NCBI GenBank assembly: GCA_902760865.1
Contig: CACWID010000004.1
Coordinates: 62,001-126,000, forward strand
DNA length: 64,000 bases
Direction of reading: 5' to 3'
Source: an uncultured Bacteroidales bacterium
GTDB lineage: Bacteria > Bacteroidota > Bacteroidia > Bacteroidales > Muribaculaceae
Positions 1-64,000 of the stretch are shown here, in pieces (positions within the stretch are counted from its first letter, which is position 1; each line of letters starts with the position of its first letter). The notes below the pieces were generated by a model. It worked only from the letters and a program-made list of their open reading frames with translations, was not told where the DNA came from and searched no databases. The position numbers and the translations under genes are program-made.

Positions 1-426
1 CTGGAGCATGTCAAGATGCTCAAGCGCGGCGAGTCCATCGAGATGCCCACCTACAGTTACCTCACCTGCTCCCGCCAGAAGGAGACCGTCCCGATGGGTC
101 CGCACGACGTGGTGCTGATCGAGGGCATCATGGCACTGAGCGACGCACGCCTGAGGAAGATGATGGACATCAAGGTGTTTGTTGACGCCGACGGCGACGA
201 CCGCCTGATTCGCGTCATCTCTCGCGACTGCATCGAGCGCGGCCGCACTGCCGAGGCCGTCATCGACCGCTACCAGAAAGTGCTCAAGCCCATGCACCAG
301 CTGCACATCGAGCCGACCAAGAAATTTGCTAACATCATCATCCCGGAGGGTGGCAACAACGAGGTCGCCATCAACCTGATCACCGACTACATCAAGGGAC
401 GACTGACCACCAACAAGAAGAAATGA
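1..426 (+). CDS. udk: Uridine kinase, C-terminal part (gene begins before the window)
   Basis: The open frame runs in from base 1 and ends at TGA 424-426, giving 141 visible codons; the N-terminal P-loop lies outside the window. What remains matches the C-terminal half of bacterial uridine kinases: the block [15 protein letters not shown], a strand reading [10 protein letters not shown] that holds the catalytic/Walker B region, the arginine-rich lid [15 protein letters not shown], and the tail with [22 protein letters not shown]. The enzyme phosphorylates uridine and cytidine in pyrimidine salvage, in the cytoplasm. The stop overlaps the lptB start by four bases (ATGA at 423-426), so the two genes are probably translationally coupled. 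The family call is firm; only the missing 5' end is uncertain. Confidence 0.93.
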
Positions 427-1277
427 AACTGCCCTGGCAAAAGAAGGCCAAGCCTGACGCTGACGGTTCGCCACGGCCAGCCAAACCCGGAGACAAGGAG
501 ACGGCCGCACGCCTCAACGCATCTGGCGAGGCGGGTACGCTCGTGCTCAGCACCGACAACCTGGTGAAGAAGTACCGCCAGCGCACCGTCGTCAACCACG
601 TCTCCATCAACGTCCACCAGGGCGAGATTGTCGGCCTGCTGGGCCCCAACGGAGCCGGAAAGACCACGACTTTCTACATGACGACGGGCCTTGTCACCCC
701 CAACGAGGGACGCGTGTTCCTCAACGATGTGGACATCACCACCCTGCCCGTATATCGTCGCGCCCAGCTGGGCATCGGCTACCTGCCGCAGGAGGCCTCG
801 GTCTTCCGCACCCTCAGTGTCGAGGACAATATCCGCACCATCCTGGAGATGACCGACCTCACGCCCGCCGAGCAGAAGGACCGCCTGGAGCAACTCATCA
901 GCGAGTTCCACCTGCAGAAGGTGCGCAAGAACCTGGGTAACCGCCTCTCGGGTGGCGAGCGACGCCGCACCGAGATTGCCCGCGGCCTGGCCATCAACCC
1001 GCGCTTCATCATGCTCGACGAGCCGTTTGCCGGTGTGGACCCCATCGCCGTCGAGGACATCCAGAGCATCGTCTATAGCCTGAAGAGCAAGAACATCGGC
1101 ATCCTCATCACCGACCACAACGCCCCCGAGACATTAAGCATCACCGACAGGGCCTACCTGTTGTTCGAGGGCAAAATCCTGTTCCAGGGCACCAGCGAAG
1201 AGCTGGCCGAAAACCCCACCGTCCGCGACAAATACCTCGGCCACAACTTCATCTTCCGCCGCAAGCACTTCGACTGA
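423..1277 (+). CDS. lptB: LPS export ABC transporter ATP-binding protein LptB
   Basis: A 284-residue ABC ATPase. Walker A is GPNGAGKT at 74-81, the Q-loop Q123, the signature LSGGE at 175-179, Walker B FIMLDE at 195-200 and the H-loop His232. The signature context [10 protein letters not shown] and the ending YLGHNFIF are characteristic of LptB. The protein powers the LptFG machine that extracts LPS from the inner membrane towards the Lpt bridge. About 40 residues of charged, Pro/Lys-rich sequence precede the ABC fold, which is longer than in Escherichia coli. LptF/LptG are not in the window. The gene starts within the udk stop codon (ATGA overlap) and is followed by a strong hairpin terminator. 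Confidence 0.93.
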
Positions 1278-1305
1278 AATCAAACAAATTGGACCACAAA
1301 ACAAC

Positions 1306-1341
1306 AACCGGGACAACAATGATGCTGTCCCGGTTGGTTTT
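1306..1341 (+). terminator. Rho-independent terminator after lptB
   Basis: Perfect 10-bp stem AACCGGGACA (1306-1315) and TGTCCCGGTT (1326-1335), 10-base loop, followed by GGTTTTAA. It closes the udk-lptB operon and faces the convergent minus-strand gene. Confidence 0.8.
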
Positions 1342-1391
1342 AATACAGTCTTTAGTTTAATAAGCGTTTATATTTATTGTGTCAATTCTGT

Positions 1392-1415
1392 AGAGACGCA
1401 AAATTTTGCGTCTCT
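1392..1415. repeat. Dispersed GAGACGC palindrome, copy 1
   Basis: A 24-base perfect palindrome with core GACGCAAAATTTTGCGTC, located between two convergent genes. Related copies lie at 7535, 7597, 43163, 43216, 43271 and 45335. It would form a strong hairpin in RNA from either strand and may serve as a terminator for the minus-strand gene ending at 1444. Confidence 0.85.
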
Positions 1416-1443
1416 CGTCGTTAGGCGCCACAAAAAATGTTTT

Positions 1444-3267
1444 TCAGCGATGGGATATCCGCCAGATGGTGCCCTCGATGAGTGAGCAGTAGATGTCGCC
1501 GGTCGCGGGATCAAGTTCGAAGCCGTTGACCTCGCTCGAACCAAGGCGATAAGTGAACTCCAGTTGATGGGTCACAGCATTGACCACAGCCAGCATGCCG
1601 CGACGCGAGCCGCAGTAGAGATAGCCGTTGTGCTCGAGCACGATGCAGGGAGCATGCTCATAACCGAAGCCCAGGTCCACCTTCCACAACATCTGATATC
1701 GGTCTCCGGTGCTCATGGCAACGAGCTCGCCATCCATCGTCTTGGCGTAGGCCACCTCGCCGTCAGCACTGCGTCCCAGGCTCTCGCGCACCTTGTTGTC
1801 GTTCTTCTCGCGCCACAGTTCCGTGCCGCTACGGCGGTCGATGGCGGTGGTCACGCGGTCGGGGGCAACGATGACAACCCGCTCGGGAGTGACGACGGGC
1901 ACGACATTGCCGGGACTGTAGAGGTTGGCGCTCTTGCCGTTGTTCCACTGCCACTGCAGGGCGCCCGTGCGGCGGTTCAGCGAGCGCAGGTAGGTGTCCC
2001 AGGCGCCGAAGATGACGTCATTGCTGTCCACGACAGGTGCCGCCTGGCAGTAGTTGTTGATGCTGTCATAGTGCCACAACAGGCGGTGCCGTTTCACATC
2101 CCAGGCCTGGAAGGTCTTGAAACCGCCCTGATAGAGGATGCCGTCCTTGACCACTCCGTCGGCGACATAGGGGCCAGCGGCATCATATTGCCATTTGGCT
2201 TTTCCTGTATGTTTATCCAACCACACGAGTCGCTTGTCGCTGGTGGGCAGCACAATGTACTTGTCACCCACAGCGGGGCGCGAGAACAGCATGGCGCCGG
2301 TCTTGTATTGCCAACGCACCTGGCCCGTCTGTTTGTCCACGGCCTTGCAGTAGCCCAGCGAGTTGCCGAAGTACAGATTCTTCGCATCAACACCCACACG
2401 TGTGAAGATGGAAGCGTTGTCGGCCACCACGCGCTCGATGACGATGCCATTGGGCACCGAGTATTGTTCCTCGGTGAGCAGGGGTGAGTAGTAGTCCAGG
2501 TTGATGCGATAGGAGAACATCACCTCGGGGTCTCGACCTATCACCTTATTATATACATATATCCACTGGCGGTCTAGGTCGATGGTCATGAGGGTGTAGC
2601 CGTAGTTGTCGCCGCCCATGTCGAGGGCACGCACCATCACGCCGTTGATGCCGTCGGTCTCATACAGGCGCCAGCGGTGGTAATGGCCGCACTGGTGGGT
2701 AATGACAGGATATTTCTTGAAGATATCGACATAGGCGCGGTAGTTGTCCAGGTCGTCAAGGATGGGATAATGGTTCACGCTCAGCACCCGCATGCCCGGC
2801 TTGACCATGACGTTTAGCGTGCTGTCGAGCCACAGGAGGTCTTCCTGCTTGATGTGACCGTCGCCCATCTTCATGAACGGGCCGCAGTTCATGCCGATGA
2901 CCACCAGATCATCGACCGTGAAGACGAAGCGGTCGCTGCCCCACAGGTCGTTGAACGTCTTGCACGCGCTCTGGCTCCAGTTGTTCTCATGGTTGCCGGG
3001 GATGACATACAGCGGATGGGTGATGCCGTCGAGGATGCCCTTGACGTTCCTCAGCTGCTCGTCGCTGCCCTCGTTGGTAAGGTCGCCGGTCATCATCACG
3101 GCATCGACCTCGGTAGCGTTGATTTCGGCCACCGCCTCGCGCAGCTTGCCCTCGTTGGCATTGCCCGGCGTCACATGCACATCACTCAAGATGGCCAGCC
3201 TGACCACCCCACCCTGCACGGCCAGCGACAACACCGCCGCCAGCACTAAGATCATCAATCGTCTCAT
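1444..3267 (-). CDS. Secreted metallophosphoesterase fused to a PQQ-type beta-propeller
   Basis: A 607-residue protein with a signal peptide (MRRLMILVLAAVLSLAVQG). The N-terminal half is a calcineurin-like phosphoesterase with the usual metal-ligand blocks: LAILSDVH, MMTGDL, IPGNHENN, VNHYP and CGHYH. The C-terminal half holds repeated W-rich blades such as VRWQYKTG, AKWQYDA and LQWQWNNG, typical of PQQ/quinoprotein-like propellers. It probably acts in the periplasm on an unknown phosphoester. I chose the start at 3267 because AAGGAGG lies five bases upstream and a signal peptide follows directly; the frame stays open 73 codons further but that part is unlike a protein. A TAACTTTG promoter lies just upstream. 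Phosphoesterase confidence is high; substrate unknown. Confidence 0.87.
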   Translation of the reverse strand: MRRLMILVLAAVLSLAVQGGVVRLAILSDVHVTPGNANEGKLREAVAEINATEVDAVMMTGDLTNEGSDEQLRNVKGILDGITHPLYVIPGNHENNWSQSACKTFNDLWGSDRFVFTVDDLVVIGMNCGPFMKMGDGHIKQEDLLWLDSTLNVMVKPGMRVLSVNHYPILDDLDNYRAYVDIFKKYPVITHQCGHYHRWRLYETDGINGVMVRALDMGGDNYGYTLMTIDLDRQWIYVYNKVIGRDPEVMFSYRINLDYYSPLLTEEQYSVPNGIVIERVVADNASIFTRVGVDAKNLYFGNSLGYCKAVDKQTGQVRWQYKTGAMLFSRPAVGDKYIVLPTSDKRLVWLDKHTGKAKWQYDAAGPYVADGVVKDGILYQGGFKTFQAWDVKRHRLLWHYDSINNYCQAAPVVDSNDVIFGAWDTYLRSLNRRTGALQWQWNNGKSANLYSPGNVVPVVTPERVVIVAPDRVTTAIDRRSGTELWREKNDNKVRESLGRSADGEVAYAKTMDGELVAMSTGDRYQMLWKVDLGFGYEHAPCIVLEHNGYLYCGSRRGMLAVVNAVTHQLEFTYRLGSSEVNGFELDPATGDIYCSLIEGTIWRISHR

Positions 3268-3291
3268 CTCATCCTCCTTGTTATTGTCCCA

Positions 3292-3323
3292 CAAAGTTAC
3301 GACATTCACCCCACACAACCAAA
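3292..3323 (-). promoter_or_regulatory. Bacteroidota-type promoter for the phosphoesterase gene
   Basis: On the minus strand, -33 TTTG (3323-3320), 20-base spacer, -7 TAACTTTG (3299-3292). The start codon at 3267 follows about 24 bases later with an AGGAGG site between. Confidence 0.7.
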
Positions 3324-3338
3324 AAAAACGCCATCTAC

Positions 3339-3562
3339 AACTTTTTGCCCTAGACAACCCCTCCCTCATCCCATATCTTCGCCCCCAGTTACCACAATAG
3401 CCGATGACACCGCCACAGCACCCGCCGCCCTCACCGTCCCGTATTGCGCGTTGCCAACGCGCACCACCAGAAAACCACCCAACCACCTGCCACCCAATAA
3501 CTTAACAGAAATTTAACAATATTTTAACATTCCCCCCCGCTTTTTTTCAAGAAATCCCCCTC
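3339..3562 (-). repeat. Long dispersed intergenic repeat, copy 1
   Basis: About 225 bases that match 29555-29816 in inverted orientation. Shared blocks, read on the minus strand, are a T-rich run before GGGGGGGAATGTTAAAATA, the palindrome TGCGCGTTGGCAACGCGCA, CAATACGGGACGG, AAGATATGGGAT and a purine-rich stretch ending AAAAAG. This copy has one palindrome unit; the other has two. I see no coding sequence in it, and it fills most of the gap between the two flanking genes. Confidence 0.8.
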
Positions 3563-3579
3563 ATTTCCCCCGACAAAAA

Positions 3580-3612
3580 ACTAGGGACTAGGGACTAGAA
3601 ACTAGAAACTAA
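3580..3612. repeat. Heptad tandem repeat (ACTAGGG/ACTAGAA)
   Basis: Four full 7-base units, ACTAGGG twice then ACTAGAA twice, plus a partial fifth. It lies directly upstream of the -7 promoter element of the next gene, where a -33 box would be expected. Confidence 0.9.
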
Positions 3613-3616
3613 TTCG

Positions 3617-3624
3617 TACCTTTG
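3617..3624 (+). promoter_or_regulatory. -7 element TACCTTTG, near-leaderless promoter
   Basis: Exact TAnnTTTG match ending only nine bases before the ATG at 3634. No -33 TTG is visible at the right spacing, where the heptad repeat sits. The transcript would have almost no leader. Confidence 0.65.
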
Positions 3625-3633
3625 TACTTTTAA

Positions 3634-4887
3634 ATGAACCACGAGATGTACATAGCGCGGCGCATGACGCTGAACGGCGAGCGGCAGAAAGGGTCTCCCA
3701 GTCTTACGGTCGCCCTAATCGGCATCGTGCTGGCCGTGGTGGTGATGATTCTGTCCATCGCCATCGTCATGGGCTTCAAGGGGGAAATCACAGGCAAAAT
3801 CATGCACCTGGACGCCCACCTGAGGGTCACCAACGCCGCCCTGGGCATCGATGACAACTATGCCACGGTCAACGGCCGCGAGGTGCGTGAGGCACTGGCC
3901 GAGGACAGCACCTTTATCCAGTTGACCGAGAGCGTGAGCCTCATTGCCGACAAGAGTGCCATCCTCAAGACCGACGACGACTTCATGGGCATCATCATGC
4001 GCGGCGTTGACGGGGGCTATGACTGGCGCTACCTCGAGAGCAAACTGGTCGAGGGAGCGATTCCTGTCGTAAGCGACACGGCGTCAAGCAGCGAGATTGC
4101 CATCTCCAAGACCGTTGCCGACCGCATGCAGCTGCATGCCGGGGACAAGGTGCTCACCTACTTTATCGACAACAACATCAAGGTGAGGAACTTGACCGTC
4201 AGCGGCGTGTTCGAGACCGACCTCGAGGCGTTTGACAACGCTTATATCGTGGGCGGCATCGGCATCGTTCAGGGCGTGAACGGGTGGAACGGCGACACCG
4301 GCACCCAGGTGGCCATCAACATGAAGGACACCCGCAACCTGGACCGCGACGCCTATGACCTCTACAGCCTGCTGGCCGAGAACACCGTGCAGCACGAGAG
4401 CAAGAACCTGTTCTTCGTCACCGACACCGAACAGAACAACCTGCCGTTTTTCGCCTGGCTGCAGATGCTGGACATGAACGTGGTCATCATCCTCACGCTG
4501 ATGATGATTGTGGCCGCCTTCACACTGATATCGGCAATGCTGATGATCGTGCTGGAGCGCATCCGCGTCATCGGCAACTTCAAGGCGATGGGCGCCACCA
4601 ACGGCAGCATACGCCGCATCTTCATCTACCTGACCGGCAAACTCATCCTCAAGGCGCTCGTCATCGGCAACATCATCGGCATCGGCCTGTGCCTGCTGCA
4701 GAAGTACGGTCACATCGTGCGCCTCGACCCGAGTGCCTACTACATGCCCTACGTGCCCATCCAGCTGAGCATCCCCGCCCTGGTGCTGCTCAACGTGGGC
4801 ATCATCGTCGTGTCCTACCTGACGCTGCTCGGCGCCAGCCACATCATCTCGACCATCAAGCCCACAGCCACGATGCGCTTCGAGTAA
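3634..4887 (+). CDS. FtsX/LolE-like ABC transporter permease
   Basis: A 417-residue membrane protein with the architecture of MacB/LolCE permeases. There is a first transmembrane helix near residues 23-45 (LTVALIGIVLAVVVMILSIA), a large periplasmic domain of about 220 residues, then three helices near 282-305, 325-350 and 370-400, with the cytoplasmic motif FKAMGATNGSIRRIF before the third helix. These proteins work with an ABC ATPase in lipoprotein release or mechanotransmission; no ATPase gene is adjacent. The N-terminus MNHEMYIARRM resembles Bacteroidota LolE homologues. The start at 3634 has no ribosome-binding site and almost no leader; ATG 3646 is an alternative. Lipoprotein-release function is inferred from family only. 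Confidence 0.83.
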   Translation: MNHEMYIARRMTLNGERQKGSPSLTVALIGIVLAVVVMILSIAIVMGFKGEITGKIMHLDAHLRVTNAALGIDDNYATVNGREVREALAEDSTFIQLTESVSLIADKSAILKTDDDFMGIIMRGVDGGYDWRYLESKLVEGAIPVVSDTASSSEIAISKTVADRMQLHAGDKVLTYFIDNNIKVRNLTVSGVFETDLEAFDNAYIVGGIGIVQGVNGWNGDTGTQVAINMKDTRNLDRDAYDLYSLLAENTVQHESKNLFFVTDTEQNNLPFFAWLQMLDMNVVIILTLMMIVAAFTLISAMLMIVLERIRVIGNFKAMGATNGSIRRIFIYLTGKLILKALVIGNIIGIGLCLLQKYGHIVRLDPSAYYMPYVPIQLSIPALVLLNVGIIVVSYLTLLGASHIISTIKPTATMRFE

Positions 4888-4977
4888 CTGCAATCATTCC
4901 GTCCGTTCATTCGTCCACCGGGGTGGATGTCAACCATATTCAAGATCCAAAGACTATCAACTAATAACTGAACAGAT

Positions 4978-6441
4978 ATGAAAAAGACCCAACTGAACAT
5001 CAAAGAGGAAGCAGCCCGTTGCCTGCTGTGTGAAAATGCCCCTTGCAGCCGTGCCTGCGGCAAGGCAGACGTTGCCAGGGCCATCCGTGCCGTGCGCTTC
5101 GGCAACGAAGCCATCGCCCGCCAGTGGCTGGACGGATGTGACGACAACGACCTGGAGCGAGCCGAGCAGGCCTGCATCCACTATGACCGCCCCGTCCGCA
5201 TCCGCGAAATCGTGGACCAGCTGCCCGAGGCCACCCGTGCCGACCTGCCGAGCCTGGCTATCGACTTTTGCGGAATACCCTGCGAGAATCCGTTCTTCCT
5301 TGCCTCCTCCTCAATATGCACCAACTATGAGATGGTGGCACGCGCCTTTGATGCAGGTTGGGCGGGCGTCTTCTACAAGACCATCTGCATGGATGACATC
5401 AATGAGGTGTCTCCACGATTTGACGTCTTGCACCGCGAGGGCGACAAGGGCGACTTCAACGCCTTGCGCAACATGGAGCAACTGAGCGAGAACCCGGCCG
5501 AAGTCGATTTTGACATCCTGCACCGCCTCAAACAGAATTACCCCAACAAGATTGTGGTGGCCTCCATCATGGGCTCTACCGAGGAGCAATGGATTGAACT
5601 GGCCAAAATGGCAGAAGCTGCCGGAGTGGACGCCGTGGAACTGAATTTCTCATGCCCGCAGATGCGACTAACCGGTATGGGCAGCGATGTGGGCCAGGAC
5701 CCCGAGCTGGTAACCTTCTACACAGCCTATGTGAAGCATGCCGTCTCGATTCCTGTGATTCCCAAGATGACGCCCAATATCACCTTGATGAGCAATCCCG
5801 CCATGGGTGCCTACTTCGCCGGCGCCGATGCCATCAGCGCCATCAACACCATCAAGAGCGTGACCATGGACGAGCGTGCCGAAGTATCGGGACAGTGGAC
5901 CGTGTCGGGACTCTCGGGACGTGCTGTCAAGCCCATCGCCCTGCGCTTCATCCTCGAGATGGCCAAGAACCCCGTGATGAACAACCTAAAATTGAGCGGT
6001 ATCGGAGGCATTGAGACCTGGCGAGACGCGCTTGAGTTTATCCAGCTGGGCTGCAGCAACCTGCAGGTATGCACCGCCGTGATGCAATACGGCTATCGCA
6101 TCATCGATGACCTCAAGTTGGGTCTTCAGCACTACATGGCCAGCCGTGGCATCACCAAGCTCTCAACGCTCGTGGGTGAGCAGCTGCCCCACTTTGTTAC
6201 GCCCAACGACCTGGACCGCGATACAGTAGTCTTCCCCATCTTCGACAGCGAGAAGTGCATCGGCTGCGGCAGGTGCTACATCTCCTGCATGGACGGAGGC
6301 CACCAGGCCATCGCCTTCGGCGACGACCGCAAGCCCCACCTCGTGGGCACCAAGTGCGTCGGCTGCCACCTGTGCCGCCTCGTCTGCCCCACCGGCGCCA
6401 TCGGCGTCTCCAAGCGCGTCCCCAAGCGCAAAAACAAATAA
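4978..6441 (+). CDS. preA: PreA-like dihydropyrimidine dehydrogenase subunit with an extra N-terminal Fe-S domain
   Basis: 487 residues. Residues 1-75 carry a C-X2-C-X4-C-X3-C cluster (C15, C18, C23, C27: CLLCENAPC then C) that resembles the N-terminal Fe-S helical domain of eukaryotic DPYD and bacterial PreT. Residues about 85-400 are a dihydroorotate-dehydrogenase-type FMN barrel with NFSCPQMR, VIPKMTPNI, SGIGGIETWRDA and LQVCTAVM. The C-terminus has two [4Fe-4S] motifs, CIGCGRCYISC and CVGCHLCRLVC. PreA with PreT reduces uracil/thymine using NADH. No PreT flavoprotein lies in the window, so the electron donor is unclear. Dehydrogenase call is strong, substrate less so. Confidence 0.86.
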   Translation: MKKTQLNIKEEAARCLLCENAPCSRACGKADVARAIRAVRFGNEAIARQWLDGCDDNDLERAEQACIHYDRPVRIREIVDQLPEATRADLPSLAIDFCGIPCENPFFLASSSICTNYEMVARAFDAGWAGVFYKTICMDDINEVSPRFDVLHREGDKGDFNALRNMEQLSENPAEVDFDILHRLKQNYPNKIVVASIMGSTEEQWIELAKMAEAAGVDAVELNFSCPQMRLTGMGSDVGQDPELVTFYTAYVKHAVSIPVIPKMTPNITLMSNPAMGAYFAGADAISAINTIKSVTMDERAEVSGQWTVSGLSGRAVKPIALRFILEMAKNPVMNNLKLSGIGGIETWRDALEFIQLGCSNLQVCTAVMQYGYRIIDDLKLGLQHYMASRGITKLSTLVGEQLPHFVTPNDLDRDTVVFPIFDSEKCIGCGRCYISCMDGGHQAIAFGDDRKPHLVGTKCVGCHLCRLVCPTGAIGVSKRVPKRKNK

Positions 6442-6515
6442 CCGCCCATCAACCCGGACGCCACCCTAATAAAGAAAACAACAAATACAATCTATACAGC
6501 CGCAGCAAGAAACCA

Positions 6516-6578
6516 AAGACAGCTTAAACAACGATAACAACTTGACACCGAGCCACAAACCGCTGTTTAAGTTGTCTT
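6516..6578 (+). terminator. Long-stem hairpin after preA
   Basis: A 15-bp stem (6516-6530 with 6564-6578, one G-U pair) encloses a 33-base loop. There is no clear T-run, so it could be a processing or decay-blocking hairpin rather than a terminator. Confidence 0.45.
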
Positions 6579-6672
6579 GATTTCATGAGCAGACGCCCTT
6601 GTACTTATTGTATTTATTGTCTTCCTTTTTTGACTGTGATGAATTTTTTTTGAAAAAAAGTTGGAATTTTTC

Positions 6673-6702
6673 TTGGTGGTAACAAAAAAAGCAGTACCTT
6701 TG
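6673..6702 (+). promoter_or_regulatory. Promoter of the tRNA-Gln gene
   Basis: -33 TTG at 6673-6675, 19-base spacer, -7 TACCTTTG at 6695-6702. The tRNA begins 18 bases later. Confidence 0.75.
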
Positions 6703-6719
6703 CAGTCGCAATTAGGAAT

Positions 6720-6790
6720 TGTCCTGTGGTGTAATGGTAGCACATCGGATTCTGGTTCCGCTTGCGAGGGTTCGAATCCTTCCAGGACAA
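6720..6790 (+). tRNA. tRNA-Gln (anticodon CTG)
   Basis: A 71-base cloverleaf: acceptor TGTCCTG (6720-6726) pairs with CAGGACA (6783-6789), the D-arm contains AATGGTAGC, the anticodon loop is TTCTGGT with CTG in the centre, and the T-arm is GAGGGTTCGAATCCTTC. CCA is not encoded. The first base pair of the anticodon stem is a mismatch. It has its own promoter and terminator and lies just upstream of rpsP. Confidence 0.93.
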
Positions 6791-6795
6791 CAACG

Positions 6796-6826
6796 AAAAG
6801 TGACCCTTCAACAAGGTCACTTTTTT
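6796..6826 (+). terminator. Terminator after tRNA-Gln
   Basis: 10-bp stem AAAAGTGACC (6796-6805) and GGTCACTTTT (6815-6824), ending in six T. It is only five bases after the tRNA, so rpsP is probably transcribed by read-through or a separate start. Confidence 0.85.
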
Positions 6827-6871
6827 GTGAGTAAATACTTTATATAACTAAAAATTTAAACTGTTAGAATT

Positions 6872-7450
6872 ATGGCAACAAAGATCAGATTGCAGCGCCA
6901 CGGTCACAAGGACTATGCGTTCTATCCCATTGTTATTGCCGATAGCAGGGCACCACGAGATGGTAGATTTATTGAGAGGATTGGTTCTTATAACCCCAAC
7001 ACTAATCCTGCTACCATCAGTTTGAATTTCGAGCGTGCACTCTATTGGATCAACGTAGGTGCAATTCCCACCGACACTGTACGTAACATTCTCTCTCGCG
7101 AGGGTGTCATGCTGATGAAGCACCTCCAGGGCGGCGTCAAGAAGGGCGCTTTCACCCAGGAAGAGGCTCAGAAGCGTTTCGAAGCCTGGAAGGCCGAGAA
7201 GCAGGCTAAGCTCGACGCTATCCGCAACAAGGACCGCGACGACAAGAAGGCCGATTACAAGAAGACCATCGCTGAGGAGGCCAAGAAGAACGAGGCCAAG
7301 GCCGAAGCCGTAGCCAAGAAGAAAGCCGAGATTGCTGCCGCTAAGGCCGCTGCCGAGGCTGAGGCTGCCAAGGCCGCTCAGGCTGAGGCTGCTGCCGAGG
7401 CTCCCGCCGAGGAAGCTCCCGCCGCTGAGGCTCCCGCTGAGGAGGCATAA
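6872..7450 (+). CDS. rpsP: Small ribosomal subunit protein bS16 with long Ala/Glu/Lys tail
   Basis: The first 80 or so residues are canonical bS16: [42 protein letters not shown] and the block ending [16 protein letters not shown]. The protein is 192 residues, about twice the usual bS16, because of a C-terminal extension of charged heptads ([17 protein letters not shown]) and then an Ala/Glu/Pro-rich tail. Such tails occur in Bacteroidota bS16. The gene is preceded by an A-rich leader without an obvious Shine-Dalgarno site and followed by a strong terminator. Confidence 0.96.
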
Positions 7451-7479
7451 GAACAACCCCGTTCTTTTTAAAACCAACA

Positions 7480-7515
7480 AAGCTCTCAACCATCATGGTT
7501 GGGAGCTTGTTTTTA
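7480..7515 (+). terminator. Terminator after rpsP
   Basis: Stem AAGCTCTCAACC (7480-7491) and GGTTGGGAGCTT (7497-7508) with one T-G pair, then GTTTTTATT. Confidence 0.85.
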
Positions 7516-7534
7516 TTAAACCCTATTGGCTGTA

Positions 7535-7556
7535 GAGACGCAAAATCTTGCGTCTC
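7535..7556. repeat. Dispersed GAGACGC palindrome, copy 2
   Basis: Imperfect copy GAGACGCAA-AATC-TTGCGTCTC between rpsP and the phosphonate operon end. Confidence 0.8.
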
Positions 7557-7596
7557 CCGAGTTGGCCAACCAGTAATTTCCCTTTTCGTCGGTAGC

Positions 7597-7618
7597 GAGA
7601 CGCAAAATTTTGCGTCTC
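7597..7618. repeat. Dispersed GAGACGC palindrome, copy 3
   Basis: Perfect 22-base palindrome with core GACGCAAAATTTTGCGTC. It lies 40 bases downstream of the end of the phosphonate operon and could help terminate it. Confidence 0.85.
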
Positions 7619-7657
7619 TACAAGTTTTTGGGAAACCACTCGATGAATTCTTCTTGA

Positions 7658-8788
7658 CTAATCTTGCTTGAGGAAGGTCATGAGGGCTTCCTTGTTCTCG
7701 ATGGGCGTGGTGGTGGGACGGCCCAGGTCGGCACGGGCGCCTTTCTTCACCTTAATCTCAAGGAGAAGGGGGGCCTCTTCCCGCGTCAGCGATTGCAGCC
7801 GTTGAACCAGATCGGGTTCATTGTCCACAGTGAGCACCGTCTTATAACCGAAAGACTTGGCAACCGACGGGATATCCACCTCATGGCCCACGGTGGGCTG
7901 GCCACCTACCGAGTCATGGGCACCGTTATTAAACACGACGTGATAAAAATTGGACGGTGCCACCGAACCGATGATGGCCATATTGCCAGCATGCATAATC
8001 GTCGCGCCATCGCCGTCGAAGCAGAACACCTTCCTGTCGGGCTTATTGATGGCAATACCCAACGCAATCTGCGAGGCATGTCCCATGGAACCGACCGTGA
8101 GGAAATCCTGGTGGTGACCCTGACCCATGGCGGAACGGTACTCAAACAGTTCACGGCTGATCATGCCGGTGGTCGAGACAATGACATCATGGGCCGAGAC
8201 ACTGCCGGCCACCAGGTCAATGGCACGTTCACGAGACAACGTGAATGGATGGGCGGATGCAGACTGCAGTTTATAGGTATCAAACGTCCCCTTCTTTACG
8301 ACGAGCGCAAAGGCCTCTTTGGTCGCCTGCATTTGGGCCACGGCGCGGCCAATCTGCTCGGGCAACAACGACTCGTCATCGGCCAAGATCTCATACTTTA
8401 TTCCCATCGTCTCGAGCAAGGGCAGCGTCACAAGGCCCTGCTTGCGATGCTGAGGCTCGTCCTTCACGCCCGGTTCTCCTCGCCACCCGATGACCAGGAG
8501 CACGGGGATGTTATACACCAGTTTGTCGGTCAGCGACATCAACGGGTTGACCGTGTTGCCCAGGCCAGAGTTCTGCATATAAACGACCGGAATGTGACCC
8601 GTAGCCAGATGGTAGCCTGCTGCCAGGCCGACGGCACCACCTTCATTGGCGGCAATGATATGCCGGTCCTTGGGCAGGTTGTCGGTGATGTAGGCGCACA
8701 GATTCTTCAGCAAAGAGTCAGGGACGCCAGTATAGAAATCAATCTGATGACCTTTCAGTTCATCAAAAAAACGCTTTGGTGATATCAT
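7658..8788 (-). CDS. aepY: Phosphonopyruvate decarboxylase
   Basis: 376 residues, thiamine-diphosphate-dependent. It begins with ISPKRFFDELKGHQIDFYTG and has the family blocks GVPDSLLK, ANEGGAVGLAAGYHLATG, YMQNSGLGN, RGEPGVKDEPQH and the TPP-binding stretch FCFDGDGATIMHAGNMAIIG. It converts phosphonopyruvate to phosphonoacetaldehyde, the irreversible step that pulls the unfavourable PEP mutase equilibrium forward. It is the last gene of the operon, 85 bases after the mutase gene. Acetolactate-synthase relatives are much longer (over 540 residues), so the short length and motif set make this call firm. Confidence 0.93.
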   Translation of the reverse strand: MISPKRFFDELKGHQIDFYTGVPDSLLKNLCAYITDNLPKDRHIIAANEGGAVGLAAGYHLATGHIPVVYMQNSGLGNTVNPLMSLTDKLVYNIPVLLVIGWRGEPGVKDEPQHRKQGLVTLPLLETMGIKYEILADDESLLPEQIGRAVAQMQATKEAFALVVKKGTFDTYKLQSASAHPFTLSRERAIDLVAGSVSAHDVIVSTTGMISRELFEYRSAMGQGHHQDFLTVGSMGHASQIALGIAINKPDRKVFCFDGDGATIMHAGNMAIIGSVAPSNFYHVVFNNGAHDSVGGQPTVGHEVDIPSVAKSFGYKTVLTVDNEPDLVQRLQSLTREEAPLLLEIKVKKGARADLGRPTTTPIENKEALMTFLKQD

Positions 8789-8873
8789 GATTGCATTAGC
8801 TGTATTTATCGTGAGCTCAACAAAAATAAGGTGCTGATACTCAGTTCCCCATCTTTGTTAAGAGGGGGTGTTG

Positions 8874-10184
8874 TCATTTTGTTCCAGGGATCAGCTCGAG
8901 AATCTGCTTGATGGGCATGCACAGGTCGTTGGCCTCGAACGAGCGGCCATTGGCAAGGATGCTCTCGGCACACTGTACCATCGCCGGATAGGCGGCACGC
9001 AGCAGGTGGTTGGCATAGATGACCACATTCACGCCCCACTCTGCCAGCTCGTCCTCGGTAATGTGGTTATAGGTCGTGGGCACGACAACCAGCGGAATGT
9101 TGGGTTCCTTCTCGCGGAAACGCATGCAGAATTCCTTGATGTCATCACCGCTCTTGTTCTTGGAATGAATCATGATTCCGTCTGCACCGGCCTGAACGTA
9201 AGCAAAGCAACGCTCCAGAGCGTCCTCAATGGATTTTCCTGCAATAAGGCTCTCGCAGCGGGCGATGATCATGAAGTCTGACGTGATTTGTGCTTGTTTT
9301 CCTGCACGTATCTTGGCGGAAAAGCCCTCGATGCTGTCCTGGGTCTGTATGGCATCGGTCCCGAAGAGGGAGTTCTTCTTCAATCCCACCTTGTCCTCGA
9401 TGATGATGGCCGAGACGCCAAGGCGCTCCAGGGTCCTCACCGTGAATACGAAATGCTCAGGTTTACCACCCGTGTCACCATCGTAGATGACAGGCTTGGT
9501 AGTCACTTCAAGCGCATCGTTCAAGTCATGCAGACGTGTTGTCAAGTCCACCGCCTCGATGTCGGGCTTGCCCTTGCTGGTCGAGTCGGTCAGCGAGCTG
9601 GCCCACATGCCGTCAAACTCACGTTTCATATTGTTGACCGTAACCGAGGTATTCTCGATAATCAGGCCCGTCAAGCCATTGTGGGACTCACAGATGCGGA
9701 CAATCTTCTTGGCATTGATGAGGCGGCGAAGGCGCTTCAGGCGCACGTCGGGCGTGGTGCCGATTTCCTTGAGGCGCTCGTTGAGCATGGTTGAGGAGAT
9801 GCCCTTGGTGTAAGGCACGTCGATGACCTTGCCACCCCACTCTGCCAACTTGTCAATGACCTGCTGGCGGGTCTTGGCCTGGACACCATCCTTCCAGTCG
9901 TCGCCATGGACCACAAAGTCGGGCTTTATTCTTTCCAAGTTGGGACGGTAGTCAAGAGTCGTCTGAGGAATGACCTCAGAAACGCCCTTCAGATTGCTTA
10001 CGACCAGCGAACGCTGCTCGTAGTTCAGATAAGGCAGACGCTTGTAACTGGCAATCGCCTCGTCGGTCAGCACACCGACAACCACACGGCCATATTTGGA
10101 AGCCTCGTGCAGGATGTTGAGGTGACCAGGATGAATGATGTCGGCACTCATGCCAACATAAACAGTTTTCGTTTCTTTGTCCAT
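8874..10184 (-). CDS. aepX: Cytidylyltransferase-phosphoenolpyruvate mutase fusion
   Basis: 436 residues in two domains. Residues 5-135 are a nucleotidyltransferase of the HxGH class ([17 protein letters not shown], with HPGH at 18-21) and the [12 protein letters not shown] ending seen in cytidylyltransferases. Residues about 147-430 are PEP mutase, with the catalytic loop [10 protein letters not shown] at 263-272 and DGDTGG at 235-240. The mutase makes phosphonopyruvate from PEP. The N-terminal domain would activate a phosphonate as a CMP ester. This domain order is known from AepX of Bacteroides capsule loci. Its neighbours supply the decarboxylase, reductase and LicD transferase, so the whole activation and transfer path is present. 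Confidence 0.94.
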
Positions 10185-10207
10185 TGTATTATTCTTATTT
10201 ATTGTAT

Positions 10208-11275
10208 TTATTCTCTTATTGATTTCACGGCGGCAAGAATCACGTCAGGGTCAATGGCAATCGGCGTATTCTTGGCTCGCTCGAGATTGATACCTCTAGC
10301 CACCGTCATATCGTCAAAATCCCTGTTCTTGTCAAAGCCCAACCCCAATCGGGAGATGTAGTGTTTCATCACCGCAAAAGGTGCGTCTTGCACATTAAGC
10401 ATAGAACGCAATCGTTCCATCTTCTCCACATGGTGGCCATAGTCACTGCCCATATACCTGCTGGCATCACCCTCAAGATTGTACTTCAAGAAGAAGGGGA
10501 AGGTCAAAGCCACCGCATGGCCGTGAGGGTAGCTATATTTGGAAGTCAAGGTATAGGACAACGCGTGGGGAACGGTGGTGCGGGTTATGTTAATGGCACG
10601 GCCAGCAGCATTAGCGCCGATCAAGAGTGCATCCCTGTCAGACGGCGAGAGATGCTCCTTCTCGAGCAACGGGTATATCATGCTGATTGCCTCAAGCGCA
10701 TGATGATCAGACTCGACAGTGGCGTTGATGTTCCAATAAGCCTCGATGGCCTGAGCAAGGGCATCAAATCCGGTGCAGGAGGTCAGGTAGCGGCTATTAT
10801 TGTAGGTGAAGGGCGGATACAAGATGACAGAGTCTGGCAAGATTGAAGCATCGCTGATGGAATGCTTGACGCCGTCAATATAGCAGACAGCAAACTGGGT
10901 GGACTCTGCTCCGGTGCCGGCAGTAGTAGGGATGGCCAGCAGACGGATATCGAGATGAGCATAATGACGGATCAGTTTTGCCATATCCATCACGCTACCG
11001 CCACCGACGGCGACAACAACGTCAGGTTCCGTGCGTTGGAGCAATGAAACACCCTTCTGCACATCCTCCATCTTGGGATTCTCGGTAAAGTCGTCAAAAT
11101 CGACAACAGTCATTTGACAGGAGAGCGCCTCAACCAAGTCCTTCGCGCCACAAGCCTGATAGGACCTGTGACCATGGACCACGAGAGCAGATCTGGCATC
11201 CCCGACAAAAGAAGAGAAAGCATTCTTGAAATCTTCTTCGGTCTGGCAGCACTCTATATATTGTTCCATTTCCAT
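10208..11275 (-). CDS. Iron-containing alcohol dehydrogenase, likely phosphonoacetaldehyde reductase
   Basis: 355 residues with type III (Fe) alcohol dehydrogenase features: the NAD-binding [47 protein letters not shown] and the metal-ligand region with [10 protein letters not shown]. Genes of this family next to PEP mutase and phosphonopyruvate decarboxylase encode reductases that turn phosphonoacetaldehyde into 2-hydroxyethylphosphonate, as in phosphinothricin and fosfomycin pathways. Here it takes the place of the aminotransferase AepZ found in Bacteroides fragilis 2-aminoethylphosphonate loci; no transaminase is in the operon. The family call is firm; the substrate is inferred from context. 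Confidence 0.87.
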
Positions 11276-11285
11276 CTAAAAAATA

Positions 11286-12125
11286 TCAATCAAAAAACTC
11301 AAGCCGCTCGACATGGTGATAGACGTTGTCCAGGTCGGGAGGCAGCTGCATGTAGTCCCCGTAGAGATCCTGCAGCACACGGTCGTAATTGCCCGGAACA
11401 AACGTCTCAATACCCTCAAACACATGGGTCGCGAGCGGGAAAATGTCACTCTTGTCGTGGACCTTGTGGAACGGGATGCCATAGTCGAAGGTGACACGCT
11501 TGCAGCGAGCGACCCTACTGAGGAACCTCAAGACGGGGAAGCACACGTGACGGTTCAACCACGTCAAGGCTCTGATTTTGCACATTGTCGCCTCGCTGCC
11601 GTTACCGGCACGGAAAAGCGTGAAAGCAAAACTCTGCAGGCGCCAGCGCTGGGTGGCAGGCATCACCGTATCAAACGGAAAAATGTCGATAAAGACGCCC
11701 CTCTCCTTGAATACCCTCTCATAGGAACCCTCGTCCAGGAATGAACGTTTGTCCCTCAATTTTGCAAAGAGATTGAAGTAGTTCTTGTCGGTATCGTTGG
11801 TCTGCAGCGCTATGTGCTCGGGCAGTTCGGAGGGCAGCACCTTCATCAACCGCAGGTAGTCCTTGCGCATGACACCCACATCCAGGTCGTCGTCCCAGGG
11901 GATGAAGCCATCGTGACGTATGGCGCCGAGCAATGTACCCCAGTAGAGGAAATAGGGGATGTCATGCTTGCGGCAGATGCGGTCCAGTTCCTTGAGCATA
12001 TCGAGCATGACCAACTGCTGGCGACGCAATAGCGACCCCTCGGGATTGAAACGGGCTTTAAGCTCGTCGGCGTTGAATGTCGGTTTACTAGCCATACACA
12101 TTACTATTGCGTCAGGTTGTGTCAT
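11286..12125 (-). CDS. LicD-family phospho/phosphonate transferase
   Basis: 279 residues with the LicD signature [19 protein letters not shown] followed by [11 protein letters not shown]. In characterised members LicD moves phosphocholine from CDP-choline to a sugar. Next to a cytidylyltransferase-PEP mutase fusion, it most likely moves a CMP-activated phosphonate to a glycan. The gene ends 10 bases before the reductase gene. The start is uncertain: 12125 gives ten extra residues, while the ATG at 12095 ([13 protein letters not shown]) is more family-like; neither has a strong ribosome-binding site. The 5' end abuts the inverted-repeat element at 12132-12270, which separates it from galE. Confidence 0.85.
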
Positions 12126-12131
12126 TATTCG

Positions 12132-12270
12132 ATTGCTAGAATTATAACCGCCCCGCGGGCGGGAAATTAAGCAAATTATTATAAAATTTTATTATTATAA
12201 ATATTAATTTTAATCTAAAAATTTGTTTAATTTCCCGTGCTATAGCACGGTTATATTACCATATCGCAAT
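12132..12270. repeat. Inverted-repeat element inside the phosphonate operon
   Basis: A 139-base structure with nested arms. ATTGC (12132-12136) faces GCAAT (12266-12270), TATAACCG (12143-12150) faces CGGTTATA (12248-12255), and GGGAAATTAAGCAAATT (12161-12177) faces AATTTGTTTAATTTCCC (12220-12236). Each arm carries its own GC palindrome (CCCGCGGG, and CCGTGCTATAGCACGG at 12234-12249) and the centre is pure AT. No coding sequence. It could be a miniature transposable element or a large RNA hairpin that tunes expression of licD and later genes. Confidence 0.75.
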
Positions 12271-12298
12271 TATGGCACAGACTCATGATTAGACGGTA

Positions 12299-13333
12299 TT
12301 ACATGATGCCGCGCTCGCGGAGTTTCTTTTGCCAGTTCCAGGCGCTGAGCATGGTGTCGTCGAGGGAAATCTCGGCGTGCCAGCCGAGGACCTCATTGGC
12401 GCGCTTGGGATCGGCCCAGATCTGGACGATGTCGCCGGGGCGGCGCGGTGCAATCTTGTGGGGCACCTTCACGCCCGTGGCGCGCTCGAAGGAGTGCAGC
12501 AGCTCCAGCACCGAAGCGCCGTTGCCGGTACCGATGTTGAAGATTTCGAGGGCCTCGTCGCTCTTGTCCTCGAGCATACGCTCCAGGGCCCTGACGTGGG
12601 CCTTGGCGAGATCCACGACGTTGATGAAGTCGCGGATGCAAGAGCCGTCACGGGTGGGATAATCGTCACCGAAGATGCTCAACTCCTTGCGCACGCCGAT
12701 GGCGGTCTGAGTCAGGTAGGGCACCAGGTTCTGGGGCACGCCGTTGGGCAACTCGCCGATTTCGGCACTGGGATGGGCACCGATGGGATTGAAGTAGCGC
12801 AGCAGGATGGCCTTGATAGGACTGCCGCTGCGGATGACGTCGCTGATGATGTCTTCACAGATCTGCTTGGTGGCACCATAGGGCGAGGTGGCCTTCTTGG
12901 TGGGCGCATCCTCGGTGATGGGATTCTTGTCGGGCTCGCCATAGACCGTGCATGACGACGAGAAGACAAAGCCTTTCACGCCGAACTCGGGCATGAGCTC
13001 CAGCAGGTTGAGCAGAATGTTAATGTTGTTGCGGTAATACTTGATGGGCTTCTCCATGCTCTCGCCCACCGCCTTGCTGGCAGCGAAGTTGATGATACCG
13101 CTGATGCCGGGATTGTCCTCGAAGAGTTTGCGGACAACGGCGCGGTCGGTGCAGTCGCCCTTGACGAACACCGGACGGATGCCCGTAATGCGCTCGATAC
13201 CGTCAAGCACATCTTCGTTACTGTTACTCAGGTCGTCGATGATAACCACCTCATAACCTGCCTGCTGCAATTCTACTGTCGTGTGCGAACCGATAAATCC
13301 GGTTCCGCCTGTTACTAAGATTTTACCTTTCAT
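12299..13333 (-). CDS. galE: UDP-glucose 4-epimerase
   Basis: 344 residues of the extended short-chain dehydrogenase fold. The NAD-binding motif is VTGGTGFIGSHT near residue 7, the catalytic pair is SSSCTVYG and the YxxxK in SPYGATKQICED, and RYFNPIGAHPS plus GDDYPTRDGSCIRDFI are GalE hallmarks. It interconverts UDP-glucose and UDP-galactose (possibly also the N-acetyl sugars). Located between the flippase gene (10 bases upstream) and the inverted-repeat element, it probably supplies a galactose-type donor for the glycan made by this operon, though it may also serve general metabolism. Confidence 0.95.
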   Translation of the reverse strand: MKGKILVTGGTGFIGSHTTVELQQAGYEVVIIDDLSNSNEDVLDGIERITGIRPVFVKGDCTDRAVVRKLFEDNPGISGIINFAASKAVGESMEKPIKYYRNNINILLNLLELMPEFGVKGFVFSSSCTVYGEPDKNPITEDAPTKKATSPYGATKQICEDIISDVIRSGSPIKAILLRYFNPIGAHPSAEIGELPNGVPQNLVPYLTQTAIGVRKELSIFGDDYPTRDGSCIRDFINVVDLAKAHVRALERMLEDKSDEALEIFNIGTGNGASVLELLHSFERATGVKVPHKIAPRRPGDIVQIWADPKRANEVLGWHAEISLDDTMLSAWNWQKKLRERGIM

Positions 13334-13343
13334 ATATTCTATT

Positions 13344-14828
13344 TTAGTCGTTTATATTATTGTCACCTGTTGATTTGTGGCGTCGTGTACGGAGGAACTC
13401 GACGCACTCCTCAAATATCTTGGCTCGTAGCAATTTCATCGTCAGCGCATAGAGCGCCACGGCAATGACAACTCGGGCCACCAGCAAGGCATAGATGTTG
13501 CTGATGGGGAGCGTCAGGAAATAGGTGGCCACCATCACAACCAGGGCAATCAGCATGAACGGCAACAAGTCGCGCAGCATGGTCGTGAAGCGGTAGCCGA
13601 TGAGCCGCGAAGCGAAAACCTGCCATGCCAGCAGCCACATAATGTTGACAACGGCGAATGCCATCACCATGGGCTTGAAACCCATCGAGTGACAAGCAAG
13701 CACCGCAGCCAGCATGACGACAATCTGACCGATGCTGAGCCACATATAGATATTGGACTTGCCGAGGCTCAAGAAGAGATTCTGATAGACAGTGTACAAG
13801 GGGATGAATGCCCCGCTGATGCACAGAATCTGCAGCAACGGAATGCTGTTGGCCCACTCCTCGCCGATGGCGATGATGATGAACTGCGGGGCCACCAGCG
13901 ACAGTCCCAGCATGACCGGGAAAGCCATGAAGGCCGTGAAACGCAGCATCTTGCCGAAGATGCGGCGCTGCCTATCGTTATCATCATTGATGCGCGTCAG
14001 CACAGGCTGTGCCACCTGTGCAACAGTATTGGACACCAACTGATTGGCCATCGTGTTCCACTTGTTTGCCTGGGTAAAGTTACCGACTGATTCTGCCGGG
14101 AAGAGTCGCCCGAACACCACCGTCAGCACATTGTTGTTGATCGTGGTGAGCACCGTGGTGATGAGCACTTTGTAGCTGAAGGAGAACATCTGCTTCACTG
14201 GCGTGAAATCGACATGGAACGACGGCATCCATCGGGCAAAGTAGTAACGACCGATGCATATCATCACGTTGTACAGCACCTGTTGTGCGGCAAGGCTCCA
14301 GTAAGAGAACCCGTTGAATGCCATTACCACGCCAACCGTACCCGAAACGGCAAGGGTCAGCAGGCTCACGATGGCCTTCTCCTTGACACGCAGCGCGCGG
14401 GTGAGCACTGCGTTGGGCGTGATGCCGATGGCAGCGAAGATGAAGCCCAGGAACAGGAAGCGTGACAGGCTGGTGAGGCATGGCTGGTGATAGAAGGCCG
14501 CGATGAGCGGAGCGCACAGGAACAGCAACGCATACAGGAACAGGCTCACGCCGATGTTGAACCAGAATACCGAGTTGTAGTCGTTGTGCTTGATGTCCTT
14601 GATGTTGATCAGCGCCACGCCGAAACCGCTGTCCTGCAGGTTGCCGGCAATGAGCGAGAAGATGGCGAGCATCCCCACGACACCATACTCCCCTGGCGTG
14701 AGCAAACGCGCCAGGAAGATGCCGATAATCAGGTTGAGCAACTGCGTACCGCCGCTGCTCAGGAATCCCCAGAACAAGCCCTGGGCAGTCCTCTGTTTCA
14801 ACGTCTGATTATCGTCGCCGTGATTCAT
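13344..14828 (-). CDS. Polysaccharide flippase (Wzx/MOP superfamily)
   Basis: 494 residues with about 12-14 hydrophobic helices. The N-terminus (QRTAQGLFWGFLSSGGTQLLNLIIGIFLARLL then TPGEYGVVGM) is typical of WzxC/AmsL-like oligosaccharide flippases. It should move a lipid-linked glycan across the inner membrane. Its ATG overlaps the stop codon of the upstream phosphatase gene by one base (TAATG at 14826-14830), so the two are coupled. No Wzy polymerase or ligase is present in this operon, so the exported unit may be short or the remaining genes may lie elsewhere. Confidence 0.9.
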   Translation of the reverse strand: MNHGDDNQTLKQRTAQGLFWGFLSSGGTQLLNLIIGIFLARLLTPGEYGVVGMLAIFSLIAGNLQDSGFGVALINIKDIKHNDYNSVFWFNIGVSLFLYALLFLCAPLIAAFYHQPCLTSLSRFLFLGFIFAAIGITPNAVLTRALRVKEKAIVSLLTLAVSGTVGVVMAFNGFSYWSLAAQQVLYNVMICIGRYYFARWMPSFHVDFTPVKQMFSFSYKVLITTVLTTINNNVLTVVFGRLFPAESVGNFTQANKWNTMANQLVSNTVAQVAQPVLTRINDDNDRQRRIFGKMLRFTAFMAFPVMLGLSLVAPQFIIIAIGEEWANSIPLLQILCISGAFIPLYTVYQNLFLSLGKSNIYMWLSIGQIVVMLAAVLACHSMGFKPMVMAFAVVNIMWLLAWQVFASRLIGYRFTTMLRDLLPFMLIALVVMVATYFLTLPISNIYALLVARVVIAVALYALTMKLLRAKIFEECVEFLRTRRHKSTGDNNIND

Positions 14829-15349
14829 TACTTTGCCAATATCATGTCAATCCACTCGCGCACACAGGCGTCACCGCCACGGCGCTCGAGAATGTGTATT
14901 CCGGGAATGCCACGGACCTTGCCGCAGGCATCGGCGGGACATGCCGCCCACCCCACTGCCGCAAGCAGGTCATAGCAGTTGACATCGTCGCCGACGTATG
15001 CCACCTGCTGCAGCGTGATACCCATCTCGTCGCAAATCTCGCGCACGGCAGCCAGCTTGCCGCCGTCACGGGCACTCTGCTTGAGGTAGTCGAGCCCGAG
15101 CTTGCGAGCCCGGTTGACGTTGATGGGCGTGTTCTCGCTCGTGACGATGCCCACCTTCACTCCAGTGCGCTGCAGCATCTGCAGGCCCATGCCGTCGCGG
15201 GTGTTGAACTTCTTGAACTCGGTGCCGTCGCTGCCGTAGTACATGCCGCCGTCGGTGAGCGTGCCGTCCACGTCGGTTAGGAACAGCCGCAGGTCGGCAG
15301 TGCCCGGCACACGGGCAGGAGGATTATTCGATATGTCGGTCGTTGCCAT
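14828..15349 (-). CDS. KdsC-like HAD phosphatase
   Basis: 173 residues, HAD subclass C0 like KDO-8-phosphate phosphatase. Motif I is FLTDVDGTLTDGGMYY, followed by EFKKFNTRDGMGLQML; motif II is VGIVTSENT; motif IV is VAYVGDDVNCYDLL. KdsC removes phosphate from KDO-8-phosphate; close relatives act on N-acylneuraminate-9-phosphate or other sialic-acid-like sugars, and length alone cannot separate them. About 17 residues precede the domain. In this operon it may serve a nine-carbon or KDO sugar of the glycan, or be the cell's ordinary KdsC. Confidence 0.85.
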   Translation of the reverse strand: MATTDISNNPPARVPGTADLRLFLTDVDGTLTDGGMYYGSDGTEFKKFNTRDGMGLQMLQRTGVKVGIVTSENTPINVNRARKLGLDYLKQSARDGGKLAAVREICDEMGITLQQVAYVGDDVNCYDLLAAVGWAACPADACGKVRGIPGIHILERRGGDACVREWIDMILAK

Positions 15350-15358
15350 GATGTTATT

Positions 15359-16306
15359 CTATTTCAGATATTGTTCAATATTGTATCGGGGCCGGTGCTT
15401 GCCCTCGGTGTAAATGCGCCCGATGTAGGCGGCGATGATGCTCATGCACACCAGCAGACAGCCGCCGACAAACCAGATGGACAGCATCAGCGATGCCCAG
15501 CCCTGCACTCCGCGGCCCTGGCACAACGCCACGATCACATAGGCCAGGATGCCCAGGCTGATGAGCAGAAACAGCACACCCAGATAGAAGATGAGCCGCA
15601 ACGGCTTGACGCTGAACGAGGTGACGCCGTCAACAGCCAGCGAAAGCATCTTGCCGAGCGAGTATTTACTCTCGCCCGCTTGACGTTCCAGCCGGTCATA
15701 GGACACCGAGTCGGTCCGGTAGCCAATCAAGGGCACAAGACCGCGCAGGAACAAATTGCGCTCCTCATAGCGGCACAACGCGTCCACCGCACGACGACTC
15801 ATCAGCCTGAAGTCAGCGTGGTTATACACCGTGCGGGCGCCCATGGCGTCCATGAAGCGGTAGAACAGCCGCGCCGTCGTGCGCTTGAACACCGAGTCGC
15901 TGGCACGCCCGCGCCGCACCCCATAGACGATGTCACAGCCGTCCCGATACTTCTCGAGCATATCGGGAATGGCACGGATGTCGTCCTGCAGGTCGGCATC
16001 GATGGTAACGGTGACGTCAGCGTCCTCACGGGCCGTTTCCAGGCCCGCCATGAGGGCATTCTGGTGATCGACATTGCCCGCCAGCTTGAGGCCGCGCACA
16101 CGCCGATTGGCCTCACAGTAGCCGGCAATCAGCGGCCACGTCTCGTCACGCGAGCCGTCATCGACATAGAGGATATAGCTATTCTCACCTACAAGGCTGT
16201 CACGCATCATGCCGCCAAGCAACGTGAGCAACCGTTGGTTAGTCTGCGGCAGCGCGTCCTGTTCATTATAGCACGGCACCACAATAGCTAAAACCGAGCA
16301 AGCCAT
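15359..16306 (-). CDS. Family 2 glycosyltransferase, GtrB/DPMS type with two membrane helices
   Basis: 315 residues. The N-terminal GT-A domain has VVPCYNEQDALP, YVDDGSRDETW, GNVDHQNALMAGLE and the metal-binding IDADLQDD. The C-terminus has two transmembrane helices near 233-258 and 268-292 and ends in GRIYTEGKHRPRYNI, the usual ending of bactoprenol-phosphate glucosyltransferases such as GtrB. It likely makes polyprenyl-phosphate-linked sugar for glycan modification. It is the first gene of the minus-strand phosphonate/glycan operon and has a very good promoter upstream. A second gene of the same broad type is at 51385. Confidence 0.9.
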   Translation of the reverse strand: MACSVLAIVVPCYNEQDALPQTNQRLLTLLGGMMRDSLVGENSYILYVDDGSRDETWPLIAGYCEANRRVRGLKLAGNVDHQNALMAGLETAREDADVTVTIDADLQDDIRAIPDMLEKYRDGCDIVYGVRRGRASDSVFKRTTARLFYRFMDAMGARTVYNHADFRLMSRRAVDALCRYEERNLFLRGLVPLIGYRTDSVSYDRLERQAGESKYSLGKMLSLAVDGVTSFSVKPLRLIFYLGVLFLLISLGILAYVIVALCQGRGVQGWASLMLSIWFVGGCLLVCMSIIAAYIGRIYTEGKHRPRYNIEQYLK

Positions 16307-16341
16307 CTTCTCTTATCTATGTTCTGATAACTACTAATCGG

Positions 16342-16372
16342 CAAAGGTACATTTTAATCACGATATCAGCAA
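16342..16372 (-). promoter_or_regulatory. Promoter of the glycan/phosphonate operon
   Basis: On the minus strand, -33 TTGC (16372-16369), 19-base spacer, -7 TACCTTTG (16349-16342). The first start codon at 16306 is 36 bases further. It is the best promoter for the eight genes ending at 7658. Confidence 0.8.
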
Positions 16373-16404
16373 GAATAATCTTACAAGAATTGCCCGCAGC
16401 CGGA

Positions 16405-18186
16405 TTAATCAGTTATCTCTATAAAATTGAAGATGTCTCTCATATCATCAGGTAATTCTGCGCGTGGTTCTATGCTCATGGGGTAAATCGACAAGGGCGC
16501 CTCCTCAAAATGCTGAATATTGGGGTATGCACGTTTGAGAGCACGTTTGCGCTCCAGCTCAACATATTCACTTTGAGCCGCATTTGCAGACCAACAAAGT
16601 ATAAATAAATCAGCAGTATCAATATATTCTTTTATTTTCAGCGGGAAAATATCTCCAGGTTTTAAATAATCGCGATCAAAGAAATAATCTATACCTTGGG
16701 CATCATAAGCACGTGCAATATATTGGACTTTTGATTCATCTTGATGGGCGTATGATATAAATATCTTTTTATACTGACGAGTAATCACGGGAGCTGTGTT
16801 GTACTCATAGGGTTCGTATGTTGTCAGTTCGGTCAAAAAATCCAGTTCACCCAACAATGCACCATCAACAGACAAGAACACTTCACCCCAGATTTGATCC
16901 TTGTTATAATCTTTAGGTATTTCAACATAAAAATCCGCTTTGGTGTAAAACCCTTGCCATATGATAGCCTTGTGAGGTGTTATTACTTCAACTCCTTGCA
17001 TTCTTATACTCACATCAACAACTGACCCCAATTTCAGTTTGAAATTCAGCGGCGAATAGGCACGTTCTTCTGTTCTTTTGTCAAATTTTTCCGCATCGTA
17101 ACAGACAGAATCACGATCATTCTCCTTGTATAAATATACTTGAACCATCATCCCAGTGCCTTTTCTTATCTGACGAGGTGCAAAAACTGAAGAAAATACA
17201 TCATCTGATTTTACCCCAAGGAGTCTTCTTATAAAACTACCCTTTCTGGGCATATACGTAATTCTCATAGGATTATATCCTCCAGCAATTGGAACAGGCA
17301 TAAGGAGCAGATGGTCTCCATGCCGTACATCATAATCCAACAGACTTTGTTCAAGTCCATCTTCATCTTCAAAGTCCAATACATCCGGCTCATCGGAACC
17401 CCTTAATTGACCAAGCACATACCGTAAAAGGGTTCCACTTCTATCCTTCTCGGGAAGTTCGTAATGACAGACAATTCTATTAATGAAATCCCGAATAGTC
17501 TCATTCGGATTTCTTATTAGCAATCCAACTTTCTTATATGAAGGGCCTTCTATGGTCAAGTCAATAAAAAAACTTTCATTATTTGGGTATAGACCACTAC
17601 TCAACGCCAAATAGTCAATGAATTTAATCAGGTCAAGACATTGTAATTTTTCCCTGATGTGAAAATATAGTTCTATTTCATAATGTTCAGGGCTGTTAAC
17701 AAGGAATGTAGCTATTTCTCGTGTCATAACCTCTGCTACTTTTTTCAAAGGAAGGTTTGCTAACTCAGCTCCAATGCATGGAAAGGCAATAGAACTAAGA
17801 TTGAGAGCCCGAAGCAAGTCAAAACACTTGTCGACCAAATGACGAAGAATGTATTCATCGGTTTCTTGTGTGTTTGTTAACTGTTCTTCATTAAAAAAGA
17901 CAGGTAACCTTCCACAGTTATGAGTAAGACAGTGAAATATGAACTTTTGTTTCATCGCCCCTGCTGAAGACACCACAACATCGCCAAGTTTTGCAGGCAA
18001 TTTCTTCTGGGCATCTTTACGAACGATTTCACCACCTGCCCACAGAATAGCTTCGGCTACTCCTTCCTCCATTGAAATGCCAATGTCGTCAGAACTAACT
18101 ATCACCTCTGTCTTAGATGATAGAATATTACCACCAAAGATAATTGTTAAAGTAGAACGATTAAATTTATATCTAAGTCGTTTCAT
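16405..18186 (-). CDS. Macro domain-ubiquitin-like-TIR fusion, candidate antiphage/NAD-signalling protein
   Basis: 593 residues. Residues 12-175 look like a macro domain: LTIIFGGNILSSKTEVIVSS, EEGVAEAILWAGGEIV, KLGDVVVSSAG, FPCIGAELANLPLKKVAEV. Residues about 205-303 resemble a beta-grasp ubiquitin-like domain ending LLDYDVRHGDHLLLMPVPIAGG (split here as 282-300 then GG at 302-303). Residues 328-455 form a beta-rich module (VFSSVFAPRQIRKG) of a kind I associate with bacterial TIR proteins. Residues 472-593 are TIR: KKIFISYAHQDESKVQY, DRDYLKPGD, LFILCWSANAAQSEYVELE; Glu545 aligns with the NADase glutamate. TIRs cleave NAD and macro domains bind ADP-ribose-type ligands, so one chain could make and sense the signal. 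The DNA is visibly AT-richer than its neighbours, suggesting transfer. No partner gene is adjacent. Confidence 0.8.
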   Translation of the reverse strand: MKRLRYKFNRSTLTIIFGGNILSSKTEVIVSSDDIGISMEEGVAEAILWAGGEIVRKDAQKKLPAKLGDVVVSSAGAMKQKFIFHCLTHNCGRLPVFFNEEQLTNTQETDEYILRHLVDKCFDLLRALNLSSIAFPCIGAELANLPLKKVAEVMTREIATFLVNSPEHYEIELYFHIREKLQCLDLIKFIDYLALSSGLYPNNESFFIDLTIEGPSYKKVGLLIRNPNETIRDFINRIVCHYELPEKDRSGTLLRYVLGQLRGSDEPDVLDFEDEDGLEQSLLDYDVRHGDHLLLMPVPIAGGYNPMRITYMPRKGSFIRRLLGVKSDDVFSSVFAPRQIRKGTGMMVQVYLYKENDRDSVCYDAEKFDKRTEERAYSPLNFKLKLGSVVDVSIRMQGVEVITPHKAIIWQGFYTKADFYVEIPKDYNKDQIWGEVFLSVDGALLGELDFLTELTTYEPYEYNTAPVITRQYKKIFISYAHQDESKVQYIARAYDAQGIDYFFDRDYLKPGDIFPLKIKEYIDTADLFILCWSANAAQSEYVELERKRALKRAYPNIQHFEEAPLSIYPMSIEPRAELPDDMRDIFNFIEITD

Positions 18187-18377
18187 ATCTTGTTTGTTTT
18201 ACGCCATAAACAAGTTAGCAGAAGAACAAATCGAAAAACACAAAAGCGCACATGTAACTGACCATTAATTGATTATCAATAATAAACTCAAATTTCCACA
18301 TGCACAACTTGTGCACAAATTTCGCCAATATGTTTGATGTATGCAAGAATTCATCCGTAAATTTCAAGAAAGGATAT

Positions 18378-18424
18378 AAACAATGAATTCTTTTTTGTTC
18401 CGTATTCGGCTTGCACTATCTTTG
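18378..18424 (+). promoter_or_regulatory. Duplicated promoter, upstream copy
   Basis: -33 TTG (18395-18397), 19-base spacer, -7 TATCTTTG (18417-18424), inside a 47-base block starting AAACAATGAATTC that recurs 83 bases downstream. Confidence 0.75.
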
Positions 18425-18460
18425 TCTTACAGCGAAGATAGGCAGCGCTTCAACATAAAA

Positions 18461-18506
18461 AAACAATGAATTCTTTTTGTTCTGTATTCGCCTTGAACTA
18501 TCTTTG
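18461..18506 (+). promoter_or_regulatory. Duplicated promoter, downstream copy
   Basis: Same block with three substitutions and one missing T. -33 TTG (18477-18479), 19-base spacer, -7 TATCTTTG (18499-18506). The start codon at 18533 follows 26 bases later. Together with the upstream copy it fills most of the 346-base gap after the TIR gene. Confidence 0.8.
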
Positions 18507-18532
18507 CAGTCAAAATTGATTGGACGATAGCA

Positions 18533-19210
18533 ATGATCGACATCGTGATAGACCCTAGGATCCTGGAGGCGTGTCCCGAGACACGCATCGGGCTCATCAG
18601 CGCGACGGTAGTGAACGAACCGACGTGCGACTCGCTGTGGGCAGAAATCGAGGCGGCTGCCGAGGAAGTCAAGCAACGCTACGAGCTGCTCGAAATCAAC
18701 CAGCGGCCTGCCATCGCCGCCACACGGCACCTGTACAAAAAGCTGGGTAAAGACCCGAGCCGATACCGCGTAGCGAGTGAGGCCCTGTGCCGCCGCATCA
18801 TCCGCGGCCTGGGCATCTATCGCCTGACGACGCTCATTGATGTCGTCAACCTGGTTTCGATCAAGAGCGGCTACCCCATCAGCGGCCTGGACGGCGACCG
18901 CATCGCCGGCAACTCGCTCACGATGAGCGTGGGAACAGCCGAGGATGTGTATAACGGCATCGGGCGTGGCTTGCTCAACATCGAGGGCATGCCCGTGTAT
19001 CGGGACGCCGAGGGCCCCATCGCCACCCCGACAAGCGACGAGGAACGGACCAAGTTCACCGAGCAGACCGTCAAGGCCCAAATCAACATCAACGCCTTCG
19101 CACCCGAGATGCCCCTTGAAGAGGCTGTAGAGTGGACGGCGGAACTACTCAAGAAATATGCCCACGCCACAGACGTGGAGACAAAGGTCTATGTTCCAGT
19201 TAGGAGTTAG
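18533..19210 (+). CDS. B3/B4 tRNA-binding-domain protein
   Basis: 225 residues matching stand-alone B3/B4 domain proteins, related to the editing region of phenylalanyl-tRNA synthetase beta subunit. Recognisable blocks are INQRPAIAATRHLYKKLGKDPSRYR, SEALCRRIIRGLGIYR, LVSIKSGYPISGLDGDRI and the ending TKVYVPV. Such proteins are thought to bind or edit mischarged tRNA or bind amino acids; function here is not established. It has two tandem promoters upstream and a short heptad repeat at its 3' end, and lies 49 bases before tsaC, another tRNA-related gene, so the two may be co-transcribed. Confidence 0.85.
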   Translation: MIDIVIDPRILEACPETRIGLISATVVNEPTCDSLWAEIEAAAEEVKQRYELLEINQRPAIAATRHLYKKLGKDPSRYRVASEALCRRIIRGLGIYRLTTLIDVVNLVSIKSGYPISGLDGDRIAGNSLTMSVGTAEDVYNGIGRGLLNIEGMPVYRDAEGPIATPTSDEERTKFTEQTVKAQININAFAPEMPLEEAVEWTAELLKKYAHATDVETKVYVPVRS

Positions 19211-19217
19211 GAGTTGG
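19198..19217. repeat. Heptad tandem repeat (AGTTAGG)
   Basis: Two and a half units AGTTAGG-AGTTAGG-AGTTGG, starting in the last codons and stop of the preceding gene. Confidence 0.75.
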
Positions 19218-19259
19218 TTTAGGACGCATGATATCAGAAATTGAAAACAAATATCAGAT

Positions 19260-19865
19260 ATGGAAATATTAGAAATCATTGAGAATAATGTCAACCAGCG
19301 CCACATCGACCACATCGTCGAGACGCTGAAGCAGGGCGGCATCATCATCTACCCGACCGACACGGTCTATGCGCTGGGCTGCGATGCCCTGAACAACCAG
19401 GCCATCGAGCGCATCTGCTCCATCAAGGAGATGAAATCGGCAAAGACCAACCTGTCGATCATCTGTGACGACATCTCGCAGGTGGCTCAGTTTGCCAAGT
19501 TTGACAACACGCAGTTCAGAATGATGAAGGCCAACCTGCCCGGCCCGTTCACCTTCATCTTCCCTGCCCTGTCCAAGCTGCCGAAGGCCTTCAAGGGCCG
19601 CCGCACGGTGGGCATCCGTATTCCCGACAACGAGATAGCCCTGTCGATTGTCCGCACACTGGGCGGTCCCATCCTGACGACCTCGGTGCCCGGCGACGAC
19701 GAGGACTACCGCTGCGAGCCCGGACTGATGGCCGAGTCCTTTGAGTCCCAAGTGGATATCGTGATTGACTCGGGCCGTGGCCAGCTGATGCCCTCCACCA
19801 TCGTGGACTGCACCAACGGAGATCCCGAAATCACCCGTCAGGGCAAGGGGGAACTTATCGTTTAG
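19260..19865 (+). CDS. tsaC: Threonylcarbamoyl-AMP synthase (TsaC/YrdC/Sua5)
   Basis: 201 residues of the YrdC fold. It has the entry motif GGIIIYPTDTVYALGCDA, the KxR-like SIKEMKSAKTNLSIIC, LPGPFTFIF, RRTVGIRIPDNEIAL and GGPILTTSVP, then the STIVDC strand near the end. It makes threonylcarbamoyl-AMP from threonine, bicarbonate and ATP for the t6A modification of ANN-decoding tRNAs. It follows the B3/B4 gene in the same direction. The length fits the short TsaC type without a Sua5 C-terminal domain. Confidence 0.94.
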   Translation: MEILEIIENNVNQRHIDHIVETLKQGGIIIYPTDTVYALGCDALNNQAIERICSIKEMKSAKTNLSIICDDISQVAQFAKFDNTQFRMMKANLPGPFTFIFPALSKLPKAFKGRRTVGIRIPDNEIALSIVRTLGGPILTTSVPGDDEDYRCEPGLMAESFESQVDIVIDSGRGQLMPSTIVDCTNGDPEITRQGKGELIV

Positions 19866-19905
19866 TGAACAATTATAACAGTGAATAGTGAACAAGTAAT
19901 TAGAT

Positions 19906-20370
19906 ATGAAGAAGATTATTTTTTGTTTGGCTGCGGTGCTGATGCTTGCCGCATGCAACAACAAGGCTGACAATCAGAATAATGGCAGCACGGGCAACGA
20001 AAACGCAACAACCGAGAACACCATGCCCGTTGCCAGCCCTGAAGACGTGGGACAGACCGAGTGGATCAAGCAGACGACCATCATGTCGTCCAAGCCGATG
20101 GTCATTGACTTCTTTGCCACCTGGTGCGGCCCCTGCAAGCAGCTGGAGCCCATCCTGGAAGAGGTGGAAAAGAATCACAAGGGCGACGTCATCTTCAAGC
20201 GCATCGACGTGGACAAGGAGACCAACCTGGCACAAGAATTCGGCGTGCAATCCATCCCCATGCTGATGTTTGTTACCCCCAAGGGCGAATACCAGACCAT
20301 CGTGGGCCTGCAGCCGGCATCTGTCATCGAAACCAAGATTGCCGAGTTGCTCACCCGCAGCGCCAACTGA
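19906..20370 (+). CDS. Thioredoxin-fold lipoprotein
   Basis: 154 residues. The signal peptide ends in the lipobox LAAC (Cys17), then comes an Asn/Thr-rich linker to about residue 40. The thioredoxin domain has VIDFFATWCGPCKQLEPIL with the active-site WCGPC, and the cis-Pro in VQSIPMLMFV. It is predicted to be anchored in a membrane facing the periplasm, acting as a disulfide reductase or oxidase for envelope proteins. It starts 40 bases after tsaC. No membrane electron donor of the DsbD type is next to it. Confidence 0.93.
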   Translation: MKKIIFCLAAVLMLAACNNKADNQNNGSTGNENATTENTMPVASPEDVGQTEWIKQTTIMSSKPMVIDFFATWCGPCKQLEPILEEVEKNHKGDVIFKRIDVDKETNLAQEFGVQSIPMLMFVTPKGEYQTIVGLQPASVIETKIAELLTRSAN

Positions 20371-20550
20371 TCCTGCTGCAAAGGCATAAATCACCGAGTA
20401 GAGTGTTGCAAAAAGGGCAATTTTTGTCCTTTTTGGACTCTTGCGCAACAATCTGTGGGTAATAAAGTTGTGATATTGTGTTTTTTTTGCGAACTTTGCG
20501 CCCGATTTTTTGAACAGCTAACAGACTAGTCAATATATAACTACTGCATC

Positions 20551-21573
20551 ATGGAAATTACTGCACAACAACTTGCAGCGATGGTTAACGGCACGGTTGA
20601 CGGAGACGCCAACGCCGTCATCAATAATTATGCCAAAATCGAGGAGGCCACGCCAGGCTGCCTGACGTTCCTGGCCAATCCCAAATACACGCACTTCATC
20701 TACACGACCCAGGCCTCGGTGGTCCTTGTACGCAAGGACTTTGCCCCCGAGCAGGAAGTGAAGGCGACCCTCATCCGCGTTGATGACCCCTACAAGACCC
20801 TCGCCGACCTGCTGAACTTCGTCAGCAGCCAGCGCCCGGAGAAGCGCGGCATCGAGGAGCCGGTCCATGTCGGCCAAGGCACTACACTGCCCGACGACGT
20901 GTATGTCGGAGCCTTTGCCTACATCGGCAACGGCGTGACCATCGGCAAGCACGTGAAGATTTATCCGCAGGTCTATGTGGGCGACGGCGTGACCATCGGT
21001 GACGACGTGATCCTGTACCCCGGCGTGAAGATTTACCACGGCTGCCGCATCGGCAACCGCTGCATCGTGCAGGGCGGTGCTGTCATCGGCGGCGACGGTT
21101 TCGGCTTCGCTCCCAAGAAAGACGGCACCTACGAGAAAATCGCTCAGGTGGGCATCGTCATCCTCGAGGACGACGTTGAAATCGGTGCCAACACGACCAT
21201 CGACCGCGCCACGATGGGCGCCACCGTGGTCAAGCAGGGTGCCAAGCTCGATAACCTCATCCAAGTGGCCCACAATGTGGAGATCGGTGAGTGCACCGTC
21301 ATGGCCGCTCAGGTGGGCGTTGCCGGCTCGACGAAAATCGGCAAGTACAACATGGTGGGTGGTCAGGTCGGCTTTGCCGGACACATCACAGTGGGTGACA
21401 AGAACGGCATCGGCGCCCAGACCGGTGTGGACAACAGCATCGGCAGCAACGGCAAGTGGCTCGGTGCTCCCGTGCAGCCAGCCATGGAATTTGCACGCCA
21501 GGTCGTATATCTGAAGCGCCTGGGCGAGATGTACAGCGATATCAAGGACCTGAAAAAGAAAATCAACCAGTAA
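20551..21573 (+). CDS. lpxD: UDP-3-O-acylglucosamine N-acyltransferase LpxD
   Basis: 340 residues. The N-terminal uridine-binding domain ([19 protein letters not shown]) is followed by a left-handed beta-helix of hexapeptide repeats ([20 protein letters not shown] and similar), with the catalytic His241 in [11 protein letters not shown], and a C-terminal helical tail ([15 protein letters not shown]). It adds the second acyl chain in lipid A synthesis. It is the first of three consecutive lipid A genes, lpxD, lpxC-fabZ and lpxA, read in one direction with short heptad-repeat spacers. Confidence 0.97.
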
Positions 21574-21657
21574 TTAGCTATTAGCTGTTAGCCATTAGCA
21601 AGCATGCGCCAACAAACTAACAGCTAAAGGCTAGAGGCTGAAAGCTAAAAGCTAGAA
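21574..21657. repeat. Heptad tandem repeats between lpxD and lpxC-fabZ
   Basis: Two arrays with 7-base period: TTAGCTA-TTAGCTG-TTAGCCA-TTAGC (21574-21599) and GCTAAAG-GCTAGAG-GCTGAAA-GCTAAAA-GCTAGAA (21622-21657). They fill nearly the whole spacer. Confidence 0.9.
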
Positions 21658-21661
21658 AACA

Positions 21662-23050
21662 ATGAAACAGACGACACTGAAGAATTCCTTTACAGTAACC
21701 GGTAAAGGCCTCCATACAGGACAACTGTCAACAGCGACTTTCAAGCCCGCTGAAGTGAACACGGGCTATGTGTTCAAGCGCGTGGACCTGGAAGGCCAAC
21801 CCACCATCCAGGCACTGGCCGAGCACGTCATTGAGACCACCCGCGGCACCGTCATCGCCAGCCGCAGCAACAAGGAGGCCCGCGTGAGCACCATCGAGCA
21901 CGCCATGGCCGCGCTGTATGCCGCCGGCATCGACAACTGCCTGATTGAGGTGAATTGCGGCGAGGTGCCCATCCTGGACGGCAGTGCCATCATCTGGTGC
22001 CAAGAGATAGAAAAAGCCGGCATCGTCGAGCAGGAGGCCGAGAAGGAATACTACGTCGTGAAGCAGCGCATCAAGGTCATGGACAAGGAGACGGGCTCAT
22101 CGCTCATCGTCCTGCCCGACGACGACCTGTCGATCGACTGCATGATCGAGTTTGACTCGCCCGTGCTGGGCAACCAGTTCGCCTCGTTGACCGACATCCG
22201 CCAGTTCAAGAGCGAGATTGCCGCCAGCCGCACCTTCGTGTTCGTCCGCGAGGTGCTGCCGCTCATCCAGCTGGGTCTCATCAAGGGCGGTGACCTGGAC
22301 AACGCCATCGTCATCTATGACCAGACCATGAAGCAGGAAGACCTGGACCACATGGCCGACGTGATGAATGTGCCCCACAAGGACGCCAACGAGTTGGGCT
22401 ACCTCAACAACAAGCCGCTGGCCTTCAAGAACGAGCCCGCGCGCCACAAGTTGCTCGACGTGCTGGGCGACCTGGCCCTCATCGGACGCCCCCTGAAGGG
22501 CCGTATCGTTGCCACCCGTCCCGGCCACACCATCAACACCCAACTGTCCAAGAAGATACGACAGGAGCTGCGCTACCAGAACGTTCAGGCGCCCATCTAT
22601 GACCCGAACAAGGAGCCGCTCTATGACATCAACCAGATACGCGACATGCTGCCCCACCGCTACCCGATGCTCCTGGTGGACAAGATCATCGAAAAGGGTA
22701 AGAAGCATGTCGTGGGCATCAAGAACGTGACTGCCAACGAGCCGTTCTTCCAGGGACACTTCCCCGACGAGCCCATCATGCCCGGTGTGCTCCAGGTCGA
22801 AGCGATGGCCCAAGTGGGCGGCATCCTCGTGCTTAGTGGTGTCGAGGACCCGGAAAACTACTCGACCTACTTCCTCAAGATCGACAACGTGAAGTTCCGC
22901 CACAAAGTGGTTCCCGGCGACACGCTCATCTTCCACCTGTCGCTGATGACGCCCATCCGTCGCGGCACTGCCATCATGAAGGGCTACGCCTTTGTGGGCG
23001 AGAAGATCGTGACCGAGGCCGAGTTCATGGCCCAGATCGTCAAAAATTAG
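21662..23050 (+). CDS. lpxC-fabZ: Bifunctional LpxC deacetylase-FabZ dehydratase
   Basis: 462 residues. Residues 1-300 are UDP-3-O-acyl-GlcNAc deacetylase LpxC, with TGKGLHTGQ, the zinc histidine in STIEHAMAALYAAGIDN, and HKLLDVLGDLALIGRP carrying His and Asp ligands, then RPGHT. Residues about 315-462 are 3-hydroxyacyl-ACP dehydratase FabZ, with LPHRYPMLLVDKI and the catalytic NEPFFQGHFPDEPIMPGVLQ. LpxC commits lipid A synthesis; FabZ competes for the same 3-hydroxyacyl-ACP pool, so the fusion links the two. This fusion is normal in Bacteroidota. Confidence 0.97.
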   Translation: MKQTTLKNSFTVTGKGLHTGQLSTATFKPAEVNTGYVFKRVDLEGQPTIQALAEHVIETTRGTVIASRSNKEARVSTIEHAMAALYAAGIDNCLIEVNCGEVPILDGSAIIWCQEIEKAGIVEQEAEKEYYVVKQRIKVMDKETGSSLIVLPDDDLSIDCMIEFDSPVLGNQFASLTDIRQFKSEIAASRTFVFVREVLPLIQLGLIKGGDLDNAIVIYDQTMKQEDLDHMADVMNVPHKDANELGYLNNKPLAFKNEPARHKLLDVLGDLALIGRPLKGRIVATRPGHTINTQLSKKIRQELRYQNVQAPIYDPNKEPLYDINQIRDMLPHRYPMLLVDKIIEKGKKHVVGIKNVTANEPFFQGHFPDEPIMPGVLQVEAMAQVGGILVLSGVEDPENYSTYFLKIDNVKFRHKVVPGDTLIFHLSLMTPIRRGTAIMKGYAFVGEKIVTEAEFMAQIVKN

Positions 23051-23116
23051 TCACTAGTCGCTAGTCATTACAAATGACAGACAACTGAAAACTGACAACT
23101 AAAACTGACAACTAGA
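23048..23116. repeat. Heptad tandem repeats between lpxC-fabZ and lpxA
   Basis: AGTCACT-AGTCGCT-AGTCATT, then ACTGAAA-ACTGACA-ACTAAA-ACTGACA-ACTAGA. Period 7 with one 6-base unit; the array ends right before the lpxA start codon. Confidence 0.85.
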
Positions 23117-23117
23117 T

Positions 23118-23891
23118 ATGGATATTCATCAGTTTGCCGTCGTACACCCTGACGCTAAAATTGGGGAAAACGTGAAAATTGGTCCCTTTGTGACCATCGA
23201 CGCCAATGTAGAAATCGGTGACGGCACCATCATCGACAGCGGAGCCGTCGTGCGCGACGGTGCGCGCATCGGCCGTAACTGCCACATCCACGCCAACGCC
23301 GTGGTCAGCGACATCCCTCAGGACCTGAAGTTCCAGGGCGAGGATACGGTAGCCATCATCGGCGACAACACCGTCATCCGCGAGTTTGTCACCATCCACC
23401 GCGGCACCGCGTCCAAGGGCAAGACCGTCGTGGGCAGCAACTGCCTGATCATGGCCTACTGCCACGTGGCACACGACTGCGTGGTGGGCGACCATGTCAT
23501 TATGTCCAACGCTTCGCAGCTGGCCGGCGAGGTCGTTGCCGGCGACTGGGCCATCATCGGCGGCGGTGCGCTGGTACACCAGTTTACCCAGATCGGCTGC
23601 CACGTGATGATTCAGGGCGGCGCTCTGGTCAACAAGGACATCCCGCCCTACTGCATGGCGGCACGCTACCCCATCGCTTATGAGGGTGTGAACAAGGTGG
23701 GCCTGCATCGTCGCGGCTACACCAGCGAACAGATTGATGCCATCGCCGACGTCTATCGCGCCATCTACGACTCGGGACTGAACGTCACCCAGTCGCTTGA
23801 GGAGGCTGCCAAGTTGCCCGCAAGCCCTGAGCGCGACGTGATCATCGACTTCGTGCGTGCTAGCAAGCGCGGCATCTTGCGCAAACCCTAG
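23118..23891 (+). CDS. lpxA: Acyl-ACP-UDP-N-acetylglucosamine O-acyltransferase LpxA
   Basis: 257 residues. Left-handed beta-helix of hexapeptide repeats (IGENVKIGPFVTIDANVEIG), then MAYCHVAHDCVVGDHVIMSN with the catalytic His119, QFTQIGCHVMIQGGALV, and the C-terminal helical domain with GLHRRGYTSEQIDAI. It performs the first step of lipid A assembly, acylating UDP-GlcNAc. LpxA and LpxD share the fold but LpxA lacks the N-terminal uridine domain. It is the last gene of this lipid A cluster; a hairpin follows at 24013. Confidence 0.97.
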   Translation: MDIHQFAVVHPDAKIGENVKIGPFVTIDANVEIGDGTIIDSGAVVRDGARIGRNCHIHANAVVSDIPQDLKFQGEDTVAIIGDNTVIREFVTIHRGTASKGKTVVGSNCLIMAYCHVAHDCVVGDHVIMSNASQLAGEVVAGDWAIIGGGALVHQFTQIGCHVMIQGGALVNKDIPPYCMAARYPIAYEGVNKVGLHRRGYTSEQIDAIADVYRAIYDSGLNVTQSLEEAAKLPASPERDVIIDFVRASKRGILRKP

Positions 23892-23892
23892 A

Positions 23893-24093
23893 GCTCGCTA
23901 TCGCTCGCTGATTAGTGATTAGAGATTAGCGAGGCTAACGCACCGCTCGGCCTCACGCTAAGGCGCTAAGGCGCTAGGAGTTTTTTTAAAAACAAGAAAT
24001 ACGACAAAGACAAGAGGCATCCGCGTCCTGGACACGGATGCCTCTCTATCTCTAATCTCTAATCACAATCGCTAATCAGCGAGCGCAGCGAGC
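23893..24093. repeat. Inverted heptad-repeat pair flanking a bidirectional hairpin
   Basis: The left arm 23893-23930 (GCTCGCT..., TGATTAG units) is an imperfect reverse complement of the right arm 24052-24093 (CTAATCTCTAATCAC..., ending GCGAGC). The arms touch the ends of the two convergent genes. Between them lie a short 8-base repeat (GCTAAGGC) and the terminator at 24013-24045. Confidence 0.7.
24013..24045. terminator. Hairpin between convergent genes lpxA and the TPR gene
   Basis: An 11-bp stem AGAGGCATCCG (24013-24023) and CGGATGCCTCT (24035-24045), with inner GTCC/GGAC. The T-run is poor on the plus strand and distant on the minus strand. Confidence 0.6.
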
Positions 24094-24095
24094 CC

Positions 24096-25337
24096 CTATT
24101 GGGCAGACTCGATGGCCTGGAGCTTGTCGGCCTCGCCTAGCTTGTAGTAGATGTCGCGCAGGGCGTTGACCAGTTCGGGATTGTGGGGGTTCAGGGCGTA
24201 GGACTTCTCGAGATAGGGCAATGCCTCGCGGTAGATGGGGTTGACCAGGTCGGCCAGGCGCTTGCCGTAGAGGGGGCTGTTCTGGCGCGTCTCCATCGCC
24301 TTGTTATAGAAGTAGCGCCCCACGTTGAACAGTCCGCTGGCATTGCTGTCGTTGAGCTCGACACAGCGCATGTAATAGGGGAACGCCTCGAAGATATCGT
24401 CGCGGCTCTCGACCACCAGGCCCTTGAGGTTCCACAACTCGTCATCGTCGGCGCCGGCTTCCATCGCCTCGTCGATGAGGTCGTTGGCACCGGAATAGTC
24501 TTCACGGGCGATAAAGTCGTTGATCAAGATGCGGATGTACTGCGGGTCACTGGTCCCGAACTTGAGGAAGGCCTCCCACGCAAGCTTGACGACTTCCTCC
24601 TCGTTGCCCATGTCGTTGAGGCACACCAGGGCGTAGTCATAGACCTCCTTGTGATTGTAGCCCGTGTGGCGCGAGATGCTGAACAGGCGGACGGCATCGA
24701 TGGTGTCAGCCTTCTGCCAGGCAGCGATGCCCTGATAGTAACGCACCTCGGCAATCAGGCTGTCGGGCTTGATCCATCGCGGGTCGTCGATGCGCGAGGC
24801 AAGGCGGCAGTAGTAGTCCCAAGCCTTGTAGGCCCCGTCCCAATCCTTGACGTTATAGAGTTCGCTGCCGGCGATGCGGTAGCTGTCGTGGTGGTCCACC
24901 AGTCGGTTGACGACCTCCTTGCTGTACTTGGTCTTCACCTTGGCACGCTTGGTCTTCTTGTCGATGACAGGCTCGCCCTTCTTGTCCAAGATGCGCACGG
25001 TATCGAGTTCCAGGGCCTTCATGCCGTAGTCGTAGGCATCGATCAGCGTGTGGCCCATGGCCTTGACGTCCACCTTCTTGCCCACGCGGCGGTTGTCCAT
25101 ATACTTGTCATACTGCTCCACCTTGATGCGGTTGGCAAGCGACCAGGTCTCGGCATTGCCCGCGGTCTCCTCATGGGTGAGTGCCGGCTTCAACTTGGCA
25201 AAGGCGCGGTTATAGCTGTCCACGGTCATCGTCAGGCCAGTGATGGCCTTTTTAGCCTCGTTCACCGCCAGATGCTGCCCTGTCGCATTCAGGCTCAACA
25301 GCACTGCAAAACAACATATAATGATAATCTTCTTCAC
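24096..25337 (-). CDS. Periplasmic tetratricopeptide-repeat protein
   Basis: 413 residues with a signal peptide (MKKIIIICCFAVLLSLNATGQ). The body is helical with TPR-like pairs, for example residues around 155-180 (LYNVKDWDGAYKAWDYYCRL), 205-225 (AAWQKADTIDAVRLFSI), 290-310 (ARE DYSGANDLIDEAMEAG region) and a final unit with YLEKSYALNPHNPELVNALRD. TPR proteins scaffold complexes; no partner is indicated. It is convergent with lpxA and has its own TAATTTTG promoter element. The specific role is unknown. Confidence 0.83.
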   Translation of the reverse strand: MKKIIIICCFAVLLSLNATGQHLAVNEAKKAITGLTMTVDSYNRAFAKLKPALTHEETAGNAETWSLANRIKVEQYDKYMDNRRVGKKVDVKAMGHTLIDAYDYGMKALELDTVRILDKKGEPVIDKKTKRAKVKTKYSKEVVNRLVDHHDSYRIAGSELYNVKDWDGAYKAWDYYCRLASRIDDPRWIKPDSLIAEVRYYQGIAAWQKADTIDAVRLFSISRHTGYNHKEVYDYALVCLNDMGNEEEVVKLAWEAFLKFGTSDPQYIRILINDFIAREDYSGANDLIDEAMEAGADDDELWNLKGLVVESRDDIFEAFPYYMRCVELNDSNASGLFNVGRYFYNKAMETRQNSPLYGKRLADLVNPIYREALPYLEKSYALNPHNPELVNALRDIYYKLGEADKLQAIESAQ

Positions 25338-25368
25338 AATCTTTTTCTCCCTATTTTGAAATCGGCTG

Positions 25369-25376
25369 CAAAATTA
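25369..25376 (-). promoter_or_regulatory. -7 element TAATTTTG for the TPR gene
   Basis: Exact TAnnTTTG on the minus strand, 32 bases before the start codon at 25337; the -33 box is not clear. Confidence 0.5.
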
Positions 25377-25550
25377 CATCTTTTTTTTCAATAATGCTGT
25401 TTACCTTTTCCTTCATTTCGACATTAACAGACAGATACCGTGCTGAGCCGCGGTTCTGCTGCCCACAAGCAGTAATGACGACGAGTATAAGCCCGATGCT
25501 TATATATATAAAAGTGTTTTATGTTTAATTATTAATTTAATTGTTTTATT

Positions 25551-25772
25551 ATGAAGAAGTTAGTTTATATTTTCATGGCTATTTTCGCCATCGGCTTTGC
25601 CTCATGTGACAAGACCGCAAGCAACAACCAGGACAAGACGCAAGAGACGACCGTCGTAGTCACCGACTCGACCCAGGCCGCTCCCGCCAGCGAAGATCAA
25701 GGCGCAGTCACCAGCGAGACAGAAGCTCCGGCCGAGAACGCCGAAGCCCCGGCGCCCGAGGAGAAGAAGTAG
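25551..25772 (+). CDS. Small acidic lipoprotein
   Basis: 73 residues. Signal peptide MKKLVYIFMAIFAIGFASC with lipobox and Cys19, then a low-complexity stretch rich in Thr, Ala, Glu and Pro (KTQETTVVVTDSTQAAPASE) ending EEKK. No fold is recognisable. It is predicted to be a lipid-anchored unstructured peptide at the cell surface or periplasm. The leader is AT-rich and a very strong terminator lies downstream at 25919, supporting a real single-gene transcript. Confidence 0.75.
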   Translation: MKKLVYIFMAIFAIGFASCDKTASNNQDKTQETTVVVTDSTQAAPASEDQGAVTSETEAPAENAEAPAPEEKK

Positions 25773-25918
25773 CGTGACAACGCGATTGATCAAGTAATCC
25801 ATAACACACGCCAGCCAGTGCATGGCCGCGCGAACGAGGATGCCACATCCGCCGTCGCCCCCGTACACCGGCTTTTTTCTATCTGGTGAGCACCAAATAT
25901 AATTCAACAGTAGCGTCA

Positions 25919-25960
25919 ACGCCCCCGAAAGTGTCGATGTGACTTTCGGGGGCGTTTTTT
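25919..25960 (+). terminator. Strong terminator downstream of the small lipoprotein gene
   Basis: A 14-bp stem ACGCCCCCGAAAGT (25919-25932) and ACTTTCGGGGGCGT (25942-25955), then a T-run to 25960. Confidence 0.85.
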
Positions 25961-25988
25961 AGGGTTACGACTTTGGGAGTCGGTCGGA

Positions 25989-28900
25989 TTACTGGAAGGC
26001 GTTCTCGCTGAGGCCCTTGCCGCCGATGGCGAGGTCCTTCATGTATTCGGGAACAGGCTTGCCCAGGTACTTGTCCACATACAGCTTGGCCAGGTACTGA
26101 CCGAGCATGAAGCCGTGGCCACGCAGACCGGTCAACAGACCGACCTCGGGATCGATGATGTAACGCGGCTCGATGTAGTAGCCGGCCCAGACGGCGTGGA
26201 AGCCGACGGATGCCAGGTTGGGAATCCACTGGGCGAACATCTCGCTGACGATCTTGAGGAAGGCCTGACTGTTGTACTTCAGGTTCTGGCGTGCCTCATA
26301 GGCGTCGCAGTCGGGTGAAGCGCAGCCGATGATCTGACCGGTGTGCAGGAACTGCTGACCGTAAACGGCGTTGAAGCCCTTGTAGTGACGACGGTCGATG
26401 ATCATGTCGAGCGAGTCGCCGTTAACGCCCATGTTGGGCAGTCGGCGGGTGATGAATGCCTGGTGCTTCACGGGATAGAGCTGAGTGTCGATACCGAGCA
26501 TGTCGGCAAACTTCTCGGAGCCCCAACCCATGGCATTGACAAAGTGGTCGCAGGTGTATTCCACGTAGTGCTTGTCGTGACGACGCACGAGCACGCGGTA
26601 CTTGTCACCGACACGCTGTACGCTCAGAACCTCGCAGTCCTCGAGAACCTCGCCGCCATGCTGCTTGCCCACGTTGCGCACATAGTCGATGGTGCGGCCC
26701 GGGGTAGCCTGCCAGCAGTTCTCCGAAATCAGCGCGTGGCTATAGATGTTGTCGTTGGGATTCCAGTAAGGCGAGATGACCTTAGTGAAGTCCTTGCGGT
26801 CAATCATGTAGGCCTCGCTCCAGGCGCGAGAAGCGTCAAGAGAGCGGTAGGTGGCGTCGTCGTGCACGAGGTTGACATAGCGGGTCATCTTCAGGTCGAT
26901 GTTGCAGTGCTGCTGGTCGTCGCGGAAGATTTCCAGGTTGTGCATAGCGATGTCGCTGATGTCGGGGTTGGAGAACGCGGGACGTCCGCCGCCGATGCAG
27001 CGCCACGTCGAGCCGCGGTCATAGTTCACAAGGATGACGCGCTTGCCGGCCTCAGCAAAGTAGCGGAAGGCAGCACTACCGGCCATACCGCCGCCAGCGA
27101 CGATGATCTCGGTCTCGGCCTTCTCGATGACGGAGCCGTGCTCAAAGACGAAGGTCTCCTTGGTCTCACCACTATATACATCACCCAGGGTAACCTGGTT
27201 GGCCAGCGGGGCACGCGGGGTGCTGTCGCCGGTCACCTCGATGCCGTGGGCACGCAGGATCTGCTTGGCGCGCGACACGCAGCGCTTGCCGCGGCAGGGC
27301 CCCATACCCATGCGGGTGGTGTGCTTGAGCTCGTCCACTGAGATATACTTGCGGTCGCCGATGACAGCGAGCAGGGTCTTCACGTCCACATCCTCGCAGT
27401 GGCAAACAAACGACTTGCCCTCCTCGGAGTCGGTGAGGGGACGCAGGTTCAGAGGCTCGGGATAGCGCTCCTTGAGGATGAAGCCCTTCACCTGGTTGAG
27501 GTCCTCGACCTGGGTGGCCTGTACGCGGGCGACATTGGTCTTGTTGTCCTTCTTGAGCACCTTCTCGATCGTGCCCTCGCCCACCTTGGCGCCGTTGTCA
27601 TCAACGAGGAATACCTCCTTGCCCTCTTCTACCTCATACTCTACCGGCAGGAAGACGATGTTCTTGCGCTTGTCGTAGCCGAAGATGGCCAGACCGGGAC
27701 AGTGGTTCACACACTGCATACAGCCGATACACTTGTCGTAGTCGACCATCGGAACCGACGACGTGGTCGGCTTGGTGATGGCTCCCTGCGGACAAGCAAA
27801 AGTACAGGGGTTGCAGGCGAAGCCATAGAGGCAGTTGATCTGCACATAAGGCTTAGCGGCCATGCGCTCCTCATCGGGAACGCGCGGTGCGTCGAGCAGA
27901 CGCACGGGGCGCTGCTGCGAGTCGATATACTGGCGGGAAACTTCCAGGTAATCCTCATAGGGGAAACGGAGGCCCAGCTCCTGAGCCACCTCATAGGCCA
28001 CCTGCCTGCCACGGAGCACGGCACTGGTGCCCTCGCCGATACGGACGGCATCGCCAGCGCCATAGACGTTGCGACCGAATACCGAGCGGCCCTTCACGAG
28101 CAGCTGGTTGTCGGGAATCAGGCCCGTGCAGATGTTGATAATGTCGATGTCGTCGATCACCTGTTCGGTGCCGGGAATAGGCTGGAAATTCTTGCACTCG
28201 GCAATCACGGCTCCCGTTACGCCGGTGTAGTCCTCATTGGGGATGGCGCGCAGCAGCACGTGCGAGGTCATGATGGGGATACCCAGACGACGCACGCGGT
28301 TGGCCTGGACGGGGAAACCGCCCTCGTGGTCCATACCCTCGATGATGGCCTTGATGGTAGCACCGGCCTGCATGGCCTGGTAGCTGGTGAGGTAGCCGAT
28401 GTTGCCGGCACCCACGGTGAGGACACGCTTGCCCAGCAGGGTGTGCTCCTGGTTCATCATCTTCTGGAATACAGCAGCGGTGTAAACGCCCGGCACGTCA
28501 TCGTTCTCGAACACGGGCATGAAGGGCACGGCACCGGTGGCCACCACGAGGTGGTCGGCGTCGATATAGCTCACCTCCTGGGTGACGATATTCTTCAGGG
28601 CGATGCGGCGACCTTCGAGCAGGTCCCACACGGTGTTGTTGAGCAATATGCCATCATGGTTGTCGCCGGCGAGCGTCTTGGCGATGTCAAAGCCACGCAT
28701 GCCGCCGAACTTCTGCTCCTTCTCGAAGAAGAAGAACTGGTGGGTCTGCATGTTGAACTGTCCGCCCTCGGTAGCATTGTTGTCCACCACGATGTTGGGG
28801 ATGCCCAACGCGGTGAGCTGCTCGCGGCATGCCAGTCCGGCAGGGCCGCCACCGATGATGGCTACCGTGGTCTTGTAGATCTTGGTTTCGCTGGCATCAC

Positions 28901-29210
28901 GAGCCTTGCCCTCGGGCATGTAGTCCTTGGGGATCTCGCGCACTTCTTTCACGCCGTCGATGCTGGTGATGCAGATGCGGCGCACCTGACCGTCGACGAG
29001 CATCTCGCAGGCACCGCACTTGCCGATGCCGCACTCCAGGCTACGGTTGCGTCCGGTGGTGCTGTGGCTGTGTACGATGAGACCTGCCTGATGAAGGGCG
29101 GCAGCTATGGTCTTGCCTTTCTGTCCGCGTACGGTTCTCCCTTCAAACAGGAACTCCACGTATTCTTCTTTTGGAAGGTCAATAATAGGATGATTTTCAA
29201 TTTTATACAT
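25989..29210 (-). CDS. Multidomain FAD/Fe-S amine or amino-acid oxidoreductase fusion
   Basis: 1073 residues combining what are usually three or four subunits. Residues 15-100 are a [2Fe-2S] domain (Cys60, 65, 68, 80 in ECGIGKCGACEM); about 113-450 an FAD/NAD disulfide-oxidoreductase-type domain with IIGGGPAGLACREQL; about 465-520 a ferredoxin region with CNPCTFACP and CIGCMQCVNHCPG; about 625-685 a BFD-like [2Fe-2S] domain (FVCHCEDVDVKTLL, GPCRGKRC); about 720-1073 a D-amino-acid-oxidase/GlcD-type FAD domain (EIIVAGGGMAGSAAF). This is the set found in HcnABC, opine oxidases and hydroxyproline/proline dehydrogenases. It likely oxidises a secondary amine or imino acid, passing electrons to Fe-S clusters. 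The substrate is not deducible; no transporter or pathway gene is adjacent. Confidence 0.87.
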   Translation of the reverse strand: MYKIENHPIIDLPKEEYVEFLFEGRTVRGQKGKTIAAALHQAGLIVHSHSTTGRNRSLECGIGKCGACEMLVDGQVRRICITSIDGVKEVREIPKDYMPEGKARDASETKIYKTTVAIIGGGPAGLACREQLTALGIPNIVVDNNATEGGQFNMQTHQFFFFEKEQKFGGMRGFDIAKTLAGDNHDGILLNNTVWDLLEGRRIALKNIVTQEVSYIDADHLVVATGAVPFMPVFENDDVPGVYTAAVFQKMMNQEHTLLGKRVLTVGAGNIGYLTSYQAMQAGATIKAIIEGMDHEGGFPVQANRVRRLGIPIMTSHVLLRAIPNEDYTGVTGAVIAECKNFQPIPGTEQVIDDIDIINICTGLIPDNQLLVKGRSVFGRNVYGAGDAVRIGEGTSAVLRGRQVAYEVAQELGLRFPYEDYLEVSRQYIDSQQRPVRLLDAPRVPDEERMAAKPYVQINCLYGFACNPCTFACPQGAITKPTTSSVPMVDYDKCIGCMQCVNHCPGLAIFGYDKRKNIVFLPVEYEVEEGKEVFLVDDNGAKVGEGTIEKVLKKDNKTNVARVQATQVEDLNQVKGFILKERYPEPLNLRPLTDSEEGKSFVCHCEDVDVKTLLAVIGDRKYISVDELKHTTRMGMGPCRGKRCVSRAKQILRAHGIEVTGDSTPRAPLANQVTLGDVYSGETKETFVFEHGSVIEKAETEIIVAGGGMAGSAAFRYFAEAGKRVILVNYDRGSTWRCIGGGRPAFSNPDISDIAMHNLEIFRDDQQHCNIDLKMTRYVNLVHDDATYRSLDASRAWSEAYMIDRKDFTKVISPYWNPNDNIYSHALISENCWQATPGRTIDYVRNVGKQHGGEVLEDCEVLSVQRVGDKYRVLVRRHDKHYVEYTCDHFVNAMGWGSEKFADMLGIDTQLYPVKHQAFITRRLPNMGVNGDSLDMIIDRRHYKGFNAVYGQQFLHTGQIIGCASPDCDAYEARQNLKYNSQAFLKIVSEMFAQWIPNLASVGFHAVWAGYYIEPRYIIDPEVGLLTGLRGHGFMLGQYLAKLYVDKYLGKPVPEYMKDLAIGGKGLSENAFQ

Positions 29211-29554
29211 GATGACTGATTTAATGGTGATAGTTTCTAATTCAGTTATTTAGCCCCCGAGGACGGGAGATAGTTGTTCTAGTGATTACATAAAAATCGC
29301 AGCACACCAATTAATATAAACATCCAGGACCTCAAAGAAGAAGCCCCAAGATCAAGTTCTGCCAGAGATTTCACCTAATTCAGTGCTGCAAACAGAACCA
29401 AACAAAAGCTCTAACAACACGGCAAATTTACATATATTTCCTGATTTACACACTTGTGAATAAAAAAAAGGTGAAAAAAAATACCTGAATGCTCTCCAAG
29501 GGCCTGACGGAGACGCCCCATGAACAAGCCGTCACTACTGGAATCGGGTGGATG
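29211..29554. other. Intergenic stretch upstream of the oxidoreductase gene
   Basis: About 340 bases with no gene. It must hold the oxidoreductase promoter, but I see no clear TAnnTTTG box in the expected orientation. Confidence 0.4.
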
Positions 29555-29816
29555 GAGAGGGATTTTCTTGAAAAAAAATCGGGGGGGGAATGTTAAAATA
29601 TTGTTAATTATTTGATAATCTGCTGGATGGCAGATGATTGCGGGTTTTCTGGTGGTGCGCGTTGGCAACGCGCAATACGGGACGGCCGGGCGCTGGGGCG
29701 GGTTCTCGTGGTGGTGCGCGTTGGCAACGCGCAATACGGGACGGCACGGGCGCCGGGGCGTTTTTCTTGTGGTAAAGATATGGGATTGGGGAGGGGGTGT
29801 CAAGGGTAAAAAGATT
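29555..29816 (+). repeat. Long dispersed intergenic repeat, copy 2
   Basis: Inverted homologue of 3339-3562, with the same order of blocks. Here the unit that contains TGCGCGTTGGCAACGCGCA and CAATACGGGACGG is duplicated in tandem (about 29643-29699 and 29700-29760, period about 58). No coding sequence is seen. Confidence 0.8.
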
Positions 29817-29868
29817 TGATTTTAGGGGGGCGGGACGGGGATGACGGAGGGAGTGGGCATTTATCATG

Positions 29869-29967
29869 TGGGATCAACGCCCCCCGGCGCCCTTCGATCT
29901 ATCAACGCCCTCGGCAACCTCTGATCTATCAACGCCCCCCTACCCCCTCTAATCTTAGAGGGGGAGT
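29869..29967. repeat. GC-rich ATCAACGCCC repeats and G-run hairpin
   Basis: Three spaced copies of ATCAACGCCC, the last two preceded by GATCT, then CCCCCTCTAATCTTAGAGGG forming a hairpin. Related pieces lie at 56093-56127 and 56178-56211. Confidence 0.65.
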
Positions 29968-29999
29968 TGAGGATGCGCTCATTTACAATGGATTGGGAT

Positions 30000-31352
30000 T
30001 TATTGGCCTGTGGCTTGGCGGTATTCGAGCAGTTTGTTTTGGTAATCGGCGAAGGCGTCGGTGCGCTTGTCGCAAGATTGCTGATAGAGCAACTGCGCTT
30101 CAAGAAGGTCGCTCATCTTGGACATGCCGGCATTGTAGTAATCGCGGTTCAGGCGCAGGTTTTCCTCGGCCTGTTCGATGCTTCGCTGGGCCAGCAGCAG
30201 TTGTTGATAGGATTCCTCCACACTGTTCCACGCGCTCTGCATCCTGATTTTCAACAACTCGGCATTGTCGGCGAGTTGCTCCTGTGCCTTCTGCTGCTCG
30301 AGTTTCTTGCGCTTGATGGCGTGAGAGCCCCCCCACCAGTCAGAGATGGGCACGCTGACGGTGGCAAACACCATTGCAAAGGAGTGATTCTTTTCCAACA
30401 GGTTATGATAATTAAGACCAGCCCCCACGGCAAGGGACGGGAGATTCTGACCGATCGCGATTTTCTTCTGGAGGGCGGCAGCCTCAACCTGTTTTCCCAG
30501 CAACCGGTATTCGGCAGTCCCCAACAAGGCCTGTTGATGGTCTTGCTTTGAACTCATGGGAGGGACGGCATCTGCCTGATATGAGATGACGAACGACGTG
30601 TCGCTAAGGCCGCAGTACTGGGAGATCAACATGCGCATCAGTGACAGGCCGTTGCGAATCTTGAGTTTCTGGCTCGCGATGTCATTCTGCCGCAGTTGCA
30701 CTTGCAGCAGGTCGTTGCGCATAGCGACACCCGCCCGGACGGCGACATCCACATCTTTATAAATGTCGTTGAGCAGCGCCTCGGCCGCCTCGACAGTATT
30801 CATCTTCTCCTGCAGGGAGGCGAGTTGCCAAAAATACTGCTCGGCTGTCTTCTCCACCTCGTTTTCCGAGAGCTGCATCTGCAGCCGGCTGACATCCTCG
30901 CCCACCCTGGCCAGCTTGTTGCCATTGATAATCTGACCGCCGGCAAAAACGGGCTGCACGGCCTGCACGCCAGCGATGGTTCCATTTTTCATCATCGAGA
31001 TGTTGACAGGTTCAGCGAGGGCAGCAAGGGCGTCGGGCGGCAAAAACTGAGTCAGAGGCGCCAGTGAAGTGCCCAACTCGGGAGGCATCATCTCGGAGAG
31101 GTTGAAGGAGGTCTGGGCCATGCCTTTATTGGCATTGAACCACAATCCCGTACCGCTGACGTTGGGGAAATACTTGGTAAAAGCCTCCTTTCGCTGCTGG
31201 CTGGCAGCCTGCATGTCGTATTGTGCAGAACGGATGGCGAAGTTGTTGTGCAGGGCAGAATCCTTCAGCTGTTCCAGCGTGTAGGTTTGGGCCGAAGCAA
31301 AGCCACAGCACAGGGAACAAAGCACAAGCGCAAATATCTTTTTCATCATCAT
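30000..31352 (-). CDS. TolC-family outer membrane efflux protein
   Basis: 450 residues with a signal peptide (MMMKKIFALVLCSLCCGFASAQ). It has the two long coiled-coil repeats of TolC/OprM proteins, with YTLEQLKDSALHNNFAIRSA at the start of the mature chain, VSVPISDWWGGSHAIKRKKLE and the ending YQNKLLEYRQATGQ. It forms the outer-membrane channel of the tripartite pump encoded by the two upstream genes. It is the last gene of the operon adaptor-RND pump-TolC, with a 26-base gap to the pump gene. The drug or metabolite exported is unknown. Confidence 0.93.
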   Translation of the reverse strand: MMMKKIFALVLCSLCCGFASAQTYTLEQLKDSALHNNFAIRSAQYDMQAASQQRKEAFTKYFPNVSGTGLWFNANKGMAQTSFNLSEMMPPELGTSLAPLTQFLPPDALAALAEPVNISMMKNGTIAGVQAVQPVFAGGQIINGNKLARVGEDVSRLQMQLSENEVEKTAEQYFWQLASLQEKMNTVEAAEALLNDIYKDVDVAVRAGVAMRNDLLQVQLRQNDIASQKLKIRNGLSLMRMLISQYCGLSDTSFVISYQADAVPPMSSKQDHQQALLGTAEYRLLGKQVEAAALQKKIAIGQNLPSLAVGAGLNYHNLLEKNHSFAMVFATVSVPISDWWGGSHAIKRKKLEQQKAQEQLADNAELLKIRMQSAWNSVEESYQQLLLAQRSIEQAEENLRLNRDYYNAGMSKMSDLLEAQLLYQQSCDKRTDAFADYQNKLLEYRQATGQ

Positions 31353-31378
31353 ATTCGAGTATGTAATAGCATGTTAAA

Positions 31379-34300
31379 TCACTTCAGGCTTACTTTCCAA
31401 TAAATCACGGGCAGCATAGTCACCACCATGATGAGCGAACCGATACCGCCGGCAAAGATGGTGACCCCCACAGGCATCCAGAACGAACTCTGCGCGATAA
31501 TCATCGGCACCACACCGACGGCAGTGGTGGCCGTCGTGAGGAAGATGGGCACCATGCGCCGCATGCCGGCATCATAGGCGGCCATCTTCACGGCGTTGTT
31601 ATAGCCCTCGCGGTCAACGGTCCAATCCCCATGCTCTGCCACATATTTCTTAATCAGGTCGATGGCATGCTCGAAAATCAGGATCTCGTTGCGCATAATC
31701 ATACCCATCAACGTGATCAGTCCAAAGATGGAAGTGAGTCCCAAGGAACGGTTCATCAGTCCCAACCCAATCAGCGCACCCGGAATCATGAGCGCCAGGG
31801 CTACCATGCAGACCGTCGTGATGCCATACTTCTTGAAGTTGAACAGCAGGAAGAAGAACACGATGATCAAGGCGATGACGATGCCGCCGAAGATCTGTGG
31901 CAAGGCCTCGTCGCCATACTCAATCTCGCCGCCCACCTCGGAGCGCACGCCCTGAGGAATCTCAATCTCATGCTGCATGATGCGGGCTATCTCCTTCTCG
32001 ACGGGAGCCGTATAAGCACCCTGCACGAAATGCCCTGTCACCGTGATGCAGCGCTCGCCGCCACGGTGGATGATGCGGCTCTCGCTCCACATGGGTGACA
32101 CTTTAGCAATCTGTCGCAGGGGGACGGTGCTGTTGGTATTGTTGAGTCCCGACGACACAATCGACATCGGAGAAGCGATACCCAGGTTGGCAACGTCCGA
32201 GAAGGTGATGTCTGCATCATCTTTCACGACAATGGGCAACTCATAATTGCCTTCCCACACCTGACCCACTCGCAGGTCGCTCGAGGTAGCACTCAGTGCC
32301 AGCTGAGCCGTGGAGCGCGTCACACCCAACTGCGCCGAGGTGACAGGATCTAGTTCAACGTTGATGATGGGTTGAGGCTGAAAATGATCGGTATGCACCC
32401 ATTCCACCTCCGGCATCTGGCGCATGCGCTCCATCAGCCGCTCGGCCACGACATGGAGGGAATCCAGATTGTCGCCATAGAAACGATATTCCAGCTCGGT
32501 GACTTCCAGATAGTCCAGCCGCTTGAACTTCACGTAGGCATTAGGGAAAGCCTCGCCCAACTGAGGCTGATACTTAGCCAAAAGGTCGAGCGTAGCCTTG
32601 TCAGATTGTGTATTCACAATCAATTGAGCATAGTTTTTCCCTGCCATCTGCGGTGCATAGGCATCCATGAAACGCGGCGAGGAACAGCCGATGAAACTGG
32701 TGATGCCCGTGACGCGGTCGTCCCCGGCCAGGACATGGCGGACAGAATCGGCCAGCACGGTGGTCTCGGCCAGGCTCTTGCCGTCGGGCAGGAAGATTTC
32801 CACCGCAAACTGGTCGCGGTCGGCATAGGGGAACAGGCGTATCTTCAACGTCGGGATGATGACCGTGGACAGCAGAATGACGGCGATGCCGCCAAAGATG
32901 GTCACCCACGGCCTGCGGAAGGTGAACTCGAGCACCCGATCATAGGTCTTCTGCACCCATTTGGTGATGGCATTCCCGTCGGTTTTCACGTTCTCAGGTT
33001 TGATCAACCCGACTTCCAGGAAAGGAATCACCGTCACAGCCAGGAAAAGCGATACCATCAGGTTGATGGTGACTGTAATGGGGAAATCCTTCAGGCAATC
33101 GTGGAAGATGCCCTTCATGGTGATCAGGAAAGGATAGAAGATGGCACAGATGCAAATGGTGGCCAGCATCATGGGCATGAAATACTGCCGGGCAGACTCT
33201 ATCGCCGCCCGCTTAGGCTCATGCCCCTTCCCCAGATATTCCAGATAGCCGTCAATCACCACAATGGAGTTATCGACCACCATACCCAGCACCACAATCA
33301 GCGCCGCCAGCGTCACGATGTTCAGTTCGATGCCCAACATGTACATGAAAGCCACCGAGACGAAGGTGCTCAATGGGATGGTGATGGAAGCCACGATGGC
33401 TGAGCGCAGCGGGAAGAGCACCATCATCACCAGGATGATGACGAGCATCGCTATCAGCAGGTCGCGCAGGAAGTCGGTGACACTGATATTCACCACCTTG
33501 GGCTTATCGGCGATGCGTGTGACCTTCACGTCGTCAGGCAGTTCGTTAGCACGGAAATCATCGAGCACCTTGTCCACCTCACGGCCATACTGCACCACAT
33601 TGTTGCCGGGATTCATCTCCATCGACAGCAGCACACAGGGGTGGCCGTCCTGCTCGATGCGGCTCGACATCGGCTCGTATTCCCTGACCACGCGGGCCAC
33701 ATCCCTCACACGGGCCACCTTGCCCGTGAGGGGGTCTGAGACGATAATCTGATTGGCAATCTCTTCCTCGCTATTGTTCAGGGCCGCCACGTGGATAGGT
33801 ATCTGCTGGTCGTCGTCATCGATGCCGCCGCTCATCGTGGTGATGCCCTGGGCCTGCAGGCGTGAAAAGAGCGTTTGCTGGCCGATTCCATAGGCCTGAA
33901 GTCGCTGACGGTCGACATAGAGCGAGATCTGCTCCTTCTGTTCGCCAAACAATTTCACGTTGGCCACCGAAGGGATCCGGCGCAGGCGGTCGCTCAGTTC
34001 GTCACTGTATTCTTTCAACTCGCGATAGCTGCGCTGGTCGCTCTCAATCGCGATGAGCAGTGCCGAGGTGTTGCCGAAGTCATCGTTCACCACAACGGCC
34101 AAGACGCCGGAGGGCAGCTGTGACTTGAAGCCGTTCAGGCCATGCTTGATCTTGCTCCACACCTCATCCTTGTTGTTCACGTCATCGTTGAGTTTCACCA
34201 TCACGATGCACATGCCATTCTGTGAAGTCGTGGTGGTCTTCACACGATTGACCTCGCCATAGGTAAAGAGGTAGCGCTCCAGCGGACGGGCCACCTGCTG

Positions 34301-34492
34301 CTCCACCTCCTCGGTCGTCGCGCCGGGATAGACCGCCACGACCACCCCCTGACGGATAATGGCATGGGGGAACTCATCCTTGGGCATGTCATACATGCCA
34401 AAGATGCCCAGCACGAAGAAGATGCCGATGATGAGCAGCGTTATCGAGTAATGTTCCAATGGCCACTGCAGCCATTTCATCTTGCGTCCCAT
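31379..34492 (-). CDS. RND-family efflux pump permease
   Basis: 1037 residues with the AcrB/MexB-like layout of 12 transmembrane helices and two large periplasmic loops. Family blocks include VYPGATTEEVEQQVARPLE near residue 55, the helix-4 region ALIVVLGMVVDNSIVVIDGYLE with the proton-relay Asp, and SIFGLITLMGMIMRNEILIFEHAID and AYDAGMRRMVPIFLTTATT in the C-terminal half. It is proton-driven export from inner membrane or periplasm. It lies four bases after the adaptor stop codon and before tolC, so the three form one pump. It is closer to the shorter HAE-type or general RND exporters than to heavy-metal CusA. Confidence 0.94.
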   Translation of the reverse strand: MGRKMKWLQWPLEHYSITLLIIGIFFVLGIFGMYDMPKDEFPHAIIRQGVVVAVYPGATTEEVEQQVARPLERYLFTYGEVNRVKTTTTSQNGMCIVMVKLNDDVNNKDEVWSKIKHGLNGFKSQLPSGVLAVVVNDDFGNTSALLIAIESDQRSYRELKEYSDELSDRLRRIPSVANVKLFGEQKEQISLYVDRQRLQAYGIGQQTLFSRLQAQGITTMSGGIDDDDQQIPIHVAALNNSEEEIANQIIVSDPLTGKVARVRDVARVVREYEPMSSRIEQDGHPCVLLSMEMNPGNNVVQYGREVDKVLDDFRANELPDDVKVTRIADKPKVVNISVTDFLRDLLIAMLVIILVMMVLFPLRSAIVASITIPLSTFVSVAFMYMLGIELNIVTLAALIVVLGMVVDNSIVVIDGYLEYLGKGHEPKRAAIESARQYFMPMMLATICICAIFYPFLITMKGIFHDCLKDFPITVTINLMVSLFLAVTVIPFLEVGLIKPENVKTDGNAITKWVQKTYDRVLEFTFRRPWVTIFGGIAVILLSTVIIPTLKIRLFPYADRDQFAVEIFLPDGKSLAETTVLADSVRHVLAGDDRVTGITSFIGCSSPRFMDAYAPQMAGKNYAQLIVNTQSDKATLDLLAKYQPQLGEAFPNAYVKFKRLDYLEVTELEYRFYGDNLDSLHVVAERLMERMRQMPEVEWVHTDHFQPQPIINVELDPVTSAQLGVTRSTAQLALSATSSDLRVGQVWEGNYELPIVVKDDADITFSDVANLGIASPMSIVSSGLNNTNSTVPLRQIAKVSPMWSESRIIHRGGERCITVTGHFVQGAYTAPVEKEIARIMQHEIEIPQGVRSEVGGEIEYGDEALPQIFGGIVIALIIVFFFLLFNFKKYGITTVCMVALALMIPGALIGLGLMNRSLGLTSIFGLITLMGMIMRNEILIFEHAIDLIKKYVAEHGDWTVDREGYNNAVKMAAYDAGMRRMVPIFLTTATTAVGVVPMIIAQSSFWMPVGVTIFAGGIGSLIMVVTMLPVIYWKVSLK

Positions 34493-34496
34493 GCTA

Positions 34497-35609
34497 CTAA
34501 TACACTACTTTGGTTCCTTCACTCAGCTTCTGGTAACCCTCGGTCACGATGCGCTGGCCTATGCTCAGTCCATCAACAACCGTCACATAGTTGCCCTGCG
34601 TCTCCCCTATCGTCACCCGAGTGCGATGGGCGGCATTGTTATTGTCCACGGTCCAGACGAACAGCGTGCCGTCAGATTTCTTCTGCACCGATGTCACGGG
34701 AATCGACTTGCTGCCAAGACCCTGAGACCCCGATGAGTTGAAACGGACGTTTGCCACCATGCCGGGCAGCAGTTTGAGGTCGCGATTCACGACATTGATC
34801 CTGATGTCATAGGTGTGTGTCAGGGCATCGGCCTGCACACCCTTCTCTATCCTGCCTCCCCGATAATTGCGCCCGATGGCATCCACCTGGATGGAGGTTG
34901 CCGTGCCGGCATTGATGCTGCCAATCTCGGTCTCGGGCACCGCCACCTTCACCTTCACGGTCGAGATGTCGAGTATGTTCACCACTGCCTGTGAGGGCAA
35001 TGCTGTCTCTCCTGCCACCAACTGCTTCTTGCCGATGACGCCACTGACGGGGGCATAGAGGCGGGTGTCGGCCAGCCCCTTGCGGGCAATCTTCTCGGCT
35101 GCGGTGGCCGAGGTCACACCCGAGCGGGCTGTATTGAGGGCAGATGTGGCCTGAGCGAGACGGGTCTCAGCCTCGATCCATTTCACCTCGGGCAGGGAGC
35201 CATTGTCATGCAGCAATTTCAAGCGGTCGTAGGCATCCTTGGCTTGGTTGTAGGTGGCTTCGGCCTGCTTGACCATGTCCTTGGCCTGGTTGACCGATGC
35301 ACGCGCTATTTCCACGCTGTTGCTCGATGTGGTCGGGTCCATCTCGGCCAACAACTGGCCACGACCCACAATCTGGCCCTCCTTGACCAGAATCCGCTTC
35401 ACCACGCCCATGCTGGTGAAGCTCACCGCAGTCGCCTCACGCTCCTCGACAATACCGACATAAGTCTGGGCATCGTCTGCCATGCCCGGCGACACGACCT
35501 GGGTTTCCACCCTTATAGGAGCCTTCTGCTCCACCTTCTTATTCTCGCTGCAGCTGATTACAGCCAACACACCTACTAAAAGCAGGAAAACATATTTTTT
35601 CATAAGCAT
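34497..35609 (-). CDS. RND efflux periplasmic adaptor lipoprotein
   Basis: 370 residues. Signal peptide with lipobox VISC (MKKYVFLLLVGVLAVISC), so it is lipid-anchored. It has the membrane-fusion-protein order: beta-barrel start (VETQVVSPGM), biotinyl-lipoyl-like RILVKEGQIVGRGQLLAEMD, a coiled-coil hairpin near residues 100-165, the second lipoyl half with LYAPVSGVIGKKQLVAGET, and the C-terminal SVQKKSDGTLFVWTV. It links the RND pump to TolC. ATG at 35609 or 35603 (second Met of MLMKK) are both possible starts. It is the first gene of the operon, with a TACTTTTG element upstream. Confidence 0.93.
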   Translation of the reverse strand: MLMKKYVFLLLVGVLAVISCSENKKVEQKAPIRVETQVVSPGMADDAQTYVGIVEEREATAVSFTSMGVVKRILVKEGQIVGRGQLLAEMDPTTSSNSVEIARASVNQAKDMVKQAEATYNQAKDAYDRLKLLHDNGSLPEVKWIEAETRLAQATSALNTARSGVTSATAAEKIARKGLADTRLYAPVSGVIGKKQLVAGETALPSQAVVNILDISTVKVKVAVPETEIGSINAGTATSIQVDAIGRNYRGGRIEKGVQADALTHTYDIRINVVNRDLKLLPGMVANVRFNSSGSQGLGSKSIPVTSVQKKSDGTLFVWTVDNNNAAHRTRVTIGETQGNYVTVVDGLSIGQRIVTEGYQKLSEGTKVVY

Positions 35610-35626
35610 TGTTCACTTTTCTGTTG

Positions 35627-35634
35627 CAAAAGTA
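35627..35634 (-). promoter_or_regulatory. -7 element TACTTTTG for the efflux operon
   Basis: Exact TAnnTTTG on the minus strand, 17 bases before the 35609 start; no good -33 box. No operator palindrome is seen. Confidence 0.5.
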
Positions 35635-35739
35635 AGTATTTTCTTAAGAATAGACTATCAATCCGGTATTACAATTTAGAGTATCTCTGTTGTTTCGGCG
35701 GGAAATGGCGAAAAATGTCAATCGTTGGGAAATTATATG

Positions 35740-35747
35740 TAACTTTG
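35740..35747 (+). promoter_or_regulatory. -7 element TAACTTTG for the C10 peptidase gene
   Basis: Exact TAnnTTTG match 64 bases before the start at 35812. A TTG at 35725 is too close to be a standard -33 box. Confidence 0.5.
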
Positions 35748-35811
35748 CGGTCGATATTTGTGACATTTAGTCAATAAAACCATGTTCGCTTTTAAACCAT
35801 AAAACCAATTT

Positions 35812-38250
35812 ATGTCGTTTATAAAAAAATTATCATTATTCGTGGCTGTCGCTATCGCGACGTGTTCCATGTGGGCTGCACCTGTGGACCCGGCCGCGGC
35901 GGCAAAGCTGGCAGGGGACTTCCTGAGCCATGGCCGTCAGGCCGGAAAACTGATGAATCCCAACGGCTCAAAGCTGGAGTTGAAGAAGGCAGAGCCCAGC
36001 CGAGTCACGGGCGCTGGCGCCGTGTATTACATCTACACGACGGAGGACTCCTATGTGGTCGTTGCCGGTGACGACCGCGCCGAGCAGATTCTTGCCTACG
36101 GTGACTATGCGCTCGACATCAAGAACCTGCCTCCAGGCATGATGGACATGCTGGCCCAGTACAAAGACGAGATTGAGTACTTGCAGAAGAATCCCAGCCT
36201 CATGGTGGGCCCCATCGTCGGCCCGCGCAACACGCCGTCGCTCAGATCCGCATCAGTCGGCCCGCTGCTGACCTGCAACTGGGACCAGAATGCACCGTTC
36301 TGGAACGAGTGCAACTTCGGCGGCTACCAGTGCTATACCGGCTGCCCTGCCACGTCGGCAGCGATGGTGTTCTATTATTGGAAGTACCCCAACGGCCCGG
36401 TGCCAGCCCTGCCCGGCTACGAGTCCCAAATCTATTACTCCGGCTGGGGTTCCATCGACTATAACCATGAGCCCATGCCTTCATTGACCTTTGACTGGGA
36501 CAATATGATCGATGACTATACCGGCAGCTACACCGATGAGCAAGGAGCTGCGGTGGCAGCACTGATGCACTATATCGGCCATGCCGAGCACATGGTCTAT
36601 GGCACCAATTCTTCGGGGGGCAGTGGCCTGAGTGTGGACAGCATGGGCAACATCCGTGACGCCTTCCTGCTCTGCGGTTATGACCCCGAAACGACCCGCC
36701 TCGTCAAGAAGACCAGCGCCTATCAGGGCGGTACAACGCTCTACAGCGACGTCGAGTGGGCCGAAACCCTCCAGGAGGAATTGTTTGCCGGGCGGCCCGT
36801 CGTTTTCTGTGCTGTTTCGGCCAGTGGCGGCGGCCATGCATTCAACGTCGATGGCTATGACAGCGATATCAACAAGTATCACGTCAACTTCGGTTGGAGC
36901 GGCATCGATAATGACTGGTTAGCGCTGAATGCCTTCAAGGGCCAGGGCTCGACCTATAATGTCTATCAACAGATGATCATCGGCATCCAACCGCCCGTCC
37001 AGGGTCCGGCTATCAAGGTAAACCCCGCCAAACTCAGCATGGAAGCCGTTGTTGACCAGAACGCTACGGCCGCGGTGGTCGTGAGGGGCCAGGAACTCAA
37101 CAGCGCTATCGCCGTGACGCTTGATGACGAGAGCGGCTACTTCTCCCTCGACGACAACAGTGTCGCACCTGAAGAGCAGGCCGAAGGCAAAGCCATCACC
37201 GTGACCTATGCCCCCGAGGCCGTCGGCACCCACACTGCGACCCTCACGCTGACCAATGCCGATGCTGAAACCAAGGTGGTCTACATATCCGGCGTTGCGA
37301 CCCTTGACACCCGCGTGCCCGTGATGCTTCCCCCCGATGAGACCTATATCAACACGACGCAATTCCGCGCCGACTGGACTGACGAGACGGCGGACAAATA
37401 TGTGGACAGCTATACCCTGCTTGTGAGCATTAAGCCCGCCGCTACACTCCTTTCCGATGAGGACTTCAGTGACCTGCCCTCAACCGGCAACAACGTTGCT
37501 TCAGACCCCACGCCCTATTTGCCCGAAGGGTGGACCTTTGAAGGGTCAGAGCTGTGGTTGGACGGCGCCTGCCTGTCACTGGGCACCAATAGCCATCTGG
37601 TGACTCGGCCGTTTGACTTGAAGGGCTACGATAAAGCATCAATCATCGTCAGGGCCAAGAATGACAACGTCTATGCCAGCAGTGCCACACTAGCGGTAGA
37701 GACAAGTATGGATCGCCTGACCACAAAGACCTGGGGCGAGTATCTCGACTACGTCTTCGTCATGGATTGTGACGAGCACGAGCAGTTCAGGATCGGCAGC
37801 GACCTGTACTACTGCGACATCGAGTCTATCAAAATTTATGCCGGCGAATATGAGGATCCCGACCTGCGTGATATAGCCGAGGAGGGTGACAGCATTTCGC
37901 GACTGATCACAGGCATCACCGACAAGTCCTACATGGTCAGCGACCTCGAGCCAGGCCTCACTTACTATTATAAGGTGAAGGCCCTCTATACCGATGGCAC
38001 CGAGAGCGAGTGGAGTAATTTCGAGTGTGTGACCTTGCTGGCGGACACTCCTGCAAATGAACGGGGCGACGTGAACGGCGACCGCGACGTGAACATCAGC
38101 GACGTCACTGCCCTGATCAACTACCTGCTGACCAAAGACGCATCAAACATCAACCCCGATGCCGCCAACTGCAATCATGACGGCGAAATCAACATCGCTG
38201 ACGTCACCGCCCTGACCAATTACCTGCTCAGCGGCAACTGGAGCAATTAA
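35812..38250 (+). CDS. Secreted C10 (streptopain-like) cysteine protease with dockerin-like C-terminus
   Basis: 812 residues with a signal peptide ending near residue 23. Residues 24-145 look like the Spi_C10 pro-domain (YYIYTTEDSYVVVAGDDRA). The protease follows: YTGCPATSAAMVFYYWKYP with Cys178 as nucleophile, and GGGHAFNVDGY with His342. Then come an Ig-like/CARDB-type region near 400-500, a carbohydrate-binding or fibronectin-like region with a second beta domain to about 740, and two dockerin-like EF-hand repeats (GDVNGDRDVNISDVTALINY and CNHDGEINIADVTALTNYLL) ending GNWSN. It is an extracellular protease of the SpeB/interpain type. It is followed by a hairpin and convergent with a second dockerin-ended gene. 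Confidence 0.92.
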   Translation: MSFIKKLSLFVAVAIATCSMWAAPVDPAAAAKLAGDFLSHGRQAGKLMNPNGSKLELKKAEPSRVTGAGAVYYIYTTEDSYVVVAGDDRAEQILAYGDYALDIKNLPPGMMDMLAQYKDEIEYLQKNPSLMVGPIVGPRNTPSLRSASVGPLLTCNWDQNAPFWNECNFGGYQCYTGCPATSAAMVFYYWKYPNGPVPALPGYESQIYYSGWGSIDYNHEPMPSLTFDWDNMIDDYTGSYTDEQGAAVAALMHYIGHAEHMVYGTNSSGGSGLSVDSMGNIRDAFLLCGYDPETTRLVKKTSAYQGGTTLYSDVEWAETLQEELFAGRPVVFCAVSASGGGHAFNVDGYDSDINKYHVNFGWSGIDNDWLALNAFKGQGSTYNVYQQMIIGIQPPVQGPAIKVNPAKLSMEAVVDQNATAAVVVRGQELNSAIAVTLDDESGYFSLDDNSVAPEEQAEGKAITVTYAPEAVGTHTATLTLTNADAETKVVYISGVATLDTRVPVMLPPDETYINTTQFRADWTDETADKYVDSYTLLVSIKPAATLLSDEDFSDLPSTGNNVASDPTPYLPEGWTFEGSELWLDGACLSLGTNSHLVTRPFDLKGYDKASIIVRAKNDNVYASSATLAVETSMDRLTTKTWGEYLDYVFVMDCDEHEQFRIGSDLYYCDIESIKIYAGEYEDPDLRDIAEEGDSISRLITGITDKSYMVSDLEPGLTYYYKVKALYTDGTESEWSNFECVTLLADTPANERGDVNGDRDVNISDVTALINYLLTKDASNINPDAANCNHDGEINIADVTALTNYLLSGNWSN

Positions 38251-38275
38251 ATCTACGACAACGTCAAGTCAAATC

Positions 38276-38310
38276 AAATCCCTCACGCTCGAGACGGGCA
38301 TGAGGGATTT
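38276..38310. terminator. Bidirectional hairpin between convergent secreted-protein genes
   Basis: Ten-bp stem AAATCCCTCA (38276-38285) and TGAGGGATTT (38301-38310). It lies midway between the stop codons at 38250 and 38331; only short T-runs. Confidence 0.65.
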
Positions 38311-38330
38311 GTCATAGATTTGCAGGAGAA

Positions 38331-39623
38331 TTAATTCGGCCAGGCATGTCTCAGCAGATAGTCGATCAGGTCGCTCACGTCGGTGATGTTCACTTGGCCA
38401 TCGTCGTTCACATCACCCTTGACACCCACGGGCAGGAGAGTCACCGTACAAGAAGTGCTCAGATTACTGCCATCGGCGGTTATGGCTGTGATGGTGGCGG
38501 TGCCCACGCTGTGTGTTGTTACCAAGCCGTTACTGTCAACGGTGGCGACACTCGGATTATTCGATGCCCAAATCACGGTTTTGATATCACATCCCTCGGG
38601 CAGAATAGTCGCTGTCAGTTGCAGGGTCGAGCCCTCATTTAAACCCGCGGTCGTCACATTCAACTGTATGGACTCAGCTTGCACTTGCAAAACTGTTACA
38701 TCGCAAGAAGTGCTCAAGTAAGTGCCGTCGGTCGTTGTTGCGGTAATAACGGCATGACCGGCTGCCACGGCGCTGACCAAGCCACTCTGACTTACCGTGG
38801 CCACGCTCTCATCGCTGGACGTCCACGTCAATTCCTGGCTGGCATCGGCTGGCAGAACGGTGGCTGTCAATTGCTGGCTTTCGTTGCCATGCAGTGTGAG
38901 CGACGTCTTGTCAAGCGAGATCTGCTCGGCGAGTATCAGGTTCTGATAATGGCGGAAACGGCCCCAGTTCTCGTCATTCATGTATGCCTGCATGGAAGCT
39001 TCAGGGACACACAAGGTAGCATATTTATAGGCTTGGTCACTGAAACTGTAATAGGCATACATCGCCGGAGGCTCGGGTGCCAGACATGTTACTTTCCTCA
39101 ACACTGAGCAACCTTCGAAAGCCTTGTTTGCCAGATATCTCACTGATGAACCGATCACCACGTCAGTCAACTGATAGCAATACTGGAAACAATACTCTTC
39201 AATAACGCGAACAGAATCACCTATCACTACCGATTTCAGGCTAGTACACGAGTTGAAAGCGCATGGGTACAAGGTGACGACAGAATTGGGAATAACGACA
39301 CGCTGCAATCTCTCGCAACTATTGAAAGCGTGAGAGCTAATGCTGTCAATCGAATTGGGAATCTCGATGCTAGTCAGATTATAGCAAAAGCAGAAAGCTT
39401 TATAACCAATGGCCGTAACGGGATACTCCACACCATTGTGGACTACGGTCTTGGGAATTACAACGTCGCCACTGTAGCTGCCCACATTTTCAACCTCAAA
39501 GGTCACCGCAGCTTCATTGCCGTTCACATTATAGAATAAGCCGCCTTCCTTAAAGTCGTAGGCCGACATGCTGGCTGGCAGCATTGCCGCCATTGCCACG
39601 AATAACATTAAAACCTTTTTCAT
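38331..39623 (-). CDS. BspA-type leucine-rich repeat surface protein with two Ig-like domains and dockerin-like tail
   Basis: 430 residues. Signal peptide MKKVLMLFVAMAAMLPASMSA, then about six LRR_5 (BspA/TpLRR) units around residues 40-200, for example LTSIEIPNSIDSISSHAFNS and LKSVVIGDSVRVIEEYCFQY. Two Big_2-type Ig domains follow (ISLDKTSLTLHGNESQQLTA; TAGLNEGSTLQLTATILPEG), and one dockerin-like repeat, GDVNDDGQVNITDVSDLIDY, ending RHAWPN. Such proteins bind host or partner surfaces; the ligand is unknown. It has a very good promoter on the minus strand. Confidence 0.9.
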   Translation of the reverse strand: MKKVLMLFVAMAAMLPASMSAYDFKEGGLFYNVNGNEAAVTFEVENVGSYSGDVVIPKTVVHNGVEYPVTAIGYKAFCFCYNLTSIEIPNSIDSISSHAFNSCERLQRVVIPNSVVTLYPCAFNSCTSLKSVVIGDSVRVIEEYCFQYCYQLTDVVIGSSVRYLANKAFEGCSVLRKVTCLAPEPPAMYAYYSFSDQAYKYATLCVPEASMQAYMNDENWGRFRHYQNLILAEQISLDKTSLTLHGNESQQLTATVLPADASQELTWTSSDESVATVSQSGLVSAVAAGHAVITATTTDGTYLSTSCDVTVLQVQAESIQLNVTTAGLNEGSTLQLTATILPEGCDIKTVIWASNNPSVATVDSNGLVTTHSVGTATITAITADGSNLSTSCTVTLLPVGVKGDVNDDGQVNITDVSDLIDYLLRHAWPN

Positions 39624-39742
39624 CTTTTCATTAATTATTGGTTACTATTTGATTTATTGGTTAATATTTGATTCATTTTAATCTATGCGTGTATGATTGG
39701 TATCATTCAACGGTTTCGGATGGCTACAGAATTATCACATCG

Positions 39743-39775
39743 CAAAATTACAGTTTTGCTTCTTTACCGCCAAAA
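39743..39775 (-). promoter_or_regulatory. Promoter of the LRR surface protein gene
   Basis: -33 TTTTG (39775-39771), 20-base spacer, -7 TAATTTTG (39750-39743). It leaves a leader of about 115 bases before 39623. Confidence 0.75.
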
Positions 39776-39874
39776 TTATTATGGAAAAATCGGTATTGAC
39801 TTCAACATCAATTCGAATTGCGCGCTATCAGACTGACAATATATAATACGCATTGGTACACGGAACAGGTTCAA

Positions 39875-40036
39875 CTAATTCCTCAAGATCATATCGATAA
39901 TGGCATTGACATCAGCGATGTTGACCTCACCGTCACTATTTACATCGCCTTCGAGGTACTCACCGTCGCCGGCCCAAAAATATTGCTCGCCGTCGGAAAG
40001 CTCGTTCTTATCCAAGTTAATTTTGAATGTTGTTTG
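39875..40036 (-). pseudogene. Dockerin-like gene remnant
   Basis: The minus strand encodes 53 residues without a start codon, bounded upstream by TAA. It contains LSDGEQYFWAGDGEYLEGD followed by VNSDGEVNIADVNAIIDMIL, one dockerin-like repeat, and ends ILRN at TAG 39877-39875. This is the 3' end of a lost secreted-protein gene of the same type as its neighbour. The rest of the 39624-40217 gap holds only the LRR promoter. Confidence 0.75.
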
Positions 40037-40217
40037 TTATTCAGAACCTATTGATATCTTCTTAATCGGTCATCTATGCCGCTAACGACCAATTCCAGGT
40101 ATGACGAAATGTTGCTTTGCCCTAAATAACTCACCAAAAACCAAGAATCAGTTTCTTAGTACTTTTTATATATTATTGATTTTCAGTGTGTTAATTGAAA
40201 ATATTAAATAATAATTG

Positions 40218-40289
40218 TGAACCCGTGGGGAGTCGAACCCCAATCGAAGGAACCGGAATCCTTTATTCTATCCATTGAACTACGGGTCC
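40218..40289 (-). tRNA. tRNA-Arg (anticodon CCG)
   Basis: A 72-base cloverleaf on the minus strand. Acceptor GGACCCG pairs with CGGGTTC (one G-U), the D-arm contains AATGGATAGA, the anticodon stem-loop is AAGGA-TTCCGGT-TCCTT with CCG, and the T-arm is TGGGGTTCGACTCCCCA. CCA is not encoded. Confidence 0.94.
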
Positions 40290-40341
40290 AGGTGGTGGCT
40301 TCCCGTGGAGAGGGGGGATGTGTTTTTGTGGGAAACGCGGG

Positions 40342-40374
40342 TGCAAAATTACGGCATTTTTTGTAACTTTGCAA
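40342..40374. promoter_or_regulatory. Overlapping divergent promoters for tRNA-Arg (-) and ung (+)
   Basis: Minus strand: -33 TTGC (40374-40371), 19-base spacer, -7 TAATTTTG (40351-40344). Plus strand: -7 TAACTTTG (40364-40371) with a weak TGC 19 bases upstream at 40342-40344. The -7 box of one lies on the -33 box of the other. Confidence 0.7.
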
Positions 40375-40398
40375 CTGTGAAGATTAAAAATCATTGTT

Positions 40399-41064
40399 AT
40401 GACAGTACGTATCGAGCCGTCGTGGCAGCGCGCCCTTGCCAGTGAATGGGATGCGCCTTATTTCAAGGAGTTGACTGATTTTGTTCGTCAGCAGTACAGC
40501 ACTCGCCGGGTGTTTCCGCCTGGGAGACAGATTTTTGCGGCGTTTGACGCTGCTCCGTTTGATGCGGTGAAGGTGGTGATTCTGGGTCAGGATCCTTATC
40601 ATGGCGTGGGCCAGGCGAATGGGTTGTGCTTCAGTGTGAACGAGGGTGTTCAGATGCCGCCGTCGCTGGTGAACATTTTCAAGGAGGTGCATGATGATGT
40701 TGGGGCTCCGATGCCTGTGAGCGGTGACTTGTCGCGGTGGGCGCGCCAGGGTGTGCTGCTGCTGAACGCGACGTTGACTGTCGAGGCTCACCAGCCGCTG
40801 TCTCACCAGGGCAAGGGTTGGGAGTTGTTCACTGACCATGTGATTGCCCGGCTTGCGAGTGAGCGTGAGCATCTGGTGTTCATGCTGTGGGGGTCTCATG
40901 CGAAGCGGAAGGGGGCGTTTATCGACCGGGGGCGCCATCTGGTGCTCACGGCGGCCCATCCGTCTCCGCTGTCGGCCAACCGGGGGGGCTTTTTCGGATG
41001 CCATCATTTCTCTCGGGCCAATGACTACTTGGTGCAGCATGGGATCGAGCCTATCGCATGGTAA
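40399..41064 (+). CDS. ung: Uracil-DNA glycosylase, family 1
   Basis: 221 residues with all family-1 motifs: VVILGQDPYHG with catalytic Asp65, GLCFSVNEGVQMPPSLVNIF, LLLNATLTVEAHQPLSHQGKGW and the leucine-intercalation loop HPSPLSANRGGFFGC with His187. It removes uracil from DNA to start base-excision repair. The gene is monocistronic, about 28 bases after its promoter. Codons here are richer in G/T endings than in neighbouring genes. It is followed by the promoter of a highly biased secreted-protein gene. Confidence 0.97.
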   Translation: MTVRIEPSWQRALASEWDAPYFKELTDFVRQQYSTRRVFPPGRQIFAAFDAAPFDAVKVVILGQDPYHGVGQANGLCFSVNEGVQMPPSLVNIFKEVHDDVGAPMPVSGDLSRWARQGVLLLNATLTVEAHQPLSHQGKGWELFTDHVIARLASEREHLVFMLWGSHAKRKGAFIDRGRHLVLTAAHPSPLSANRGGFFGCHHFSRANDYLVQHGIEPIAW

Positions 41065-41099
41065 CGGCTTATCATTTTCAAAAAAAATCTTTTAAAAAG

Positions 41100-41130
41100 T
41101 TGCACATTTGCAGAAATGTGAGTATTTTTG
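41100..41130 (+). promoter_or_regulatory. Promoter of the first type IX-sorted paralogue
   Basis: -33 TTG (41100-41102), 20-base spacer, -7 TATTTTTG (41123-41130). The leader before ATG 41256 is about 120 bases and AT-rich. Confidence 0.8.
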
Positions 41131-41255
41131 CGGTTGATAATAACGCTTCACTAGGTTGTTTCTTTAGCGTAAGAACTATTAACTATCATTTATTCAATGA
41201 CATAAACTTGTTTTTTATAATTCGTTTTTATTAATCGTTTAATTTATTCAGATCT

Positions 41256-43103
41256 ATGAAGAAATTATTTGTACTTTTGATTGCAGCTGCTGTTGCCGTT
41301 GGCGCTTCTGCAGGTGTGAACAAGAAGGCGATCAACCCGAACGCCAAGTTTAGCCAGACTGAGGCTAAGGCTAAAGCCGCTGATCGCATGACCTTCAAGA
41401 AGGGTGATGTAATTCCTAGCACTCCTCTGCAGGCATTTGTTGAGAACGGTCGCATCAAGGCTAACCACGCCCTGAAGGATGGCGAAAACCTGTTCTGGGA
41501 CTTCGAGGACGAGGCTCAGATGAACGACTGGGTAACCCTCGATGAGGATGGTGACGGCTACGGCTGGTACTATGCTACCGGTGAGGGCATCGTTGCTCAC
41601 AGTGGTGTTAGTGTTCTCTCTTCAGAGAGCTACGTGAACTACGTTGGTGCTCTGTATCCCGACAACTGGCTGGTATCGCCCTGGGTTGAGCTGAACGGCT
41701 CGTTCTCATTCTGGGCTGCTGGTCAGGATCCCAGCTACGCAAATGAGGTTTTCGCTGTTTACATCTACACCGATGGCAACCCTGAGTGGGTTAAGATTTC
41801 TGACGACCTCGTTGCTACTGGCATCATGAAGCAGTACGTGTTTGACCTGAGCGAGTATGAGGGCCTGAGCGGTTCTATCGCTATCCGTCACTACAACGTT
41901 ACTGACATGTTCCGTCTGAACGTCGATGACATCACCATCGGTGATGTTGAGATTGAGCCCGAGCCCGAGGCTCCCGAAATCATCTACGATGTTCCCGAGA
42001 CCTGCGTGATCAAGGAGTACTATCGCAACAGCTCTACCATCTACAGCAGCATGTTCGGTATCGGCGGTGGCCAGACCAACGGCAAGTTCAATGTTGCCTT
42101 CGACACCAACGGTGATGTTTACGTTCAGAACCCCATGTGGTGGTATGACGGCAACAACGCTTGGGTAAAGGGTACCTATGACGAGCTCACCGGTATCATC
42201 AGCATCCCCACCGGCCAGTTCCTGAGCTGGAATGCAGACTATCAGTATGGTGTATGCCTTGGCATGGGTAGCTCCTATGTTACCGAAGAGTGGGATGAGG
42301 AGTACGAAGAGTACGCTTACATGCTGAACACCCTGTTCGACGAGCGCGCTACCGAGATCCAGATGCAGATTGTTGACGACAACATCTTCCTGCTGGGCAC
42401 CGATGGTGACTTCAACGCTGAGTTCCCCGACAACTACAACGCTTATGGTCTCTACGCCTACTATAACGACGACCTGAGCTGGGCTGGTGCCATCGAGTTC
42501 GCTAACCCCGACGCTCCCTTCGGCTACATCGTTAACCTGGTTCCCGCCGTTCCCGCAAATCCCACCGCTGACGAGTGGTATGACTGTGGTGACGAGAGTG
42601 GCTTCAGCAGGTTCTACTTCACCCTGCCCACCACCGACGTTGATGGCAACATGCTCGATCCCGAGCACATCAGCTACAGCGTATACGTTGACAACGGCAA
42701 TGGTCCCGAGCTGTTCACCTTCTCTGGCGATGCTTACACCTACGACCTCCAGCCGGATGAGGAGTACACCGAGATTGAGTACTGGCTGTACAGCAACGCT
42801 GTTGACTTCCGCGACTACTTCGTTTACATGTATCGCACCAACGCTGATGGCTTCGAGCCCCTGTTCACCGAGAACATCGGTATCCAGGCCTTCTACACCG
42901 TTGACGGTGTGAAGAACGCTTCTGACATCGTTTGGCTGTATGACACTCACGTAAACGTTAACGAGATCAACGCTGGCAAGACCGTTGCTAACGTACGCTA
43001 CTTCAATGTAGCTGGTCAGGAGATGGCTCAGCCCGAGGGCATGACCATCAAGGTTACCACCTACACTGATGGTACCACCAGCGCCGTTAAGGTTGTGAAG
43101 TAA
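41256..43103 (+). CDS. Secreted protein with choice-of-anchor-J-like domain and type IX sorting tail
   Basis: 615 residues. Signal peptide MKKLFVLLIAAAVAVGASAG. Residues about 75-230 look like a choice-of-anchor-J/MAM-like jelly roll (LFWDFEDEAQMNDWVTLDED, YPDNWLVSPWVEL). Residues 240-570 are a beta-rich region shared with the next gene (YVQNPMWWYDGNNAWVKGTY; NLVPAVPANPTADEW). The C-terminal 40 residues (VRYFNVAGQEMAQPEGMTIK and TYTDGTTSAVKVVK) resemble a type IX secretion/sorting domain. It is predicted to be exported and attached to the surface; ligand unknown. Codon choice is strongly biased to T-ending Val/Gly/Asp and resembles rpsP, suggesting high expression. Confidence 0.85.
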   Translation: MKKLFVLLIAAAVAVGASAGVNKKAINPNAKFSQTEAKAKAADRMTFKKGDVIPSTPLQAFVENGRIKANHALKDGENLFWDFEDEAQMNDWVTLDEDGDGYGWYYATGEGIVAHSGVSVLSSESYVNYVGALYPDNWLVSPWVELNGSFSFWAAGQDPSYANEVFAVYIYTDGNPEWVKISDDLVATGIMKQYVFDLSEYEGLSGSIAIRHYNVTDMFRLNVDDITIGDVEIEPEPEAPEIIYDVPETCVIKEYYRNSSTIYSSMFGIGGGQTNGKFNVAFDTNGDVYVQNPMWWYDGNNAWVKGTYDELTGIISIPTGQFLSWNADYQYGVCLGMGSSYVTEEWDEEYEEYAYMLNTLFDERATEIQMQIVDDNIFLLGTDGDFNAEFPDNYNAYGLYAYYNDDLSWAGAIEFANPDAPFGYIVNLVPAVPANPTADEWYDCGDESGFSRFYFTLPTTDVDGNMLDPEHISYSVYVDNGNGPELFTFSGDAYTYDLQPDEEYTEIEYWLYSNAVDFRDYFVYMYRTNADGFEPLFTENIGIQAFYTVDGVKNASDIVWLYDTHVNVNEINAGKTVANVRYFNVAGQEMAQPEGMTIKVTTYTDGTTSAVKVVK

Positions 43104-43106
43104 GCT

Positions 43107-43140
43107 ATTAGCTTTCAGCCATTAGCTATTAGCCATCAGG
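43107..43140. repeat. Heptad tandem repeat (ATTAGCT)
   Basis: Units ATTAGCT-TTCAGCC-ATTAGCT-ATTAGCC-ATCAGGT directly after the stop codon. Confidence 0.85.
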
Positions 43141-43162
43141 TGATATAGCTAATTGAGACACG

Positions 43163-43190
43163 GTAGAGACGCAAGATTTTGCGTCTCTAC
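43163..43190 (+). terminator. Dispersed GAGACGC palindrome, copy 4, acting as terminator
   Basis: Stem GTAGAGACGCAA with TTGCGTCTCTAC, then TTTTTATTTG. It closes the transcript of the gene ending at 43103. Confidence 0.8.
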
Positions 43191-43215
43191 TTTTTATTTG
43201 TCATCCCGATATCTT

Positions 43216-43240
43216 GTAGAGACGCAAAATTTTGCGTCTT
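43216..43240. repeat. Dispersed GAGACGC palindrome, copy 5
   Basis: Core GACGCAAAATTTTGCGTC with one arm degraded (TTCAA instead of TCTAC). No T-run follows. Confidence 0.8.
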
Positions 43241-43270
43241 CAACCGTTAGAAGAAACAATCATCTTGTCA

Positions 43271-43300
43271 AGAGACGCAAGATTTTGCGTCTCTACTTTT
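43271..43300 (+). terminator. Dispersed GAGACGC palindrome, copy 6
   Basis: AGAGACGCAAGATTTTGCGT then CTCTACTTTTTTAG, hairpin plus T-run. With copies 4 and 5 it occupies most of the 338-base gap between the two paralogues. Confidence 0.75.
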
Positions 43301-43335
43301 TTAGTGCCGAATTCAGTAAAAATTGCAGCGGTTTT

Positions 43336-43365
43336 TTGGTAATCTGAAATAATGTTGTATTTTTG
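43336..43365 (+). promoter_or_regulatory. Promoter of the second type IX-sorted paralogue
   Basis: -33 TTG (43336-43338), 19-base spacer, -7 TATTTTTG (43358-43365), 77 bases before ATG 43442. Confidence 0.8.
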
Positions 43366-43441
43366 GACGCATCAACATTAATTACTATCATTATTAATTA
43401 TCATTTTTTTTATTTCATTATTTATCAACCAACTCTAATAC

Positions 43442-45283
43442 ATGTTTATTATGAAGAAGTTATCTGTATTACTCATTGCTGCCGTTGTGGCTATCAGCGC
43501 ATCGGCAGGCGTTACCTTCAAGGCTTCACACGACGTGAAGAGCCGTGGAATCATGAAGGCAGAAAAGATGGCACCGTCGCCCAAGATGCTGAAGGACCAG
43601 CCCGGCCGCGTCATCACCGAGCGGCCCGAAGGCGAGTTCCGCAGCTACATGCGCACGGGCCAGGGCCTCTATCCCGCAGGCAACAACATCTACAGTGGCG
43701 AACAATTGAGCGACCGCGTGGACATCGTGTTTGCCGAGGGCGGTAAGGTGTATCTCAAGAACATCCTGTACAACACTTGTGCGACATGGGGCAGCTATTG
43801 GGTAGAGGGCCAGCTCAACGACGACGGGACCGAAATCATCGTCCCCATGGGGCAATCGCTCTATTTCAGCAACCTCTACCAGGCCGACATCCTGCTGGCA
43901 TGGGGAACGACAGTGATCGCCAATGATGAGGCTGGCAACCCCTACATCGACTTCATCATCGACGAGCGCACGACCGAGGTGACTTACACGATCGACGGCG
44001 AGACTATCCATGGTCCCGAGGGCGTCGCCCCCGTCGATGACGGCACCAACCCGTACTGGGACTTTGAGGCCACGGGCCTGGGCAGCTATTGGACCGACGA
44101 CATGAGCTTTGCCGGTGCCCTGGAGTGGGAGACCGTATTGACCGAGACCGAGCCTTATACCCCTCCCACGGTCATCACCGAGCAGCCTGAGGGCGACCTC
44201 TACACCCTGAGCCGCAACTCGGGCTTCATTGTTCCCATAGAGGGCGAAATCTACAATGGCAGGACCGAGGGCGACCTCAACTTCGTGCTCAATGCCGAGA
44301 CGGGCAAGGCCTACATCCAGAATCCCCTGTGGTGGCACGACTACGGCTACTGGGTAGAGGGCGACTATGACGCCGAGTCAGGCCTCATCACCATCCCCGC
44401 GGGCCAGTATATCTACTATAACGAGGACATGGAGTATGGCATCCAGCTCATGTGGGGCAGCACCTTTGCCTACCAGAACGACAACGGCGGCTATAGCCTG
44501 GACTTCCAGGTCGACTATGACACCGAGGAAATCTACTTCTGGTTCTACGAGAACAGCCTGTACCTGCTTGACAGCGAGGGTGACGTGACCGCCGACTTCC
44601 CCGAGTGGGGCAACGCCACGGGCCTGATGGGCGTCTATAGCGACAGCCAGATCATGACCTTCATCGAGTTTGCCAACCTGAACAGCAACGGCGAGCCGAT
44701 GCCCTTTGCCCAGATTATCAACACCGTTCCCGCCGTGCCGGCCAATCCCACCATCGACGAGTGGATCGACGGCGGTGACGAGGAGGGCAACTCCATGCTC
44801 TTCTTCACCCTACCCAGCACCGACGTTGACGGCAACCTCCTCAACCCCCAGTGCCTGAGCTACAGCATCTTTGTGGACAACGGCAATGGTCCCGAGCTCT
44901 TCACCTTCGAGGCCGACACCTATGTCAACGACCTGTGGGAAGACCTGACCGAGATTCCCTATGAGTTGTATGCCAACGGCATGGACATCAGCGGATTTGG
45001 CTGCATCTTCTACCGCACCAACGAGGGCGACAACCCGCTGTTCACCCAGAACATCGGTATCCAGGCCTACTACGAGGTGGAGGGCATCAGGAATGCCAGC
45101 GAGATTGCCTGGCTGTATGACAGTCCTCACGTGGGCGTCAATGAGGTGAACGCCGGCAAGACGATTTCGAGCGTACGCTACTTCAACGTCGCTGGTCAAG
45201 AGATGGCTCAGCCCGAGGGCTTGACCATCCAGGTGACCACCTACACCGACGGCACCTGCAGCGCTGCCAAGGTGGTGAAGTAG
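43442..45283 (+). CDS. Secreted paralogue with repeated beta module and type IX sorting tail
   Basis: 613 residues. It starts MFIMKKLSVLLIAAVVAISA (the Met at 43451, MKKLSVLL, is equally likely) and has a signal peptide to about residue 25. It lacks the jelly roll of the preceding paralogue. Instead it has two copies of a module beginning VITERPEGEFRSYMRTGQG (near 53) and VITEQPEGDLYTLSRNSG (near 245). The remainder from about 400 matches the neighbour closely (NTVPAVPANPTIDEW; FVDNGNGPELFTFEAD) and the last 40 residues are the same sorting-like tail. Codons are mainly C-ending, unlike its paralogue. Function unknown; a surface protein. Confidence 0.84.
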   Translation: MFIMKKLSVLLIAAVVAISASAGVTFKASHDVKSRGIMKAEKMAPSPKMLKDQPGRVITERPEGEFRSYMRTGQGLYPAGNNIYSGEQLSDRVDIVFAEGGKVYLKNILYNTCATWGSYWVEGQLNDDGTEIIVPMGQSLYFSNLYQADILLAWGTTVIANDEAGNPYIDFIIDERTTEVTYTIDGETIHGPEGVAPVDDGTNPYWDFEATGLGSYWTDDMSFAGALEWETVLTETEPYTPPTVITEQPEGDLYTLSRNSGFIVPIEGEIYNGRTEGDLNFVLNAETGKAYIQNPLWWHDYGYWVEGDYDAESGLITIPAGQYIYYNEDMEYGIQLMWGSTFAYQNDNGGYSLDFQVDYDTEEIYFWFYENSLYLLDSEGDVTADFPEWGNATGLMGVYSDSQIMTFIEFANLNSNGEPMPFAQIINTVPAVPANPTIDEWIDGGDEEGNSMLFFTLPSTDVDGNLLNPQCLSYSIFVDNGNGPELFTFEADTYVNDLWEDLTEIPYELYANGMDISGFGCIFYRTNEGDNPLFTQNIGIQAYYEVEGIRNASEIAWLYDSPHVGVNEVNAGKTISSVRYFNVAGQEMAQPEGLTIQVTTYTDGTCSAAKVVK

Positions 45284-45313
45284 GAGTTAGAAGTTAGGAG
45301 TTAGAAGTTAGGC
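45284..45313. repeat. Heptad tandem repeat (TTAGGAG/TTAGAAG)
   Basis: Units GAGTTAG-AAGTTAG-GAGTTAG-AAGTTAG immediately after the stop codon. Confidence 0.88.
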
Positions 45314-45334
45314 TATTGCCTAATTGAGATATGG

Positions 45335-45369
45335 TGGAGACGCAAGTTTTTTGCGTCTCTACTTTTTTT
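45335..45369 (+). terminator. Dispersed GAGACGC palindrome, copy 7, acting as terminator
   Basis: GGAGACGCAAGTTTTTTGCG then TCTCTACTTTTTTTA: hairpin and T-run. Its flank CTAATTGAGA also precedes copy 4, so it looks co-duplicated with the paralogue. Confidence 0.8.
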
Positions 45370-45395
45370 AGGGTTGCTGAATTGTCTGGCATTTC

Positions 45396-45426
45396 TTGTG
45401 GGAATGAGGAAAATATTGTAATTTTG
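45396..45426 (+). promoter_or_regulatory. Leaderless-type promoter of the fRMsr gene
   Basis: -33 TTG (45396-45398), 20-base spacer, -7 TAATTTTG (45419-45426), only four bases before ATG 45431. Confidence 0.75.
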
Positions 45427-45430
45427 TGGT

Positions 45431-45892
45431 ATGGAGAAGAATGCAACCTATCAACTGCTCGCCAAGCAGGTCAAGAGCCTGATTGAGGGCGAGAATAACC
45501 CCGTCGGACAACTGGCCAACACGGCCGCCCTGCTCCACGAGACCATGGTCTGGTGGTGGACCGGATTCTACCTTGTCAAGGACGATGTGCTGCAGCTGGG
45601 CCCCTTCCAGGGTCCTGTGGCCTGTTATCAGATCAAGTGCGGCCGAGGCGTGTGCGGCACGGCGTGGCAAGAGGACCGCACCATTGTCGTCCCTGATGTG
45701 GAACAGTTCCCTGGTCACATCGCCTGCAGCAGTCTGTCGCGCAGCGAGATTGTCGTCCCGCTTCACCATCAGGACGGGCGAGTAGCGGGCGTGCTGGACA
45801 TCGACAGCAAGGAGCTGGCCGCCTTTGACGAGGAGGACGCACGCGGGCTGGAGGGCATCGCGCGCATCCTTGAGGAATGTGTTTTGTTTTAG
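45431..45892 (+). CDS. msrC: Free methionine-(R)-sulfoxide reductase (GAF domain)
   Basis: 153 residues, a single GAF domain of the fRMsr type. It has WTGFYLVKDDVLQLGPFQGP, ACYQIKCGRGVCGTAW with two conserved cysteines, VPDVEQFPGHIACSSLSRSE with the third, and VLDIDSKELAAFDEED. It reduces free methionine-R-sulfoxide, using thioredoxin, in the cytoplasm. The start is next to the promoter, so the mRNA is probably leaderless. The next gene, rarA, starts 53 bases on, after a 9-base-period repeat (ACTATAGGT, ACTATAGTC, ACTATAGAA). Confidence 0.93.
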   Translation: MEKNATYQLLAKQVKSLIEGENNPVGQLANTAALLHETMVWWWTGFYLVKDDVLQLGPFQGPVACYQIKCGRGVCGTAWQEDRTIVVPDVEQFPGHIACSSLSRSEIVVPLHHQDGRVAGVLDIDSKELAAFDEEDARGLEGIARILEECVLF

Positions 45893-45945
45893 AAACTATA
45901 GGTACTATAGTCACTATAGAAATTATCGATAATTATTGAGTCATC

Positions 45946-47244
45946 ATGAGTTACGAGCCTCTTGCCGAACGATTGCGTCCCCGCTCACTGGACGACTACA
46001 TCGGGCAGCGCCACCTGGTGGGACCGGGTGCCGTCATCCGTCGCATGATCGAGAGCGGGAACATCTCGTCATTCATCCTGTGGGGACCACCGGGCGTGGG
46101 CAAGACCACACTGGCCCGCATCATCGCCGAGACGACCCAGGTGCCATTCTACACGCTCAGCGCCGTGACGTCGGGCGTGAAGGACGTGCGCGAGGTGCTT
46201 GACAGCTGTCAGGCCGATGCCCGCAGTGTCTTTTCCAAGGGGCGTCCCATCCTGTTCATCGACGAGATCCACCGCTTCAACAAGTCGCAACAGGACTCGC
46301 TGCTCGGCGCTGTGGAGCGCGGCACGGTGACGCTCATCGGGGCGACGACCGAGAATCCCTCGTTTGAGGTCATCCGTCCCCTACTCTCCCGCGCCCAGGT
46401 CTATGTCCTCAATCCACTGGACCGTGACGACCTGCTGCAGCTGCTGGACCATGCCGTCAAGACCGACAAGATGTTCCAGGGGCGTGAGGTGCGCATCGAG
46501 CAGACCGAGGCGCTGTTGCGCTTCTCTGGCGGCGATGCCCGCAAGCTGCTCAACATCCTGGACCTGATCATGCAGTCGCTGCAGGAGGGCGAGCCCTTTG
46601 TCGTCACCGACGACATCGTCACCGACCGCCTGCAGCAGAACCCGCTCGCCTTTGACAAGAACGGCGAGATGCACTATGACATCATCTCGGCCTTCATCAA
46701 GAGCATCCGCGGCAGTGACCCCGACGCGGCAGTCTATTGGCTGGCCCGGCTCATCGCGGGCGGCGAGGACCCCAAGTTCATCGCCCGCCGCCTGTGCATC
46801 CTTGCCGCCGAGGACATCGGCCTGGCCAATCCCAACGCCCTGTTGCTGGCCAACGCCACGTTTGACATCATCAACAAGATCGGCTGGCCCGAGGGACGCA
46901 TCCCCCTGAGCGAATGTGCCATCTACCTGGCCACCAGTGCCAAGAGCAACAGCGCCTACCTCGCCATCGACGACGCCCTCGCGCTGGTCAACGAGACGGG
47001 CAACGCTCCCGTGCCGCTGCACCTGCGCAACGCCCCGACCGGGCTGATGAAGCAACTGGGCTACGGCAAGGACTACCGCTACGCCCACGACTTCCCGGGA
47101 CATTTCGTGCTGCAGCAGTACATGCCCGAGGAACTGCACCATCCCCAAATCTGGCACCCGCAGGACAACCCCGCCGAGAACCTGTTGACCGCACGGCAGC
47201 AAGCCCGCTGGGGCGACAACGCCGGCCATGGGCCCAAGGAATAA
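45946..47244 (+). CDS. rarA: Replication-associated recombination protein RarA (MgsA)
   Basis: 432-residue AAA+ ATPase. It has PLAERLRPRSLDDYIGQRHL, Walker A GPPGVGKTT, Walker B ILFIDEIHRFNKSQQD, sensor 1 LIGATTENPSFEV, and the C-terminal RarA region with EMHYDIISAFIKSIRGSDP and HDFPGHFVLQQYMPEEL. It acts at stalled replication forks as a tetramer interacting with SSB. It lies between the fRMsr and YraN genes, and the 18-base gap to the latter suggests co-transcription. Confidence 0.97.
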   Translation: MSYEPLAERLRPRSLDDYIGQRHLVGPGAVIRRMIESGNISSFILWGPPGVGKTTLARIIAETTQVPFYTLSAVTSGVKDVREVLDSCQADARSVFSKGRPILFIDEIHRFNKSQQDSLLGAVERGTVTLIGATTENPSFEVIRPLLSRAQVYVLNPLDRDDLLQLLDHAVKTDKMFQGREVRIEQTEALLRFSGGDARKLLNILDLIMQSLQEGEPFVVTDDIVTDRLQQNPLAFDKNGEMHYDIISAFIKSIRGSDPDAAVYWLARLIAGGEDPKFIARRLCILAAEDIGLANPNALLLANATFDIINKIGWPEGRIPLSECAIYLATSAKSNSAYLAIDDALALVNETGNAPVPLHLRNAPTGLMKQLGYGKDYRYAHDFPGHFVLQQYMPEELHHPQIWHPQDNPAENLLTARQQARWGDNAGHGPKE

Positions 47245-47262
47245 AAACTAAAGGTTATAGTG

Positions 47263-47646
47263 ATGGCACGAAGCAACCAGCTCGGAAAAGAAGGCGAACA
47301 GGCCGCCCGCGAGTTCCTCATCAGCAAGGGTTATACCGTGAGGGAGACCAACTGGCGCATGGGGCACCTCGAGATTGACATCGTCGCCCATGACCCCGCC
47401 GCCAACCGCCTGCACATCGTCGAGGTCAAGACCCGTACCGTCAACGCCCCCCGCTATGACCCCATGCAGACCATCAACGCGAGGAAAATACGCAACCTTG
47501 TCAATGCAGCCAACGGCTACATCAACTTCTACCGGCTGCCCATGACGGTGCAATATGATGTCATGATTATCTTCGGCAAGGGACCCGACTTCCAGATACA
47601 ATTCATCCCCAATGCCTTCCAGCCGCCGCTGCGCAGGTTGCGCTGA
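47263..47646 (+). CDS. YraN-family (UPF0102) nuclease-like protein
   Basis: 127 residues from the ATG at 47263; a GTG one codon upstream is also possible. It has the UPF0102 blocks GKEGEQAAREFLISKGYTV, NWRMGHLEIDIVAHD and LHIVEVKTRT, the last two carrying the Asp and Glu-Val-Lys of a restriction-endonuclease-like fold. The function is unproven; members often sit beside DNA-processing or ribosomal genes, and here it follows rarA by 18 bases. It is convergent with the hybrid regulator, seven bases apart. Confidence 0.9.
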   Translation: MARSNQLGKEGEQAAREFLISKGYTVRETNWRMGHLEIDIVAHDPAANRLHIVEVKTRTVNAPRYDPMQTINARKIRNLVNAANGYINFYRLPMTVQYDVMIIFGKGPDFQIQFIPNAFQPPLRRLR

Positions 47647-47653
47647 CCTGCGG

Positions 47654-50536
47654 CTACTTGACCGCCTTGCGGGCCTGGGAGGGCGTCATGCCATAGTGCT
47701 GGCGGAAGACGCGTGAGAAATAAGCCACATCCTGAAATCCGCATTGCTCCGAAATCGTGGTGATCAACACTTCGGGGGCACTGCTCTGCAGCAGGCGCAT
47801 GGCCTTCTCCATGCGCAGTTGGATGATGTAGGCGGGCACATTCTTTCCCGTGAGGGTCTGCACCTTGTGGCGCAGCTGGCTCTCTCCCATCTTGAAAGTC
47901 CTGGCAACCATGTCCAGGTCGATTTTTCCTCCGGCCTTGAACTGTTTCTCCACCTCTCGGGCAAAGTCATCCAGGAACCTGGAATCATCGACGGTCGTCA
48001 CCACGGCCGGGAGCGTCGTTGTCCGGGGACGGCCAGAGGCGGCATAAGCGTCGCGCAGCATCTGGCGGTTCTCGATCAGCCGTACCACCCATGCGCGCAG
48101 TTCCTCACTGACAAAAGGCTTCACCAGGTAGGCATCGGCTCCGGCCTCGATACCCCTCACACGGTCGGCATCGCTGTTGCGCGCGCTGAGCATGATGACG
48201 GGAATATCACACAGCTGCTGCGAGCTGCGCAGCTTGCGGCACAGTTCCAGACCGCTCATGAGCGGCATTTTCACGTCACTGATGATGAGGTCGGGATGCA
48301 GTTCGCCGGCCTTTGCTAAGCCCTGCTCGCCATCGGTGGCATACTGCACATTATAGTCCTCGCCCAGGGCCTGTCCCACCATGCGGGCCACGTCGATGTG
48401 GTCCTCAACGACCAGCACGACAGGCAGCCCCTCGCGGATGTCAGGACTGGGTTCCGACTTGTATTTGTCATAGTGCTGCGGCCTGTGCATCCTGCCGACC
48501 AGAGGCTCAATGATGTTGTCAAACCGCTGCTTCACGCCCTGGCCATGGCGGCAAGGTAGCTTCACAGTGAAGACCGAACCGCGATCCTTCATGCTGTCCA
48601 CGGCGACCACGCCGCCCAGGGCCATGGTCATGTCACGAACAACAGTCAGTCCGATGCCCACGCCCTCGACCCGTCCCTCGATGGCGGCACTGCGGTAGAA
48701 AGGCTCGAACACATGGGGGAGGTCGTCCTTGCTGATGCCCAAGCCGTCGTCGGCGACACGGATGACGAACATGCCGTCATCGATGCGGGAGGTCACCGTG
48801 ATTTTGCCGAATTCCTTGCCATAGTTGATGGCATTCTCTATCAGGCTGGATATGATGGTAGCGAGGTAGCGGGGAACAGTGTCGATGTCAACAATGCTCT
48901 CGCGCGGGGCGTAGGTCAGCTCGATGTGACGCGCCACACAACGGTCGCGGTAGGTCTCGAGCACCATGTGCATGAAGGCCACGGCATCACACTCGCGCCA
49001 GTCGAGCTCGGTGATGGCACTGCGCACACTACCCACCTCCAGGATGCGGTCCACCAGCGTGAGCAGGTTATTACCCTGACGCTCAATGATCTCGCAGTCT
49101 TCCTGATGCTTTCCAGAATAGAGGTTCTGCTCGGTGTCGGCCGACTTGCCGTCGCTCATGATGGCATCAATGGCGCCCATGATGGCCGTCAAGGGGGTGC
49201 GCAACTGGTGGACGACGTTGGTAAAGAACAGCGATCGGGTTTCCTCGACCTGGCGCATCAGCCGCTGGGTGCGCGCACGCACTCGCACGGCATAGACCAG
49301 CGCGGCGATAATGACACCGGCCATGATCAGCAGCAGCAAGATGAGCATCCATTGTAAATTGCGGAACCGTTTCAGCTGGGAGATGTCGCGGCTGAGCACG
49401 TCCACCTCGCCAGTCATGCGGTGGTTCTGGAACTCGATGTGCTGGTTGCGCAGCTCATCACTCATCTGCCGGCCGTAGATGCTGTCGCGCAGCTCCGTGC
49501 TGCGCACATAGTGCTTCAAGGCTTCCTCTGAGTTGCCTTGCTTCAAGGAGAGCTGATAATGGATAAGGTGGGCTTCGGCCTGATATTCCTTGCTGCCGAT
49601 GCGTTGGGCCTCCACGTCTGCCTGGTCAAGGTATTCACGGGCGATTTCTTCCTCACCCAGCAGGATGTGGACATGCGACAAGGCCAGGCAAGCGTCGAGC
49701 CAATGCCACTTGTCGCCCAATTCCTTCAGTTTGTCATAGGCGATGGTGTATTCCTCTACCGCATGCGAGAAACAGTTGTCGGCCTCATAGAGTTCGCCGA
49801 AGTGCAGGTGAGCGAGGGCCTCGCCTTTTCGATTCTTACACAATACATTGAATTCCAACGCCTTGCGCTGATAACACCAAGACGAATCAAGGTCTCCTAA
49901 TTCACGCTTGACACGCCCCAGGGCGCCATAGTTGGCGGCAATGCCATGGTTGCGCCCCATCATCAGGTCATGATGCAGGGCGTCGCGGAACATGCTGTCG
50001 GCCAGTGTATAGTTGTTCAGCTCCAGCTCGATGTTGCCGATACCGTTCAGGGCGCGCGCCACGGCGGTCTGCATCTCAACGCTGTTCTTGTCACTGTATC
50101 CGTCACACAGTTTCAGCACCTTGAAGTAAGAGCCGTTGGCAAGGCTGAGGTCACCCAGGCGGCGGTAGTCCTCGCCCAGATTATAGAATGCCGTGGCCAT
50201 CTCGACCGTGTCCCGGCATTTATCGGCCACGCTCAGCGAACGTTCGTGGACGTTGATGGCCTCGACAAAGCGGCCAGATTCACGCAGTTTGTTACCCTGA
50301 TGCTTGAGCGCCAGCATCTCGCCCATGGCATCGTTCTGCTCGTGCGACTGGTTCACCAGGGCCTCGAGCGAGTCCACGCTGCCGATGTCGCCCATCACAC
50401 TGTCGAGCTGGGCATGCCTCGAGTTATCGCCATGGCGGCCCGCCGCGCCGTGACGGCATGAAATCAGCGACAGCGCCATCAGCACCGCCACCAAGGCCAA
50501 CACCGCCCAACGGGCGTCTCCACAGCAATTTCTCAT
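47654..50536 (-). CDS. Hybrid two-component regulator: TPR sensor, histidine kinase, receiver, AraC output
   Basis: 960 residues. N-terminal signal anchor (residues 9-27) and a TPR sensor region about 60-350 (AINVHERSLSVADKCRDTVE; AANYGALGRVKRELGDLDSS). A transmembrane helix at 396-416 leads to HisKA with FFTNVVHQLRTPLTA (His443), HATPase with ENAINYG and VADDGLGISKDDLPHVFEPF, a receiver with DLIISDVKMPLMSG (Asp754), and an AraC DNA-binding domain (850-960) ending YFSRVFRQHYGMTPSQARK. Classic Bacteroides HTCS proteins sense glycans with Reg_prop/Y_Y_Y domains; here TPRs replace them. Targets may be the nearby envelope genes, but this is not shown. Confidence 0.92.
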   Translation of the reverse strand: MRNCCGDARWAVLALVAVLMALSLISCRHGAAGRHGDNSRHAQLDSVMGDIGSVDSLEALVNQSHEQNDAMGEMLALKHQGNKLRESGRFVEAINVHERSLSVADKCRDTVEMATAFYNLGEDYRRLGDLSLANGSYFKVLKLCDGYSDKNSVEMQTAVARALNGIGNIELELNNYTLADSMFRDALHHDLMMGRNHGIAANYGALGRVKRELGDLDSSWCYQRKALEFNVLCKNRKGEALAHLHFGELYEADNCFSHAVEEYTIAYDKLKELGDKWHWLDACLALSHVHILLGEEEIAREYLDQADVEAQRIGSKEYQAEAHLIHYQLSLKQGNSEEALKHYVRSTELRDSIYGRQMSDELRNQHIEFQNHRMTGEVDVLSRDISQLKRFRNLQWMLILLLLIMAGVIIAALVYAVRVRARTQRLMRQVEETRSLFFTNVVHQLRTPLTAIMGAIDAIMSDGKSADTEQNLYSGKHQEDCEIIERQGNNLLTLVDRILEVGSVRSAITELDWRECDAVAFMHMVLETYRDRCVARHIELTYAPRESIVDIDTVPRYLATIISSLIENAINYGKEFGKITVTSRIDDGMFVIRVADDGLGISKDDLPHVFEPFYRSAAIEGRVEGVGIGLTVVRDMTMALGGVVAVDSMKDRGSVFTVKLPCRHGQGVKQRFDNIIEPLVGRMHRPQHYDKYKSEPSPDIREGLPVVLVVEDHIDVARMVGQALGEDYNVQYATDGEQGLAKAGELHPDLIISDVKMPLMSGLELCRKLRSSQQLCDIPVIMLSARNSDADRVRGIEAGADAYLVKPFVSEELRAWVVRLIENRQMLRDAYAASGRPRTTTLPAVVTTVDDSRFLDDFAREVEKQFKAGGKIDLDMVARTFKMGESQLRHKVQTLTGKNVPAYIIQLRMEKAMRLLQSSAPEVLITTISEQCGFQDVAYFSRVFRQHYGMTPSQARKAVK

Positions 50537-50567
50537 AAATCAAGCAATAACAAACACAAATGTGTTG

Positions 50568-50575
50568 CAAAAATA
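50568..50575 (-). promoter_or_regulatory. -7 element TATTTTTG for the hybrid regulator
   Basis: Exact TAnnTTTG on the minus strand, 31 bases before the start at 50536; -33 not clear. Confidence 0.5.
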
Positions 50576-50759
50576 GAACAATTATTCTGTTCATTATAAC
50601 ATTTTTGTGTCAATTTTTTTGTAATCTGCCTTCTATGGCCATTTTACTTAAATACAAGAAGATACTGCCTACCGATAACAATAGTGCCTGTAAAAAACTT
50701 TTAAGGCCCCTGCGCCCAAAAAATCGCTGCCGATTGGCTTACGTGTCAATTAAAATGTC

Positions 50760-50767
50760 TAATTTTG
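50760..50767 (+). promoter_or_regulatory. -7 element TAATTTTG, near-leaderless promoter
   Basis: It ends eight bases before ATG 50776. A TTGG at 50734-50737 is a possible but distant -33 box. Confidence 0.55.
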
Positions 50768-50775
50768 CAATTTGT

Positions 50776-51324
50776 ATGGAACAGAAGAAGACCATCTATC
50801 AGCGAGCAGCCGACTGGGGCATCCCGTTCGGCCTGTATTTGGCATGTGCAGCCGTGGCATCCATCTTTGCCGACTGGTTTGCGCCGCTGAGCCTGATTTT
50901 CTTGGTCCTGTTGTTGGGCACACCGCTGGTGGCCTACTACTTCCAGCGCCGCAAGTTCATCGAGGACGACGGTTTCACCGAGTTTGCCGCCCTGTGGATG
51001 CTGGGCATCCTGCTCTTCATCCTGGGTTCCATCATCGCCGGCTTCATTGTCTTTCTGATCCTGCAGTACATCAGGCCCGACTTCATGTATGACCAGGCAC
51101 GTCAAGTCATCGAGTCCTACAGCAAGATGCCGCAGATGAAAGACAGCGAGATTCTGCACGTGCTGCAGCGCATTGTCGATGAGCACCTCATGCCCACGCC
51201 CATCGAGACGGTGTTCAACGCCTTCTGGTTCACCAGCTTCGGCGGCTCGGTGATCAGTGCGATTACCGCCCTGATAGCCCAGCGCCCGCTCAAGCGTCAC
51301 TACAACGGCGGCCAGAGGCTGTAA
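50776..51324 (+). CDS. DUF4199-type inner membrane protein
   Basis: 182 residues from ATG 50776. I chose this start because MEQKKTIYQRAADWGIPFGL looks like the family N-terminus and the promoter lies just upstream; the frame is open for 72 more codons, with ATG 50755 as an alternative. Four hydrophobic segments near residues 14-32, 35-52, 70-95 and 145-165 resemble DUF4199 proteins, which in Bacteroidota sit next to a GT2 gene exactly as here. Function unknown; possibly a partner of the polyprenyl-linked glycosyltransferase. First gene of an envelope operon running to 54724. Confidence 0.82.
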   Translation: MEQKKTIYQRAADWGIPFGLYLACAAVASIFADWFAPLSLIFLVLLLGTPLVAYYFQRRKFIEDDGFTEFAALWMLGILLFILGSIIAGFIVFLILQYIRPDFMYDQARQVIESYSKMPQMKDSEILHVLQRIVDEHLMPTPIETVFNAFWFTSFGGSVISAITALIAQRPLKRHYNGGQRL

Positions 51325-51384
51325 ACCCGATGATTATTTTATAATGAGATAAACTAAGCAACATATACACATTAGAGACATCAT

Positions 51385-52431
51385 ATGGACATTTCAGTAG
51401 TAGTTCCCCTGTATAACGAGGCCGAGTCGCTGCCCGAGCTGGCGCAGTGGATCGAGCGCGTCATGGACGAGCACGGTTTCTCCTACGAGGTGCTGTTCAT
51501 CAACGACGGCAGCACTGACAACTCGTGGGACGTGATCCGCGACATCCACGACAGGAATCCCAGGATGAAGGGCATCGCCTTCCGCCGCAATTACGGCAAG
51601 TCTCCGGCGTTGAACACCGGATTTGAGCGCGCCCAGGGCGACGTGGTCATCACCATGGACGCCGACCTGCAGGACAGCCCCGACGAGATTCCCGAACTCT
51701 ACCGCATGATCAAGCAGGATGGCTATGACCTGGTCAGCGGGTGGAAGAAGAAACGCTACGACCCCCTGAGCAAGACCATCCCGACCAAGCTGTTCAATGC
51801 GACGGCACGTCGCGTAAGCGGCATCCACAACCTGCACGACTTCAACTGCGGCCTGAAGGCCTATCGCCGCGAGGTGGTCAAGCACATCGAGGTCTATGGC
51901 GACATGCACCGTTATGTCCCCTACCTGGCCAAGATTGCCGGCTTCACCCGCATCGGCGAGAAAGAGGTACACCACCAGGCGCGCAAGTACGGCACGACCA
52001 AGTTCGGTCTTGACCGCTTTGTCAACGGCTATCTGGACCTGCTGACGCTGTGGTTCCAGGCCAAGTTCGGTGTCAAGCCGATGCACTTCTTCGGTCTGCT
52101 CGGCAGCCTGATGTTCCTGCTCGGTTTCATTGCCGTAATCGTCGTGGGCGCCCTCAAGCTCTACCACATGCACAGCGGCCACAGCTACACATTGGTCACC
52201 AATTCGCCCTACTTCTACCTGGCCCTCACGATGATGATCCTGGGTACACAACTCTTCATGACGGGTTTCCTGGGCGAGCTCATCATCCGTCACAGCAACG
52301 ACCGCAACCACTACGAGATCGGTGACGAGATTATCGGCGACCAGACCGCCTTGCCCGCCCGTCAGCACAGCAACGGACTGCCCGAGGCCAAGAAGGAGAA
52401 ACAGACCATCACCCTCGACGTCGAGCAATGA
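51385..52431 (+). CDS. Family 2 glycosyltransferase with two membrane helices (DPMS/GtrB type)
   Basis: 348 residues. The GT-A domain has VVPLYNEAESLPELAQWIE, FINDGSTDNSW, RRNYGKSPALNTGFERA and the metal site TMDADLQDSPDEIPEL, followed by GWKKKRYDPLSKTIPTKLFN. The C-terminus carries two helices near 232-255 and 276-300 and a charged tail. It probably transfers a sugar to a polyprenyl phosphate. It follows the DUF4199 gene by 60 bases and overlaps the next gene by four bases (ATGA at 52428-52431). Confidence 0.93.
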   Translation: MDISVVVPLYNEAESLPELAQWIERVMDEHGFSYEVLFINDGSTDNSWDVIRDIHDRNPRMKGIAFRRNYGKSPALNTGFERAQGDVVITMDADLQDSPDEIPELYRMIKQDGYDLVSGWKKKRYDPLSKTIPTKLFNATARRVSGIHNLHDFNCGLKAYRREVVKHIEVYGDMHRYVPYLAKIAGFTRIGEKEVHHQARKYGTTKFGLDRFVNGYLDLLTLWFQAKFGVKPMHFFGLLGSLMFLLGFIAVIVVGALKLYHMHSGHSYTLVTNSPYFYLALTMMILGTQLFMTGFLGELIIRHSNDRNHYEIGDEIIGDQTALPARQHSNGLPEAKKEKQTITLDVEQ

Positions 52432-52922
52432 AACTCCCCTGCCGCATAGCAGCCATCGCCATGCTGGCGCTCACCCTGGGCGCCGCCATGGTCGCGTGCA
52501 ACGACACCAGCTGTTATGAGAACGGCAGCAGCCTGCCGCTGGCCGCCCTCTACGTGGGGAACAGCCAGCAGACCATCGGCGGGATCACCGTCATGGGCAT
52601 CGGCGCTCCCGGCGACAGCCTGATCCTCGATTCGGCGACGGTCAAAGAGGTGTACCTGCCCCTGCGTGCAAGCGTCACGACCACCAGTTATGAGTTGCGC
52701 CGCTGGTTCGTCAACGGCACTGACAGGGTCTGCTATCGCGACACCATCACATTTGACTATCAGCCGATTGAGTATTTCCACTCCATCGAGTGCGGCGCCA
52801 TGTTCAACTTCCAGGTCAACCGCGTGAACCACACCAGCCATGTCATCGACTCGGTTGTCGTGCTCACTCCGCTCATCACCAACAAGCGCACCCCCGCCCT
52901 GCGCATACACTTCGCCCGATGA
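52428..52922 (+). CDS. DUF6452-like lipoprotein
   Basis: 164 residues. Signal peptide with lipobox MVAC (Cys24), then CYENGSSLPLAALYV and a beta-rich body ending VLTPLITNKRTPALRIHFAR, which resembles the DUF6452 family of Bacteroidota. It overlaps both neighbours by four bases (ATGA), so it is translationally coupled to the glycosyltransferase and to the following beta-barrel protein. In other Bacteroidota this family is commonly paired with DUF6048, as here. It is probably an envelope assembly or surface component; role not known. Confidence 0.8.
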   Translation: MKLPCRIAAIAMLALTLGAAMVACNDTSCYENGSSLPLAALYVGNSQQTIGGITVMGIGAPGDSLILDSATVKEVYLPLRASVTTTSYELRRWFVNGTDRVCYRDTITFDYQPIEYFHSIECGAMFNFQVNRVNHTSHVIDSVVVLTPLITNKRTPALRIHFAR

Positions 52923-53803
52923 ACAGCCGCTACACATACCTGCTCAATGACATCAAGGGGACAGTTCTCTTGATGGCATTTTGCCTGTTCGTCGTCTTCT
53001 CGGCCGGAGCGCAACAACCTGACAAACGGCACGTTACTCCCGTCAAGCCGGAGACCAACCAGGTGAAGCCGCCGCCCAAGGGCACCGATGAGAAGATCAT
53101 CCAGCAATACATCTCCGGTGACAGCGCGGCAGCCGTCGCCGAGGCCCGCCGCGACTCGCTGCGACGCATCTATAAGCACTACCCGCTGCTGACCGACCTG
53201 TCCGTCGGCGTGAACCTGATCGAACCGCTGTTCATGGCCTTCGGGCAGACCTATGCCAGCGTTGACGTCAATGCCACGCTCAACATGTGGAACCGCATCC
53301 AGCCCACCTTGGAGTTGGGACTGGGTTGGGCCAAGTCCACGCCCGACGACATGAACTTCACCTACCACGGCAAGCCCTCCCCCTATGTCAAGGTCGGCGC
53401 CAATTACAATTTCCTGTTCAAGAATTCGCCCGACTATCAGGCACTGCTGGGTATCAGACTGGGTTACAGCAACTTCGGCTACGACATCACCGACGTGACC
53501 TACCGCTCTTCCTACTGGGACGAATACATCAACTATGACATCCGCGGCGAGCGCTCCCACGCACTGTGGGGCGAAGCCTGCGTTGGCCTCAAGGTCAAAC
53601 TTTTTGACCGGCTCTCGATGGGGTGGATGATTCGCTACCACGGCATCTTCAACTACGGCAAAAACGCCAGCTCAAAACCCTGGTTCATACCGGGTTATGG
53701 CCCGCGCAGCAGCTCGTTGGGGCTCTCGCTGAGCATCTCCTACACCCTGCCCCTCCACCGCGAGGAAGCAGACATTACCACAGAACCTGTCAGAGAGCGA
53801 TAA
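52919..53803 (+). CDS. DUF6048-like outer membrane beta-barrel protein
   Basis: 294 residues from the ATG at 52919, which overlaps the preceding stop; an earlier in-frame extension is not plausible. Signal-like helix MAFCLFVVFSAGAQQ around residues 19-33, then a Pro/Lys linker and alternating amphipathic strands (LSVGVNLIEPLFMAFGQTYA; PYVKVGANYNFLFKN; GLSLSISYTLPLHRE), typical of a small outer-membrane barrel and matching DUF6048. It belongs to the coupled DUF6452-DUF6048 pair. The following small gene starts four bases after its stop. Confidence 0.82.
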   Translation: MNSRYTYLLNDIKGTVLLMAFCLFVVFSAGAQQPDKRHVTPVKPETNQVKPPPKGTDEKIIQQYISGDSAAAVAEARRDSLRRIYKHYPLLTDLSVGVNLIEPLFMAFGQTYASVDVNATLNMWNRIQPTLELGLGWAKSTPDDMNFTYHGKPSPYVKVGANYNFLFKNSPDYQALLGIRLGYSNFGYDITDVTYRSSYWDEYINYDIRGERSHALWGEACVGLKVKLFDRLSMGWMIRYHGIFNYGKNASSKPWFIPGYGPRSSSLGLSLSISYTLPLHREEADITTEPVRER

Positions 53804-53807
53804 CACC

Positions 53808-53945
53808 ATGATCATCAGACCGATAAAGAAACCGCGACCCGGCGGCAGGGCACCACGCATCACGCCTCCCTCCCGTGAGGGCTGGTACAAGCGATTCAGG
53901 CAGCTGGCAGCCCTTGCCGGCAAGCAGCTCAGAGTCAAGCCATGA
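53808..53945 (+). CDS. Small basic protein of 45 residues, coupled within the envelope operon
   Basis: ATG 53808 to TGA 53943-53945. The peptide starts MIIRPIKKPRPGGRAPRI and ends LAGKQLRVKP: about one quarter Lys/Arg, with Pro/Gly at the front and a short amphipathic helix at the back. It starts four bases after the beta-barrel gene and its stop overlaps the next start (ATGA), the same coupling used by its neighbours. That spacing is the main evidence that it is real. I recognise no family. It could be a regulatory peptide or simply a coupling leader. Confidence 0.6.
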   Translation: MIIRPIKKPRPGGRAPRITPPSREGWYKRFRQLAALAGKQLRVKP

Positions 53946-54724
53946 GGATCGCGCTACGCCATCTGCCCTTGTTGATGCTCACCGCAGCGTTGCTGCTGGG
54001 AGTCATCTCGTGCGGCAAGGACGAGCCCCGCACGCAGCGGCACGATACCAGCAACCACTCTACACCCGCCGACACTACCCACAGCAGCGACACCACCGGA
54101 CACCACAGCAACGACACCACCGGAAACCACGGCAACGACAGCACTCCACCGCCCCATGTCTCCATCACGATCAACGCCCCGCGCGACTACGGCTACATGG
54201 GCCAGACCATGCAGCTGACAGCCGTCACGACCGGCAGCACCGACGCCGTGACATGGCGCTCGACACGCACAACCGTCGCCACCGTAGATGCCAGCGGACT
54301 GGTCCAGTTCAACAATGCGCTGCAGGACAGCTCCACGACAATCATCGCCACGGCCGGAGCCGCATGCGACAGCATCACGCTGACCAACCGCTGCTGGAGC
54401 GTGGCCGCATGGAGCGGCGGCAGTTGGGCCACGCCACCCTACCTCACCGTCCATTCTGGAGACACCATCATCCTGACCATCGTGGACAGCAAGGGCCGGC
54501 CCGTCAACGACGGCGGCTTCAATGCCGGGGCCTGCCAGTGGACAGCCAGCAGCCGCAACGCCGACGTGACAACCGCCCTCACCGCGATTGGCACGCCCGA
54601 ATCCGACAGCAGTCAGCGCCGATGGCTCGTTGCCGGCGACGCCCCTGCCGGAGCCATCATTACCGTCATAGCTCAGCACGGCGATGCGGCAGCGTCCATC
54701 ACATGTGCCATCGCTACACATTGA
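53942..54724 (+). CDS. Ig-like (Big_2) lipoprotein with Asp/His/Thr linker
   Basis: 260 residues. Signal peptide with lipobox VISC (Cys24), then a low-complexity linker near residues 32-70 made of short repeats (HSSDTTGHHSNDTTGNHGND). A Big_2-type Ig domain follows (INAPRDYGYMGQTMQLTAVT; TWRSTRTTVATVDASGLVQF), then a second beta domain (WSVAAWSGGSWATPPYLTVH). It is a surface or periplasmic lipoprotein of unknown ligand; the His-rich linker might bind metal, which is speculation. Last gene of the coupled envelope operon. Confidence 0.82.
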   Translation: MRIALRHLPLLMLTAALLLGVISCGKDEPRTQRHDTSNHSTPADTTHSSDTTGHHSNDTTGNHGNDSTPPPHVSITINAPRDYGYMGQTMQLTAVTTGSTDAVTWRSTRTTVATVDASGLVQFNNALQDSSTTIIATAGAACDSITLTNRCWSVAAWSGGSWATPPYLTVHSGDTIILTIVDSKGRPVNDGGFNAGACQWTASSRNADVTTALTAIGTPESDSSQRRWLVAGDAPAGAIITVIAQHGDAAASITCAIATH

Positions 54725-55001
54725 CTTATTGACATACGTCAATTTTCTCGGGTGTTTTGCGATTTTTTTGCCGATTTTTCAAAAAAATTTTGCCAGTTCA
54801 AAAAAAGTTCGTAATATTGTAGTCTGAAAAGCGGGAAAAAGCACGCATTTTATACGCAATTTTCTGATTTTCATAATTTTATGGATATTTTATGCCTCAT
54901 AACGACATTATGTGTTGTGCGGCTGTAAACCCAAAGAAACAAAAACAAAAAAACAAAAAATATTAATTAACATTATTACTAACAATTTAACGCAATTATC
55001 T
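54725..55001. other. AT-rich intergenic leader
   Basis: 277 bases. It holds TAATATTG at 54812-54819, a near match to the -7 box, and a long A-rich leader before the next start. No terminator hairpin is seen after 54724. Confidence 0.45.
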
Positions 55002-55976
55002 ATGAAGATTAAAAATTTACTTCTCTTTGCGGCTGCTGCATCAGTTGGCTTCTCCGCCTTCGCTGATGACCTGTCGAATGGTGAGTTGGCATTCCTGAAT
55101 GACGGCACCCCCGCCATGGTTGGACAGACCACCAATGACCACTTGTTTGTTCGCAATGACTACAGCGACACGGGTGACATGATGACCTACACCAATAAGG
55201 TTACCTTCAAGGCCGGTACCCCCCAAGTTGTTAAGTTCTGGCTTGATGACGACGAGATCTATCAGAACGAGAAGGTACAGGCTCTGCCCCCGACGCTGAT
55301 TCAGGACGATGGCGAAGCTTACAAGGAGATTACTTACAACTCGCTGCAGTGCGACCTGTATTTGCCCACCAGCATCAGAATGATCAAGTCTGAGAATGAT
55401 GATGGTGACGAGATTGACCACCTCCAGGGTCCCCGTATGCCGAACACCGCTATCTTCAACTTCTCGATTGGTGGCACCAAGGTGGTTGACGGTATTGAGT
55501 ACAACGTTTACACCATCCTGATTTCTAACCAGAAGAACAACGGTACCCACTTCTCGTCAAAGAACGCTAGGAGCTATCAGAACAATGGCGCCCTGAAGAA
55601 GGACGACGCCGAGCTGTTCAGCATCTTCCTGCAGAACGACAACCAGGCTGAGGTTGAAGGTCACCTGGCCGACATGATTATCGCTAACCAGGAGTTTGGT
55701 ATGCGTGAGCCCCTCATCGCAGGTTGGGATCCCAACGACTATCGCTTCATCTATGGTGAGGGCGGTAACAACGAGACCCAGCGCTTCCAGTACTACAACC
55801 GCGTAGCCCTGTATGGCAGCGTTAACGTAGTAGAGAACCTGGCCCAGAAGACCATCAACAGCGTGAAGTACTACAATGTTGCTGGTATGGAGAGCAACGA
55901 GCCCTTCGACGGTGTTAACATCAAGGTGACCACCTACAACGATGGTACCACCAGCACCTGCAAGGTGATCAAGTAA
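55002..55976 (+). CDS. Secreted protein with type IX-like sorting tail
   Basis: 324 residues from ATG 55002, chosen because MKIKNLLLFAAAASVGFSAFA is a clean signal peptide; the open frame upstream is lysine-rich noise. The body is beta-rich with no family I can name (LFVRNDYSDTGDMMTYTNKV; RMPNTAIFNFSIGGTKVVDG). The C-terminus INSVKYYNVAGMESNEPFDG followed by TTYNDGTTSTCKVIK is the same sorting-like tail as in the genes at 41256 and 43442. Codon choice is T-rich, like the 41256 gene and rpsP, hinting at strong expression. It is followed by a perfect 15-bp terminator stem. Confidence 0.82.
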   Translation: MKIKNLLLFAAAASVGFSAFADDLSNGELAFLNDGTPAMVGQTTNDHLFVRNDYSDTGDMMTYTNKVTFKAGTPQVVKFWLDDDEIYQNEKVQALPPTLIQDDGEAYKEITYNSLQCDLYLPTSIRMIKSENDDGDEIDHLQGPRMPNTAIFNFSIGGTKVVDGIEYNVYTILISNQKNNGTHFSSKNARSYQNNGALKKDDAELFSIFLQNDNQAEVEGHLADMIIANQEFGMREPLIAGWDPNDYRFIYGEGGNNETQRFQYYNRVALYGSVNVVENLAQKTINSVKYYNVAGMESNEPFDGVNIKVTTYNDGTTSTCKVIK

Positions 55977-55996
55977 GATATCCCTTACATTTTATA

Positions 55997-56036
55997 ACAA
56001 AAGAAACCGCGAGCATCTGCCCGCGGTTTCTTTTGT
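55997..56036 (+). terminator. Strong terminator with 15-bp perfect stem
   Basis: ACAAAAGAAACCGCG (55997-56011) pairs with CGCGGTTTCTTTTGT (56022-56036), 10-base loop. It closes the gene ending at 55976. Confidence 0.88.
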
Positions 56037-56092
56037 ATTTACGGTTCTGCCCAACGTAAACATCTTCGGCAAATGATAGCGCCAGCAACTCC

Positions 56093-56211
56093 CCCTCTAA
56101 GAAGAGGGGGCTGGGGGGCGTTGATGCTACCGATGACGTTTGTTTGTCGCTGTAGCACGATCGCCCCCGCCCTGACGGGCTCCCCTCTTAGCCAAGAGAG
56201 GGAGTATTTGA
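56093..56211. repeat. G/C-run hairpins with GGGGGGCGTTGAT
   Basis: CCCCTCTAAGAAGAGGGG at 56093 then GGGGGGCGTTGAT, and a second hairpin CCCCTCTTAGCCAAGAGA at about 56181. Same motif set as 29869-29967. Confidence 0.6.
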
Positions 56212-56253
56212 ATATCAGCACGTTAGATTCATCGAATGGACATTGTGCGCACG

Positions 56254-58155
56254 TCACCGGTTCGGTTTCATGTGCTGCACAATCCACGGGTTCACGACCA
56301 TCGACTTGTCGGCGGTTTTTTCCTGCCCGTTGGCAGAGATGTCATCCATCACCAGCAGACCGATGGCACGGGTCATCAGGATGTCGTCGTGTTTCCCGGG
56401 CCGGGCCTCGTAGCGGCCGTTAATCATCTGGTAGTTGCGCATCTCATTCACAGCCTCGATGTCCCGCTCGACGTAGGAGTGCTCCCTCAGCGCCCTTATC
56501 AGCGCCGTGATGGCCTCGCGCTTGGTCTTCACATTGGTGTGGAACCCCAGATGCACCCTGTCACGCTTGTACACCAGGCCATAGCACATGTGTACCTTCT
56601 GCAGGATGTATTCGCTCTCGCCGGCACGTGCGGTCTCGTTGGTCAGCGTGTTGCTCTCGACAACCAACGGCGCCATGTTATAGAAGACGGCCAGCTGCAT
56701 GGATTTCCACCCCAACTCGTCATGGTCGATGTGGCCTCGCCACTGAGCGACGATGGCAGCGGGGCGGTTGCCTGTCGCCATGCGCCAGACGGCAATCACC
56801 GAGTAGTCGCTCGAGTCCGAGCGTCCGCCCACGTCCACCACGACGACGTAGCTCACCCTGACGGTGCCGCCGCGTTCGGGCATGTCCCACACCTTGAGCA
56901 AGCCATTGCTGGCCGACACAAGCCGCACGTTGCGCTTGGCCTCCAGGCCGCTGTCGCCGTCGGCCATAATGTCGCCCACCAGCACCGGTGCCCCGTGGCA
57001 CGTCTTCTCCAACTCATCGAGGTGCTCACGCGCAAAGGGGTTGCTGCCCGTCGTCGAGAAGGCCTCGCTCTCATTACTCGGGTACTCCGCCATCATCAAT
57101 TCATGGCAGCGGTACTCCTTTCGCTTGGTGTGGTACCAGTGAATCTGCTCCAGCGTGCAGCCGTCATTCCACAAGTTGCGCTCATACGGGTCCATCTCGC
57201 GCCACAGCGCCGCCGCATCGTCCAGGGCCAGGGAATAGATGCCGATTTCGTGCCACGGCACGAACACCATAGCCTTGTCGCTCCGCCCCAGGCACGCCCT
57301 CTCCCACTCGTCATGGAAGTAGTCCCCCACGCCGTTGGCGGTGGACTCGAGCACGATGACGGTCTCGGGTTCCAGCGCGATGCTGCCGCACACGCTACGT
57401 ATCAGGTCGTCGGGCGAATGCATCGCGCTTTCCTGCCAGAAGGCCACCTCGCTCAGGTGGGCCATGGCGATGTCATAGCCACGGGCGGCATCCTCGCTGC
57501 GCGAACTCCCCGTGAGGACCAGGCAGTCGCGCGTGGTGATCTGCTGCACATTGGGTTGCCCCTCCAGTTTGGTGAAGCGGGGCGCATCGGCCTCATCGTC
57601 GAGCAATTCGCGCGGATAATGCCTCAGCAGCAGGTTGTACATCCGCTTGATGCTCTTGCTCGTGGCATGCAAGTGGCCGCATATCAAGCTATTCCAACCC
57701 TTATGGCGCACCATCTGCATCCAGGCCAGATACATCTGCACCAGCGTCGAGCCGCCCCACTGGCGGGCTTTGAGCAGAATCACCCTGACGGGACGCCCTG
57801 CCACGCGCTGTTCCTCCATCACCGCCACGAGGCGCCGTTGCGGCCGGTTCAGCACCAGCGGCACGTTGCGCCCGCTCAGTTTGTCCTTGATGGTCACACA
57901 CCGCGCGCACCAGAATTCAAAGTCCTCCCTGATGCGCGCCTTCTCCTGCTCGACGGCAGGCAACGACCGGTAGTCAGGACACGCCGCCAGCACAGCACGG
58001 GGCACCAGGCAACCGTCCACATCCACTCGGTCACCCCAGCAGCCGACACCCGTCAGCGGGTCATAACGGTCGTCGGCCAGCAACGCCAGCCGACGACGGT
58101 TCTCCTCCAGGATCTCCTCTATATTATATAATGTGTCTTCCATGTCATTAATCAA
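56254..58155 (-). CDS. Phage-type terminase large subunit
   Basis: 633 residues. The ATPase half has a Walker-A-like VILLKARQWGGSTLVQMY near 130 and Walker B-like IAMAHLSEVAFW near 230, then the coupling motif VIVLESTANG. The nuclease half has VVVVDVGGRSDSSDYSVIAV near 440, VVESNTLTNETARAG and RPGKHDDILMTRAIG, giving the acidic residues of an RNase-H fold. This is the motor that packages DNA into phage heads. No portal, capsid, protease or integrase gene is nearby. The start at 58155 overlaps the upstream gene end by eight bases; the Met at 58143 is an alternative. All expected motifs look intact. Confidence 0.85.
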   Translation of the reverse strand: MINDMEDTLYNIEEILEENRRRLALLADDRYDPLTGVGCWGDRVDVDGCLVPRAVLAACPDYRSLPAVEQEKARIREDFEFWCARCVTIKDKLSGRNVPLVLNRPQRRLVAVMEEQRVAGRPVRVILLKARQWGGSTLVQMYLAWMQMVRHKGWNSLICGHLHATSKSIKRMYNLLLRHYPRELLDDEADAPRFTKLEGQPNVQQITTRDCLVLTGSSRSEDAARGYDIAMAHLSEVAFWQESAMHSPDDLIRSVCGSIALEPETVIVLESTANGVGDYFHDEWERACLGRSDKAMVFVPWHEIGIYSLALDDAAALWREMDPYERNLWNDGCTLEQIHWYHTKRKEYRCHELMMAEYPSNESEAFSTTGSNPFAREHLDELEKTCHGAPVLVGDIMADGDSGLEAKRNVRLVSASNGLLKVWDMPERGGTVRVSYVVVVDVGGRSDSSDYSVIAVWRMATGNRPAAIVAQWRGHIDHDELGWKSMQLAVFYNMAPLVVESNTLTNETARAGESEYILQKVHMCYGLVYKRDRVHLGFHTNVKTKREAITALIRALREHSYVERDIEAVNEMRNYQMINGRYEARPGKHDDILMTRAIGLLVMDDISANGQEKTADKSMVVNPWIVQHMKPNR

Positions 58156-60166
58156 GTTTTCCTAGATAAATCAATGTCGGCAACAGCAGGGTCCCGCTCG
58201 ATGCCGTACCGTCCATCGCGAGGGTCACCGTCCTGGCAGGCACAGCTACCGCAGGCGTCGCAAGCGGCTGATCCACAGCGCCGTTTACCGTGATAAGACT
58301 CACGCCCTGTTCCTGGCCCATGATGCCCCGCTGGCCCGTCAGGCGCAGCGCCACATCCACGTCGTCGCCCCTCACATGCCACACTACACGCCGCACCCGC
58401 TGGGCCATCAAGGCATCGAGCGGCACCGAATGGCTGCGCCATGCCACGGGCATCACCGCCTGCAGCTCGTGCTCCAAGTCGAGCAACGTGCCGGCATCGG
58501 TCACTGCAAAGGCATGGCGAGGGTCGCTGTAGAGCTGGGCCGCATCAATGGTGCGCACACTCAGGCGTCCGCTGGGCAGCATCGCCACAGGGTAGCCTGA
58601 CGATGGCAGCAGCCATAGTTCGCCCTGCGCGTCGCTCCATGCCAGCGAGGCACAATCCACATTGCGGTGACGCACCGACAGGCGTGACCCGTTCAGGCGG
58701 CACAGGTGGCCATGGCGCGACACCAGCCACACGTCGCCGGCGCCCTCCACGGGCGGCACCCCGGCGGCAATGACGGTGCGGTCCACCAGACGCGCTTCGC
58801 CCAACTTGCCCAGGGCGCTCTGCGGAATGGCATAGATGCCGTCGTCGGTGAACACATACACCGGGTAACGCCCGAAACCACTCGAGTAGAGCGGCCTTGT
58901 CGCCACGGCCATCGCCAGCGGAACGGCGCCCATCACGCGACGCCGGTGAGACTCGGCCAGGGCATTCCCCGCCTCGCTCACCACAACATCGCCGTCACGG
59001 GTGCAGCAGTACAGGCGGCCGGCGGCGGTCGTCGAGCACACCACTCCGGCGAGCGACGGCAGCAGGCCGATGGCCTTGCACTGCACGTTGCTCAGTGTCA
59101 ACGCCTCGTCAGCTCCAGCAAAATCACTGCCCATCACCGACGCCGAGGCGGCAGCGCGAGCGACAAGATGCCACGGCGAGGCCGCCAGCTCACGCGCTAT
59201 GGCATCGGCACTGCGGCGCGAAAGGCCCATTTCCAGGACGTATTCGCGGGGGCCGGTCGTTCGCGTCACGCAGCGGTAGTCCAGCGTGCGGCTCTCGGTC
59301 AGCAACCGAGACTCGTCGGTGACAAACACATCGATGCTCGACACCAGGGGCAACCACTCGGCGGCGATATTGCGGGTCACCTCAATGTCCAACCCGTAGT
59401 GTACCAGCGACATCGTGGTCGCTTCAATGCCGGTGAAGCCGCTACTGCCGGTCACCACAGCCGCCTCGATGCGGTCGGCATTGGCCATCGTCGCATCGCC
59501 CACTCGCACGGGGTCGCTCATCCACAGGTAACTGCCGTCGAGCAGCCGCACCGCCCATCGCACCAGCATCGGCGACAGGTAACGGCCCTCGGCCCGGATG
59601 TCGGCAGCCAGGGACGACCACGCCGAGCGCAGCCGCGACCGGAGCACCGCGACGTCCTCATCGGCCAGCGGGGCGCGCCACTGGCTGTAGGGCGACGCAA
59701 AACTGTAGGCGTCGAGTTGCACGCTACTGCTCGACATCGCCGTGCCGACACGCAGCGCGGGTACGGCGGCTGCAGGGTCCAGCACCGTCCAGGCCCCGTC
59801 ACGCTGTGCCACATAGGTCAGTCCTTGCCCGGTGACAATCACAATCAGGTCGCCGATGCTGTGGGCGCCCACCACGGGCGACTGCACCGTCGCCACCGTG
59901 GCGCCGTCGATCTTCACCGTCATGCCGTGGCAGGTCACCCTGTGCGGTCCCGCCATCAGCAAGAGGCGGTCGCCCACGGCAACGGCACCCACGGCGGCCG
60001 GTTGTCCGGTCACCTGCAATGCCGACTCACATTCGCGCACATTTTGGGCCAGAACGGCCTCACCACACTGTGCCGCCTCACCATTGGCCAGCGGCATCGT
60101 TCCCCGAGCGATGACCCGGAGTTCAGTCATCTTTTTCTTAGTCTTTCTTGTGTTTTTCATGTTCAT
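58148..60166 (-). CDS. Large beta-rich protein coupled to the terminase, probable phage structural protein
   Basis: 672 residues from ATG 60166; the Met at 60130 (MTELRVIARGTMPLANGEA) is an equally good start without the Lys-rich leader. I recognise no named family. The sequence is Ala/Val-rich with repeated short strands that look like propeller or beta-helix blades (AVGDRLLLMAGPHRVTCHGM; VVCSTTAAGRLYCCTRDGDV; GDVWLVSRHGHLCRLNGSRL). No signal peptide. Phages often place a stabilisation or tail protein of this kind near packaging genes, but function is a guess. The gene is very GC-rich and its stop overlaps the terminase start region. Confidence 0.6.
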   Translation of the reverse strand: MNMKNTRKTKKKMTELRVIARGTMPLANGEAAQCGEAVLAQNVRECESALQVTGQPAAVGAVAVGDRLLLMAGPHRVTCHGMTVKIDGATVATVQSPVVGAHSIGDLIVIVTGQGLTYVAQRDGAWTVLDPAAAVPALRVGTAMSSSSVQLDAYSFASPYSQWRAPLADEDVAVLRSRLRSAWSSLAADIRAEGRYLSPMLVRWAVRLLDGSYLWMSDPVRVGDATMANADRIEAAVVTGSSGFTGIEATTMSLVHYGLDIEVTRNIAAEWLPLVSSIDVFVTDESRLLTESRTLDYRCVTRTTGPREYVLEMGLSRRSADAIARELAASPWHLVARAAASASVMGSDFAGADEALTLSNVQCKAIGLLPSLAGVVCSTTAAGRLYCCTRDGDVVVSEAGNALAESHRRRVMGAVPLAMAVATRPLYSSGFGRYPVYVFTDDGIYAIPQSALGKLGEARLVDRTVIAAGVPPVEGAGDVWLVSRHGHLCRLNGSRLSVRHRNVDCASLAWSDAQGELWLLPSSGYPVAMLPSGRLSVRTIDAAQLYSDPRHAFAVTDAGTLLDLEHELQAVMPVAWRSHSVPLDALMAQRVRRVVWHVRGDDVDVALRLTGQRGIMGQEQGVSLITVNGAVDQPLATPAVAVPARTVTLAMDGTASSGTLLLPTLIYLGKLD

Positions 60167-60248
60167 ATAGGTATTAAATCATCCTCTAAAAGGGGTTTAT
60201 ACGGTTTTGATGCGAAGGTAAGGGCACCCGCATCACCGCCACAAGTAC

Positions 60249-60293
60249 AAAAAGCTGCCGGACAGTCATCACGGGGATGATTGTCCGGCAGCT
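60249..60293 (-). terminator. Terminator after the dockerin-ended gene at 60328
   Basis: A 12-bp stem AGCTGCCGGACA (60253-60264) and TGTCCGGCAGCT (60282-60293) with an inner TCATC/GATGA pair; on the minus strand it is followed by TTTTT. Confidence 0.88.
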
Positions 60294-60327
60294 ATGCTTA
60301 TCAATGCCGTCCAGTGAGGGCGGTACT

Positions 60328-61521
60328 TTAGTTCGGCCAGTTCTGGCTCAGCAGATAGTTGATCAGGGATGTCACGTCGGCAATCGACAGGTTTCCATCC
60401 TTGTTGCAGTCAGCATTCTCGGGGCTGAAGGTTGCGCTCGGCGCCAGGTTGCTGCTCAGCAGAGCATTGATGAGCGCCGTCACGTCGCTGATGTTCACAG
60501 CGCCGTCGTTGTTCACGTCGCCACGGATGACCTGCACGTCAGACGGGATGACAAACTGGGAGCCATCGGTGAAGTACAGGCGGTTGTTGCGCCAGCCGTT
60601 CCAGGTGTGGACACCGTCGGTGGGCGTAGTCTGGCCCCAAGTGATGGCAGTAGTCGTTGCTGTACCGCTGACAGCAGAGTTCATCCACAGGCCATTTCCA
60701 CCAGCAGCCATATCGGCAGGAATGTCACGGATCATCTGGCTCGCGAAGTCCATCGTGCCGTCTTCGTTGAGCATCATATAGACCTCGGGGGCGCCATAGC
60801 CGTACAGGTTGGTCACCCACACGGTGTCACCGCTCTGACGGATGTTCACGTCCACGGTCGTCATCGTGCCGTCGGCCACGCTCACAAACTCATGCTTGCC
60901 GTTAGCCACCAGCAGCCAGGTGTCGCGGTAGATAGGCGACAACGATACTGTCTCGTCGGTGTAGGTGTTGCTCGTACCGTTCTTATAGGTGATGGTCGTG
61001 GTCACTGTCGTCTCGATATAGTAGGCAAAACCGTCGGCAATGTGAACCGAGCCGTCGCTCAACAGTTCACCTTTCACGTCGGCAAGGGGGGCACCGTTGA
61101 CCCACCACTCCTCGTTCACCAAGTAGTACATGCTGACGCTGTCAACTCGGGTGGTCACGCCACCTGCCACGCTCGTTGAGGTAGCAGTCACCGTGGCAAC
61201 GGGCTCGTCGCCCACGGCCAGGGTCACGATGTTGCCGGCCACCTTCAGGGGCTGTGTCACGCCCAGCGGAGTGATACCGCCATTGACGTCAACCGTGCCT
61301 GCACTGGCACCGTTCACGGCCGTCACGTTCCAGCCACCGACATAAAAGGGGTCAGCCTCACTAACGGTCACGCTTGAACCGTTGTCCTGCCACTCATAGA
61401 CATGCTGCAGCAGGATTCGGTCGCCCTGCAACGTCGATACACCAGCACGCAAAGAGCTTGACGCGTTCACCGTCATGCCAGCAGCTGCACACAACATCAG
61501 CAACATTAATATCTTCTTCAT
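60328..61521 (-). CDS. Secreted protein with two dockerin-like repeats (paralogue of the next gene)
   Basis: 397 residues with signal peptide MKKILMLLMLCAAAGMTVNA. The central beta-rich domain has no family I can name (LQHVYEWQDNGSSVTVSEAD; WNGWRNNRLYFTDGSQFVIP). The C-terminus has two dockerin-type EF-hand repeats, GDVNNDGAVNISDVTALINA and CNKDGNLSIADVTSLINYLL, ending SQNWPN. It aligns in outline with the 580-residue protein at 61858 (DQFYSGGWDVNLAENSDGT versus DPFYVGGWNVTAVNGASAG; KLFFTDGEKF versus RLYFTDGSQF), so the two are tandem paralogues. Surface attachment and ligand are unknown. Confidence 0.82.
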   Translation of the reverse strand: MKKILMLLMLCAAAGMTVNASSSLRAGVSTLQGDRILLQHVYEWQDNGSSVTVSEADPFYVGGWNVTAVNGASAGTVDVNGGITPLGVTQPLKVAGNIVTLAVGDEPVATVTATSTSVAGGVTTRVDSVSMYYLVNEEWWVNGAPLADVKGELLSDGSVHIADGFAYYIETTVTTTITYKNGTSNTYTDETVSLSPIYRDTWLLVANGKHEFVSVADGTMTTVDVNIRQSGDTVWVTNLYGYGAPEVYMMLNEDGTMDFASQMIRDIPADMAAGGNGLWMNSAVSGTATTTAITWGQTTPTDGVHTWNGWRNNRLYFTDGSQFVIPSDVQVIRGDVNNDGAVNISDVTALINALLSSNLAPSATFSPENADCNKDGNLSIADVTSLINYLLSQNWPN

Positions 61522-61790
61522 CTTGTTCTAAAAAATATGATTTAATGTGATTAATTTTATTTCTAATGCACTAACAAACAACAACATACGCCTCTCTCAA
61601 CAGGCTACGGCCCGCAACAGAAAGGCAATGAAGCGATTGCAGATGACAAAATTAATGAATTATTTCAAATCCGCACTCACATTTAACCACTTTTTACAAA
61701 ATCGCCTCAGCCTGCGACGCTTCATGCCCCACCGGCTCGCGCCGGGACGAGGCACTGCAAACTTACACGATTCGGTATCAGCCTGAAATG
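61522..61790 (-). promoter_or_regulatory. Long leader region with -7 element TAAGTTTG
   Basis: TAAGTTTG on the minus strand at 61765-61758 is a good -7 box, giving a leader of about 230 bases before 61521. No clear -33 box. No other gene is seen here. Confidence 0.5.
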
Positions 61791-61822
61791 CAAAACAGGC
61801 CCCCTCGCGGTGAGGGAGCCTG
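61791..61822 (-). terminator. Terminator after the dockerin-ended gene at 61858
   Basis: On the minus strand, CAGGCTCCCTCA and GCGAGGGGGCCTG pair with one bulge, followed by TTTTG. Confidence 0.75.
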
Positions 61823-61857
61823 TAATTGGCATTGATCTTACGATCAATTAGGTGGGA

Positions 61858-63600
61858 TTACCACTGCTTGCTCAGGATGTAGTTGATCAGAGCGGTAACA
61901 TCACTGATGTTCCACTTGCCATCCAGGTTGCAGTCAGCGTTCTCGCTGTTGAAGCCCTCAACATCGTTGAAGTCGTTCATCAGCACGTGGTTAACCAGAG
62001 TAGTAACGTCGTTGATGGTGATCTGACCGTCGCCGTTAACGTCGCCACGCAGGTAAGGAGTGGGCTCAACCTTAGCGGGAATGGTATAAGCGCCCATAGC
62101 GGGATCACTAGCGTTCTTGCCAATAGCAGAACCATCGGCTACAGCTGCCAGATAGATTACCTGGTCTTCACTGGTGCGCTCTACAACATAGGGATTGTCA
62201 ACTGCCACGATGTTAGAAACGGTTCCGGTCTCGCTATCAACGTCGAAGGTCATCAGGTAAACGACAGCGCCATCCTCAGCGGAAACACCGGTGAAGGTGT
62301 AAGCGTCATCACCCTCAACAACCTGGATGCTCGGGGTCTCGGCCTTACCAAGCAGGAACTTCTCACCATCGGTGAAGAACAGCTTGTTGTCCTTGTAGTA
62401 CTGAATCAGATAGTAGCCACTGTTCATGTCAAACAGGCAAGTGTAATCCCAGGTGATCATGTCGTTGGTCACAGTACCCAGGTTGTAAGCACGTGCATTG
62501 TTCCAGTCAGCAGTGTCGGCAACAACGTCCCAATCAACGCCAATGTTCGAATAGTCCCTGCCTTCACTTGTCTCATAGGCTACCTGGCTAGGCATGGCCA
62601 TCGTGCCATCTTCCCAGATATACATCATCTGGCCGCGCTGGCCACCGCCAAACACGTTCCATGCTACAACGACAGAGTCGTTATACTGATACATGTAAAC
62701 ATTGTTGGTCATATCCTCGGGAGCAAAATACTCTGCAGGATAGCCTTGCTGTACATACTGAGCAACAATATCACTGGGGACAATGCCGGTGCAGGTGTGC
62801 TGACCGTTCGGAGTCATCAGATAGGTATTGCGGAAGATGTAAGAAGCGCTACCGGTGGTGTCAGTGGTTTCGCTCTGAGTGGTCCAATTTGTCGACTGGC
62901 TGTTGGGCCTGGTCTGATAAGTGGTCGTCATGACCTTCAAGAAATAGTAAACGAAACCATTCTCAAAGTACAGAGAACCATCGTCATAGACTTGACCAAC
63001 AACAGGTGCAGCCTCTGCATCCTCGGTGAACCAGTCCTCATTGTAAACGAACACGTACTCGACACTGTCATAGATGTACCTTGCGCGCTGACCACTAGCA
63101 ACAGTCTTCGAGCCAGAGGTTTCATAAACCTGGCCAGGGTTCATCGTCACGGTCTGGGCAGCATAGTCAACCTCCAGATTCTGATTAAAGGTATAGTACA
63201 TACCTTCATTGATGAGAATCGTGCCGTCGCTGTTCTCTGCCAGGTTAACATCCCAACCTCCAGAGTAGAACTGGTCAGCGGTGTCAACCATCACGTTGTT
63301 GCTCTCATCAACGGTCCAGTCATACTGCTCAAAGAAACCGACCTTGGTGCCAATCACCTGATCTGCGGAAAGACGGCGCGGAGCCTTCTTCATCAGGGGG
63401 TTGTCGCTGAGCTTCAGGTTGTTCTTCTTCAGGAAGGACTGAACAGACAGACCGCTCTGAGTCGGGTTTACAAACTTCTGAGCCTTCGTTGCCATCGGCG
63501 CATTAGCCTTGTTGGTCAAGTTAGCCTTGTTCACATGCGGAGTGGCGGCCATGGCCGTCATGCCTGCACATACAAAAAGTAATGCTAAAAATTTTTTCAT
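61858..63600 (-). CDS. Secreted protein with two dockerin-like repeats
   Basis: 580 residues. Signal peptide MKKFLALLFVCAGMTAMAA, a basic linker (NKANLTNKANAPMATKAQKF), then a beta-rich body of no recognised family (GTKVGFFEQYDWTVDESNNV; QFYSGGWDVNLAENSDGTIL; KDNKLFFTDGEKFLLGKA). The last 90 residues hold two dockerin-like repeats, GDVNGDGQITINDVTTLVNH and CNLDGKWNISDVTALINYIL, ending SKQW. It has an excellent promoter and its own terminator, so it is a single-gene transcript. Paralogue of the 397-residue protein downstream. Likely an abundant surface or secreted protein; ligand unknown. Confidence 0.84.
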   Translation of the reverse strand: MKKFLALLFVCAGMTAMAATPHVNKANLTNKANAPMATKAQKFVNPTQSGLSVQSFLKKNNLKLSDNPLMKKAPRRLSADQVIGTKVGFFEQYDWTVDESNNVMVDTADQFYSGGWDVNLAENSDGTILINEGMYYTFNQNLEVDYAAQTVTMNPGQVYETSGSKTVASGQRARYIYDSVEYVFVYNEDWFTEDAEAAPVVGQVYDDGSLYFENGFVYYFLKVMTTTYQTRPNSQSTNWTTQSETTDTTGSASYIFRNTYLMTPNGQHTCTGIVPSDIVAQYVQQGYPAEYFAPEDMTNNVYMYQYNDSVVVAWNVFGGGQRGQMMYIWEDGTMAMPSQVAYETSEGRDYSNIGVDWDVVADTADWNNARAYNLGTVTNDMITWDYTCLFDMNSGYYLIQYYKDNKLFFTDGEKFLLGKAETPSIQVVEGDDAYTFTGVSAEDGAVVYLMTFDVDSETGTVSNIVAVDNPYVVERTSEDQVIYLAAVADGSAIGKNASDPAMGAYTIPAKVEPTPYLRGDVNGDGQITINDVTTLVNHVLMNDFNDVEGFNSENADCNLDGKWNISDVTALINYILSKQW

Positions 63601-63736
63601 AAATCCACTTAGATTTAATGTTAATAATATAGTTAATAAAAAAATGTAAAGTCTCTAAGATTTAAGCAAATCGGTTTACAGTTTATTCATGGAATCAAGC
63701 AATAACCACATAACTGACTTAATTCGAATGATGTCG

Positions 63737-63767
63737 CAAATTTACACCCCATTTTTTTATTTTGCAA
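63737..63767 (-). promoter_or_regulatory. Promoter of the gene ending at 61858
   Basis: -33 TTGC (63767-63764), 19-base spacer, -7 TAAATTTG (63744-63737), leaving a leader of about 130 bases before 63600. The remaining bases to 64000 show no gene. Confidence 0.8.
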
Positions 63768-64000
63768 CTTTTTTCAACAAAAAATGACCTTTTGTTCACA
63801 AGTTGCTACTCCCTTGTTCCACAGGCACTCCTATTGTCAGTAGCATCACGTAGCAAGTGAAAACAATTTTAACCAATTATCAATCAGATTACTAGAACAC
63901 AACTGTTTATTCCCACAACGTGTGCAAGAAACATTTTTCAACCGCGGCCAGCATGCAATCGCGACCAGATATAGCCGCCGGCAGTATGCACAATAACAAT

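Follow-up and report, generated by a model that had tools for sequence, protein, structure and literature searches.

A chimeric macro–ubiquitin-like–TIR protein in an uncultured Bacteroidales genome, a possible single-gene immune effector

We analysed a stretch of 64,000 nucleotides from an uncultured Bacteroidales bacterium, referred to here as the window (its genome is G000). It encodes a protein, P0001, that is a real chimera of known parts and is unique among the searches made. To judge from its sequence, P0001 joins three separately traceable parts: a macro domain from a TIR-linked clade, a ubiquitin-like domain (Ubl) of T6SS type, and a cassette of a conserved module and a TIR domain. 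In our preferred reading, to which we give about an even chance, it would be a single-gene TIR immune effector, assembled by domain shuffling and gained by horizontal transfer, in which the macro and Ubl domains have sensing or regulatory roles. The features in window coordinates are as follows.

16405..18186, minus strand: whole gene P0001 (macro, Ubl, module, TIR), 593 residues, stop codon included; from open reading frame and translation
17590..18186, minus strand: macro domain with C-terminal extension, residues 1–199; Pfam Macro 1.4e-14, clade support 100/100
17278..17589, minus strand: ubiquitin-like domain, residues 200–303, end ...VPIAGG; 32–51% identity to 11 other rows of alignment A4
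16789..17277, minus strand: conserved module, residues 304–466; no Pfam match, conserved together with the TIR domain in alignment A1 and in a cyanobacterial plasmid protein
16408..16788, minus strand: TIR domain, residues 467–593; Pfam TIR_2 1e-14, TIR tree
16552..16554, minus strand: codon of Glu545, the conserved TIR glutamate; position 244 of the first row of alignment A1 (the row starts at residue 302), invariant
18187..18532, no strand: intergenic gap before the divergent B3/B4-domain gene; from locus comparison

The open reading frame at 16405–18186 is real and intact according to ORF listing and translation. A sequence-only reading had given its position and its length of 593 residues correctly; the strand, not stated there, is minus. 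The gene is flanked by a glycosyltransferase gene (15359–16306, minus strand) and a divergent B3/B4-domain gene (18533–19210, plus strand), as read by eye from their translations. Earlier it had also been described as a lone, AT-rich gene amid GC-rich operons, and its foreign composition agrees with this: GC content is 0.384 and GC3 is 0.316, compared with 0.55–0.62 and 0.77–0.85 in eight measured neighbours. The four domains are nearly equal in GC content (0.37–0.40). Given this uniform AT-richness, the gene probably came in as a finished four-domain unit. The B3/B4–Sua5 gene pair is kept in all 30 loci examined, which were taken from 87 matching genomes of 101 searched, and the P0001 gene adjoins the pair in the window locus only; at the same site it is missing in all 29 relatives examined. 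Its neighbours are surface-polysaccharide, Lpx and Sua5 genes (cell envelope or housekeeping), and no recognisable defence island or defence gene was seen beside it when the translations of the neighbours were read by eye. At 8874–11275 of the window (minus strand), next to LicD-/polysaccharide-type genes, one gene reads as a PEP mutase fused to a cytidylyltransferase and another as an iron alcohol dehydrogenase. Under these names, which are our assumption, the genes would suggest phosphonate decoration of a surface glycan.

That the order macro, Ubl, module, TIR is without known counterpart had been proposed before, and a second full-length match to P0001 was indeed not found outside the window's genome in the samples searched. 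Matches of any kind occurred in 12 of 101, 46 of 393 and 89 of 395 genomes; these samples overlap, and distant full-length relatives could escape the single query sequence. The nearest match in order is a protein of genome G108 which has the same Ubl–module–TIR arrangement. Ten plasmid records match P0001, none of them over more than 80% of the query. Phage records and viral contigs gave no match, the viral scans being based on short patterns with limited reach, and a phage or viral origin was rejected on this ground. The occurrence in a single genome, the absence of recognised defence neighbours, the missing phage or viral match and the confinement of PADLOC matches to the TIR region count against the immune-effector reading.

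Restriction of the architecture to one genome would also be expected if P0001 were a fusion without function or at a transitional stage, or an artefact of chimeric assembly. A non-functional fusion is further suggested by the relative G145, in which a macro–TIR gene (L153) and a module–TIR gene (L079) are both interrupted. However, P0001 is a single intact frame inside a 167.6-kb contig (the assembly has 61 contigs and is 95% complete), its composition is even over the four domains, and the Ubl–module–TIR order is repeated in G108. We consider such an artefact or dead end unlikely.

The TIR domain and its plausible catalytic glutamate, both predicted earlier, are supported by profile and alignment. 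Pfam TIR_2 matches residues 475–555 (1e-14, 55.5 bits, cut-off 28), and Glu545, which presumably falls within the catalytic-TIR motif, is invariant in alignment A1, which comprises four module/TIR proteins. The module between Ubl and TIR corresponds to no Pfam family. Module and TIR form a cassette (residues 304–593) that recurs in other Bacteroidales behind different N-termini: a Ubl in G108 (L034), a TIR and coil in G122 (L038), an N-terminal part of unassigned type in G129 (L039), and transglutaminase and kinase domains in L042 and L044 (by Pfam) and likewise in L046, L158 and L079 (by reading). With L077, also by reading, the latter loci make up a set of cassettes with transglutaminase-like and mostly kinase-like N-termini; L077 and L079 adjoin sigma-factor-like and C39-like genes (by reading).

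The cassette profile matches 25 of 297 genomes of the family sample. Module and TIR are both covered in five of these, namely G000, G304, G154, G197 and, in two pieces, G145; G025 has the module alone and the rest match in the TIR region. Seven loci were found in named genomes, three being the same as those of G108, G122 and G129. The cyanobacterium Allocoleopsis franciscana has a plasmid-borne relative of 27% identity, with two caspase-family genes nearby; this protein (L129:8500-10032) consists of a TIR-like N-terminus followed by the same module and a TIR domain. The closest partner of the window protein depends on the tree: it pairs with L038 (93/81) in the TIR-only tree, which includes 13 of 17 extra TIR loci (the other four yielded no row), and with L034 (81/81) in the cassette tree.

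There are bacterial TIR proteins with effects on hosts, and at least one relative from the named genomes is a ruminant-stomach MAG. Instead of serving phage defence, P0001 might take part in ordinary signalling or target an animal host. Against this, cassette relatives adjoin SIR2-/STAND-like genes (by reading) or caspase-family genes (by annotation), a setting that fits intracellular conflict systems; we think a signalling or host-directed role most unlikely.

The macro domain, likewise predicted at the N-terminus, gives a clear Pfam Macro match over residues 37–154 in protein numbering (E 1.4e-14; query residues 1–199). In the macro tree it clusters with the macros of five macro–TIR proteins at 100/100, separate from 11 lone macros (L144 and L146, two of the 13 macro loci, gave no row). 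The NAAN and GAI(H/K) letters of lone macros are absent from all six TIR-linked macros including P0001, and GGG is retained by two of the six (L153 and L154). Where lone macros have NAAN and GGGV(D/A)GAIH, letters which, like GAI(H/K), we take to be hydrolase-pocket loops of macro domains, the window macro has VSSDD and MEEGVAEAIL; MacroD-type hydrolase loops were thus not found. The lack of these letters in the TIR-linked clade would fit a macro domain that acts as a reader.

The macro domain of P0001 could instead be an eraser, and it may form a built-in brake that hydrolyses or captures TIR products against self-poisoning and is not a sensor. It remains N-terminal to two different TIR lineages, and MacroD-type chains are among its solved-structure matches, alongside PARP14. 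Regulation of TIR systems by macro domains has been predicted in the available part of PMC9503650, which makes the brake a serious rival. The loop letters missing from the TIR-linked clade speak against it, however, as does macro Thoeris, where the macro protein is the effector and binds ADPR and IAD (PMC11204291, available part). On balance, we regard a brake as rather unlikely.

The macros of the macro–TIR proteins L002, L003, L004 and L154 are 37–45% identical to the window macro. While their macros belong to the P0001 macro clade, these Bacteroidales proteins differ from P0001 in having neither Ubl nor module and in the placement of their TIR domains, which sit in another part of the TIR tree; the separating forks are weak (79/61), and the cassette TIRs group together at 91/83. 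As macro and TIR place differently in the trees, P0001 appears to have drawn its macro from one TIR-linked lineage and its TIR from a different one. The lone macro–TIR two-domain proteins (L002:973-2106, L003, L004, L154:558-1640) constitute a small family with differing gene surroundings. The L002 gene lies in the window's genome, about 64 kb from the P0001 gene. No description of such proteins was present among the matches listed in open-licence literature (titles and abstract starts).

Among known systems, macro Thoeris, with its TM-macro ThsA, is often named type II. It resembles P0001 in pairing a TIR enzyme with a macro domain as ligand reader. In contrast to P0001, which is one chain with an added Ubl and module, macro Thoeris consists of separate TIR enzyme and TM-macro ThsA proteins, as described in the accessible part of PMC11204291. 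No PADLOC model for ThsA matched P0001 up to E 10, and no ThsA chain was among the solved-structure matches. Membership in macro Thoeris was rejected because ThsA was unmatched and P0001 is a single chain. SAVED-TIR, STING-TIR, bSEFIR and TIR-NLR effectors also unite sensor and TIR in one chain, but their sensor domains are not shared with P0001; the PADLOC profiles SAVED_TIR and bSEFIR match it in the TIR region only.

Residues 200–303 had been read as a ubiquitin-like fold ending near Gly302-Gly303. The end of the stretch was confirmed (another 290 residues follow), as was homology to free, Gly-ending Ubls beside E2 genes; the likeness to ubiquitin itself is weak. Pfam gave no match for the stretch of P0001, and YukD was touched by 2 of 12 members of the Ubl family with a best E of 0.0016, a weak match. 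The family profile matches ubiquitin weakly and in the C-terminal strand alone (best single-ubiquitin chain E 0.073; hhalign probability 62.8% across 22 columns). A whole-chain polyubiquitin value of 1.6e-15 was set aside, because nine repeats, each adding about 5 bits, inflate it. Chance resemblance was dropped as an explanation once free relatives beside E2 genes turned up. We propose the ubiquitin-like identity from homology, and the main support is the genomic context of the free relatives.

These free Ubls are about 95–115 residues long and occur in 14 distinct genomes other than the window's. In the genus, Ubl matches are found in 7 of 101 genomes: embedded in the window's genome and in G108, free in G002, G048 (divided over two contig ends), G105, G113 and G138. 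The family sample yielded matches in 9 of 297 genomes, eight of them free (G002 and G048 already in the genus count), and an order-level search added three free Ubls in G740, G402 and G596. All 14 free relatives end in Gly, as ...AG or, in G296, as ...PG, whereas the Gly of the P0001 Ubl is internal and no C-terminal Gly is exposed. An ORF with an E2-type HPN...CL motif adjoins the free Ubl in 14 of 14 genomes, and among solved structures the E2-like profile finds human E2 enzymes (about 3e-4). Six of the eight longer Ubl loci encode a ThiF-type E1 together with a JAMM-type motif, and five a RING-like motif. No JAMM, E1 or RING-like gene was seen in L017 and L157, whose contigs end nearby on that side; in L156 only the RING-like motif is missing. 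Pfam matches to genes of these loci are strong for ThiF (1.5e-50) and weak, below the cut-offs, for JAB (0.0072) and RING (0.0087). When the relatives were scanned with PADLOC and NCBIfam models, most matches were to TIR, macro, kinase, transglutaminase or E1 models; the free Ubl and E2 had none.

The free Ubls are linked to T6SS genes. Pfam identified TssC, Hcp (TssD) and VgrG in the G002 locus and TssC in the G402 and G596 loci; the T6SS locus further contains a weak VipA/TssB match (3e-4), an ATPase of ClpB/ClpV type and a DUF4280 protein that reads as PAAR-like. TssC was found in 9 of 11 free-Ubl genomes at genus and family level versus 0 of 10 others (Fisher p 2e-4, a descriptive value since the groups were picked: the ten are carriers of embedded Ubl, cassette or macro–TIR genes, including G000 and G108). 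The misses among free-Ubl genomes are G105 and G199, which are 83% and 78% complete.

The E2 profile matches 5 of 101 genus genomes, exactly the free-Ubl carriers, four of which were used to build it. Neither this cognate E2 nor TssC had a match in G000 or G108. The Pfam search for JAB was non-informative, because the JAB gene of the control G048 was missed as well, and the absence of JAB in G000 was discarded as evidence. With E2 and TssC unmatched in a genome that is 95% complete, which makes their absence strong if not final, conjugation of the P0001 Ubl is unlikely in this host, and the earlier suggestion that the domain may conjugate is not supported there. In the Ubl tree, the branches of the two embedded copies measure 1.6–2.5 and those of free Ubls of the same main type 0–0.2. 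Long branches are expected once contacts to E1 and E2 are lost, although three free Ubls from distant T6SS loci (G296, G596, G402) are also long-branched (1.4–4.0), which we count against this argument. Taken together with the missing E2 match, the branch lengths suggest that the embedded Ubl is no longer a conjugated tag. Independent captures in the window's genome and G108 were dropped as an explanation, since the tree test does not reject a single capture (p-AU 0.52), though this is not established either.

If the embedded Ubl were still an E1/E2/JAB substrate, P0001 might be conjugated, or cut by JAB after ...AG into macro–Ubl and module–TIR halves. The kept tails (VPIAGG in the window, LAGG in G108) point in this direction, as do the free relatives with their terminal AG (PG in G296), their E2 neighbours and, in most longer loci, E1 and JAB-type genes. 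Given the strong divergence of the embedded Ubls and the lack of E2 and TssC matches in both genomes, by an E2 profile that finds all five free-Ubl genus genomes, we hold this to be very improbable.

In the preferred reading of P0001 as an immune effector, the TIR domain would be an enzyme that cleaves NAD via Glu545 and stays switched off as long as the N-terminal part senses neither infection nor stress. What the macro domain would read is a ligand of ADP-ribose type; this could be a modified protein, or a product of the TIR that reinforces activation by feed-forward. A TIR-made ligand is plausible since the macro Thoeris effector binds ADPR and IAD (PMC11204291, available part). The Ubl might serve as a fixed adaptor, either docking on a target or mimicking one, and would not undergo conjugation in this host. 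Once activated, P0001 would deplete NAD and halt growth (abortive infection). We infer from sequence both a role in defence and the way in which the macro and Ubl domains work. The idea that producer and sensor sit in one chain gains from the membership of the macro domain in a TIR-fused clade without the loop letters of lone macros; its role as reader is so far a prediction. If active, P0001 would hold an ADP-ribose reader, a captured Ubl and a TIR enzyme in one chain, and would make a compact test case for asking what switches TIR immunity and whether bacteria can redeploy Ubls as immune sensors.

A variant that we judge quite improbable makes the Ubl an integrated decoy, a bait copy of the T6SS-linked modifier. 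Foreign machinery or effectors able to recognise, cut or modify it would then trigger NAD loss, and the macro domain would provide a second, ADP-ribose-sensing input. An immune TIR protein would under this proposal sit in genomes without the T6SS-linked Ubl pathway.

The Ubl of P0001 led us to a gene set of Ubl, E2, E1 and JAB, mostly with a RING-like gene too, inside Bacteroidales T6SS loci. L018, L035, L036, L037, L155 and L156 each encode a Ubl with C-terminal Gly, an E2-like protein, a ThiF E1, a JAMM-motif protein and, L156 excepted, a RING-like protein, which is possibly a complete ubiquitin-like pathway inside a secretion machine. No description of this T6SS-linked set was present among the matches listed in open-licence literature (titles and abstract starts). 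The available part of a paper on Bacteroidota T6SS (PMC10781749) mentions ubiquitin twice, for the EccD/TssN fold. A bacterial operon type with Ubl, JAB, E1-like and E2-like genes was given by Iyer 2006 (PMC1779556), with no T6SS link in the part available. The Ubl family of P0001 has such neighbours; unlike in those operons, the Ubl of P0001 itself is internal and its genome has no E2 match. In the T6SS locus of G002, the DUF4280 protein encoded at L017:12425-13876 is fused to a Gln_amidase (papain fold) domain and is possibly a secreted effector.
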